From: Eublepharis macularius
Lineage: Eukaryota > Chordata > Lepidosauria > Squamata > Eublepharidae
Reading direction: 5' to 3'
DNA: 64,000 nt
NCBI RefSeq assembly: GCF_028583425.1
Contig: NC_072795.1
Coordinates: 12,113,001 to 12,177,000 of the forward strand
The translations under genes and the position numbers were made by a program. Below are positions 1 through 64,000 of the stretch, piece by piece (position 1 is the first letter of the stretch; the number at the start of each line of letters is the position of its first letter). The notes below the pieces were generated by a model, which did no database searches, was not told the DNA's origin, and worked only from the letters and a program-made list of their open reading frames with translations.

Positions 1-101
1 TCTTCCAGACCTATACTCAGCTGGTGCGAGGAAAGTTGCACTTCCTTTTCCAGGACTTGTGGAGAGACTCTTGCAGCAGAGAAGCTCCCGGGGATGCTTA
101 G
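1..101 (+). CDS. THPO: Thrombopoietin, 3' end of last coding exon (partial)
   Basis: The window opens inside an exon. Reading codons from base 3 gives FQTYTQLVRGKLHFLFQDLW, then RDSCSREAPGDA, then a TAG stop at 99-101. This lines up with the end of the cytokine domain of mammalian thrombopoietin (recalled human sequence IFLSFQHLLRGKVRFLM...LCVRRAP). It shares the LxRGK motif, the hydrophobic helix D and the final cysteine (codon 72-74), which in the family closes the long disulphide. Thrombopoietin is a secreted four-helix cytokine that acts through MPL on megakaryocytes and thrombocytes. The reading frame stops soon after the cysteine, so the long glycosylated C-terminal domain of mammals is absent here. 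The convergent POLR2H gene next door matches mammalian order. The identification rests on about 32 residues plus synteny. Confidence 0.82.
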   Translation, partial: FQTYTQLVRGKLHFLFQDLWRDSCSREAPGDA

Positions 102-309
102 CCAGTTTCCAGTGTGAGCACCCTGAAGGGGCAGTGAAAGAGCTGTTGGCTGTTGGGCAAAGCCACTGAGTGAGACGCAAGAGCTCTGGCGGGCCTTCAG
201 CCAGCCAGGAGCGGAAGAGCAGGGCGGAGCAAGCCCTCGAAGTGGAACGTGGGGTCAAACCCCATGAGAAAAGCAGAGGGAAAGAGAACTGGGATGGCCC
301 ACAAAACAG

Positions 310-475
310 GGAGGGGCTGAGGCTCAGTGGCAGAGCATCTGCGTGGCACACAGAAGGTCCCAGGTTCAATCCTCGGCATCTCCCGTTAAAAGGATCAGTT
401 AATGGGTGATGTGAAAGACAGGCAGCTGCCAGTCTGAGTAGACAATATTGATTGCGAGTCAGTATAAGGCAAGAG
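310..475 (+). repeat. tRNA-derived SINE (GGCTCAGTGGCAGAGCATC family)
   Basis: A tRNA-like A box (GGCTCAGTGGCAGAGCATC) and B box (GGTTCAATCCTCG) are followed by the family body ending in CAGTATAAGGCAAGA. The same body occurs at 60.9 kb and, reversed, at 37.4 and 40.4 kb. It is a SINE head, not a tRNA gene. Confidence 0.75.
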
Positions 476-1231
476 ATGCCCAACAGTTTGTTTCAGCCAC
501 CTACAAAAAAAAACACTTCCGGAACCGAGTGAATCTGGCTGTGCGCTCCGAAAGAACTTTTGCATGCCAATTGGGAGTCCGATGTGGCCAGCGTTATGGC
601 AGGCTTTTTAAAAAAGTGGCAACGCACTCCCTGTCTGGGGGTCTGATTGCATTGATCTGAACACTCAAGCCAAACCTGGGCTGCTCCCTGGCCTCAAGAT
701 CTAAAATTCAATGCGCTTTCGAGCAGAGCGATGGAGGTAGTCGCTCTCCTGCCAGAACTCCACTAAAAAAAGGCAGCCCATTCGAGACTGAGGAAGGAGT
801 GGTTTTCGTGGTGCGAAATGTGACGTATTTTGTTTCCAAATCACGTGTTCCTTCGCCTGGGCGCTCCCCAGACCCACCTAGTTCTTCTCTCCCAAGGAAG
901 CTGATTATTTTGGGAATGAAATTAGCGAGGACAACGACGAGCGATTTTTCTCAGCAGATAATTTAGCAGAATACATGTGGCTGCAGCGGAAACGCCTTTT
1001 GTATGCACGTGGTCACACCGTCCCCGTTTGGCTGCGTGGATGCCTTTTGGCTCTACTCTCACCCCTCTGCAAGAGATCCTTTTGTCTTCCGATACTGACT
1101 GAGGTCCAGGCGATGATTGAGAGACATGCAGACCAGTAATGCTTCTGAATATCTGGGACTCGTCAGAGATCCCCAACAGCGGCAATTTGAATTCCATAAT
1201 GGAGGACAGGCAGCCTATAAATGTAAAGCTT

Positions 1232-1344
1232 GCATGGTATAGTGGCTAGAAGGATCTCCCAGATTCGGATCTGGGTGATCAATGTTCAAATTCCCACCCG
1301 GTTGTTACATTCCTCTGGTAACCTTGGGCCTGTCTCTCCCTTAG
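1232..1344 (+). repeat. tRNA-derived SINE fragment, cut by a CTNAG MITE
   Basis: The SINE head (TATAGTGGCTAGAAGG, GTTCAAATTCCCA, CTTGGGCCTGTCTCTC) stops exactly where the palindromic MITE at 1345 begins. Confidence 0.6.
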
Positions 1345-1544
1345 AGCCAAGCTACAAGTGACGCCTTACACAGGTTGGACACTTGTCAGCTTCCCTCAAG
1401 TTTTGGTGGGAAATGTAGGCGTCCTGGTTTTACAGCTTGGCTCTCCATTACAGCTGCAAGACCAGGACGCCTACATTTCCCATCAAAACTTGAGGGAAGC
1501 TGACAAGTGTCCAACCCGTGTCAGGCATCACTTGTAGCTTGGCT
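1345..1544. mobile_element. CTNAG-targeting palindromic MITE
   Basis: A 200-bp foldback. The terminal inverted repeat begins AGCCAAGCTACAAGTGACGC and ends in its complement, with nearly perfect arms of about 85 bp. The flanking 5-mers are CTTAG (1340-1344) and CTGAG (1545-1549). This matches the other family members at 53.9-57.1 kb. Confidence 0.75.
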
Positions 1545-2029
1545 CTGAGACTCATGTAAGAAGAAGAGAAAAATATATTATAGAGAAAAATGGTCGGCCT
1601 GAGTCATTCCAGGAGTTCATTACAGATGTTGCCTGGACCAACCAGCAGGGGGTAGTAAAGAAATGTTGCTGCTTATAAAATGGCACAGCAGCGATTAAAG
1701 ATGACTTAAAATACGGTGAGCCTTTTTTTAAAAAAAAAAATTCAGGGCATAAAGCTGCGTGAGCAAAATATACGATGCCAAGGTTATACACGTTTGAAAA
1801 GCCCACCAGTGCATTGTTTGGATCAGGTCCGGCCCTGCTGCTAATTGTCTCCCCCCTATCCGTTCATTTGTTGATGCTGTAAGTCACGGTTCCCAACCTT
1901 TTTGGTACGGTGGCCCACAAGTCCAGATTTACTTGGGATGGCGACTCCCTTTAAAAAAACCCACAAAATTGGAAAAGTCCCGGTCCAGTTTGCCCAGGCT
2001 TTGCTACCCACAGAACGGGAACCCAAAGA

Positions 2030-2262
2030 GAGCCCGTGTAGTGTTGTGGATAGAGTGACGGGCTAGGCTCTGGGAGGCCCAGGTTTGATTCCTCGCTTCT
2101 GCCATGGAAACTTGCTGGGTGAACAGGGGCCGTTCATACTCTCTCAGCCTAACCTACCTCGCAGGGTTGTTGGGAGGTGAACAGAATGACGTTAGCTGCT
2201 TCGAGTTCCCCACTGGGGAGGAATACAGGGTATAAATGAAGTAAAATAAAATAAAAACCACT
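2030..2262 (+). repeat. tRNA-derived SINE (TAGTGTTGTGGATAGAG family)
   Basis: An A box-like head, a B box CAGGTTTGATTCCTC, the core CTCAGCCTAACCTACCTCGC and a tail GGGTATAAATGAAGTAAAAT. This is the commonest SINE type in the window. Confidence 0.75.
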
Positions 2263-3071
2263 GCCATAAGCCACCATCTAATCCAGAGATGCCAGAGGCG
2301 CTGTGCAGGGTGTTTGCCACCTGCTCCTTTCTCTCCCAAAGCAAAGAGCCAGGCTTGGACTTCTGCAGGCTCACTGGAGCAAGAGATGCTCCAGAGGAGC
2401 CCAGGAGACCCGGCTTTGTGTCTTTTAGGAGCCACCCCTAGGAAGCAGCGTAGGACGATTCTTGGCCTGGAACCTCCGAATGTTGTGGTTGTTCTGTTCT
2501 GGTTCCATAGGAACCAGAAGGTCAAGCAACAAAAATAAATAAATAGAACACACACTGGGAATACCACTATGGCCCGGGACAGAATGCTAGCTTTTCATTA
2601 CCATTTTTGATGAGTGAAGCTCCTCGATCGATGCGTACATGATTTGTTACTAGTATTGGGATCAAATGATTCATATATAAACCGCCTGGTCTGAAAAAGA
2701 ACTATTTTCATACTGATAAATTTACAGTTTTATGTGCGTGTAAACAATTTTAACCACAGAAGGCTCCCAGGGCCGGAACATGTTTGGTCTTTTGGTCATT
2801 ATATGTGTATAAACACTATTGCGACTGGTGTATACCGTGTTCCGAGTTTTGAAAGGTATTTCATATACAATGTTTTTAATCTTATGAATCTGTGCAATAA
2901 ATAATTATATTTATTTTAATTCTTTGTCGCTCAGCTTTCTGGTTCCTGGCTTGATATTTAGGTTGGGGTTTTCTTCCCGTTTGTTTTTTTCCCCTAATCC
3001 CTACAGCAGTCATTTTAATGATGGTGCTTTCACCAAATTCTAACGGCACCCAGAGGCGCATCAAGTTGGAA

Positions 3072-3290
3072 GCCGGTGTGGCGTATTGGTGCAGAGGACG
3101 CACCAGGATCTGGGTTCAAATCTCACACCCAGCTGTAAAGCATATTGGTTGACCCTGGCCCAGTCACTCTCTTTCAGCCTAACCTGCCTCACAGGATTGT
3201 TGTAAGGATAAAAACAGGAAGGGAGAATCAACTACCCTGCCCTGGACGCCTCTGAAGAACGGTGGGATAAAAACCTGACAAACAATATCT
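3072..3290 (+). repeat. tRNA-derived SINE
   Basis: Same family as at 2.0 kb: head GCCGGTGTGGCGTATTGG, B box GGGTTCAAATCTC and core TCAGCCTAACCTGCCTCAC. Confidence 0.7.
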
Positions 3291-3389
3291 GCAGTTTCTA
3301 AACTTTGGGGCCTAAATCTAGCTGGAGTGGGAGAGGGACAGGAGGATACAATTTAGATCAGAGAAACAGCAGGTGGGGAAGGTTAACAC

Positions 3390-3741
3390 TAGCGGTAGGC
3401 ATGAACCGAAATACAAACCAAAGCTTGTCACAAACAGGGCTGTTTTTTGCTTCACGAACTGGTGGTTTGTCAGAGGGCACTTCTGATGAACCACCATGAT
3501 TTTTAGGCTAGTTCGTTTGGTTCGTTTTTTGGTTCGTCACTGCAGACAGCCTGGCGCCGATCAATCAGTTTCCTAGGCAATGGGGGTGATGGGCTTACTG
3601 CAGACCTCCTGCTGCCCCAGAAGTGACATTTTCACGAACCAAATGAACCGGTTCGCTAACCAGGCTATTTCATGCCAGTTCGTGGTTCATGAAATGCAAT
3701 GAACCACGAACCGCCATTTTCCCAGTTTGTGCCTGCCTCTA
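3390..3741. mobile_element. hAT-type MITE with 8-bp TSD
   Basis: A 352-bp element. Its terminal inverted repeats are TAGCGGTAGGCATGAAC on the left and the complement of TAGAGGCAGGCACAAAC on the right. It is flanked by the perfect 8-bp duplication GTTAACAC (3382-3389 and 3742-3749). The interior is rich in GGTTCGTGAA-type motifs. The 8-bp TSD and TAG termini indicate a non-autonomous hAT. A relative lies at 52.04 kb. Confidence 0.88.
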
Positions 3742-4643
3742 GTTAACACCTCCCCCCAGTGTTGCTGCATCAATCAAATCTGAAGCCTCCTTGTACCAAT
3801 TGCTATTTGTTTCTTTAAAAAGTGGATGCAAGATGACAACAGTCTTGAGAAACAAATATGTGAGGAAGCACAAAATACAAAAAACCCTTTGTTTAATGAC
3901 AGCAATAAAACTAAGATTAAATGACTTGATGAACTACCCCTCCTGCAGCCAGCACACGATCCAGAAGCTGCCCCTCGCTTGAAAGATCAGTGGTGACCAG
4001 TGGCTCTTTGCCAGAATGGAATTTCCACCAATTCCTCCCTGCCCCCACCCCACGGAGCCCCACTTTGCCCCTGTGCGGCTCCCAAGGGGCCACTGAACCT
4101 AAACCCCACAAATTTCAGTGGGCTGAAGCAGGAGACAGAAGTGGAAAAATCCTGCCCCATGAAGTCTCTGGATGGCTGGATACGGGCTGCTGGGGGAGCG
4201 GGGGGACAAGCCCCACAGAACAGGGGAGTCCTAAATCAGACACAGAACTGAGACCAGACCCAGCAGGCTGGCAAGACCCCTTCCCACTAAGAAACATTCC
4301 AAATCTTGCTTTAGAAAGGCAATAAAATGAGGAAGAGGTCTGTAACGGGGAGGACAGAGAATGGGGTGGGCTGGAGAAGGCTCCGCCCACTGGAAGGGAG
4401 CAGCGCTCATTTGCATAGCCCCACCCAAGGACCAAGTGGGAGGAGCCACCCTCCCCATGATACCCTCCTTCGCAGATGAAGCACCTCACCCGTTCATGGT
4501 TTTCACCGGCAAAGAGGACAGAGAGAGAACCCCAACCGGGGTGGGAGGCTTTGCATTTCCTCCCTGCCCCCTGCTCATCCTGGCAGCAAATCCGTCCTGC
4601 CCTCAAGGAGTCCAAGCCCAGTGCAGCCCCCGCCTCGGGCTGC

Positions 4644-14481
<9,838 letters not shown>

Positions 14482-14696
14482 TTAGTATCGGGCAGAGGTG
14501 TTTACTGTGCAGAGGGAAGAATAGGAGTCAGTCCATAGGAGTTCTTGAACGCTCATGGGAATCTGATTGGACTGGAATGTTGCTGCTCTACTGCACACCA
14601 ACACGTGGGGTTGCCAGCTCCATAGGAGAAAATTCCTGGAGACTTTGGGGCTAAAAGCTAAGGAATAAGGTTGCCGGCTCAGGGTGCTTTATTTAT

Positions 14697-14885
14697 AGGA
14701 GAGCCTGATCTCATCAGATCTTGGAAGTTAAGCAGGATCGGCCTTGGTTATTGGATGAAAAGAAAGACCTCCAGCGAAGACCAGGGTTGTAGAGGCAGGC
14801 AATGGCAAACCACCTCTGTTAGTCTCTTACCTTGAAAACCCCACCAGGGGTCGCCATAAATCAAGTATGACTTGAGGACAGGATT
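14697..14885 (+). repeat. 5S rRNA-derived SINE
   Basis: AGAGCCTGATCTCATCAGAT, GGAAGTTAAGCAGGATCGGC and TTGGTTATTGGATG follow 5S rRNA. The standard SINE body ending GTATGACTTGAGGACA comes after it. Confidence 0.85.
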
Positions 14886-15090
14886 TCATTTCATTTACAT
14901 CATTTTATAGGGCACCTTTCTCAGTAAGACTCAAGGGCGGATTGCACAGTGTGAGCCAGTACAGTCGATTTCAAGGACATTTCGAGAGGCAATGTAATAG
15001 GGTCTTATAAATGCAAAGCTGCAAAGTTTTTAAACCAGCAGAAATCCAATACGCAGCATTGCAGAAATGCTGAAACAGAGCATTAGCAAT
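14886..15090 (-). repeat. SINE of the CACTGAGACTCAAGG family, diverged
   Basis: TTTCATTTACATCATTTTAT, CAGTAAGACTCAAGGGCGG and CACAGTGTGAGCCAGTAC match the 12.7 and 29.6 kb copies. Confidence 0.5.
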
Positions 15091-15151
15091 TCTAAGACCG
15101 ACATATTAAATAACATAGGACCACCCAGCAGGATCATGCTTAAAGCAAAGA

Positions 15152-15495
15152 GTAGGGAAATTCCTGGAGATTTGGGAGGTGAAGCCAAGGGAGAGTGCAG
15201 TTTGAGGAGCGAAGGGACCTCAGTGGGGTAGAATGCCATGGAGTTCACCTTCCAAGGCAACAATTTTCTCTAGGGAACTGATCCCTGTTGCCTGGAGATC
15301 AGTTGCAATTCCAGGAGATCTCCAGCCACCACCTGGTGTTTGGCAACCATAGAGGTTTGGAGGGGACTCAGCCAGATATAATGCCATTCCACCTTCCAAA
15401 GCAGCCATTTTCTCCAGGGGAACTGATCTCTGTGGCCTGGAGATCAATTTAATTCCTGGAGACCTCCAGGCCCTACCTGGAGACTGGCAACCTAC
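15152..15495. repeat. Two partial copies of the 230-bp squamate repeat
   Basis: Both contain CTCCAGGGGAACTGATC-type and GGAGATCAGTTGCAATTCC-type cores with GGCAACC ends. Related copies lie at 17.65, 23.3, 23.65, 26.7-27.2, 28.7, 37.7 and 41.96 kb. The class is not certain. Confidence 0.6.
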
Positions 15496-15598
15496 AAATG
15501 TGGCTGCTCACTTGGTACTCTCCATAGGAGGAAACACACTTGGGGGAAGGGGGTCACACGTGCACATGACTGCTTTGAAATCAGACAGAAATTATTTT

Positions 15599-15884
15599 GG
15601 TTGTTGGGGGTTTTCCGGGCTGTATTGCCGTGGTCTTGGCATTGTAGTTCCTGACGTTTCGCCAGCAGCTGTGGCTGGCATCTTCAGAGGTGTAGCACCA
15701 AAAGACAGAGATCTCTCAGTGTCGACACTGAGAGATCTCTGTCTTTTGGTGCTACACCTCTGAAGATGCCAGCCACAGCTGCTGGCGAAACGTCAGGAAC
15801 TACAATGCCAAGACCACGGCAATACAGCCCGGAAAACCCCCAACAACCATCGTTCTCCGGCCGTGAAAGCCTTCGACAATACAT
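15599..15884. mobile_element. Foldback retroposon with perfect 125-bp arms and 13-bp TSD
   Basis: Arms 15599-15723 and 15724-15848 are exact complements around GTC|GAC. A 36-bp unpaired extension (15849-15884) follows on the right only. The flanking direct repeat is CAGAAATTATTTT (15586-15598 and 15885-15897). The TSD length and the inverted, one-side-extended layout fit a Penelope-like retroelement terminus rather than a DNA transposon. Each arm carries a hammerhead-like core (plus strand 15760-15794). The perfect arms imply a young insertion. Confidence 0.8.
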
Positions 15885-16009
15885 CAGAAATTATTTTCTT
15901 TAAACGACTGATTCAATAACCAGTAGGGAAAGAGAGACCAGAAGCGTCCTGCTGCATTCGAAAGCTTGTTAATATGTTGTGAGTTTTCAGTTGATGCTAC
16001 TAGAGGTTT

Positions 16010-16210
16010 ATTTATTATTTATTTATTATTTATGTTATTTGTGGTCTGTTTTTCTCATTGAGCCTTGAGATGGATTGCACACTTTAAGTCAATGCAGTCA
16101 ATAGGATGAGACATCTAATAAGCAATTTTTTAGGAGTAGGGTTACCAAAAATCCCAGAAACCAATGGTAAGCATTAGAGACAGCATGTTAAATAGTACTG
16201 CTGGGCTGTT
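16010..16210 (-). repeat. SINE of the TTTATTTATG family, diverged
   Basis: TTATTTATGTTATTTGTGGT, TTTCTCATTGAGCCTTGAGA and a decayed body. Confidence 0.5.
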
Positions 16211-16681
16211 GTTTTCAGAGTTTTTCCCCAATGGACCAACACGGCTGCTTGGAAATCTCTACCGAGCTCTCTGACATGTCAGCAACAAGGGATTTCGCAG
16301 TTCAGGCACGTGAAGGAAATCAACGTGTCTCGAAGGAAAACTGTTGTTTTCAGTAATAGCCTGACAGCTTGGCAGCTGCAGGGCAAACCTCAGAAAGGCA
16401 AGGGGGAAATGGTTGAAGGGGCAGAATCTGTCCCATGGGGGCCACTAGAAGGTTTTAGTATCTTTAGTATAAATCGAATGTTATTATTCTACCTTTTTTC
16501 CAAGGAGGAGAGCCTATATTATTTGCACAAGAACCCTGTGAGATGGGTTAGGTTGAGATGTTGTCAATGAGAGGTGGTCCCAAGGTTAAGTTTAGTAAAC
16601 TTGGTATCTTTGGTCCAGAACCGATGCTGATCACATGGCTTGGTGGGTGCCCTCTTTCCCTTCCCACTTCCCTTCCTGTTC

Positions 16682-16856
16682 CTTGGTGGTGGAGAGTGCC
16701 ATCAAGTCATAGCTGACTTATGGTGACCCCGGTGCGGTTTTCCTGGCAACAGACTAATGGCAAGGTGGCTTTCCATTGCCTGCCTCTGCAACCTTGGTCT
16801 TCCTTAGAGGTCTCCCATCCAATTACTAACCAAGGCTGACCCTGCTTAGCTTCTGA
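16682..16856 (-). repeat. 5S rRNA-derived SINE, split by an LTR (rest at 17489-17530)
   Basis: Reverse-strand body and 5S part (ATCCAATTACTAACCAAGGC, TGACCCTGCTTAGCTTCTGA). The missing 5S end, CTGAGATCTGATGAGATCTG, appears at 17,489 after about 630 bp of LTR. Confidence 0.8.
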
Positions 16857-16857
16857 A

Positions 16858-17488
16858 TGTTAAAGGATTTTTAGACCCCTTTTCATAAAATCTTGTTCTG
16901 TGCATACATTCAAAGCTGACAGCACACAAAACATGTAAACACGTAAGATAGGCTTTGCTCCAGTGTCAAAATTCTTCCTCTGAGATATCCTGCTCGTCAA
17001 ATAGGTCTCTGGTAGGTGAGAAGGGTCACTGAGCAAAGTATAAACATTTCCTTGTTAATTATAATTAAAGATAAGTAAGACTTTAACCTTGAATGCATTC
17101 CTTCCCAAGGAATATATCAGATATATGGCTCCAGCTTCTCAAATGTTTGTATAATTCGTTTGTCACTCAAGCTTGTCAGATGTCATGTTCTCTGGGAAAT
17201 GCATCATTTTGCATCTCTCTGAGGGAGTGTTTGCGTCATTCTGACAGGTTTATTCTAACCTTTTGATCTCTTATTCCGTAAACAACTAGTATTAGAGTAT
17301 ATAAGGCTCTCAAATGTAACGGGGCCTTACACGTTGCTGCCTGAAATGGTGGATGTGTCATGAGCTTATTCTGTAAACCATTTTTCTTCTGTAATCTCTG
17401 TGTTTAGTGTCTTGAAACAGATGTGGGTAAGGGGTAGTAGGAGACTTATGAATTGGCAGCTGAGTACTATTAAAAAACTCCCCTATCA
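16858..17488. mobile_element. Solo LTR inside a 5S SINE
   Basis: About 630 bp running from TGTTAAAGG to CCCCTATCA. It has TG...CA ends, a TATA-like TATATAAGG near 17,298, and a short CTGA repeat of the target at 16853-16856 and 17489-17492. No internal genes are present. It is a fossil of an LTR element (probably an endogenous retrovirus), and the family is not determined. Confidence 0.6.
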
Positions 17489-17645
17489 CTGAGATCTGAT
17501 GAGATCTGGCTCACCTGGGCTATCCTATCCTGTGCTTTACCTTGCACTAAATTGGAGAATACCACAGGACAATTGGCATATACCTGGCTAGATTCAGAGC
17601 AAGGGTGGAAATCCTCTAAACTGGCGTTATGAGCCTGGGCCTAGT

Positions 17646-17870
17646 AGGGTTGCCAGCCTCCAGGTGGTGGTTGGAGATCTCTTGGAATTTCAACTGATCT
17701 CCAGGTGACAAAGATCAGTTCCCCTGGAGAAAATGGCTGCTTTGGAAGGTGGATTGTATGGCATTATACCATTCTGAGGGCCCTCCCCTCCACAAACTCC
17801 GCCCTCTCCAGGCTCCACCCCCCCCAAATCTTCAGGAATTTCCCAACCTGGACCTGGCAACCCTAGGGCC
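17646..17870 (+). repeat. 230-bp squamate repeat, nearly complete copy
   Basis: It runs from GGGTTGCCAGCCTCCAGGTG through AGTTCCCCTGGAGAAAATGG to CCTGGACCTGGCAACCCTAG. Confidence 0.65.
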
Positions 17871-17871
17871 T

Positions 17872-18460
17872 AGTGACTCTGGGGAAGCCTGCACTAAAGT
17901 GCCTGCAGAGCCTACATTTCCCAGGTTCCCTTTTGCCCCTGTGATTGGGTAAGAGGGGATTCTGAGGGGAAATTGCACCAATAAGAAAGTAGGGAGATGG
18001 TGCCTGGGAGAAGGGATAAAAGGCCTCACCACAATGGGAGGGGATTCATTCCTAGGGAGCAGAGCCAAGGAGAGGCTGCTGCAGAGGGAGTGATCCCTGA
18101 TCCAGAAGGGGCAAGACAGATAAGAACAGTCTAGTTAGGTGCATTAGGGTGTTATAGTTTTGTTTATTCACCAACCTTTACTATACAAAGTTTTGAACAC
18201 CAGTTGCTAACAAACCCTTTTAATAAAGTTCTTTATTATTCTGCCTGGGTCCTCACACCTCATTCGGTCACATAATAAATCAAACCTACTGGGAAAGAGT
18301 AAACAGAAGGGGTCGGGTGCTCTGGGCCCTTCTGAGGAAACCTGTACCAGAGTGGGGGCAGCCTGCAGATAACTTCCCTGGGCCTCAGCCAACTGACAGC
18401 TGGGATGCCCAATACAGCAGGAGACTGCTCACAGCTGAATTTATGCACAAGCTAAGCATG
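17872..18460. other. Possible LTR-like sequence
   Basis: Promoter-like GGGATAAAAGGCC near 18,013 is followed about 200 bp later by an AATAAAG near 18,221 and a GT-rich stretch. This is the layout of an LTR, but I cannot see clean ends or a target duplication. It may be something else. Confidence 0.3.
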
Positions 18461-18588
18461 CAAACCACAGTCTACGGGCTTAGGTTTTGAGAGGTCTCTA
18501 AATACAAACAATTGCTAAATTACCCTGGGGAGGATGTTGGTAACACTATAGGGCCTCTTAAAATAATTTGGCATAGTCTCACCATGTC

Positions 18589-18895
18589 TTAAGGAGCCCC
18601 ATGGCGCAGAGTGGTAAGCTGCAGTACTGCAGTCCAAGCTCTGCTCACGTCATGACCAGAGTTCAATTCTGGCAGAAGCCGGGTTCAGGTAGCCGGCTCA
18701 AGGTTGACTCAGCCTTCCATCCTTCTGAGGTTGGTAAAATGAGTACCCAGTTTCCTGGGAGTAAAGTATAGATGACTGGGGAAGGCAATGGCAAATCACC
18801 CCGTAACAAAAAGTCTGCCAAGAAAATGTCGTGATGCAACGTCCCCCCATGGGTCAGTAATGACTCGGTGCTTGCCCACCTTTACCTTTACTCCA
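18589..18895 (+). repeat. Squamate tRNA-derived SINE, full length
   Basis: It has the A box ATGGCGCAGAGTGGTAAGC, the B box AGAGTTCAATTCTGG and the body CGGCTCAAGGTTGACTCAGC and TGGTAAAATGAGTACCCAG. The tail is ACCTTTACCTTTACT. This matches the long SINE widespread in squamates (Squam1/Sauria-like from memory). Confidence 0.75.
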
Positions 18896-18959
18896 TGTTG
18901 TAATCTGGATTGGCATTTTCTGTGGGATCCTAGTAAGGAATGGGTTTAAAAATGAGGGG

Positions 18960-19575
18960 TGTTTTGTTTTGTTTGTTTATGTTTATTGCAGTACTAAGAC
19001 CAGCATACAAATGAATTAAAGAGAAAATACAATTTAAGAGAATTCCAAACCTTTAAGATGCAAATCCCATAGTTTAAGAATTGGTGCACAGAATTTAGCA
19101 ATTTGACAAGTAATCGTAACATTTGTGTCCAATAAAAACCAATAAAGCCTTGCCTTACGGGTAGCTATATAACCAGGGATCAAATCAAGTAATGGACTTG
19201 GGTCACAAAACCTGGCGTGTTATGAAGCATGGGGCAGGCTACAATGTGTGGCAGGTAAGCCGTGTTCAGCTTTGCGAGAGGGGTGGCTCACTGGTTGTTC
19301 AGGCTTCTAATACTTCCATAAGACAGCTCCAGTGTCTTATTAGGTTTTCAAGAAAGTCAGTGCTTTCCCCGTCACTGCATCTGCGTGCTGAACAAGTCTT
19401 TTCCAGTGTAATTAATAAGGAAGGAGAAAGACCGGTCTGATTTCTGGTAGAACTTGGAGAGGGAGGGGCTCCTGAGCCTTTACGAGCTGCTTCGGCAGGC
19501 AGAAATTCAGGAGGTGAAGCATGCCTCATTATTGCCCATGCGTGCCTTAAAAGGCTTTGCTTCTCCACCATTGGA
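18960..19575 (-). repeat. Decayed LINE 3' region
   Basis: Reads like a LINE 3' end on the minus strand: complement of AATAAAC near 18,975, and AT-rich short broken frames. Assignment is weak. Confidence 0.35.
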
Positions 19576-19595
19576 GAGTAAGTCCTGCTAAACTA

Positions 19596-19610
19596 GCCTG
19601 GTGTAGTGGC
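19596..19610 (+). repeat. tRNA-derived SINE head, cut by an LTR (rest at 20121-20275)
   Basis: CCTGGTGTAGTGGC is continued by TAAGGTCTGCAGAGAATCC at 20,125. The SINE A box is therefore split by the LTR at 19611-20120. Confidence 0.7.
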
Positions 19611-20120
19611 TGTCATGTCTGAACCCCATCCATGCCAATGCTAACACTGAACCAATGTTTGATACTGTAACTTAATGTCATATTGTCAATGCCATAACTG
19701 TTTCTTTCACAGACTTTGTGCAGGTGCTTACCTAACGGACTGTAGAAACTTTCAGTGTTCATGACCTTTTAGACTACTCACTCCCTCTCGACTTTGATCT
19801 TTTGCTTTCTCAGTGACTCTACTTGATAGTATAAATATGTGAAACGTTCTCACCCAAAGCGTGTGCCAAAAGTCTTGTTTATTGTTGGGAGGGGGAAGGA
19901 GCAAACGTGTGAGTTAAGAGGAGGGATTTCCCCCCATGTTACTATTCCTGTCAATCTTGCTCTTACTGCTTAGATGCTTATCTTGCTTCTGAGTAATCCT
20001 ATGGACATATATATGGAAATGATTTGATTCCTGAATAAAACCATTTAACCAAGAGCCTGGACTTCTTGTTGCAATGGTACAGGGATCTGTCTGCCCTATC
20101 CTGTCATCCATAGCCTGACA
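19611..20120. mobile_element. Complete solo LTR with 5-bp TSD
   Basis: 510 bp with TGTCA...TGACA inverted ends, flanked by a perfect 5-bp duplication GTGGC (19606-19610 and 20121-20125). A TATA-like TATAAATATG lies near 19,831 and an AATAAA near 20,035. No internal retroviral genes are present, so it is a solo LTR of an endogenous retrovirus-like element. Both ends look whole. Confidence 0.82.
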
Positions 20121-20552
20121 GTGGCTAAGGTCTGCAGAGAATCCAATTCAAATGTTGCCTCTGCTGTGAACTCGCTAAGCAGGCTAGTCACTCTCTCTTT
20201 CAGCTACCTGCTCTACAATATGGGGTTGATCATCCTGGCCTACCTTATGGGGCAGTTGTACAGATTATGACAAACTAAAGGTGTCAGAGGCACCTTGAAG
20301 ACTGCAAGATGTACGCAAATGCAAAATATACTTAACTCAGTGGGATTTCTGTATGACCGAACATGCGTAGCATCAAGCTCTGAAAGGTGCAAGGGGAGTA
20401 AATGTAACACCCCAGTGCTGACTTCGTAAATGTTGCAGGTGAATGTGCATAAATCCTGCACGCACACCTGTTTAGAAGAAAGAACCAATGTGTTCATTTT
20501 AAAAATAAAATCAGGAACTAGAACCTCAAGCGTGGGGTTTAAATCAGACCAG

Positions 20553-20665
20553 AATTGCAGAGGCAGGCAATGGCAAACTACCTCTGCTAGTCTCTTGCCA
20601 TAAAAACCCCACTAGGGGTCATCATAAATCAGCTATGACTTGACGGCACTCTCCACCACCAGATT
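20553..20665 (+). repeat. 5S rRNA-derived SINE, 3' body only
   Basis: CAGAGGCAGGCAATGGCAAA and the family end TCAGCTATGACTTGACGGCA are present; the 5S part is missing. Confidence 0.65.
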
Positions 20666-20684
20666 AGGTGGGCAGCCATGTATC

Positions 20685-20903
20685 ATAGAGGTTAAGTTGT
20701 TGGGCTGTGAATCAGCACTCTGCTGGTTTGACTTTCACTCCTGCCATGAGCTCAGCAGGAGGCCTTGGGAAAACCCCTTCTCTCAGCCCCAGCTCCCCAG
20801 CTGTATTGTGGGGATAATAAAAACACTGACTTTGTTCACTGCTCTGAGTGGGTCATTAATCTGTCCTGAAGGGCGGTGTATGAGCACATTGTTATTATTA
20901 TGA
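20685..20903 (+). repeat. tRNA-derived SINE, second family (ATT-tailed)
   Basis: Head GTATCATAGAGGTTAAGTTG, B box TGGTTTGACTTTCACTCC and tail GAGCACATTGTTATTATT. It is in tandem with the next copy. Confidence 0.65.
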
Positions 20904-21110
20904 GCTGCTGTAGCACAGAAGTTAAGTGGTTGGACTGTGAATCAGCACTCTGCTGGTTCGACTCCCACTACTGCCATGAGCTTGGCAGATGGTCTTGGGT
21001 CAGCCACTCCTCTCAGCCCAGCTTGTGGGGATAATAATAACATTGTGGGGATAATAATAACATTTGTTTCCCGCTCTGAGTGGGCGGCGTATAAGCCCAC
21101 TGTTATTATT
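20904..21110 (+). repeat. tRNA-derived SINE, second family, tandem copy
   Basis: Head CTGTAGCACAGAAGTTAAGT, B box TGGTTCGACTCCCACTACTG and tail AAGCCCACTGTTATTATTAC. It directly follows the copy at 20,685. Confidence 0.65.
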
Positions 21111-21111
21111 A

Positions 21112-21222
21112 CTATTGGTGGTGGTGAGTGCCATCAAGTCATAGCTGACTTATAGAGACCCCTGGTGGGTTTTCAAGTTCAGAGACTAACAGAGGTGGTT
21201 TGCCATTGCCTGCCTCTGCCTA
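21112..21222 (-). repeat. 5S rRNA-derived SINE fragment
   Basis: Reverse-strand body: GTGGTGAGTGCCATCAAGTC and GTTTGCCATTGCCTGCCTCT. Confidence 0.65.
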
Positions 21223-21319
21223 TTACTATTATTAATAAGATACTTTCAACTGGGTAATAGTAGTTCTAATAATAATAAGAATGCAACAGTAGTCCCCATT
21301 GTCATCGGGGCACTAGGAA

Positions 21320-22400
21320 CTATTTCAAAAAACGCGAAAACTAATGGACAAACATCACTCTTTACACCCGAATAGTGATGTTGACAGGTTATATTTACTA
21401 TGAAAAACTGGTGGAAGAGGACTGTTACAAGTACATCAGGTAGTGGAAGAAGAAAAGAGGGGCATGGATGATTACATCAGTAGAAGCAAAGAAAAATTAC
21501 CTCCGGCTGTGAAAACAGAGAATATATTAAAAACAACTAAAACAAAGGCTGAATACAAGAAGAAATAGTTTGAGAATAGATTAAATGACTGGAAGAACAA
21601 ACCCTTACATGGGCAACTTCTAAAAAATATTGAAGGAAAAAGTGACAACAGCCTAACTTGGGCATGGTTGAAGATGGGTACAATCAAGAAAAATCAAAAA
21701 GAGTCCAGTAGCACTTTTAAGACTAACCAACTTTATTGTAGCATAAGCTTTCGAGAATCACAGTTCTCTTTGTCAGATGCATCTGATGAAGAGAACTGTG
21801 ATTCTCGAAAGCTTATGCTACAATAAAGTTGGTTAGTCTTAAAGGTGCTACTGGACTCTTTTTGATTTTGCTACTACAGACTAACATGGCTAAGTCCTCT
21901 GCATCTACAATTAAGAAAGAAACTGAAAGTCTGATCTTTGCAGCACAAGAACAAACGTTGCAAACGAATATTATGAAAGCCAAAATTCAGAAAATCAGTG
22001 AAAATCCAAAATGTCAACTTTGCCAGAAAAAAGATGAAACTGTGTCCCACCTTATTTGTAAATGCAGCAAAATTGCACAGACAGACTACAAAGCTAGACA
22101 TGACAGGGTTGCAAAGCTGATTCATTGGTCATTGAGTAAAAAGTATAATCTGCCAGTATCGAAGAATTCATGGGAACATCAGGTGGAAAAGGTGTTGTTA
22201 GAACATGATCTTGTGGGATTTTAGAATACAAACGGATCGACACCCTTGAATACAATACACCAGACATAACAGTTGTGGAAAACTGAAAAGTTTGAATAAT
22301 AGACATTACAGTTCCAGGAGATGCCAGAGTTGAAGAAAAAGAACAAGAAAAAATGATTAAATATAGAGATCTGGCGATAGAAACTACCCGACTATGGAAG
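21320..22400 (+). mobile_element. LINE C-terminal reverse-transcriptase remnant, split by a foldback retroposon
   Basis: Frames before and after the insertion encode the C-terminal part of a LINE polyprotein. An example is KCQLCQKKDETVSHLICKCS, a C-x2-C...H-x4-C zinc knuckle, followed by HDRVAKLIHWSLSKKYNL. This motif block is common to one group of animal non-LTR retrotransposons. The element is decayed. A foldback copy (21692-21906) sits in its middle with a 12-bp target duplication. Confidence 0.75.
21692..21906. mobile_element. Foldback retroposon, near-perfect arms, 12-bp TSD
   Basis: Inserted in the LINE. The target repeats are ACAATCAAGAAA (21680-21691) and ACAATTAAGAAA (21907-21918). 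The arms GAGTCCAGTAGCACTTTTAA and TTAAAGGTGCTACTGGACTC pair around GATGCATC. The 3' end, GCTACTACAGACTAACATGG, is present on the right only. The plus strand shows CTGATGA at 21783-21789 and GAAA at 21807-21810. Confidence 0.8.
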
Positions 22401-22639
22401 AAGGATGTATGCAATTTGAATATTAATATTAATCATAGCAGCTATGTTTATATCCAATTCTTCTAGACAAATGAGTGCCCCACTCAGCGCGGTGGACAAA
22501 GTCAATGTTATCATTACTCCCAAAATACAGCCGGGGAGCTGGTAACACTGTCGGTCCGCAGCAGAAGAGCAATATTGGGGTCCCCTCCCTTGAGGTCGCT
22601 GTGTGTAAAGTGCTGCTGGACCCGAATCTTGCTCTTCCC

Positions 22640-23180
22640 GTGGGCTTGTGCGCCTTTGGCTGGCCTGGGTCTGCTCCAAAGCCGGCAGGTTCTGCGGGGA
22701 GGGCGGGCGATTCTCTGCTCTGTCTGCCGTCCTTTCCCGGGCGCTGGTTGGGGAGGGGGGAGAGAGAACGCCTGGCGCGCGTCTCCTTGGCGGCGCGCTC
22801 CGATTGGCCGCCCGCTTTCTGCCTGCCCGGCGCCAGGATAGCAGCAGCCCGGGAAGGGCCGGGCGGGGGCCGCGCAGGCAGGCGAGGACGCGCTCGGCAT
22901 TGGCCGCTGGCGGGCGCCGCTCCGCCCCCCCGGCGCTGCCTTCAAGTTTCTCGGGCTGAGCTGCGGCAGGGAAGAGCCGGCCGGGCGCGCGGATCGCCAT
23001 GCGCGCGCCTTTGAGGTCTCCGGCGGGGCTTTGATCTCGGGCCGGCCCGCCCTTTGATCTCGGGCCGCGGAGGACGCCGACCGGGTGCATGGATTATCCC
23101 AGGCGGAAGAAGCGGACCAACTTCACCATCGGGCTGCTGTTCCTGGCCGGGGGCATCGAGTATGGTAGGTGGGACCCCGC
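22640..23180 (+). promoter_or_regulatory. CpG-island promoter of the MFSD8-like gene
   Basis: A sharp change to very GC- and CpG-rich sequence starts near 22,640 and ends just inside intron 1. It holds inverted CCAAT (NF-Y) cores, CGATTGGCCG at 22801-22810 and GCATTGGCCG near 22,898, and GC boxes, with no TATA box. Exon 1 and its ATG lie at its downstream end. It is an ordinary vertebrate CpG-island promoter. Long open frames here on either strand are a by-product of the base composition. Confidence 0.75.
23089..23164 (+). CDS. MFSD8L: MFSD8-like exon 1
   Basis: The ATG at 23089-23091 is followed by DYPRRKKRTNFTIGLLFLAG and GIEY. This is a short basic cytosolic tail followed at once by the first membrane segment. 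The donor is G|GTAGGT. No other in-frame ATG near it gives a better start. Confidence 0.88.
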
Positions 23181-26100
23181 CTAGAGCGGGCGCTGTCGGG
23201 CGCCTGAGCCTTGGTGCCCAGTGGGGTTGAGTCCGGTGGCACCTTAGAGACCCACAAGGTTGTCAGGGTGTGAGGTTTGGAGAGTCAGGGATCCCCTCTT
23301 CAGATACACAGAGGCAGTTATAGTGGATGATAGGTTGCCACCTCCAGGTGGTGGCTGGAGATCTCCCGGAATTACAACTGATATCTAGACCATAGAGATT
23401 CATTCCCCTGGAGAACATGGCTGCTTTGGATCGGGGGGGGGGTGTATGGCATTATACCCTTATAGGGTCCCTTCTCTGCCCAAACTCTGCCCTCCAGGCT
23501 GCGTCCCCCCAAACCTGGAGCTGGCAGGTTAAATTGCATATACAATGAAATATGTTTTTAAACTTGGTTGTGATCTGCCCTGAGCCTGCTGATCTGGGAA
23601 GGGCGGAATATAAATTAAATATAAATAAATAAATAAATATACTTCCAGGAGGTGGCTGGAGATCTCCCAGTGTGCAATTGCTGTCCAGGCCACAAAGATC
23701 CTGGGAGAAAATGGCTAGAATAATTGAGTCCAACCCCCTGCACAATGCAGGAAATTCACGACTACTTTTGGGGTGTGGACTCTATGGCATTATATCCCTC
23801 TCAGATCCATCTCTTTCCCAACTCCTGCCCTTTTCAGGCTCCACCATAAAAACCTCCAGGAATTTCCCAGTCCGGAGCTGGCAACCCTATTCATGACGAT
23901 AGTTTCCGGTTAGTAGCCATGTTGGTCTGCAGTAAAAGAAAAAGATTCAGGTCCAGTAGCACCTTAGAGTTTTGAAGAGTCAAAGCTCCAGATGCCAATA
24001 TCTGATGAAGGAATCCTTGACTCTCAAAAGCTCATCCCCTGGACATCTTGTTGGTCTCTAAGGTGCCACTGGTCTCCAATCCTGCTGTTCTACTGCAGAC
24101 CAACTCAGCTACCTACCTGAAACTATGTCGGTGCCCAGTATTTGCAAAATGGCTTGTCCCAGTGGCAGGCTTAGGCGTGGCGGCCGAGTCTCCCGTGCCT
24201 TTGCAAACTTTCTATCAGTTTAATATGTTTTTTAAAAAGTCCATCCTATTCATTGTATTGAATTTCACTTTATACCCCGTCCTTGTTGAGGCTCAAGGCA
24301 CGTGACATGGTATAAAACAGAGCAGTCAGATAGCATGAGGCAACCAACCAGGACGGGGATTACCCAGTTAGAGAATAATATCTTTGGCCCGTGCGGGCAG
24401 AGGTTTTAAACAGGCTCCCTTATTGCAGCTGCTGTTCCCTGAGTATTGGTATGTATGCACGGAAGACGTCCCAACTAGTTCCAAGTTTCCTGCTCAAACG
24501 CCTCTGTTCCAATCAGTGGCAGATCATGGGAAAATGTATCTTTGTTGGGGCTTCAAATTGGCAAGGCTTCTGGGGCGTTGCTGGGTTCCTGCTTTTGCCA
24601 TCAGCTCTGTGGATTTCTGACCAGGTTTGTCTTGCGCCCGTCCCCCAAGGAAATGGCGCTCTTAACAGGGAAAGATCAAGTTCCACTTGCCCCATCTTTG
24701 CCTGTTCCCTTTGCAGGCGGCATTCAATTCAACACCTCCAGAGGGTGAGGTAGCTATTGTATCACTCGTCTCTCGCCACCATGTCCCCTGTCAGCACTTA
24801 CCTGTGCAGTTAGATTGCTTTCTAGAACTGCAGAGCAGTTCAGGACAAACTTGTCCGGCAGCCTTTTGGGCTTTGGGCGAGCTTCCTGAATCTGAAATTC
24901 CGGGTTCAAGTCTCTGCTTGGCTGCCTTGCTTGCCAACTGACCTGAGGCAAGCTGCTGCCATTTCTCTGCTTGTTTCCCAGTCTGACAAATGCTTCCTCT
25001 AGGTGATTCATAGAATCATAGGGTTGGAAGGGACCTCCAGGGTCATCTAGTCCAACCCCCTGCACAGTGCAGGAAATTCACAATGCGGGCACTTGCTTCC
25101 CATTGTCAAGAGCTCGGACAAACCTGGGACAAACCTGCCTCTTTAGTTGCTGCCAGTGCGCCCCACATCAGTGGGACTTGCTTTGTTCTTTGGGCCAGCA
25201 ATAATCCACTAGTAACTTTCCCGCTAATTTAAATGGCTAATCAGCCCTAAATCAGAAGTTTGCTTGGGAGGTTTTGTGAGATTTTTGCTTCAATACACTT
25301 AGGGCGGGCATGGTTTAGTGGCAAGTGTCAGGCGTGGGAAATCCTTGCTCTATGGCCTTAGGCAAGTTACTGTCTCTCTGCTGAACCTACCTTGCAGATT
25401 TGTTGTGATGCTAAGTTTGGCAGTTGTTAGGTATAAATGCTGCTGATATCGGTAGGCGTGCTTCACAGGGTTCCTATGATAATATTAATAATAACATTTG
25501 ATTGACATACCGCCCTTCAGGACAACTTAACGCCCACTCGGAGCGGTTTACAAAGTGTGTTATTATTATCCTCAACAACAATCACCCTGTGAGGTGGGTG
25601 GGGCTGAGAGAACTCTAGAAGAGCTGTGACTGACCCAAGGCTTCAAGTGGAGGAATCAAACCCGACTCTCCAGATTAGAGTCCTGCCGCTCTTAAACCAC
25701 TACCCCAAACTGGCTCTCATTATGACAAACAGGAGTACGTTAATAATTGGCGGATGGGTGTGGCCACACGGGGTACAGAATCCCGAGAATATCTGTGTTC
25801 GTTTTGCAATTCTAGCTTTTGTGGGTAGAGGGATGGAAACCCAGAGATGAGGCTGAACAATGGCAGAGGGTGGGGGCAGGGTGTTGGGACTTCACTTTGT
25901 GCAAACCTCATAAAATAGTATCTATGCAAATGGGCTGGATTGCGGAATTTCTGCAGGTTCTAGAAAGCCGCTGTCATTTCTCGTGTGCAGAATACCTGCC
26001 TCCCTGAGCGCTTAAGGGTTGGGCGGTGGAGAAATCTTCTTAGGATCAAGGTCATTCCTCCTTGGAAGCCACCGATGATCCTCCCTCCCTGTGAAGCAAC

Positions 26101-29100
26101 GGTGCTGTTCTTCTGCTTATGAGAAGGCGGATAGCTTAATTCAGAATCTCAGGAACAAGACGAGGGTTGCAAGAAAACGTGATGTTCGGAAATGGAGCTC
26201 TGCTGCAACCGGAGGGGGGGGCATGCCCTCACAAAGCTGGCCAAACGTTGCCATAGCGCTGCTGGCACCGCATCGGTTCCCCAGCTGAGCCGAGCATTGC
26301 GAAATGCTCAGCCTTTGAAAGCAGAAAAGGAGTTGATGTGGAAAGGAAAATGGAGATATTAGAGTGGGAAGCAGCTGCGGCTGCCTGTTGTGGTTCGGAA
26401 TCCTAGAAAGCCCTTCAAGTGGGCAGAGCGCTGGATGGCAGACTGCAACTTTGTCTGTTGGGTTTGGCAATAACTCAGTGGAGTCAGGACAGGTTGAGGC
26501 CAGCAGGCTCGCAGGGGGACCGGAGGGCAAGGGTTATGCTCCGGTTGCTGGAGGTTTTGGGTAGGCCGCTGTGGCACCAGCTCTTCCGTGCAGATGCCTG
26601 AAGCTGCTTTGAAATTAAGAAAGAAGTTTGCTAGAGTGAGTGTGATCCTCGGGGTGGCAAATTCTGTTCTTCTTGAAATAGGGTTGCCAACTCCAGGTTT
26701 GGAAATCCCTGGAGATTTTGAGGGGCAGAAAATAACAACAACAACAACATTTGATATATACTACCCTTCAGGACAACTTAACACTCACTCAGAGCGGTTT
26801 ACAAAGTGTGTTATTCTTATCTCCATAATAATCACTCTGGGAGGTGGGTGGGGCTGAGAGGGCTCTGAAAGAGCTGTGACTGACCCAAGGTCATCCAGCT
26901 TGCTTGAAGCAAAGAAATGGGGAATCAAACCTGGCTCTCCAGATTAGAGTCCTGCCGCTTTTAACCACTACACCAAACTGGGTCTCAGATCCTGGAGAGG
27001 ACGGGGTTTGAGGAGGGAGGGACCTCAACGGGATATAATGCTATAGAGTCCATGCTCCAAAATAGTCGATTTTTCCAAGGAGAATTGATCTCTGTGGTCT
27101 GGAGATCAGTTGTAATTCCAGGAGATCTCCAGCTTCCACTGGGATGCTGGCAACCCTATTTTAAATGCACACCAGAGTTGGAGCTGAGAACTAGAACTGA
27201 AGCTCAAGGAGACCTTCCAATAGGATGAGTCAAAAAGGTCTTGCTAGGCTAGAGTGTCTGGTAAAAGTCCCCTGTAACAAATTTAAACAATAAATTGGTC
27301 TCAACAAGTTCTTTTTAAATTCAACGTGCAAAGTGTGCAAACGTTACATCCACAACAATTAATTGCAATTCATTACTGATAATACAATAACATTACAATA
27401 ACATTTCACAGGCTCACAGACGCGTGTGAACCATCAGGGCTGTCTGATATAATTTGGAGCAATAAGTACAAAGTCAATGCCCCACTGTAAACATAAGCAC
27501 TAAAGTGCAAGAGGTGCTGTGCAAATAGCAGGTCAACATTGACCTCAGTGAATTGGTGGAGCTGAAATGGAGTAATGCAATGGAGTAATGCAGTGGCATA
27601 ATTGATTGTAACCTGTACTAACTGGATTTTGCCCGTGAGAGCATCATGTGCGAAACGGAGGCGGCTGATTCTCCGTAGGGCAGGAACATCATTTGTAGAC
27701 CGCACTGACAGAAGCCTTGGCTTTTGTTTTTTGCTATTTGCACAGCACCTCTTGCACTTCAGTGCTTATGTTTACAGTGGGGCATTGACTTTGTACTTAT
27801 TGCTCCAAATTATATCAGACAGCCCTGATGGTTCACACGCGTCTGTGAGCCTGTGAAATGTTATTGTAATGTTATTGTATTATCAGTAATGAATTGCAAT
27901 TAATTGTTGTGGATGTAATGTTTGCACACTTTGCACTTTGAATTTAAAAAGAACTTGTTGAGACCAATTTATAGTTTAAATTTGTTACAGGGGACTTTTG
28001 CTAGTTATTACTCATATATATATCCCCTGTTCTTTGGCCTTTTTTCTATTGGGTAGAGTGTCTGGTAATACATTTTTATCTCCTCTCTCAGGCTCTCCCT
28101 CTTATCCCCATCACATCCCATCAAGGTAGGCCAAACTGAGAGGGAGACAGGCCCAAGATTAGCCAGTGAGCTTCCGTGTAATTCTGCATAAGGCCACTTC
28201 ATTTGTGTGTGTGTGCATCGGGGTGGGGTGGTGGGGTATCTTCTCTTGAGCATCCAAGCAGCTGCATATGATTTGTGCCGGACAGATCAACATTATCTCT
28301 TATTTGAGAGCCCGCTTGAGACTCTAGGCCTCAAAATGAGCCAGTGCCCTTGAACTGGGTCTTATCTGGAGTGCCACTTTCTCCGTGCAAAGCTTGGTGT
28401 TTTTCCTCCCGGGTTTCACAGATCCCCTGCTTTAATATTTTACACATTGTGTGCAAAGTCTGTAACCAATCCTTCTGAAGAAAGGTCAGGAGAGGAGGCG
28501 CGCTTGCTCAGCTCCAGGCTTAAGAGCAAAGGAGGAGTCGGTCAGCGGGTAACAAGGCCCAGGCGGGGCTGCGTCACTTCTGCACAGAACATGGGCCCCG
28601 TGAAAGAGCTCCCAGGTCTTGCAGGCTCTGCTTTGCTTGTGCCCAAACAGGAACGACCAGTTTGAACCCTGGGAGAGCAGGAGCCGACTGGCCGGGTAGT
28701 GGCTGGAGCTCTCTCGAATTACAACTGATCTCCTGGCCACAGAGATCAGTTCCCCTGGAGAAAATCCAGAGGAGTTAGGCGTGTTAGACTGTAGTTGCTA
28801 AATAGTAAGGAGTCCAGTAGCACCTTTAAGACTAAACAACTTTATTGTGGCATAACCTTTCGAGAACCACAGCTCTCTTTGTCAGAAGCATCTGACGAAG
28901 AGAGCTGTGGTTCTCGAACGCTTATGCCACAATATAGCTGGCAATATACGCCTTTGTGTTTGGGAGAATTGATCCATCAGTAGACACAGGAATGTTCACA
29001 GTCAGTATAACTCTGAATGCTAATTTCTTTGCGGGGAGGAGGATTCTGGGATTTCCTCCCTTCCTGGCTGGACATTGCAGACTTGCTGCTTGCTCACCAG

Positions 29101-32100
29101 TAATTCCTTTGAATCACATATGAGCTTTCAAATGGCACAAGGACTTACCAGACCCAGGAGGGTAGACTTGGTTCTTCTTTATCTCAGGTACAATATGGGA
29201 TGTGGGTACAGTTTTTGTTTGCATTTTCACCTTGGCTGAAGGATCCCAACAAATGTGAAGGTTTTTTGGGGACGGGATCTTTATTCCCACTAAATGAAAA
29301 CAAAGTGCTTTTGAATTAATTAACTTCATTTATACCCTGCCTTTCTACCCTGATGGGAACCCAAAGTGGCTCACATCATTCTCTCCTTCAGTTTATCCTT
29401 ACGACAACCCTGTGAGGTAGGTCATGTTGAATGTATATGACTGGCCCAAAGTCACTCAGTGAGCTTTTGTGGCAGAGCGAGGATTCGAACCCTGGTCTCC
29501 CAGATCTTTGCTGCTTTAACACTGTGCAACCCTGGCTATCAAACCTTGGCTTATCACCAAGCGAGCCAAGCATGTGTGCTCAGCCTGAGCTAATAGCATT
29601 GCAACTTGGTTTTATGTTTTATTTATTTATGTTATTTATATTCCGCCTTTCTCACTGAGACTCAAGGCGGATTACATAGTGTGAGATTAGGACAATTAGT
29701 GGCAAGGACAAGGGCAGGCATTTCCATACAGTGTCAAGAACATTTCCATAAACAATGTCATGGGGTAAAAGAATATAAGTTTACCAAGATACAGTATTAG
29801 CAAGGATCCAGTATGGGGTTGAGGAATTGCCGAAACAGAACATAATCAATTCTAGGACTTACATTGAACAACATAAAACACAGGGATAGCAGAGTTGAAC
29901 CCGCTCTGTCATTAAATGGAACAGGGGCCTTCTCAATTGAAATGGACAGAATACTGCACCAGGAGGTGGGTGAATGTTTTTGCTTTTAGCTTTCTTCTGG
30001 GAATCATATCTGGGCAACGTGCGGTGGAAGGGGAGGAGCTTCCAAGGTAAGGGGGGGTCTTAATCTTTTTGACCCAAGCTGACCTGTATACTCTCTGAGC
30101 TGCCTGTGACCCTCTCTTTTCTTGGGACGACCCTTTCCCCCCCACTAGCGGTGATCCTGCCTACCATCTGGGCTTACCTGCGGACCCTTGATGCCGAGCC
30201 GTACTACCTGGGGCTGGCCATCTCTGCCTTCAGCTTTGCCGGACTGATCACGGGGCCATTCTTTGGGTACTGGTCGGACCGCACCCGTCAGACAAAGGCT
30301 ATCATCCTCTTCGCCAACTTGTTTCAGATAGCAGGTAAATGGCCAACATCTGGAGGGGACAGTTGTTGAACACAGGGTCAAGCTACAAAGGCAGCCACAC
30401 CCTTCTCTGTCTCTACTCCAGAGACATAACAGTTTGCATTTCTTCCTGCCTCCTTTATTAGGTGGCCATTTCCACACACGTTGAATAATGCACTTTCAAT
30501 GCACTTTACTTGACTACAGTGGTCCAAGCAATGGTCACCTCTAGGTTGGATTACTGTAACACGCTCTACACTGGGCTTCCCATGGGCCTGATCCGGCGGT
30601 TACAGCTGGTACAGAATGCAGCAGCGCGGGTCATTGCTGGAGCACCGGTGTGGGAGCATATTACACCGGTGCTACGCCAGCTGCATTGGCTGCCAGTGGA
30701 GTACCGAATCAGGTTCAAGGTTTTGTTGTTAACCTACAAAGCCCTATGCGGACTGGGACCGACGTATCTGAGGGTCCGTCTCTCACCATATGAGCCCCGG
30801 AGGACTCTCCGCTCTGGCGGAAAACATCTTTTAAGTGTCCCTGGCCCTACGGAGGCCTGCCTGGCATCGACCAGGGCCAGGGCCTTTTCGGTCCTGGCCC
30901 CGGCCTGGTGGAATGCTCTGTCTTGCGAGACAAGGGCCCGGCAAGATTTACTTGCATTTCGCCGGGCCTGTAAGACAGAGTTATTCCGCCAGGCATATGG
31001 CTGACGCTGGGCGATGCCCCCCCCATGGAGGGGGGGTTAAACCATCGCCCCTATGCGAACACAGATGCATGTATGAACCGCTGTGCAGTATGAACCGTAA
31101 CATTTAATGCTTTTAAATGTTTTTAAATGTATTATTTAATGCTTTTAAATGTTTTAATGGTGGGTGATGTTTGTATTTTGTTATCTGCCCTGAGCCTGCG
31201 AAAGCGGGGAGGGCGGAATATAAATATAATAAATTAAATTAAATTAAATTAAAATTAAATTTAGCAGTCCTTTGGAAGTGGATTTTTTGTTCCACACATG
31301 GAAAAGCAGTTCCAAATGTTCACTAAAGAGTATTGAAAGTGGATTATCCGACATGTGTGGAAGCAGCCGGTGTCTTTAATACACTTTTCCTCCTTTCTTT
31401 TTATCAAGCGCGGAGCCCCTTGTCCCTTCCAACTCCAGCCCCTCACCTGTGTGGCTGTTCCTCCATGCAGTTCCCACGACCCTTCCTGGAATTGAAAGGG
31501 GGTTTAGGAATGGAGAGAAATGGAGGAAGGCTCTCCACAAGTGTAGCTGGAGACAAGCCAAGAAATGTATTCTGTAGTTTAGTGCGTATTATTTGTTGGC
31601 AATAAATGTATTAACAATAACCCTGAATGCTGGTTTAGTAGGTAGGCAAACCAAATTCCTGCTTCACTATGGAAGCCATCGTCCTAAAGGTCAAAGAGAA
31701 AGGGTGTAATCTTGTTGGTCCACTAACATTAGGGGATATTTATCAGTACTTGGGGGGGGGGGGGTTGCCTTGTAATGTCTGGGTCAGTTCTTCCACCCCC
31801 TACACTTAGTGGAGCTTCTCGACCTTTACCAATTATGTAGCCGAAGGGGACTTGAGAAGATGTAGGGCTAGGGTAAAACGGCCCTTAATGAAATGAGGAC
31901 AGCACCAGTCTCTTTTCCACAGTGCTAGAGACAAAAACAACTTGTGTTCCTGCTTCCTATCGGGTCAGCCTATCAGGGATCCAAGCACAGAGAAGAAAGA
32001 CAGGGTTTACTCTCACCTTCCCCCAAGATATCCCGCTAGTGTTTCATTTGCCTCTGATAGCTTGCCTTATCTCTCTGCCTTCCATTTCAGGGAATTTCAT

Positions 32101-35100
32101 GTACTTTGTTGGTGGGTCCAAATGGATGCTTCTCAGCAGCCGGCTGGTAGCAGGTAAGAGCCAGATGTGTCTTCCAAGGTATATTTTACATGGGTGTAAC
32201 TAGGGTGGGGCCGGAAGAAGGTGGCCTTTGGGGGTCAGTGTATCATCTCTTCCCGTCTTCTCTGTGCTTGGATGGACAGGTGTGGGGACTGGAGCTGGGG
32301 CTTCCATCTTCAGCTACCTGACGCAGTCCACCACTTCGCAAGAACGCGCCACTGTGTTTGCGGTAGTCATGGCTTGTCGGCAGTTTGGGCTCCTTGTCGG
32401 TAAGCTGATCTTCCTCCCCTTACTGTGAGATCCTGATAACCTTCTGTTCATCCCACTGTGCGTGAAAAGTCTTTTTCCGTTGATGTTTCTGTAGCCTGGG
32501 ATCATTACCACAAGTTTCTTGAACTCTTGGAGAAAGAATAAGGAGGAAAATGAGGACTGGCTGTGGTTGGTCCACTGTGCAGCGTGGACTGATATGCCTG
32601 CAACTTTTTGTTTTTGAAATGCATTTGTTTCCTGAGCAAGCAGGCGTGCTAATTGGTTGTCATAACATTTGATATTTACTAGGAGTATGATCGACAGTCT
32701 TCATTCATACGCTGCAGAATCGTATTTTAGTTTTTCTAAAAAAAATTATCTAGTGCATTAATCTGCTTCTCCTTCAGCGAGTTTAGGGTAGCACACATAT
32801 TCTATCCTCACAACAACCTTGGAAGGTAGGCGCGCGTGACCGGCCAAAATTGCCCAGCAAACTTCTTAGCAGACTAGGGATTTGAACTTGGCTCTTGCAG
32901 ACCCTAGTCTGCCATTCCAATCAGTTTGCTTAGAGACAGGTCCCTTCTTGGTCCTCTCCATACACATGTGGGCAGCGTAGTGTAATGGTTAGAGGGTCAG
33001 GCTAAGATCTGAGACACCCAGGGTTTGAATCCCCACTCTGCCGTGGATGTTTTCTAGGTAACATTGGGCCAGTCAGTCTCTCGGCCTAACCTACTTCACA
33101 GGGTTGTGTGGATAAAATGGAGGTGAGGACAACAATTTCAGCTGCTTTAGGATCCCATTGGCAAGAAAAGGGGGGGATAAGTAAAGTACATAAAGACACA
33201 TAGGGCTGAAATTTAATCCTGACAATATATATATATTGAATTACCTCAGAAATTTTCAGCTCCTGATTTCACCTGACTTTCCCCCTCTGGTAAATAAACA
33301 AGTTAGTTACTTTTGGAATTTTAAAAGCACCTCTGGTGCCATTTCTGTTGTTGAAGGACGAGGGAACGTCATAGCATCTGACCTGCCATGTTTGTTCCAG
33401 GGCCAGCCTGCAACGTTTTCCTGCGCCTCTGTGACTTCTGGATAGGGCCCTTTGTGGTCAACAAGTTCACATCGCCTGGGGTGAGTAACGGCGCTTGAGG
33501 ATCATCTAATGCAAACTGGTACATTTGTGGGGCAAATTTGTCGATTCTTTCTCCCCACCCCAATGCACAGGAAGCAGCCTGAAGCAGGGGTCATTTCGTA
33601 GAAAAAGAGCTGGAGGAACTCATTAGCATAACTCATTAGCATATGCCACGCCTCTTGCCATCACCAGAAGTGTGTCATTAGTATAACTGATTTGCATATG
33701 CCACACCCCCTGACATCACCTATTCTGGCTGTTTTGGACCCAATCCTGGCCATTCAGGGCCAAAATTGAGCCCAAAATGGTCAGGATCGGGCCGCTGATA
33801 AGCGGCAAAGTGATCCACCTCCTGTCAGAGGCCCGATCCAGGCCGTTTTGGCCCCAATCCAGGCCAAAATAGGCCCAAAATGGCTGAGTAAGGTGGGCGG
33901 GGTCACCTGACATGTGACCTCTTTGGGGAACTGCCGGAACTGCGTTCCTGTGCGTCCCCCCTTGAAATGAGCCCTGCTGAATAGTAAATGGACCATACCA
34001 CCTGGGGGGGACTGCATTTGTGGGAAAGCACCGCTTCTGAAATCTTCCCGGGGTTCAACCTTGCAAGCAAAACTCTAGCAGAGCTGACCTAGAACTGTCT
34101 TTTTCTTGCTGTCCCCGTTTTGGTTTTTTTTGGCACTTGCTTCTTCATGGAGGGAGCATTTAAAAGTGGTATTCTCCCTGCCGTAGTCTCCGGTGGCACA
34201 GTCCATTCTGTCCCTTTGTTCCTTCCTTGTTCACGCATGCAGGAGAATAAGGAGGCAGAATGGACCAGAGAGCTTCAGGCTGCAGGTGGTGAAATACGAA
34301 GCATCACATTTTGCAGTGTGCTTTTTATGTTACAAACTTTCCACAAAGAAAACCAGCACGGCAACCAGAGGAAATAGTACCTTTCTCCTTGTTGTGCTGT
34401 TTCTCTGTGCATAGAAACTTCTTTTTAAATGCAAAGGAAAATTTAATTTACTTCATTGGCTTTCATCTCAGTGGCGGGGGTGGGGGGTCCAAAATGGCTT
34501 ATATTATTCTCTCCTCCCATTTTATAGTTGCAACAACTCTGAGGTCAGGTAGGTGCAGAGTGTGTGACTGGCCCAGGGTCACCCAGCAAGCTTCCATGGC
34601 GGAGCGGGGAATTGAACCTGGTTCTCCCAGATCCTAGCCTGACACTCTAACCACTACACCACGCTGGCTCTGAAAGTAGGAATGTGGTGCAGTCCGTTGT
34701 ACCACCTGTGAAAACCAGGTGATAATTCTGTTGCCTCTGTAGATGCAGTTTGAGTTAACTGGAGAACTACAAAGAGACTGAGACTGAGATTTAGATTGTA
34801 GGTGAACATATTGTTGGCCATAGGATTGCCTGGCAACTGGTGGGAATCTGTGGGTCAGGGACACAGGAAGATGCATGTGGCATTGCATGCCCCATGGCAT
34901 CACTTCTGTATTGGGAATCGCCAGAAATTCGGTGGCAAACCCCTAGTGTTTCCTAGAGCTATGTGATGTCACTTCCGGGTTCCACCTGGAAGTGACATCA
35001 CACCATGTACATTGCAGGGTTTTCTTTTCTCCCACTGCGGCTCACAAGGGTTGCTGGCAGGAAGCCAGTGGGAGGCCAGGTAACCCTAGTTGGGCAATGC

Positions 35101-38100
35101 CATTTCACACTGTGCGGCATCTGCTTTCACAGATCTCTTTTTCTCCACAAAGCTTATTTGAGTGAGCACCTGATTTTGGTGGTGGCTGATTTTAAAACCC
35201 TAGAGGTAGTAGGTGGTCCAATGAGCAGAGCTGCCGCATGGGTTGATACTGGGAGCCGTCCTGCGGATATGTGGGCCCCACCCTTGAAGGCCATTAAAGG
35301 TAACAACCAGTTGCTTGAATTGAACTCTGAAACAAACCAACAGCCAGTACAGAGATCACAAAATATATGTGCTAGGCAGCTGGTCCAAGCTGGTAATCAG
35401 TCTGCTGCATTTTGACTTTCTTGAACTTTCCGAGTTGTCTTCAAGGGCAGCCCCATATAAAACATGTTACAGTAGTCTAGCCCCAGGATTATTGTTGCAG
35501 CATGGATAGATTTGCAGGATTTGAGGAGGAGGCCAGTATCCAAACAAGATGGGACTGACAGAAGGCACTTTCCCCTACCCTCTGTTTTTCCAGTAAGAGT
35601 TGGATCTAAACCTCACAGCCCCCCAAAGTACCTCTGATGGGAACAAACCCTCCTCTTCAAAGGAGGGCAGAGCAATTCCCTCCCAGCCCTCAGTTTTGCC
35701 AACCAGCATCATTTTCGTTTCACACTTTGATGTCCTTATTGTTAGTTGTTACGTTGTGAGCTGCCCGGTTGGTATTTATTTCCTCACTTGACCAATTCTA
35801 GAAGCAGCATATTCAAAAACACTCTCAAAATGGCCACCAAGGGTGAAAAATTAGCACTACTGAACATGTTGTGCTACCAAATCAGAAGAGGTTGATTCAA
35901 ACTCTGTGCTTGTGTGGGAAATACTTTTTAAAAGATTTTAATGTAAAAGATACAACAATAGAAAGTGCATAAAAAACTTATACAGACACTACATTTAAAA
36001 TTAGATTAAACTAATAGAAAGCTGCATTCAGAATATGTAACAGCACAATTAAATTGTATAATAGCTCTCGTTCCCTCTCCTTAGTTGGTTATACCCAAAC
36101 GTTTAGTATCAACCATTTTTAACTAATCATTTCTCCTGTGTTTTATCTTTGTATCGTTACCTTAATTTATCTTAGTTTTAACCTAAAGAATCAAAGAAGT
36201 CTTTCCATTTTTTCCAGAATTCAACTGCTGGTCTATTATGCACATAAGAAGTTAATTTGGCCATAGGTCCATAGTCATAGATCTTGTCTATCCACTCTAA
36301 AGTGTCGGGGCACAGATCTGTTTTCCATTTTGCTGCATATACCACTCTTGCTGCTGTCACCATGTACCAGAAAACGTCTCGGAAATACTTTTTTTTTTTT
36401 TTAGTGAAACGATGGGGGAATTAAGAGCCCCTGACCATCCAAGGGCCCTTTCCCTTCCTTCTTCATGCTGCGTTTTCTGAACTGCTGGATTATGTGAATG
36501 TGCTCAGACGTCTTCCTTTCTCCTCTCTTCTCTCGTGTCTGCCTGCAGCTCTTCATGTGTCTGGTGTGGATTCTGCTTCAGGTCATTGTTTTTGTCATGT
36601 ACTATGACCTCCCGCTTTTGCCGCCCCCTTGCTCGGACAGAGTCATGTCCATGCCATCAGATGTCTTGGATGAGGAAGAGGAGGAGCCCCTTGTGCACCA
36701 TGAGGTGGGCCAAGAGGAGGAGGCAGAGCCCAGCAGCTATGGGAGCACCTGTGTGGAACCTCGGGGTCCCCTGTTGGGGGACGAGTGCCGTTATGTGCCC
36801 AATGGCCACTTGACGGACGAGGAGGCTGCCAAAGGGAGAGAGAAGAGCCCCTTCAGTAACTTCAGCTCCTTGAGAGGTGAGACTAGAGATGTGCACTTTG
36901 GGTTTCCGATTGGGGTTTTTAACTTGAATTGGGCCTGATTTGGAAAGATTTGGGATTCCCGAATCATCCGCAGCATTGCTGAGCTTATTTGGAAATCCCG
37001 AAGCAAAGCTTTCCAAAGCAACTTGTATTGCTTCGGGAAGCTTTGGGCAAAGCAGCCGGCCCACAGCACTTTTCTAGCTGTTTGTATTTGCAACCAGCAA
37101 GAGAAGCCCTCCTCCTTCTCCCATCAACTGAAAAAAGCAGCGGGGTGGGAAGTTTGAAAGCAACACTTTTCTGGCCATTTGCAAATGGCCAGAAAAGTGC
37201 TGCTTTGAGCTTCGGTGTGCTCCGTAAAGATTCCTAAATCTTTACAGAGCATACCGAAGCATTTAAACACCCAAATAGTTTTTGGGTTTACCCGAAGCAG
37301 GAAACCCGAATCCTTTTGGGGTGCACGCCCCTAGGTGAGACCCTTTCCATGGTTGAGTTGCAGCGCATGGCCATCAGAAGCTTTGCAAATAGAGATCTTT
37401 CATGTCACTTATCATCTGATCTTTTTAGCTGGAGATGCTGAGGTTTGAACCTGGGCCTGCAAAGAAGGGCAGAGCATCTTCTTTGCAGGCAGCAGGTGAT
37501 GTAAAAGATCTCTACGTGAGATGGTGGAGAACTGCTGATGGTCCGATTAGACAATATTGACCTTGATGGCCTGATGCAGTACAAGGCAGCCACAGGAGTT
37601 TAGCAGACGTTGCCTTTGGGCAGCAAGCTCAGGGCTTAGGAGGAGATGCCTGCCCCAGCCACGCTATCCCTGCATCAGAGATCTATTTTCATTAGAGGTG
37701 CCAACGCTGGCTTCGGAAATTCTTGGAAATTTAGGCGTGGTGCTTGGCGACGGAACTCAGCAGGGATGTGATAACAGAGTCCACCCTCCGAGCTTGCCCT
37801 TCCCCCTAGGCGAACAACTGATCTCTCTAGCCTGATGACCAGTTGTCATTCTGGGAGAACTGCAGGTCCCAACTGGAGGATGGCCGCCGTAATTTTATAG
37901 CGTGTAAGGCCTGCTTGACACGTGTAACAAGGTGGTAGAATGTATAGTGGAGGATCATGTTTTGGAATTCGCTCCTGCGTTTAACAAAAAACCCCAAATC
38001 CCTGCAAATGGAAAACTAGCACCATAGAGAGGTTCCGCGTGTCTCTTTTCCCTCTGTGCAGTGCTAGTTTTCTATTTGCAGGGAAGCTTTTTTAAAGATG

Positions 38101-41100
38101 CTTTCGAAACCGGAATGTGCAGTATGATGGGGTACAGCCCTTTCTATCACCCCAGGGCTCCATATTCTTATTGGGGGGTTCCGCATGATCGATTTTGATC
38201 AGACTTTCTGAGCAGTTGTGCTGAAGTGGAATCATACGAATCCACCACTCCCTGATTCCACATTAAGGCTTTTGTTTTGCATTGACATTTCATTTCATCA
38301 TGCTCAAAGTCCATCGTGCGGAATTTGCCCAGTATAAAAATCGATTCCTCATTGCTTTTTCTGGGGGAAGTGTCGACAAACATGTGTCTTCTTCATTTTT
38401 TAATCCCCCCCCCCCCCACAAAATGTTGCTACATATAAACGTTGCTTCAAACAAACACATCTGATAGGTCAGAACATTTCCCACCTATATCGTGGAATGG
38501 GTATTGGTTATTGACATTTGGAGGGAAAATTGTTACCGATGACCCCGCTTTCCCTCTGCCTCAGAAGCTGCCAGCTGTCAGCGAGCAACAAGTAACAAAT
38601 TTGGCGCATTGAAAAACGGACCCGTTATTGGTCAGCTGTCGTCATGTGACACAGGATATGTTTCTGCATAGACTTGTAGAAACGTTGCAACATTTTTTTA
38701 TAATTAAAAAAAAACGGGAAGGGAAAGGTAGTGGGTGTGGCTTAGAAAACGTGATTGGCCAATCAAATGAAGTTGATTTGAAGGGCGAGAGAGAAGGGCA
38801 AGGGTGGGGAGAACATCGGATAAAGAATTTTGCATGATTAAAATCCCTAATCTGCTGCGAATGGACAAATAAGTTGGGGAAAAGCAGGATGGAAAAAAAA
38901 AACGGACAAATCCTGCAGTGACTTCGAAGCTGCTGCTAGGATTGCCTTCCCACGTGTGGAAACACAAAGAAAAATCGAGGCCATTTGGAAGCTGAACAGC
39001 GGAAAACCACTAGTGCGGAATCACCCGTTTTCCTGCATGAGCAAACTAGGTTGGGTTAATGTGTTGGGTGGCACATGCAAGAGATGTGGAGAGGCCAAAA
39101 CAAAGCTCGGCGAAGATAGGGGCAGTGTTATGGTGAATGTTCCAGGAATCTAGCCTTGCCTGCTTCAGTCTCGCAGGACTGATGAGCCCTGTTCTGTCGT
39201 TCCAGAGTATTTGAGGGAGGAGGTGGTGGTTCTACTCACGGCCCAGTTCATCACTCTCTTCAATCAAACGGCCCTGGAGGTAGGTGTCTGCGGGCAGGGT
39301 GCTCTCTTATCCCTTTGCAACGTGTTCTTAATCTGGTTAATTGGGCGGTTTGTGTCCTTGCACCTTTTTTTATCTTCCTTGAGCTGGTGAAGATAACGTG
39401 GGATATCAATATTTTAAATTTAAATTTTTGCCATGCAGAGTTGCCAGTTTGCTAGTGTGGCTTTGGGTGGGGGCTGGGCAAGCAGCAGGGGGGAGATGCA
39501 GCGATGCTCCTGGTGCCCTGTCTACTGATCTCTTCGCCTGGCCCCCGCCCGAAGCTAGAGCTAGCAGTGGCTAGGCACCCTATCTGCTGTGCGGGGAAGG
39601 GGGGGCAGGAGAGGGGCTCCGAAACCCCCCACACCCAGTGGAGGGGAAAGGGGATGCCCCGCAAGAGCCTGACGCCTGCACTCCCCTCCCTGCTGCTCTG
39701 TAAATGTTAAACTTAAATCTGCAAGGACGCCTACACTTCCTACACTCCCCATCAAACCTTGAGGTAAGCAGACACGTGTAGAACTCTAGTAACACGTCTC
39801 GTGTAGTTCTGCTCTTAGTCTAAACTACAAGTTATTTTTAACTCCGAGATGTCCGGGAGGAAAATGGTCTCCTTGGACCATTTCAGGTTGGGTTAACAGC
39901 ACAGGGGGGGCAGGTCTAAACCCCTTCTCCCACCCACTGTGGTCCTGTCCTGAACTGGGCCCACGCTGCCCTGGGAAACAGGCGGCTCCGGCCTACATCT
40001 CTCAAGCAATGGATGTTCCTGGGGAACAACAAGATTTGACTACTTAGGGCTAAGAGTGAGTACCCCCAGGGTGGCCCAGTGAGTTTCATAGCAAAGTGAA
40101 ACTTTTGAGTCTTCCACATCCCAATGGTTCTTTAGAGAAAAAGGTGGATTGCGCACTCCACCTCTTTCATGACTTTTGCAACTGATTTGCATTTACACGG
40201 CCCTCACTTCCTGCACCCTCCCCCCCCTCCCTTTACCGCCTATATATACCTCTGGCTGGTTTCTTCATACCCTGCATGCATCTGACGAAGAGAGCTGTGG
40301 CTCTCGAAAGCTTACGCTACAATAAAGTTGGTTAGTCTAAAAGGTGCTATGGTACTCTTTACTATTTTGCAACTACGGACTAACACGGCTGACTCCTCTG
40401 GATCTCTGGTCCATCAAGATCAGTATTCTCAGACTGGTAGTGGCTCTCCAGGGTCTCAAGTAGAGATCTCTCGCATTGCCTACTGCCAGATTCTTTAAAC
40501 TGGGTATCGAACCTGGGACCTTCTGCCTGCCAAGCAGATGCTCTGCCTCTGAGCCACACCCCCTCCCCTCCTGTGGGCTGGATCTCATGCTCTTGAGTGG
40601 CTAGTTGTCAAGCAGCGCCTGCATTTCGTACCCTACAGCTTCCCCACATATGACCGTGCTCTTGTGTGTGGCTTCTCTCTTTAGACCATGGTGACGCCCA
40701 TCACCCAGCGGTACTTGAACTTTGGGGAGTTGGAGAACAGCATCATGTACTTCCTGTGTGGTGTGGAGGTAAGGATAGGTTGTGTATGCGACCCGGAGTT
40801 ATCACTGTAGAGTAGGGCAACAAGTGTGTGCACTGGATTCCAGGCCATGTTCGGTGTGTGGATTTGACCTTCTAGGGCCTCCAGGTGTCTCTCCTCCAGA
40901 ATGTCTTAGGGAATGCTGTCTCCCGTATATTACCACAACGCCACTCTTGAACCCTTTGCGCATTGAACAAACATGCTGGGAGGAAGAGTGGGCAGGAGTA
41001 CACTGGCCCTTCCCTCCACCTCTGCATAAGTGCCAGGTTGTCTGCTTAGTGTGGATGTGTAGAGGCACTGCTGGCACCAGGGTTTCTGGCGCCCGCGGCG

Positions 41101-44100
41101 ATCCCCACGTGTGTGCGCCCCCGGACTGTGTGATGACGTCATCACGTGATGGCGTCATCACGCAGCAAACGCTGGGCCCATTGGCCGGTGGGTGGCTGGG
41201 GTGGCGTGCGGAGGCTGCCCGCGCTCCGCACGCCGCCCCGGCTGCCTGCCGTGCCTGGACTGTGCCTGCTGCGCCCAGCCAGGGGTGTGTGGCAGCGGCA
41301 GCGTGGGGCTGGCCAGCTGTAGCAGCCACAGGCCAGGCATGCCAGCTCTGTGGAGCGCACCTCCGCCCCGGCACCCCCTCTGGCGCCCCCTCCAGCGCCC
41401 GCGGCGCCCACCTCACCGCCTCAATGGTGGCGCTGGCCCTGTGTAGAGGAAGAACGTGCATGCACCTTCCCTGTGATTGGGGATGCCACTTTCCAAACAC
41501 TGCCAAACACTGGGAAGGAGTGCATGCGCAGATGTTTCCTCTGTGCATAGACGCCATGCTTACAAGCCGGTAATCAAATGGAGGTGGGGTGCAGGGTTCG
41601 CACACACTTGCCTGCTGTCCTCTCCATATATTCAGTCACGCTCTGAAGCTTTGTGTGTCCAGGGCTTAAGATCAACAGGGCTTAAGCCTCCTTGCCTGCA
41701 ATTCAGTTCTCAGCTTCTTTCTGCGGTGCTCAAAGGGTGGAGGTGAATCTGGAGGGCTGGGGTCGACTAACTTGGTTTCACCCGCTGGATCAGAGCTAGA
41801 GGGCATTGGTCATGGGTGACTCGTGACACCCAGCTTCATTGTCACTCTATATCTCGTCCCCTGCTTTCGGGAGGTGGGGGACTTGGGCGTGGATAGCGGG
41901 ATTTTGAGCAGACTGTGGGAAAGGAAAGGACGAGTGAGTCCTTCCTACCTGCTCTTTAGGGTTGCCAACCCCTGCTTAGGAAATTCCTGGAGATTTGGGG
42001 TCAAAGCCAGGGGAGGGCACTCAGCGGGGATGTGATTCCACGAAGGTAATCCTCCAACGCAGCCATTTCCTCCAGGGGAGGTGATCTCCGAGTTGAGGAG
42101 ATGACTCGTCGTCCTTGGCGAACTCCAGGTCCCACCTCTCAGGTGGCAACTCTTCTGCTTTTAGTTGCACCCTGAGGTTGCCTTCACTAAGAACAAAATT
42201 GGGGGAAGGATCATGGAAATGTGTGTTGCAGATTGCTTGGCCCCAGGATCCAGCGATGATTACGCTGGCCTCCCATCAATGGGAGAAGCCCCTGTGGGAA
42301 GGGTTACCGGGAGCTTTCAAAGGAGCAAGTAGAATTCATACCTTTTAAACTGAATCTGCTTCAGGACAACAATTTTTTGCCGACAAAGTGAATTCTGCAA
42401 CCTGTGTCCACTACGTGCCAAACGACACGTGTCAGCTTTGCAAAACTCGCAACGCCATATATTCTGTACGTGCCCTTGCTCATTCACAAAGCACAGCTAG
42501 TCCTTCCGTTGTCGTCCTTCAGGTCATTTGCGGCTTCTTCCTGGTCCGCTGCCTCAGTGTCCGCTTCAAGGATCGCGTCATCTTGGTGGTCGGCTTGGTC
42601 ATCTGCAACGTGGCCTGTGTCTGGTGTCTGCTCTTCCTCACCCGGCCCCAAGGTAACGCAGCAGCGTGGGCCCGTCCCCCACCCAACAGAGCCCTGGCGC
42701 TGCGCTTGCTATGCATTGCTGGGTCTAGTAGACACTACCCTCCGAGGCCCGTTCTGTCCTTGGGGAAACCCTCCCTTTGGAATAAATGGTGAGAACGTAA
42801 GAACTGCCTGGCTGGATCCCTCTAGTCCGGCATTTGGATGCTTCTGGGAAGAGCCACAAGGAGGGCATGAAGGCAAGGCAGCAAGTGTTCCCCGGTTGTT
42901 TGAATGATGGGTGGTGCCTGGCAGGGAGCTGGGATGGGAGCAAGGAACCTGCGAGTTCCGTTTAGCAATGCCAGCTAATAGCCATTGGCGGACCGATTTG
43001 CTTTGGCCATCTAAGCTGGTGCCTCTTGATCTGCAATTCCTTATTAAGTGTGGTGAAGCTCTTTTTTCTCTTTGCGTATGTGTTCTGTGCCATCAAGTTG
43101 CTTCTGACTTATGGCAACCCTATCAATTAGCAACCTCTAAAACGTCCTGTCATTGACAACCTGGCTTAGGTCTTGCAAACTGGAAGCTGTGGCTTCCTTT
43201 ATTGAGTCACGCCATCTTATTTTGAGTCTTCCTCTTTTCCTACTACCTTTCGAGATTTGAGAATGGCAAAGGCTAGACCTGGTTCAGTGCCTTGTCTATT
43301 TGCACCCAACCCTGTTCTGTCTGCTGATATGTGGGAGATCACGGCGGAACAGACTATGTAGGCTGCCTTGCTAAGGATCCGAAGGTTAAATCTGGCCTGT
43401 GTCGCTCATCACAAGCCTGCTGCATTGCACATACTGTTTATAATCTAGTCTGCAGACTGGTTAATAATTGAGTGTTTGTCATTGGACTGCCGTATCTGAG
43501 GGTGACCTTCTTGTTTGAGTAGCCTGAAAGAGATAGAATGTTCATGTTAACTTGATTGCAATTTAAAAAAAAAAACTGGCTTTGGAATTTTTTTTTTTTT
43601 AAAAATCCAAAGCAAAATTGTCAAACCCAAAGCCTTGTAATCTCTCTTGAGTCTCATCACAACAACACTGCAGAATGCAAGGTTTGAAAGTGGCGAAGGC
43701 CGGATCAGGGCCGTTTCCAGATGGCTTACCTGCCTCTGGAACGTTGCGCCATGTTGCGGGGGGAAACGCGAAATATCGCGTTTTCTCGCGCAAGTTTTGT
43801 GCGACGTCGCGCAAAACTCGCGCGAGAAAACGTGATATTTTGCGTTTTCCCCGCAACATGGCGCGACGTTCCAGAGGCAGGTAAGCCATCTGGAAATGGC
43901 CCAGGTTTAGTACCTTGTCTAGTTGCATCCAGCCCTGCACCGTATGCTAGTATTTGGGAGATTACGGTAGTACAGACTCTGTGGGTAGAGAGCTGCCTTG
44001 GTTAAGGATCCACAGGTTAAATCTAGCCTGGGTCGCTCACCACAAGCCTGTGGCATTGCACATATTGTTTGTAATCTAGTCTGTGGGCTGGTTAATAATT

Positions 44101-47100
44101 GGGCGTTTGTCGCTGAACTGCTGTATCTGAAGGTGACTTTCCTGTTTGAACCGCCTGTGAGAAATGGAACGTTCACGTTGACTTGATCGCAGTTTGTTTT
44201 AAAAAATCCAAAGCAAAAACCTCAAACTCAAAGCCTTGTAATCTATCTTGAGACTCGGCACAGCACAACGGAAATATGCAGGGTTTCAAGGTCCCCTGGA
44301 AACTCTTTGTCAGGCTCAGGGCTCATTTCGAGGGGGAGCGCACAGGAACGTAGTTCCGGCAGTTCCCCAAAGTGGTCACATGTCAGGTGGCCCCGCCCAC
44401 CTGACTCTCAGCCATTTTGGGCCCGTTTTGGCCTGGATTGGGGCTGAAACTGCCTGGATCGGGGCTCTGACGGGTGGTGGATCACTCTCCCACTCATCAG
44501 CGGCCCGATCCTGACCATTTTGGGCCCCTTTTCAGCCATATTCAGCCCCTTTTTGCCATTTTGGGCCCAATTTCGGCCCTGAATGTCGAGGATTGGGTCC
44601 AAAACAGCAAGGATAGGTGATGTCAGGGGGGTGTGGCATATGCAAATCAGTTATGCCAATGACACACTTCTGGAGATGGCAAGAAGTGTGGCATATGCTA
44701 ATAAGTTATGCTAATGAGTTATGCTAATGAGTTCCTCCAGCTCTTTTTCTATGAAATGACCCCTGGTCAGGCTAGATGTTTAAAAGAAATAAATAAGTGC
44801 GAAAGGAGTTGGAGATGTCTCAGGCCTAATCTTTAGGCCAGGCAGGTTTGAATAAAAAAGGTACGGAAGGTTAGAGCTGGTATCAGGTTGCCTCTTTGGG
44901 AGGGACGTAAACGACAGCGTTTAACAGAAGTCCCAAGAAGCCGGAATCAATGAAACGTCTCTCTAACAGCAAATGCAATGCGCCGGTTCCTTAAAAGATG
45001 AGGTAGATGTGCCAGAGGGAGCATGAGAGAGTACAAAAGTTCAGTCTGAGATGGCCCATCCATGCCGGAGGTCTTTCTATTGCTGCTTCAAGCATTGAGT
45101 TTTCACCTGCCTGGCAGCCCTGAACAAGGTGGTCTTTTCCACCTTCCGGTCCTTCCTGCCTTCCGGTCCTTCCTCGTTCTCCTTTTCATCCACAGGCAGC
45201 TTTGCCGTCCTCCTCATGGAACTGGTGGTGGGCGTGTTCCTGCAGGTGTTGGGCCTGCCCTTCGTCGCTGTCTCCCAGGTGTCGCTCTTCTCAAAGGTCA
45301 CGGCAGAGAGGACGCAAGGTAAGCCCACTCACGGTGCCGCCACTGAGCTTCAGTTGTTAGCTCTATTTCTTTGTCCCCTTCTTGAAGTGTGCACCAGCTT
45401 TGGGCAGCTCCTGCCGTCCTGGTCTCGAGGCTTCTCTTGGTAAACATCCCAGCACCGTTCTCGAGTTTCTGAGGTGGATACCTTCTTCATGCCAGTTTCT
45501 AGATGGTGACTTGGTCTACACACGCAGCTGCAAAAAGATGACTCTTGAAAGGGTAGAATGGGCTAAACCATTTCAACTTGTGGGCGTGGAATGCTGCTTT
45601 TTGAAAGGGGGGCTTTTACAACCAGTATCCCTACCCTGCAGCCTGAATCTGGTACAGTCTGTTCTTTCACCTCTGTCTTCCACCAGCCTTGTTCTTCTTT
45701 CATACATCAGCTCTTGAGCTTAGCAAGAAAGTTCCTGGTAGGCTGCCGGAAGTAAGCTGAACTGAGCCCTGGCAATGCTAGGAGTGCTGCCAGCATCATA
45801 GCGACTTGGCCAGCAGCAACGGCAAGGAGTTGTGGCTACCCTGACAGCCAAGTAGCCTCTGTCCTTGGCACCGCTGGGGGCGTGGTTCAGCGTGCTCCAT
45901 TTTATCATCCGAGCCCGGCCCTGGTTTTGCTGTATGTGAATATTTGGGCAGACGAATGCACATATTTGCTACGAGTACTCATTCTGAGGAAGTGCGCCTC
46001 TGTTTTCTCTAGTTGCATCATGCTGCTACCGTAATGGGGGTTTCCGAGTATTATTGATCGCTCTTGGAGGGGGGATACCATATCCTCCCCCCTGCAGGGA
46101 TAGCTGCCTCCCTTCCTCTTAATTCTGGGCGCTGATCACAGCCGTTCCAGCAATCGGGCAGGTGGGACGCACACCCTTTTTGTTTGTGAGATTGAAAACG
46201 CTCTCTTTCCCCAAGGCCTTGGCTTTCTAAGCTCTGTGTTTGTTCTGGGGTATACCCGTGCCCAAGTTATGAATTCCAGACTCCGCTTAAATAAAAGTTA
46301 AGTTTATTTAGCTTAAGGAGTGTTTGCCAAAAGCATGAAGCATTCTTAGGCAACAGACATTAAGAAAAATTTACTGTTGCTCAGGGCTTTTTTTCTAGGA
46401 AAAGAGGTGGTGGAACTCAGGACTGCACAACGACGTCACTTTGGGTTAGCTGCAACAAGGGGGAGTTTTTAAAAGTTTAAGTCGCCCTCGGAGAAAATGG
46501 TCACATGGCCGGTGGCCCTGCCCCTGGCGCCGAGGGCAATCTAAACTCCCCTCTGTCTGGAGATCAGGGGCTGGGGCCACCAGCCATGTGACCATTTTCA
46601 AGAGGTGCCGGAACTCTGTTCCACTGTGTTCCAGCTGAAAAAAAGCCCTGCTGTTGCTACAGAAATCTATTTAAACATGAGAGCAAGCTACCTAAGGATC
46701 TCTGCCTGGCATCCATTTTGTTGCTTATCTCACCCATCCATTAGAATGTGAGCTCTCTCCCATGCTAAGCTGGTTCGGCACAGGGACACCCTGAGGGGAT
46801 GAATAGCATGTGGCTTTCAGCTTCTCTCCGGGTTACTTGCATGATGGAGAATGGAGTAGCGAAAGAATAGAGTGGGGCTGGGTGAACTGAGAAGCCATCT
46901 TTTCAGGACTCAGTGCCCCACCCGGCAACTCAAGAGCCAATCAGGGCCAAACTGTTAATTAGCGTTTCAGCTGTGTGAAACTCTAGGGAGTGAACATGGA
47001 GCCTTTCTGAGAACAGCCTCCCAAGGCCGAATCTCTGGGAAACTCAGGGACTGCTCCACAGTTCAGCCCAGCCACCATATATCTGAGCTAGGCTACAGGC

Positions 47101-50100
47101 TGAGAACACTTACAATTCTGAACCCGAGTTCAGCCATTTTTACCAAAATCTGGGTTTGGGCTGACAACTTCTTCCCGCCACGCCCCCCCTCCTCCAAAGG
47201 AAGCCATTGAACTTGTTTTGTGTTGGGGAATTTTCTAGCCTTCCCCCCAAGTAGAGTTGTGTAGCAGTCTAGACAGACTTCCATGTCTTTTAAACAGCGA
47301 GCTCTGTGTCAAAGCAGGAGCTGTTTCTTTCACCGTGGCGCAACAAAGCATCTGTCCTTTTCATCATGGACTCCCGCGATGGTCTGCACACTCATGTTGT
47401 ACTTGAACAGCACCACATTAAGCACTCTATTCAAGTAGAATCCCATGAGTGGTAGATTTCTACACAAGTTGCATATCAAGATGCAACATTGCTGGAAATG
47501 TTGGCACCGTGGGAGAGAGATAAGTTTGGGGGGGAACTGTACTATAAGCAATACTTACTGTCCTGTCAAAGATCCAGAGGAGTTAGCTGTGTTAGTCTGT
47601 AGTAGCAAAATAGAAAAGAGTCCAGTAGCACCTTTAAGACTAACCAACTTTACTGTAGTATAAGCTTTCGAGAACCACAGCTCTCTTTGTCGGATGATTC
47701 TCGAAAGCTTATGCTACAGTAAAGTTGGTTAGTCTTAAAGGTGCTACTGGACTGTTTTCTATTGTCCTATCAAACCTACACTGTTGTGTAGGTTTCAAAC
47801 CTATTGTCCTATTAAACCTATTGTTGACTGCTCTAACAATATAAAATGCACCATTAATAACTTTGCATATACAATTGCCATATTTGGCATCTTTATGGAA
47901 TTTAAAGTTATAAATATCTTAGTTTTCGGCAAGCAAAACCCGACCCTTGCGAGAGAACCGCAAGCTGATGCGCCCTGTGCTACCTTAGCACGTCTAGTTC
48001 CGGTGCTACCTAGTTCCAGCTAGATGTTGTCATGTTACTTCTGTGGCTGTTGCTTAGAGCGAGCTCAGGTCTCCATGAAACTTTCATGGCGTTTCTGCCC
48101 CCCCTCCAGCAAGGTAGGGCAATAAGCTATTTGTTACCCAATCTGTGTGCGTATGTGTCACGCTGACATGTAGGAGAGGTGAAAAAGTCAAGGAAAAAGT
48201 CAGGTCAAAAGGACAACAGGAGACATGCAGCAATTGAGAGATAACGGAAAGCCCTGCATGTTCCACTCATAGAGGTTAAGAATCCTAGGTGCAGAAATGC
48301 ACCTTTGCTTTAAGAGTTGTATCTGTCTATGGCATGCCCACCTTGTCTTTAAAAGCATTTCACTCATTCTAAATGAGAACATATTTCTAGTAGTTCTGTT
48401 CTGTACTCCCCCAAATTTGCAATTTTTCCAACAGAAAAATGGGGGGGAAAGGCCTAGGGAGGGGGGACAGGGAAGCCCCCCTAATGCTCCCCCCGGGCTT
48501 CACATCTCTAGCTGCATCTCTGTTGACATAGGAGCAGGTTGTAATGAAGCTGCCTGAGAGATTGTCAGGCCACTGATGCAGTTGTCTCCTTTGAGACCGG
48601 CAGTGGCTCCCTTGGGGATTAAAATGGGGTGAAGGGCTGTTGGAGAGGTGAGGCAGGGGGATATTTACCATCATTTTCCGGTGCGACTGGGGAGTGTGGG
48701 AGCATGCATGCACATTCCCTCCCCCTGGTGCCTTTCCCCCCGCAGGCCAGGTGAGTGGGGCCAGGGGGGTGGAAGGTTGGGGGCAGAGGATCCCCTGCCC
48801 CAGGTGGGGCCTGGCATCTCTGTCTCCGGCAGAGAAAGGTCTTTCCTAAGACCGGAGATCCCTCCTACTGGAAAAGTCGTGGATTGAATCCATGTGAAGC
48901 TGGTGGTCTCCCGCTGAACCACAGCCACTCTCTTGCAGAATAGAGTTGCAGAAACTCGCACCACTTTGAGAAAGCCCTGGGTCTTGTTTAAACCCATCTC
49001 AGCCTAGTTCCGCCCTGGTCCCCTTCAAAGAACCTTGCACTTGTACTCCTTCTCTTTCCTTCATTTTAATAATGGTTACTGCAGGGAACAGTGTCTTCTT
49101 TCCACCCAGATTTCTGTTTCTCGGCCAGTGTTCCCTTCCCGATCTGGCTGTGCTCCCCGGGGTCCGGTTACTGCCAGCTGTTGCCCTTGTGAGCCACTGA
49201 GCTTTCTTTTCTGGTGGTGTTGGATTGCTCTGTGGCCTGATCTCCTGCCTCCGTATTTGCAGTTTTTGAGAGGCAAAAGATCTTGGCACGATCCTTCTCG
49301 GGAGGCCAAAATGCCAATACAGATCTGCCTGTATTAGCATAAGGTGGCAGGACTGTGTCTGGGGGTGTATGTGGGGCGCACCAGCCTGCGGTTCCCAAGG
49401 GGGAGCTGCAAGAGCCTTGCCCAAAATCCAAGGGTTGTAGCTGTGGATTTTGCTAACAAAGGGGTGTGTGGACACCTGCAAATTATTGAATTTGCCTGGG
49501 TTGCAGGAAAATCTAGCTACAACTCTGCTAGGCAGCTACTAGGTATGTTCCAAGCCAACAGCGTCAGTTGGTGGCTTCTTGCTGTTGCTACGGACTACGG
49601 ATCGGTCTTTACCCAAAGCTTGGTTATTCTTCCTCCTCTTTATTTTGGATATTGCTGTGCTGCCTTTTCATAGTCCTGCTCGAGGCAGCCGACAGTTAAA
49701 ACCACGTCACAGTGTTAAAAACAAGCCACTGGACGTAGACAGCAAAAAAAGGGTCCATAAAACAGAAGCAGACCATTAAAAAACTGGTAAGTTAAAGCTC
49801 CTAATTCAAAGCCTGGGTTAAAAAAAAATGTGTTTTAGCCTGGTGCCTAAAAGACAGGGAAGGGGCCAGGTGAGCCTCAAGAAGGAAGACATTCCGAAGG
49901 TAAGGAGCCACCACAGAAAATGCCCTGTCTCTAGTTGCCACTCACCTTGACTCTGAAGGCAAGAGTATATAGAGCAGAGTTTGAGAGGCAGATCTTAACT
50001 GGCGGGCTGGAACCTATGGGAGGAAACAGTCCTTCAGCTACCCTGGCCCCAACCCCTTTAGACCCTTAAAAGTAAGAACCAGCATTTTGAACTCCGCCCG

Positions 50101-51995
50101 AAGACAGAAGGGCAGCAGTGGAAAGTGCCATCATGTCATAGCTGACATATGGCGACCCCTGCAGGGATTTTCAAGGCAAGAGACTTAACAGAGGTGGCTT
50201 GCCATTACTTGCCTCTGCATAGCAGCCCTGGCCTTCCTTGGAGGTCTCCCATCCAATTACTAACCAAGGCCGACCCTCCTTAGTTTCTGAGATCTGATGA
50301 GACCAGGCTCACATGGGGCTATCCAGGTCAGGGCAAACAGATGGGTGACCAGTGCAGATCTCTCAGCACTAGGGTGATACGATCCCTGTAAGCAATCCCT
50401 GACAATAGCTCAGCTGCTGCATTTTGAACCAGTTTCTTTTAAGGAACTGCAGAGAAGGAAGGGACTGAGGCTGGCATTCTCACGGAAGTAGTAAAAGCGT
50501 GTTACCTCTGACGCTGCTTATCTGACAGACTGCGCCTCTATCCAAAATTTCCCCATGTGGCAAGAGCTAGTATGTTTGTGAGGGGAGGTTCTAGTTTAAC
50601 TTTCTTCTGAACATACTGTCCATATGTGGGGAGTTTCCGCGTGCCTTCAGTACATGAGCGTCTGATAAGTGGTCTGGTCCAAGAGTGACAGAGACCAGAG
50701 CTGCGGCCTTTCAAAGGCATGGATTCTTTTAGCCAAGCTGTGTATTTCTTCTTCTTCATCCCCCTCCGCACATCCCATTCTGGCTGCTATGAGAGGAAGG
50801 CTTTCTTATCTTGGGGAGGAGATCTGCATTGTGTGCAGCCACAGGGAATGAAGATATTCTAGATTATTACCTGTACTGAATTTTTAAAAAAAATCTTTGA
50901 AGAAATGCAGGATTTGGTGATTTGTGTCAATTACGTAAATAGTCCGTTCTCGTAAATCTAGTGATTTTTCTGTGGTTGTGCTCTCTCTGATTGGAAGAAG
51001 TAGCAGCGTGTTTTGCAGATGTTGACACTTTCAGCTCTTGACCAATAAACATCTTCACAGCACCTCCTGCCTACCCTGAGATACCAGGAGAGATGGCTCA
51101 TGCACTTTTTCAAAGCCATCCTCTGCAATCTTAAGGACTACAAACTTGCTTTTCTTAAAAGACAAATGATGGTTACGATGCTGTATTCCCCCAGTACCAA
51201 AACTCCTGTCTTTATATAGCATGATCTTGAGATATTATTTTCAAAGCCATCCTCTGCAATCTTAAGGACTACAAACTTGCTTTTCTTAAAAGACAAATGA
51301 TGGTTACGATGCTGTATTCCCCCAGTACCAAAACTCCTGTCTTTATATAGCATGATCTTGAGATTTTATTGCCTTTTCTGTCTCCTAATATCCAATTATA
51401 AAAACATCCCTTCAAACCACTGTGGTTTCTGTGACTACTGTCCCCATTTTACAGATGAGAGGGAGAAAAACTGAGGCGGAAAGAAAAGAGGGGCTTTTAC
51501 TGATGCCTTCCATATGTTCATGTCTGACCAGGGGTTTGAATCTGGCTCTCCACTTCAGCATGCTATCAGCAGATTGTATTAGCTCCTGGCTTTCCTTTAT
51601 CTTGTATTTCATACCAAATGATTTTAAAAATCAGATCTTATTTACAATCACTTTTATCCTGCCCTCTGCTGAGCCTGTGGGTCCCGCTTTATCACAACAA
51701 TCCTGTGAGGTAGGAGATGTGAGAATAAATGATTGCCCCAAGGTTACCCAGAATGCTTCATGGCTGAATAGGGCAGTCTGTCTGCTCTAATAAAGCACGT
51801 TCTCAACTTGCATCTTCAGCTATCTAGTAGCCTTGACTGAGGCTAGAGTAGAGACAGGAGTCTGACGTCTAGAATCTGTTTCTGAGCTAAGTGTTGTATT
51901 TGCATCTGGAATAAAGTACAGAGGGTACAGAAACTGCACTATTAGCAAAAATTGAATAATCTATATGAAGAGCTTATAGTGAGAAAACAAAGAAT

Positions 51996-52045
<50 letters not shown>

Positions 52046-55000
52046 GGCACAAACCGGAAAAAACCAAACTGTGCGGTTTGTGGTTCATCACATTTCACGA
52101 ACCACAAATTTTCACGAACCTGCCCCAGTTTGCGAACCAGTTCGTTTGGTTCGTGAAAACGCCACATCCAGGTCAGCAAATCATCACTTCTGGGCCAGCA
52201 GAAGGTCACTTCCGGGTAAGCAGAAGGTCTGCAGGAAGTCCATCCCCTGTTGCCTAGGAAACTGATTGATTGGCGCCAGGCAGTCTGCAGTGACAAACCA
52301 AAAAATGAACCAAACGAACCAGCCTAAAGTTCATGGCGGTTCATCAGAAATGGGCTCTGATGAACCGCCAGTTCATGAACCACAACCAGAACTGGTTTGT
52401 CACGAACTTTGGTTTGTATTTCAGTTCGTGTCCATCTCTAGTGTGTGTGTGTGTGTGTGTTCCAAACCATCAAGATACAAAGGTATTTGGCTGGTCTTGC
52501 GACCGTAATAAACCTTTGATTGATTGATTGATTGATTGATTGATACAAAGGTACTCCTCCTACTCCTACTTATCAAATGTGGGGAAAACCACATATATAT
52601 CTTCCCAAGGGGAGAGCGCCAAGGCAGTAACAATTCTAGTGCACAACTCTTCTTACAGCAATAAGAAATCCAGTTCACAACTCCTTTTACAGATGAATTG
52701 CCAGCTCCATTTCCGTTTCAAATCAATCTTCATCAGAGTTCTTTTCTTACAATTCCAAATGCCTCAATAAATTATCAAATTTTAAATACGCAATAGGATT
52801 TGCATCTGGAACATCACAGGGATGCCGTGTCCTCACTTGGCTTCTTAGATCAGGATGTGCGGGCGAGTTTGTACAGGAAGCAGACTCCGCAAGACCACCT
52901 CTGTCAGGTCTGCTGCATTTCAGGGATGTGGAGGGCTGCTGGTGGTTAAAATGCTATCCTGGACAAAAATTCCCTGCACAAATGCTGCTCCGCGGGGGTT
53001 GAGAGGCCAACACAGTGGAGAAACCTGACCTACACACGGGAGATCAAGCATCCCTCTAACGCTTTTGCGTCTCTGCCCTCGTAGGGTTGAGTCAGGGGCT
53101 CCGCCGGTCTGTAGGAGGAGTTGCAACCATCCTGGGGCCGCTGTGGGCTGGCGGCTTGACAGAGAACCTTTATATCATGCTTGGAGCCATGATGGGGCTG
53201 CTGAGCCTGTTGATGGTGAGTTCTTGGAGGAGGCTGGGGATTTTCCGTTTCTCTTCCCCCTCCACCCGTAGATTGTGAGTTGGTAGAGCCAGAAAATCTT
53301 TTGCAGAAGGAGAAAAAGGCTTGGAAGGATAGCAGGACACGCATGGCTTACATCTCCTGCTCACGTCCAGTGTGGCTTCATCTTTTCACACTCAGGTTGC
53401 ATCTGCACTGTTATCAGAAAGGAGAATCATCTTGGGGCATAGATATGTAGGTGTCCCCATTCTTGGATCAAGGGATCTCTTAAGTTACAGTCTCTGCTGC
53501 TGAGGTTTAATAGTCCTCCAAAAGGAGATGAAGAGCAAAATCGAATGAATAAATAATAAATAAATAGAAGAGACGCTTAACCAATTCAATCTTTATTGAT
53601 CTAGAATAGAAGTGGAGAAAGACAGGAAATGTTAGGGGTAAAGGCAAGTTCAAAACGATTCGAAATGCAGAGGCGGTTCTTGCACGGGCAATGCTCAGCC
53701 ATGAAACAGCAAGCAGTTTACTCAAGGGGGTTCTGAAATACAGTGCTAGTGATCCACTGCTACCTAGCATCCTGTTACTTGAGAGTTTACCAAAGATGTC
53801 TCTTTCTGTGTGGTTAGTCTAGGAAAATCATCTAGGGGAAGTGGCATGCACTTGGAAGACTGGATAGTGACAAGACGGGAAAGGGATCCCTCATCGGGAC
53901 TGTGGGTAAAGGGGTTTGACAGAGGGGGAAGGCGTCTCAGAGTTAAGCTACAAGAGACGAATTACACGAGGAGGAGCATGTGAAGGGAGTTGCAATGTTA
54001 GCCAGGAGTTTTAAAAGAGATCGGAAGGCTTTTTCAATGTCCCCTTGCTACAGAGCCAGGGAGATCCCTACTCAGAGGGTTTGTTAATTTCCTCTTCGCC
54101 TCCCGAAAGCTCTGTCAGTTTCACCTCCCCTTCTAAGAGGAGAAGAGGAAATTAAACCCTCTGGGCAGCCATCTCCCTGGCTCTGTAGAGAGGGGAAACT
54201 GACAAAGCCTTCCGATCTCTTTTAAAACTCAGCTTCCCGGCTAACATTGCGACTCCCTTCACGTGCTCCTGCTCGTGTAATTCGTCTCTTGCAGCTTGGC
54301 TCTCAGAGCCAAAACACACGTTAAGAAATACCTAGGTTCAGCACGTGTTCTCTTACCTCAAGGTTTGCCGGGATCTGTAGGCGTCCTGGAAGCTTAAAGT
54401 TTAGCATTTACAGAGCAGCAGGGAGGGAAATACAGGCGCCTGTATTTCTCTTCCCCTTCCTGCTGCTCTGTAAATGCTAGACTTTAAGCTTCCAGGATGC
54501 CTACAGATCCAAGCAAACTTTGAGGTAAGAGAACAAGTTTAGCATTTACAGAGCAGCAGAAAGGGGAAGGGAAATACAGGCGCCTGTATTTCCCTCCCTG
54601 CTGCTCTGTAAATGCTAAACTTTAAGCTTCCAGGACGCCTACAGATCCCGGCAAACCTTGAGGTAAGAGAACACGTGCTGAACCTAGGTATTTCTTAACG
54701 TGTGTTTTGGCTCTCAGTTGTCATTAGAAAGACCTGTCAAAAAGAGGGGGTTAGAACAGGCAAAGCCCAAGGAATAGCCAAAGAGTTACAATACAAACCC
54801 CTGGGTCAAAATCAACAAATCAGAGTTATATTCAATAGTACATTCATTCATGAAAATTGTTTACAAGCATATACATTATCTTACATATCATAAATTTGAA
54901 TACATCTGTACCACCATTCAACTAAGTTTCAGACCGTGTGAATTCTTAGTCCATGTGTCAATTTTCCATGTAGATAATTTTGATCTCGCAGTGCATCAAA

Positions 55001-56304
55001 ATAAAGTTATTCACCCTTAAATGTGTAGTTCATCTTTCTTCCAAAAAAGAACCGCATGTGAGTGCACTGAGATAAGCACCTGAGATTTTGTGATTTGCCG
55101 TTGGGTTTATAGATAGAAGAACGAGACATAAATGCCCCTGAGAAAACGGTGTGAAAACTCTTGCAAGCAGCTTGTTGGGCAGAGGGAGGGGAGACCGGCC
55201 AGGCCCCCTCTCCCATGTGTTCTTCTCATTTACGAGCAAAGAAGTGTGTAAGGCGTCTACCCGCAAGCAATTGGATTTTTTCTGGAAAGACAATTTTCCA
55301 CACGACCCCTTCAAGCACGTGGGGAGTTTAGTGTCTTGCAGTGCACTGGAGAAAAAAAAATTGGAAGAAAGATGAACTACACATTTAAGGGTGAATAACT
55401 TTATTTTGATGCACTGCGAGATCAAAATTATCTACATGGAAAATTGACACATGGACTAAGGGCCAAGCTACAAGTGACGAATGACACTTGAACGGCAAGT
55501 GGATTGAGTGAAGCGCAAGTGAACACAGAGAAATACACTTGCCGTTCAAGTGTCATTCGTCACTTGTATCTTCGCCCTAAGAATTCACACGGTCTGAACT
55601 TTAGTTGAATGGTGGTACAGATGTATTCAAATTTATGATATGTATGATAATGTATATGCTTGTAAACAATTTTCATGAATGAATGTGCTATTGAATATAA
55701 CTTTGATTTGTTGATTTTGACACTCATTAGAAAGACCTGTGCCTGAGACTATGGAGAACGGCTTCCTGTCTGAGTAAACGAGACAGAACTTGAGAGAGCA
55801 GCAAAGGTCTCTCTCAGCGTACGGCGGCTTCGTACGTCTGGAGATTCCTCATGCCTTATAGATACAGAATTGTCAATTGTCCGCAAGAGCTCTCTCTCCA
55901 ATCCATGCGTACAATTTGACATTGGTTGAGGCAGCAAAGGAAGGAGATCCAGCTAGAATTAAAAGGAGGCTGGGAAAATGTCCGTTCCGTTCAGCGAAAT
56001 GTGCTTAGGATTCTTTTCAGTGGGCAGGAGTGTGAAGGATTCCAATGAAGGGCTTACCAGAAAGTGTGGGATTTGAGAACTCCTGAGGGATGTGGCCACA
56101 TGTGGGACTTCTGGGAAGGCATTCCATCATAACTCTATGCCTTGATGCCGAAAATAGGTCCTGGGGCTGAATCCTGGCTTTCTCTGTGGTGCTCATTCTC
56201 CTTCGCTTCTACAGATTATGGTGGGGCTTTCCTACCCTTACCTGGTCGAGCCAGCTGGCGGCTACGTGTCATCAGAAACAGAGCGGGATGAAGACAGCTC
56301 ATGA
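23089..56304 (+). CDS. MFSD8L: MFSD8-like major facilitator protein, complete gene, twelve coding exons
   Basis: The exons are 23089-23164, 30149-30334, 32091-32153, 32280-32399, 33401-33480, 36549-36876, 39206-39279, 40685-40768, 42523-42652, 45196-45318, 53085-53215 and 56215-56304. They total 1485 nt, for 494 residues plus TGA. All introns are GT-AG and all phases agree. The protein shows the MFS plan of 6+6 hydrophobic segments. The TM2-TM3 loop carries GYWSDRTRQTK (residues 65-75), the MFS motif A. An acidic central loop runs from about 195 to 290. Segments such as SIWPYL/TIWAYL, SLQERT/TSQERA, TIITPLT/TMVTPIT and KPQG/RTQG align in order with remembered human MFSD8 (CLN7, 518 aa), a lysosomal membrane transporter. 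The N-terminus is much shorter than in MFSD8, so this is a paralogue rather than MFSD8 itself. The substrate is unknown, and the symbol is a provisional label. Confidence 0.93.
23230..23310 (+). repeat. Foldback retroposon fragment
   Basis: GAGTCCGGTGGCACCTTAGA and CTCTTCAGATACA: one arm only. Confidence 0.5.
23330..23525 (+). repeat. 230-bp squamate repeat
   Basis: GGTTGCCACCTCCAGGTGGT through AACCTGGAGCTGGCAGG. Confidence 0.65.
23527..23640 (+). repeat. L2-type LINE 3' end
   Basis: GATCTGCCCTGAGCCTGCTG and GGGCGGAATATAAATTAAAT with an AAAT-repeat tail. The 30.5-31.3 kb L2 copy ends the same way. Confidence 0.65.
23641..23892 (+). repeat. 230-bp squamate repeat with CR1-like insert
   Basis: GGTGGCTGGAGATCTCCCAG and GAGCTGGCAACCCTATTC flank a short CCAACCCCCTGCACAATGCA segment typical of CR1 3' regions. 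Confidence 0.5.
23897..24126. repeat. Foldback retroposon, diverged copy
   Basis: CAGGTCCAGTAGCACCTTAG, CTGATGAAGGAATCCTTGAC and TCTAAGGTGCCACTGGTCTC. The 3' end is CTGCAGACCAACTCAGCTAC. Confidence 0.65.
25008..25083. repeat. CR1 LINE fragment
   Basis: GAATCATAGGGTTGGAAGGG and CATCTAGTCCAACCCCCTGC are diagnostic of amniote CR1 3' regions. Confidence 0.75.
25310..25445 (+). repeat. tRNA-derived SINE, diverged
   Basis: GGTTTAGTGGCAAGTGTCAG, CCTTAGGCAAGTTACTGTCT and TGCTGAACCTACCTTGCAG. Confidence 0.5.
25480..25717 (-). repeat. tRNA-derived SINE, second family
   Basis: AATAATAACATTTGATTGAC (tail), CGGAGCGGTTTACAAAGTGT, GGAATCAAACCCGACTCTCC (B box complement) and CTTAAACCACTACCCCAAAC (A box complement). 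Confidence 0.7.
26676..27162 (-). repeat. 230-bp squamate repeat interrupted by a SINE
   Basis: GGGTTGCCAACTCCAGGTTT at the left and GGAGATCAGTTGTAATTCC and GGCAACCCTA at the right belong to one repeat. A second-family SINE (26,733-26,992, minus strand) divides them. Confidence 0.65.
26733..26992 (-). repeat. tRNA-derived SINE, second family
   Basis: AACAACAACAACATTTGATA (tail), AGAGCGGTTTACAAAGTGTG, GAATCAAACCTGGCTCTCC and TTAACCACTACACCAAACTG. Confidence 0.7.
27265..28053. mobile_element. Large foldback element with 15-bp TSD
   Basis: 789 bp flanked by TAGAGTGTCTGGTAA (27250-27264 and 28054-28068). Long inverted arms, about 27,266-27,528 and 27,738-27,988, pair almost perfectly (for example GGTTCACACGCGTCTGTGAG against its complement). 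The centre contains GCGAAACGGAGGCGG. An unpaired 65-bp extension occurs on the right only. The architecture is the same as the 15.6-kb element. It is probably a Penelope-like or other retroposed foldback element. Confidence 0.7.
28765..28945. mobile_element. Foldback retroposon copy
   Basis: ATCCAGAGGAGTTAGGCGTG, GAGTCCAGTAGCACCTTTAA and ATCTGACGAAGAGAGCTGTG. The right arm is cut short after GCTTATGCCACAATATAGCT. Confidence 0.7.
29325..29527 (-). repeat. tRNA-derived SINE
   Basis: TTCATTTATACCCTGCCTTT, ACAACCCTGTGAGGTAGGTC and AGGATTCGAACCCTGGTCTC. Confidence 0.7.
29618..29890 (-). repeat. SINE of the CACTGAGACTCAAGG family, best copy
   Basis: TTTATTTATGTTATTTATAT, CTCACTGAGACTCAAGGCGG, CATAGTGTGAGATTAGGAC and CATTTCCATAAACAATGTCA. 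This is the most complete copy in the window. Confidence 0.6.
30149..30334 (+). CDS. MFSD8L: MFSD8-like exon 2
   Basis: The acceptor CCCACTAG ends at 30148. The exon encodes (A)VILPTIWAYLRTLDAEPYY, TM2, the motif A loop GYWSDRTRQTK and the start of TM3. It ends in QIA plus one base. The donor is G|GTAAAT. Confidence 0.95.
30460..31370. mobile_element. MITE with GGCCATTTCCACAC-type ends, split by an L2 LINE
   Basis: The left part (GGCCATTTCCACACACGTTG, about 30,460-30,521) and the right part (AGTATTGAAAGTGGATTATC then ACATGTGTGGAAGCAGCC, about 31,258-31,370) are inverted partners. An L2 copy separates them. The ends resemble the GC-rich palindromes at 43.7 and 59.0 kb. Confidence 0.5.
30510..31262 (+). 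mobile_element. L2 LINE, 5'-truncated, with 164-codon open frame
   Basis: The open frame (30,510-31,004) encodes the C-terminal end of an L2 reverse transcriptase. It includes SRLDYCNTLYTGLPMGLIRR, LQLVQNAAARVIAGAP, LRQLHWLPVEYRIRFKVLLL and a FSVLAPAWWNAL block. The 3' end is GAGCCTGCGAAAGCGGGGAG and GGCGGAATATAAATATAA, with an AAATT-repeat tail. An intact frame of this size suggests moderate age. Confidence 0.85.
32091..32153 (+). CDS. MFSD8L: MFSD8-like exon 3
   Basis: The acceptor CATTTCAG ends at 32090. The exon encodes (G)NFMYFVGGSKWMLLSSRLVA plus one base. The donor is G|GTAAGAG. It covers the end of TM3 and the start of TM4. Confidence 0.94.
32280..32399 (+). CDS. MFSD8L: MFSD8-like exon 4
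   Basis: The acceptor GGACAG ends at 32279. The exon encodes (G)VGTGAGASIFSYLTQSTTS, then QERATVFAVVMACRQFGLLV, plus one base. The donor is G|GTAAGC. The glycine-rich TM4 and the SQERA turn match the equivalent stretch of MFSD8. Confidence 0.95.
32972..33198 (+). repeat. tRNA-derived SINE, complete
   Basis: A box GTAGTGTAATGGTTAGAGGG, B box AGGGTTTGAATCCCCACTC, core CTCGGCCTAACCTACTTCAC and tail GATAAGTAAAGTACATAAA. Confidence 0.75.
33401..33480 (+). CDS. MFSD8L: MFSD8-like exon 5
   Basis: The acceptor TGTTCCAG ends at 33400. The exon encodes (G)PACNVFLRLCDFWIGPFVV and NKFTSPG. It ends in phase 0 at the donor GTGAGTAA. Confidence 0.92.
33585..33976. mobile_element. hAT-type MITE (CAGGGGTCATTTC family)
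   Basis: 392 bp with ends CAGGGGTCATTTCGTAGAAA and CTTGAAATGAGCCCTG. The interior is rich in CCAAAATGG motifs. It is the same family as 44.3 and 58.3 kb, where 8-bp TSDs are readable. Here the flanks no longer match clearly. It lies 105 bp after exon 5. Confidence 0.75.
34440..34672 (-). repeat. tRNA-derived SINE
   Basis: TTTAATTTACTTCATTGGCT (tail), GGAATTGAACCTGGTTCTCC (B box) and CTCTAACCACTACACCACGC (A box), all on the reverse strand. Confidence 0.7.
35155..35545. repeat. LINE fragment, probably the L2/CR1 group
   Basis: GGCAGCCCCATATAAAACAT and GTTACAGTAGTCTAGCCCC, with the preceding body, resemble the 5' or central region of vertebrate L2-group elements from memory. No frame is preserved. 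Confidence 0.4.
35930..36380 (-). mobile_element. L1 LINE 3' end, 5'-truncated
   Basis: A minus-strand frame (36,178-36,363) encodes AARVVYAAKWKTDLCPDTLE, WIDKIYDYGPMAKLTSYVHN and the FWKKWKDF end, the C-terminus of L1 ORF2. Flanking GGAAATACTTTTT repeats, just before 35,930 and at 36,381-36,393, look like a 13-bp target duplication. Confidence 0.75.
36549..36876 (+). CDS. MFSD8L: MFSD8-like exon 6, TM6 and acidic central loop
   Basis: The acceptor GCCTGCAG ends at 36548. This is the largest exon (328 nt). It encodes TM6 (LFMCLVWILLQVIVFVMYYD, residues 176-195). The long cytosolic loop follows, with an acidic run DEEEEE (216-221), a second EEEAE cluster and PLLGDE (249-254). It ends LRG in frame. 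The donor is G|GTGAGACT. A hAT MITE begins only 8 bases after the exon end, and its TSD repeats this donor 457 bp downstream. Confidence 0.93.
36884..37333. mobile_element. hAT-type MITE at the exon 6 splice donor, 8-bp TSD
   Basis: 450 bp with ends TAGAGATGTGCACTTTGGG and GGGGTGCACGCCCCTA, and an interior rich in palindromic TTCGGG/CCCGAA words. It is flanked by a perfect 8-bp duplication GGTGAGAC (36876-36883 and 37334-37341). The left copy is the last exon base plus the first seven intron bases of exon 6. Confidence 0.9.
37385..37610 (-). repeat. tRNA-derived SINE (GGCAGAGCATC family)
   Basis: Complement of the tRNA-like head at 37,425-37,490 (GGTTTGAACCTGGGCC, GGGCAGAGCATCTTCTTTGC). Part of the body (GATTAGACAATATTGACCTT) reads on the plus strand, so the copy is rearranged. 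Confidence 0.5.
37695..37890 (+). repeat. 230-bp squamate repeat, decayed
   Basis: TTCTTGGAAATTTAGGCGTG, GATGACCAGTTGTCATTCTG and GGAGGATGGCC. Confidence 0.45.
39206..39279 (+). CDS. MFSD8L: MFSD8-like exon 7
   Basis: The acceptor GTTCCAG ends at 39205. The exon encodes (E)YLREEVVVLLTAQFITLFN and QTALE, the start of TM7. It ends in phase 0 at GTAGGT. Confidence 0.93.
39700..39835. repeat. Half of a CTNAG-family MITE (relative of the 54.3-kb copy)
   Basis: CTGCTCTGTAAATGTTAAAC and GGACGCCTACACTTCC repeat the arm sequence of the element at 54,307. Only one side is preserved. Confidence 0.45.
40270..40405 (+). repeat. Foldback retroposon, single uninverted unit
   Basis: CATCTGACGAAGAGAGCTGT and GGCTCTCGAAAGCTTACGCT, then AATAAAGTTGGTTAGTCT, ending GGACTAACACGGCTGACTCC. 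This is the 3' unit without the inverted 5' copy, and shows the basic polarity of the element. Confidence 0.75.
40430..40565 (-). repeat. tRNA-derived SINE (GGCAGAGCATC family)
   Basis: GGTATCGAACCTGGGACCTT, GCAGATGCTCTGCCTCTGAG and AGCCACACCCC on the reverse strand. Confidence 0.7.
40685..40768 (+). CDS. MFSD8L: MFSD8-like exon 8
   Basis: The acceptor CTTTAG ends at 40684. The exon encodes TMVTPITQRYLNFGELENSI and MYFLCGVE. Its TPIT motif matches ITPLT of MFSD8. It is phase 0 at both ends and the donor is GTAAGG. Confidence 0.94.
41085..41445. repeat. GC-rich CpG-dense intronic block, probably a repeat
   Basis: Strong GC and CpG enrichment inside intron 8, with paired CRE-like palindromes around TGATGACGTCATCACGTGAT (41,131-41,150). 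Open frames exist on both strands, with no recognisable domain. It may be a GC-rich MITE. I see no gene. Confidence 0.4.
41955..42155 (+). repeat. 230-bp squamate repeat
   Basis: AGGGTTGCCAACCCCTGCTT, CCTCCAGGGGAGGTGATCTC and CAGGTGGCAACTCTT. Confidence 0.55.
42523..42652 (+). CDS. MFSD8L: MFSD8-like exon 9
   Basis: The acceptor CCTTCAG ends at 42522. The exon encodes VICGFFLVRCLSVRFKDRVI, LVVGLVICNVACVWCLLFL and TRPQ plus one base. It covers TM8, a basic loop and TM9. The donor is G|GTAACG. Confidence 0.94.
43062..43255. repeat. Ancient interspersed repeat
   Basis: TGCCATCAAGTTGCTTCTGA and GGCTTCCTTTATTGAGTCAC with TCTTCCTCTTTTCCTACTAC match a repeat I know from several lizard genomes. The class is uncertain. 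Confidence 0.45.
43259..44300 (+). repeat. Tandem duplication of a ~430-bp intronic segment
   Basis: Unit 1 (about 43,259-43,683) and unit 2 (about 43,684-44,300, containing a 195-bp palindromic MITE) share long blocks. Examples are CAAGCCTGCTGCATTGCACA/CAAGCCTGTGGCATTGCACA and AATCCAAAGCAAAA with CCTTGTAATCT. They are diverged by visible scattered changes, so the duplication is not recent. Confidence 0.7.
43708..43902. mobile_element. GC-rich palindromic MITE (GGGCCGTTTCCA ends)
   Basis: 195 bp, nearly perfectly self-complementary around 43,805 (TTGTGCGACGTCGCGCAA). The ends are GGGCCGTTTCCAGATGG and CCATCTGGAAATGGCCC. A relative with the same ends lies at 59,019-59,201. Confidence 0.7.
44317..44765. 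mobile_element. hAT-type MITE with perfect 8-bp TSD
   Basis: 449 bp with ends CAGGGCTCATTTCGAGGGGG and CTATGAAATGACCCCTG. It is flanked by the exact repeat GTCAGGCT (44309-44316 and 44766-44773). It is reversed relative to the copies at 33.6 and 58.3 kb. Confidence 0.9.
45196..45318 (+). CDS. MFSD8L: MFSD8-like exon 10
   Basis: The acceptor ATCCACAG ends at 45195. The exon encodes (G)SFAVLLMELVVGVFLQVLG, LPFVAVSQVSLFSKVTAERTQ in part, and one further base. It covers TM10 and the following loop. The donor is G|GTAAGC. Confidence 0.94.
46382..46650. mobile_element. hAT-type MITE with perfect 8-bp TSD, short variant
   Basis: 269 bp with ends CAGGGCTTTTTTTCTAGGAA and CTGAAAAAAAGCCCTG. It is flanked by the exact repeat CTGTTGCT (46374-46381 and 46651-46658). 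A different subfamily from the 44.3-kb element. Confidence 0.9.
47571..47762. mobile_element. Foldback retroposon with 12-bp TSD
   Basis: Flanked by TGTCCTGTCAAA (47559-47570) and TGTCCTATCAAA (47763-47774). It starts with the inverted 3' end (GATCCAGAGGAGTTAGCTGT) and ends in the truncated opposite arm. Confidence 0.8.
49830..50107. repeat. LINE fragment, continued after a 5S SINE
   Basis: GTTTTAGCCTGGTGCCTAAA and ACCCTTAAAAGTAAGAACCA with AGCATTTTGAACTC are typical of L2-group LINE 5' regions from memory. The sequence resumes at about 50,345 (CTCAGCTGCTGCATTTTGAA) after the 5S SINE. Confidence 0.45.
50108..50340 (-). repeat. 5S rRNA-derived SINE, complete
   Basis: Reverse strand: GGAGGTCTCCCATCCAATTA, CTAACCAAGGCCGACCCTCC, TTAGTTTCTGAGATCTGATG and AGACCAGGCTCAC is the complement of the 5S-like head. 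Confidence 0.85.
51111..51372 (+). repeat. 131-bp tandem duplication, two near-identical units
   Basis: CAAAGCCATCCTCTGCAATC begins at 51,111 and again at 51,242. Both units run to AGCATGATCTTGAGAT with no difference visible until the last bases. A young local duplication in intron 10. Confidence 0.9.
51640..51775 (-). repeat. tRNA-derived SINE, diverged
   Basis: TTTATCCTGCCCTCTGCTGA, CAATCCTGTGAGGTAGGAGA and CCAAGGTTACCCAGAATGC. Confidence 0.5.
51993..52042 (+). repeat. Compound AT then AG microsatellite
   Basis: About twelve TA units (to 52,020) run directly into about eleven AG units (to 52,042). They abut a hAT MITE, which is bordered on the other side by a GT repeat. Confidence 0.9.
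52043..52440. mobile_element. hAT-type MITE, relative of the 3.4-kb element
   Basis: Ends GATGGGCACAAACCGG and CAGTTCGTGTCCATCTCTA. The interior is rich in TTTGGTTCGTGAA-type words, with TGGCGCCAGGCAGTCTGCAG in common with the 3.4-kb copy. The flanks are microsatellites, so the TSD cannot be read. Confidence 0.75.
52441..52460 (+). repeat. GT microsatellite
   Basis: About ten GT units directly after the hAT MITE. Confidence 0.9.
52470..52543 (+). repeat. LINE 3' tail with ATTG repeat
   Basis: AATAAA at 52507-52512 is followed by seven GATT units. It is the same kind of tail as at 7.3 kb, from a severely 5'-truncated LINE. Confidence 0.65.
53085..53215 (+). CDS. MFSD8L: MFSD8-like exon 11
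   Basis: The acceptor CCTCGTAG ends at 53084. The exon encodes (G)LSQGLRRSVGGVATILGPL, then WAGGLTENLYIMLGAMMGLL and SLLM. The ILGP motif of TM11 is shared with MFSD8. It ends in phase 0 at GTGAGT. Confidence 0.94.
53941..54301. mobile_element. CTNAG-targeting palindromic MITE, long variant
   Basis: 361 bp, ends AGTTAAGCTACAAGAGACGA and CGTCTCTTGCAGCTTGGCT. The arms carry GTGAAGGGAGTTGCAATGTT. Flanked by CTCAG (53936-53940) and CTCAG (54302-54306). Confidence 0.8.
54307..54712. mobile_element. CTNAG-targeting palindromic MITE, AGCCAAAACACACG variant
   Basis: 406 bp, ends AGCCAAAACACACGTTAAGA and TCTTAACGTGTGTTTTGGCT. CTCAG lies on both sides (54302-54306 and 54713-54717). The interior has a repeated arm pair around AGGCGCCTGTATTTC, so part of the palindrome is duplicated. 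Confidence 0.8.
54738..55723. mobile_element. Large foldback element with 17-bp direct repeats, carrying a nested MITE
   Basis: Flanked by TCATTAGAAAGACCTGT (54721-54737 and 55724-55740). The inverted arms (about 54,805-55,044 and 55,358-55,722) pair closely, with a spacer of about 310 bp. An unpaired 68-bp extension occurs on the left only. A 116-bp CTNAG MITE sits in the right arm. The layout matches the elements at 15.6 and 27.3 kb. Confidence 0.7.
55461..55576. mobile_element. CTNAG-targeting palindromic MITE, 116-bp variant, nested
   Basis: Ends GGCCAAGCTACAAGTGACGA and TCACTTGTATCTTCGCC, flanked by CTAAG (55456-55460 and 55577-55581). The empty site can be read from the other arm of the host palindrome (GACTAAGAATTC as complement), which proves the boundaries. 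Confidence 0.9.
56215..56304 (+). CDS. MFSD8L: MFSD8-like exon 12 with stop
   Basis: The acceptor CTTCTACAG ends at 56214. The exon encodes IMVGLSYPYLVEPAGGYVSS and ETERDEDSS, then TGA at 56302-56304. This is the last membrane segment and a short acidic tail. Confidence 0.92.
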   Translation: MMVGLSYPYLVEPAGGYVSSETERDEDSS

Positions 56305-56636
56305 CAGTCATCTTGATCGGAGGTGCATTGGAAGGGATGGAAAAGCTGGCGCCTGCCCAGGTGAGTGCAATGACCACGTCATGTGGGGGGTTTGAAATTC
56401 CAGTTACCCAGCAAGCCACGGAACAGCTGGCGACCAGGTTGTCGGTTAGAGGAATTGGGTCTGCCTCAGGTTTTTGAGAGCCAGGCCAGGCGGTCCAGAA
56501 TTTTTGGTTCTTGAACCATTTCACACAGAGGTGCAGTGTCTTCTTGTCGGTATCTCCTTGCGGGACAGCAGACAACATGCTCTTCAGTGTGCAAATATCA
56601 ACTAATATGTCTTGCCCAGCTCTTTTTCCTGCCCTC

Positions 56637-56642
56637 AATAAA
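56637..56642 (+). terminator. Polyadenylation signal of the MFSD8-like gene
   Basis: AATAAA lies 333 bases after the stop codon, in otherwise repeat-free sequence, followed by a GT-rich stretch. This fits the end of a short 3' UTR. Confidence 0.65.
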
Positions 56643-56975
56643 TCTTAATTGTGATTGTAAAGAAATGGACTTGCACGCTCCCATTCCTTTTGGCTGGGAG
56701 GTTGGAAAAACCCCTCGTCCGTCCCTTCTTGACGCCGCTGCCCCTTCCCTTCACTCCCCAGAGGCACCACAAACAAATGGGTATCCCTGCCACTGCTGCC
56801 AATGACTCTGAGAATATCTCCTGCTAAACAGAGCTGCATGTCTAGCACTTTGTATCTGCGTTGCTGTTTAATGGCTCAGTGTCATTGTTGCGGCTGCCAG
56901 CTTTGCTCCACAAGTTAAGACGGGGGGCTTTTTATTGCAACTCCCTGTTACCACACTTCAGCTAGTGAGACTGAG

Positions 56976-57091
56976 GGCCAAGCTACACGTGACGAATGAC
57001 ACTTGAACGGCAAGCGGATTGAGTGGAGGGCAAGTGAACAGGGAGAAATACACTTGCCGTTCAAGTGTCATTCGTCACGTGTAGCTTGGCC
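56976..57091. mobile_element. CTNAG-targeting palindromic MITE, 116-bp variant
   Basis: Ends GGCCAAGCTACACGTGACGA and TCGTCACGTGTAGCTTGGCC. Flanked by CTGAG (56971-56975) and TTGAG (57092-57096). The same length as the nested copy at 55.46 kb. Confidence 0.85.
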
Positions 57092-57096
57092 TTGAG

Positions 57097-57490
57097 AGTT
57101 TCTAAACGAGGTGAAGTGCCCAAGAATGCTCAAGTGAAGGGAGTCGCAATTTTAGCAGGGAAATTGTAGTGTAAAAAGACAGATCTGAAGACACTGTCAT
57201 TTTCACCTCTCTAGAGCCGGCATGGCAAAGATCTCTGCTCAGAGGGTTTGTTTATTTTCTCTTCACCTCCCCAAAGGGGAGGGAAAATTGACAGAGCCTT
57301 CAGGGAGGCGAAGAGGAAATAAACCCTCTGAGGAGCAATCTTTGCCGTGCAAGCGCTAGAAAGATGAAAATGACAGAGCCTTCCAAGCCTGTCTTTTTAC
57401 ACTATAGAGCCTGTCTTTTTAGTCTACAATTTCTGGCTAACATTGCGTCTCCCTTCACTTGAGCATCCTCGTGTACTTTGTCTCGCCAAT
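57097..57490. mobile_element. Diverged CTNAG-family palindromic MITE
   Basis: The arms GCTCAAGTGAAGGGAGTCGC and TGCGTCTCCCTTCACTTGAG match the element at 53.94 kb. The outermost ends are decayed and the right TSD is not clear. It directly abuts the 116-bp copy. Confidence 0.6.
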
Positions 57491-58254
57491 AGAGATTCTG
57501 AATAGGGGTGATGTGTTTCCAGCAATCAGACTTGGAGGGTTCAAAATATAAGAACATTTTAATAAATGGATAAAAAGACTATGCATGTTCTGGTCAGTTA
57601 TTTCAGGCTGAGCAAGGGAACAAAGAAAAGGAAGAAAACATGCAGTACCCTTTTCTTTATATTTAGTTTTTATCCTAGTGCTGTTGAAATAGGACAAGCA
57701 AGCTTTACCTGAAGCTGCAGCAGTTCAAAGATCACCATCGCCTTAATTCTAGTGCTTGACTCGTAGGGTAGCCAAGTCCCCCGTGCTTGAAAGTTTGGGG
57801 AGTGTATCAAGGGGGCTTACCTTGCTTGTGTGTGCACGCTCTGGAGTATGTCTTCATCTCGCTGGGAATAATGTCATTCCCAGCATGATGCAAAAGTGAC
57901 AGGTGTTGCCTGGGGCTGATTTAATAATAATCAGCCCTAAACACCTAGATTGAAGGCCGCTTTTTATCAAATCAGCCCTGCGAGCAATCTGTCTCTTGCA
58001 CGTTGTGCCGGTAACGACATTATTCTCAGTGCTAAAGGAAGTGCTCCGGAGAGCTCAGGAGTGAGCTACAGAGTTTCTAGGCCTCTTCCCTTTCCTGTCC
58101 CCTTTGCCAGCTAGGGGAGAGTTGGGGAGCAGAGGCGGGGAGTGGAGGACCCCTACCCTCACCAGGGGACTGGTAACCCTATGCCTGAGTCTTCTCCCTG
58201 TTGCCCCTTGAGCATGGACAAGAGGGAGTCCCTAGATATAAGCATGGCGTTTAC

Positions 58255-58674
58255 CAGGGGTCATTTCACAGAAAAAGAGCTGCAGGAACTCATTAGCATA
58301 TGCCACACCCCTTGACATCACCAGAAGTGTCATTAGTATGACTGATTTGCATATGCCACACCCCCTGACATCACCTATCCTGGCTGTTTTGGACCCAATC
58401 CTGGCCATTCAGGGCCTAAATTGGGCCCAAAATGGCAAAAAAGGGCTGAAAATGGCTGAAAAGGGGCCCAAAATGGTCAGGATCAGGCCGCTGCTGAGCA
58501 GGAGAGTGATCCACCTCCCGTCAGAGGCCCGATCCTGGCCATTTGGGGACCAATCCTGGCCAAAACGGGCCCAAAATGGCCAAAACTCAGGTGGGCGGGG
58601 CCACTTGACATGTGACCTCTTTGGAGAACTACAGGAACTGCGTTCCTGCGCATTCCCCTTCAAAATGAGCCCTG
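58255..58674. mobile_element. hAT-type MITE with 8-bp TSD
   Basis: 420 bp, CAGGGGTCATTTCACAGAAA to TTCAAAATGAGCCCTG. Flanks GCGTTTAC (58247-58254) and GCATTTAC (58675-58682) differ at one base. Confidence 0.85.
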
Positions 58675-59018
58675 GCATTTACCCATCCAGAGAGCTGCTC
58701 AAAATGGAAGTAAAAGAGAGCTCCTTCCTCATGTCCTGAATATTTCTCATCTGCCCTGAAGAGTCCATCTCACCTGGGGGTCATGTGGATCTTCCTGCCC
58801 CCAAAGGAAGCATTTACTTTACAGCGCTTGGGCTCTCGGCAGCCTTTATCCCATTTGGGTGTGACATGGCATCAGGGAGTGTGAATTAGTAGGTTTTGTT
58901 CGGCTTCCGCCAAATAACTTAACAATTTGATAACTCTCTGCTGGGAGCTTGACGGCTTTCTTTTTCAGTCCTCCTCCTTTCTGCCAACTGCTAGTTTGCC
59001 GCTGAGTCGTCAATACTT

Positions 59019-59201
59019 GGGCCATTTCCACACTACTTACCTTCATCCAGAATGCTGTGGAACGTCTCCAAAAACCCGCAGAAGATAGTGTCATCTTGCG
59101 CGATATCGTGCAAAACTCGTGTGAGAAGACGCTGTCTTCTGCGTTTTATTCACGATGTTCCGCAGCGTTCCGGATGAAGGTAAGTAGTGTGGAAACGGCC
59201 C
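59019..59201. mobile_element. Palindromic MITE (GGGCCATTTCCACAC ends)
   Basis: 183 bp, GGGCCATTTCCACACTACTT to AAGTAGTGTGGAAACGGCCC. The centre is rich in GCGCGATATCG and CGTTCCG motifs. A relative of the 43.7-kb palindrome. No TSD is readable. Confidence 0.65.
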
Positions 59202-59974
59202 TGGACAGAGAGCTGTGACGATAATTGAAACATAGGGTGGATTCTTGCGTGGAGGGCATTTCTCTACAGCGGTGATCATGTTTGAATGCGTCAGAATGCT
59301 CTTTATGGATTACGCTCTTTATGGATTATGTAGGGCACCCATTTAGCTTGAATTTGCTTGTTTTTCAGCTGGCAAGGGTATCAGTGATTAGCTGTAATCC
59401 AGGCATCCGAGCAAATATCGGTGGGTACGCTGTTGCTGGTGGAGGGCTTTTTTCCAAGGCGTTCCATCATAACTCTAGTTCTCTCGCTTTGCCTTGATTC
59501 TCTTTCCCTTCTAAAGATCTTTTCCCCCCAAACAGAACACACAATCCCACCGCATACAACTTGGCCGGGGAGTATCAAAGCAAGCCGTTATAGCGATGTG
59601 AAAACATCTTCTCCGTGTACAAGGAAACGGGAACAAACACGACGTCCTTACCATTCAAAAGCTCCCAGGCCTCAGTCAAACCCGCAGTGAAAATCATTAA
59701 GTCTTTGAAATTGAAAATGCTTTCATGGCTTAAAGCCGTTTTGAGATCTGCTACTAGAGGTTACCGGGGAAGAATTCTGATGAGCGGCCCCAGGCGAGTG
59801 GAATTTGGCTGAGAAGCTTGGCCCGCACACTTTAAAGATCAACCGGCTTCTTTCCAACGGGTGGACTGGTGGCCCTAGCCATTGTGTCCTTTGTCCCGTT
59901 CCCTGGTTTCATAATTCTCGACTTTTGCAAAGTCCATTTCTCACATTCTGAGGCTCTTATCAACAGCGGTGGAC

Positions 59975-60028
<54 letters not shown>

Positions 60029-60278
60029 CAGCAACAACATTCAATTTATATTCCGTCCTTCAGGATAACTTAATGCCCACTCAGTGCGGTTTACAAAGTA
60101 TGTTGTTATTATCCCCAAAGCAATAATTACCCTGTGAGGTGGGTGGGGCTGAGAGAGCCCTGAGAGAGCTGTGACTTGCCCAAGGCCACCCAACTGGCTT
60201 CAAGTGGAGAAGTGGGGAATCAAACCCGGTTCTCCAGATTAGAGTCCTGCTGTTCTTAACCGCTGCACCAAACATCCT
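59975..60278 (-). repeat. tRNA-derived SINE with long ATT-repeat tail
   Basis: About eighteen TTA units (59,975-60,027) form the tail. Then come GTGCGGTTTACAAAGTATGT, GAATCAAACCCGGTTCTCC and CTTAACCGCTGCACCAAAC. Confidence 0.75.
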
Positions 60279-60599
60279 CCGGTGATGGAGGATGTGTGTG
60301 ATCTAGGACTTGGCAAGATCCCTTTTGATCTTGTGCTTACCAAAGCTGACTTGTGCAAAGTTACCCAACCTAGGTCCAGAAAACGGAGCAAAAGGGCCAT
60401 CAAATGTGGCAGCGGGCTCCATCTTGGCTCTTCATGTAACACATTTTTATCCTGCCTTTTCGCTCAAGCGCTCCGGGCTGTGTAGATGATATTCTCTTCC
60501 TGCTTTTTATCCTCACCACACCCCTGTGGGGAGAGGCCAGGTAACTGGCCCTAGTTACCCCAGTGAACTTCATGTCTGAGTGGGGACTGAACTTACTAT

Positions 60600-60860
60600 A
60601 TAGCAATAACAACATAATAATAATATTCCATTTATATATTGCCCTTCAGGACAAAACACCCACTCAGAACGGTTTACAAAGTGTGTTATTATTACCCCCA
60701 CAACAGTAAACACCCTGCGAGGTGGGTGGGTCTGAGAGAGCTCTGAGAGAGCTGTGACTAATCCAAGGTCACCCAGCTGGTTTCAAGTGGAAGAGTGGGG
60801 AATCAAACCTGGCTCTCCAGATTAGAGTCCTGCCGCTCTTAACCACTACACCAAACTATA
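60600..60860 (-). repeat. tRNA-derived SINE, second family
   Basis: AATAACAACATAATAATAAT (tail), AGAACGGTTTACAAAGTGTG, GAATCAAACCTGGCTCTCC and CTTAACCACTACACCAAACT. Confidence 0.75.
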
Positions 60861-60882
60861 AATCTCTTGTGGGAAAGGCGGG

Positions 60883-61075
60883 GCTGTAGCTCAATAGAAG
60901 AGCATCTACTTAGCGTGCACAAAGTCCTAGATTCAGTCCTTGGCATCTCCAGTTAAAAGGACCAGGCAGGAGATGATGAGAGACATCTCTACCTGTTGAG
61001 CCACTGCCTGTCTGAGTAGACAGTACTGACCTTGACCAAGGGTCTGATTCAAACCAGTACAGACTGATGACCCCC
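60883..61075 (+). repeat. tRNA-derived SINE (GGCTGTAGCTCAATAG family)
   Basis: A box GGGGCTGTAGCTCAATAGAA, B box-like AGATTCAGTCCTTGGC and body CCAGTTAAAAGGACCAGGCA and TGTCTGAGTAGACAGTACTG. Confidence 0.75.
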
Positions 61076-61212
61076 ATTCTCCCGCCTTGTGTGTCTCTGA
61101 TTTGCTAAACAGTTAGGGCATCATGTCCTTGCGCATTGTCAACGATTACTATGAAGTAGATACCTTGCATCTGCTCTAGGGACATTCCACTTGCGCACAA
61201 ATCCAGTTGAAA

Positions 61213-61443
61213 TAGAAAAGAGCAGGAGTCCAGTAGCACCTCTAAGACTAACAAAATTTGTGGTAGGGTGTAAGATTTCGTGAGCCACAGGTAACTTCTT
61301 CAGATCTGGTATGTGAAGAAGTGAGCTGTGACTCACGAAAGCTCATACCCTACCACAAATTTTGTTAGTCTTAGAGGTGCTACTGGACTCTTGCTCTTTT
61401 TTTTCTGCTACAGACAGACTAACAAGGCTACCCATCTTGATCT
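61213..61443. mobile_element. Foldback retroposon with 12-bp TSD
   Basis: Flanked by ATCCAGTTGAAA (61201-61212) and ATCCAGTTAAAA (61444-61455). The arms GGAGTCCAGTAGCACCTCTA and TAGAGGTGCTACTGGACTC pair. The right-only 3' end is CAGACAGACTAACAAGGCTA. A different subfamily (TACCACAAATTTTG) from the 21.7-kb copy. Confidence 0.8.
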
Positions 61444-64000
61444 ATCCAGTTAAAAGTAATGCAGATGTCTGGGGGACGAATGTCTGGTGTGCAGATCTCC
61501 TTGCCTTGAGCAAGACAAGAATCTTGGGCATCTCAGAAGCCTTGCCTGATTCTCTCCCACTTCTTTCTTCTTCGTGCAGGTGCCCTCCTGGCCGGATTCT
61601 GGTATCACATTGCTGCTGTCCTTGTGGGATGAGAAGCAGGAGAGAGCTTGCCTCCTTCCAAAGAGCAGTGCCCAACGCAGCTGCTGGCTGGACCTTTTTC
61701 TGTTCCCTTTCCGTGTCTGGATGCCCCCTTTGGTGCCCGCCTGGTTGCCACCACGGTTCCGGACTGGGTTCAATACTGCCCCACGAGGAACGCCTTTCCC
61801 TTTCACGCCTCTGTCAGTGCCCTTCTTTTTGGCCACTCTGGTGCCTGGCAAGCTGCCTTCTCTGGATTGGGGGTTGGGCATAGCAGCCTCAAGGCTGTAG
61901 AGGACCCCCTTCCCTCTACACCCGTTGCTCCTCTTCCCCTGTCCCGTTCTCTTTGATTTAGTTGCAGTGGCAGCTGCAGTGCGTGCTGTCACAATTTCTT
62001 ACGGTAGCGTGTGTACATGTGCCCCTCTGCAGAACAGAAACCTGGCGGAGCTTCGAGGGCGTTAAATGAGATGGGTGCTAATTGAACTGAGAAGGGGGTT
62101 AGCCTGCTTGAGGTCTCTCTCTTGCCCCAGCCGAGTTCCTTATGGCTCCTGTTGGAATCAGGCAAGGGGGAAGAAGTAGGAAGGCAAGGGTGGCTCCATG
62201 GAGCCCGTCACTGAGAAAATCCATGTGTAGGTTGAAGACCAGATCTCTCCCCATTTAGTATTTCAAGTATGTTGCATCAGAACAGAGAAATTGTACTTTT
62301 GACTGTCAAGTCTCATGTTCTGTAGCATTAATGAATTCCTCTCTGAAAGCGGATTATTGGCCCGTGTCAATGAAATCCATCGGCCCAGAGGAGCTGCCTT
62401 GGCGTACTCCGAGTCTGGCCTGGCATACAGAGGGAATGCTGATCATACATGCTGGCTTTAGTTGTTTTGAATTTTAACCTGCCCTCCTTCCCAGAGTATT
62501 CAAGCTGGGTAAGAACTATTTCAGAACAGGGAATGTGAGTTTGTCCCCCTCCCCAAATATTTATATCCTAGATCCCAAATCAAGCCCGGTGCTTGCCCAT
62601 ATATGTGGGAACGGCTGCTGCCGCCAGCCCCGCGACCTCTTTCCGCCGAGCTGCCGAAACCAGACAGCTGTGCGGCAACATCTGCAGGCATTTTTGAGAC
62701 CCGCTTAGGACCTGGTGTCCTCTCACAGCACCAGCTAAAAGGTTCTGCCTTCGGCCCTTTCTGAGCTGCACAAAACAGGTCATGTTTGGGGGTCGGGGGG
62801 CCTTTTGCCAACTTAGGGTCTTGGCCAGTGTCAGATTTGCCCGTATGGGGAGCTGGCCTTGGGATGCTGAGGCAGAAGGTGTTTGGGGATGTGCGATGGT
62901 CTCGGACGATCTCTCGAAGGCCTCTTGCTCTAAATCATGCTGAGGATATGCAGTAGATAGAAGGCAGTCTCCTTAGCAATGTACAGAGCAGCTTACGGCT
63001 AAGGCTGGAAATCCAAATAGTGGCACGGGTTTTGCTTGAAATCTATAACTGGAGAAGCAATTGCTGTGAGTAAATAGGAGCTTGGCCCAAGGAAAGCTGG
63101 GAAATCAGTGCTGTTGCTACTAGCGCAAGTCTGAGCTCCCCATGCAGGGGCCAGGCCTGCGTCTGAGGATGGAGCTGTTGCCTGAAGGCCACCAGCCAGC
63201 AGCTGGCACGTGCAGAGAAGCGGCAGGGAGCCTCAAACCCTTCCCCAGCTGGCTGCTTCTGTCCCGATTTCCTCCTTTAGAGCCTCTTTGGTTTTCTGCC
63301 CTAGTTCCGAGATGGAAGTAAGCCTGCCTGGGTGAAGGAATCGAGGGAGGAAAATTGCTGCTTCTCCAGTAGAAAAGGCAGCTTCCTTGCTACTGTTCGA
63401 CATCTGTCAGTGGGAAACCGCTGGAGGATCTACTCCCTTGACAGCTCCATTGGCCTTGGTCATGTGCTTGATCCGTTTGTGAGTTCTGGGGTGGCATTTG
63501 ATTGTGAAAATACATCTATTGGCATAAACTGGACCACTGGAAGTGTTCAGTGAGCCATCGGCCCCCACCTGCCTGGACTGGGGCTGAATGACCTGTGATG
63601 CTCAGTAATGCAATTCTTTCCTTCCCCTCCCCTTTTTGAGAAATGAAAAGCAGCCTTCGGAGGCTGCAAGCGGATAGAAGACTGAGGGGAGGGGCTACTC
63701 CATCCATTCTGCCCAGACATTTATCTGTTCTGATGTTCCCTCCCCAAGCCACGCCCTCCCAGTGAACTAACATCACATCCTCAAAGGAAGAGGCAATTTT
63801 GCATGGAATGGCCAATTCCAGGGGCTACTGGCATCCGGCCTAAAATAGGCTTGTGCAGTTTGGGCAGTTTTTACAGTTCCAACACAAATAACCGAACTAG
63901 CCCCAAATCCACAATTCAGCAGCAGATTCCTCCATGGGGAAGCGGGTTCCAGGGGAGCCCATACCATTGCCTCTGTGTATGAACTGGATCTTCTAAGAGA

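Follow-up and report, generated by a model that had tools for sequence, protein, structure and literature searches.

A hAT-type MITE and its duplicated splice donor at an exon/intron boundary of an MFS-type gene in the genome of Eublepharis macularius

Four kinds of described system bear on the locus reported here. The hAT transposons generate 8-bp target duplications and carry ends of 10-25 bp (PMC3942097), and introners are introns derived from DNA transposons in which the target duplication provides a splice site (PMC9860276). Recursive-splicing ratchet points are defined by a juxtaposed acceptor and donor (PMC8605326), whereas in [D1,2] stwintrons the outer donor is interrupted by an inner intron, which separates its bases 1 and 2 and for which the authors report no sign of a target duplication (PMC12403724). 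The present locus lies in a stretch of 64,000 nucleotides of Eublepharis macularius DNA (contig NC_072795.1, positions 12113001-12177000; the window, to which all other positions refer) and consists of a hAT-type MITE whose target-site duplication spans the border between exon 6 and intron 6 of an MFS-type gene, with one copy of the splice donor on either side of the element (Table 1).

Table 1. Positions of the MITE, its duplications, the donor sites and the host gene in the window
Feature	Position	Strand	Remarks
MFS gene, ten exons found, 439 codons	30149..53215	+	AG and GT borders; the gene's first and last exons not found
Exon 6 of the MFS-type gene, 328 bp, out-phase 1	36549..36876	+	AG acceptor 36547-36548, open frame, in-frame join to 39206
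Left target-site duplication GGTGAGAC	36876..36883	+	Contains exon 6 donor GAG/GTGAGAC
GT...AG unit between the two donors, 458 bases	36877..37334	+	
hAT-type MITE, 450 bp, non-coding, imperfect 13-bp terminal inverted repeats	36884..37333	+	
TGA in the exon 6 frame, reached if the second donor is used	36936..36938	+	
Right target-site duplication GGTGAGAC	37334..37341	+	Contains second donor TAG/GTGAGAC
GT of the putative downstream donor CAG/GTGATG	37496..37497	+	U1 duplex -9.5 kcal/mol; site type that a ratchet-point exon would need
Exon 7 of the MFS-type gene	39206..39279	+	In-frame join from exon 6

The host gene is of the MFS type, since one open frame runs through all ten exons and its product matches Pfam MFS_1 over residues 2-414 (E-value 9.3e-28), as well as MFS_1_like. 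Among solved structures, the relatives found for this product were chains of NorA only (best E-value 2.3e-10), NorA being a bacterial MFS transporter. The gene may be MFSD8-like, as it was named in an earlier sequence-only reading of this DNA, from which the number of exon 6 is also taken. When the animal's own genome was searched with the exon 6 DNA no second match was found, only exon 6 itself, and there is therefore no near copy of this exon that could act as a backup; a second gene copy or retrocopy that would reveal the junction in use was rejected on the same result. An intron of the gene also contains an open frame of 171 aa (30489-31004), which we presume to resemble the end of a LINE reverse-transcriptase frame.

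The sequence GGTGAGAC is present as two exact 8-bp copies, 458 bp apart from start to start, and these are its only occurrences on the + strand of the window, with one further copy on the minus strand at 18576. The left copy is made up of the last base of the exon and the first seven bases of the intron. The stretch common to both places is 9 bp long (AGGTGAGAC), because the A preceding the right copy is the element's own last base, and the duplication itself is 8 bp. The sequence-only reading had given these two places as an 8-bp target-site duplication, had equated it with the last base of exon 6 plus seven intron bases, and had named the element a hAT-type MITE; the first two points are borne out by the exact copies at both places and by the end of exon 6 at 36876, and the identity is supported by the inverted ends, the 8-bp duplications and the many relatives in the genome.

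The two ends of the MITE, TAGAGATGTGCAC at the left and TAGGGGCGTGCAC at the right (as the reverse complement), are identical at 10/13 bases and contain the short inverted ends TAGAG and TAGGG, which are of the YARNG type, YARNG being the consensus of hAT terminal inverted repeats. Two internal hairpins are present (37157-37206 and 37209-37260), and the predicted RNA fold of the element with its flanks (36860-37360) is far better than those of 100 shuffles (z -12.9), as would be expected because this is a MITE with internal inverted repeats. Two stop-to-stop frames inside the element (84 and 82 aa) have no Pfam match at E-values up to 0.1, and an 18-base piece of it found no match among viral contigs. 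The element is thus short and non-coding, with inverted ends and many copies, as is usual for MITEs. The window was also scanned for exact 8-bp flanks next to 13-bp inverted ends matching at 10/13 positions or better and lying 80-1500 bp apart. Twelve such pairs were found, five with YARNG at both ends, whereas 40 first-order simulated windows contained a mean of 0.3 pairs and at most 1, in no case with YARNG at both ends. These simulations exclude a chance repeat as the source of the paired GGTGAGAC, and the focal element is confirmed as an ordinary hAT-type MITE.

A search of the animal's own genome (2.24 Gb) with the element returned 121 match rows, several for each place; of 3708 first-look candidates, 40 were scored. 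At 13 of the 30 family loci examined, the focal one counted, the two ends were recognised together with an 8-bp duplication (0-1 mismatches), the best-matching pair of ends being chosen at each locus; by the same rule the other 17 have no recognised end pair or no matching duplication. Ac-type hAT elements have a target preference of the form nTnnnnAn, and this preference is present at the level of the family, where the 13 duplications, read on both strands and with the focal one included, have T at position 2 in 18/26 and A at position 7 in 18/26. The focal GGTGAGAC shows half of this bias, with A at position 7 but G, not T, at position 2. An alignment was made of the eleven loci of 380-700 bp among these 13, L007 and L024 being excluded because of their length. 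Over 447 positions the focal copy has 86.8% identity with the majority sequence of its ten relatives, and its divergence of 13% indicates that the insertion is old; the relatives themselves, each of which helped to form that majority, are 81-87% (six) and 59-70% (four) identical to it.

Several other elements are found in the window. A second family of hAT-like MITEs, whose ends are CAGGG, is represented at 44317-44765, 58255-58674 (-) and 33585-33976 (-); the copy at 44317-44765 has an exact 8-bp duplication (GTCAGGCT), the further copies are 84% and 80% identical, and those at 44317-44765 and 33585-33976 (-) sit in introns of the same MFS gene. A third family has TAG ends and includes an element at 3390-3741, with the exact duplication GTTAACAC, and a copy at 52046-52430 (-) that is in two pieces (84%, 75%). 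The element at 46382-46650 (269 bp) has inverted ends identical at 13/13 positions (CAGGGCTTTTTTT) and an exact duplication, CTGTTGCT, and that at 17645-17865 (221 bp) has ends TAGGGTTGCCAG and flanks GGGCCTAG, with partial copies at 15.2-15.5, 23.3-23.9, 26.7-27.2, 28.7 and 42.0 kb. Two tandem copies of a 131-bp unit occupy 51107-51370 and match at 99%, pointing to a recent duplication, and a 138-bp unit with strong inverted repeats is present as two tandem copies at 54397-54673. A tRNA-Thr (tgt) was called by ARAGORN at 8723-8794, and could be either a gene or a tRNA-derived SINE.

The two donors of the focal site, GAG/GTGAGACT (first) and TAG/GTGAGACC (second), differ at positions -3 and +8, their nine core bases being identical save at -3. 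Predicted U1 pairing is -9.7 kcal/mol for the first and -9.5 kcal/mol for the second; values for the ten donors of the gene lie between -6.5 and -12.3 kcal/mol, and among 3430 GTs in the window 1.4% attain -9.5 kcal/mol. With donors so nearly equal, strength cannot choose between them. Of three donor-like exon ends compared (36704, 36876 and 37334), 36876 alone gives an in-frame join with exon 7, since 328 mod 3 is 1 and both 786 and 156 mod 3 are 0; an exon end at 37334 is of phase 0 and in any case encounters the TGA at 36936. The start of exon 7 at 39206, the second copy of the donor 458 bp downstream and the in-frame stop that follows use of this second donor had all been put forward in the sequence-only reading, and each proved correct. 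Its proposal that the insertion was tolerated because the duplication rebuilt the donor stands in part: the exon-side copy is complete, but 'rebuilt' is an overstatement, because the exon-side copy is kept automatically whenever the 8-bp target of an insertion includes the donor.

We consider it highly probable that the exon-side donor is still used and that the MITE is removed within the 2.3-kb intron, a reading supported by the fact that only 36876, of the three ends compared, joins exon 7 in frame. A non-autonomous hAT transposon inserted at the border between exon 6 and intron 6, where the target was cut with an 8-bp stagger, and gap filling, by the known hAT mechanism, left one full donor joined to the exon and another joined to the old intron. 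With the exon-side donor most likely in use, the MITE and the second donor would leave with intron 6 (36877-39205), and the second donor would be a relic. Exon definition should favour the first donor (a 328-nt exon as against one of 786 nt), and in any second-donor transcripts the stop at 36936 would precede the next junction by about 400 nt and probably expose them to nonsense-mediated decay. The points against this account as a whole are the equality of the donors, the G at position 2 of the focal duplication and the 17/30 family loci that lack an end pair or matching duplication; in addition, classical experiments with duplicated donors are reported to have often favoured the intron-proximal one.

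The equality of the donors raises the possibility that the second is used in part, which would produce an exon of 786 nt with a premature stop and lower the output of the gene. The predicted U1 pairing (-9.5 vs -9.7) and the persistence of an 8/8 identical copy agree with this, but the exon would be much longer, and the identity of the copies is no sign of constraint: by arithmetic, an unconstrained 8-mer remains unchanged at 13% divergence with a probability of about 0.32, which therefore provides no argument for selection on the second donor, and we regard its partial use as unlikely. The second donor could also serve in exonization of the MITE, where it and the AG at 37076-37077 would bound a cassette exon of 257 nt. 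The acceptor-like tctag at 37077 scores 4.8 on an acceptor matrix, although among the 4616 window AGs that were scored 11% do equally well; moreover, read in the frame of the gene the cassette contains stops, and its length is no multiple of 3, so that exonization of this kind seems extremely improbable.

A different use of the site is suggested by the unit that lies between the donors, which starts with GT and ends with AG, this AG being formed by the MITE's last A and the first G of the right duplication, a feature absent from the sequence-only reading. Excision of this unit yields the donor sequence of the empty site letter for letter. The intron might thus be removed in two steps, with the unit (GT...TAG) leaving first and recreating exon 6/GTGAGACC before the remainder of intron 6 is spliced, the MITE then behaving as a removable mini-intron. 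An acceptor and a donor are juxtaposed as TAG/GTGAGAC at 37334/37335, the donor-like CAG/GTGATG is found 161 bases past the junction, and a branch-point-like TTTAC lies 44 bases upstream of the AG. However, the acceptor appears weak, with a score of 3.4 on that matrix (the gene's ten acceptors score 1.9 to 11.5, one of them being weaker), and is equalled or bettered by 16% of the same 4616 AGs; it has no long pyrimidine tract, and further AGs lie between the branch-like site and the AG. Intron 6 is also merely 2.3 kb long, and the layout would arise automatically wherever a target duplication opening with the exon's last G stands beside an element ending in A. The apparent weakness of the acceptor makes two-step removal very unlikely, and the broader proposition, that the MITE and its duplication form a removable mini-intron and that a ratchet point for recursive splicing thereby arose in a single step from a hAT insertion in an animal, would on these letters be a shade more doubtful still.

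The chance that a random insertion in the window has an 8-bp target that takes in positions -1 to +6 of any of the ten donors identified is ~3 in 10,000, and rough arithmetic predicts about 30 donor-holding insertions in a genome of this size before selection; this estimate uses the density in the window, 5 strict pairs in 64 kb that are not all proven to be hAT, and some 200,000 introns as an order of magnitude. The pattern GGTRAGNN is found directly before an end of this kind at 16 places. An exact second duplication lies within 1.5 kb at two of these (the focal one and L033), by a rule that would pass over longer elements, and at four (L034, L035, L038, which is the focal place, and L046) the upstream frame is open for at least 60 aa; only the focal place has both the duplication and an open frame of this length leading into the donor. 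The right-end pattern occurs at six places and its reversed control at three, and the focal place alone has an exact left copy within 1.5 kb, with L051 having one with a single mismatch. Stops are found shortly upstream in all three frames at both L033 and L051, and before L051 no open stretch exceeds 19 aa; among the six right-end places this check covered the focal one and L051. The permuted control AGRTGG occurs at four places as against 16 for GGTRAG, a raw fourfold excess in the direction of an insertion habit, measured against one control. If positions are treated as independent, the position counts of the family lead one to expect a ratio of about 5, and the excess therefore shows neither an enrichment of donor-like targets nor its absence. 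A recurrent introner-like habit of the family was rejected, only the focal place of the 16 showing both features of a donor insertion. The focal case is clean and uncommon, yet of a kind expected by chance. Among the matches listed, no hAT MITE that duplicates a splice donor was found in the titles and abstract starts of the open literature; this does not imply absence from print, subscription journals being mostly outside that body of text.

We note that when a DNA transposon whose ends are TA...TA arrives and its 8-bp duplication starts at the exon's last G, an intact donor and an AG/GT junction result together from this single event, and that the locus is in effect a natural experiment in which two near-identical donors, 458 bases apart, compete within one gene. 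Compared with other hAT MITEs, nothing in the element itself is different, as it has an 8-bp duplication, YARNG-type ends, no coding capacity that we could see and many diverged copies, and only its landing place is unusual. The likenesses to the other systems are in layout. As with introners, the duplication supplies the letters of a splice site and the element's end is part of the other, giving a GT...AG unit; however, introners create new introns inside exons in many genes, whereas the focal MITE inserted at an existing intron border without creating a new intron, and no habit of this kind was seen across the family, 1/16 GGTRAG-flanked ends resembling a donor insertion. Ratchet points share with the focal site the juxtaposed AG/GT and a putative downstream donor, but here the acceptor appears weak and the intron is short. 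Stwintrons likewise have an intron-like unit located at the donor of an outer intron, although the focal unit lies between two whole donors produced by target duplication. In its layout, the focal site combines features of introners, donor-sited inner introns and ratchet points.
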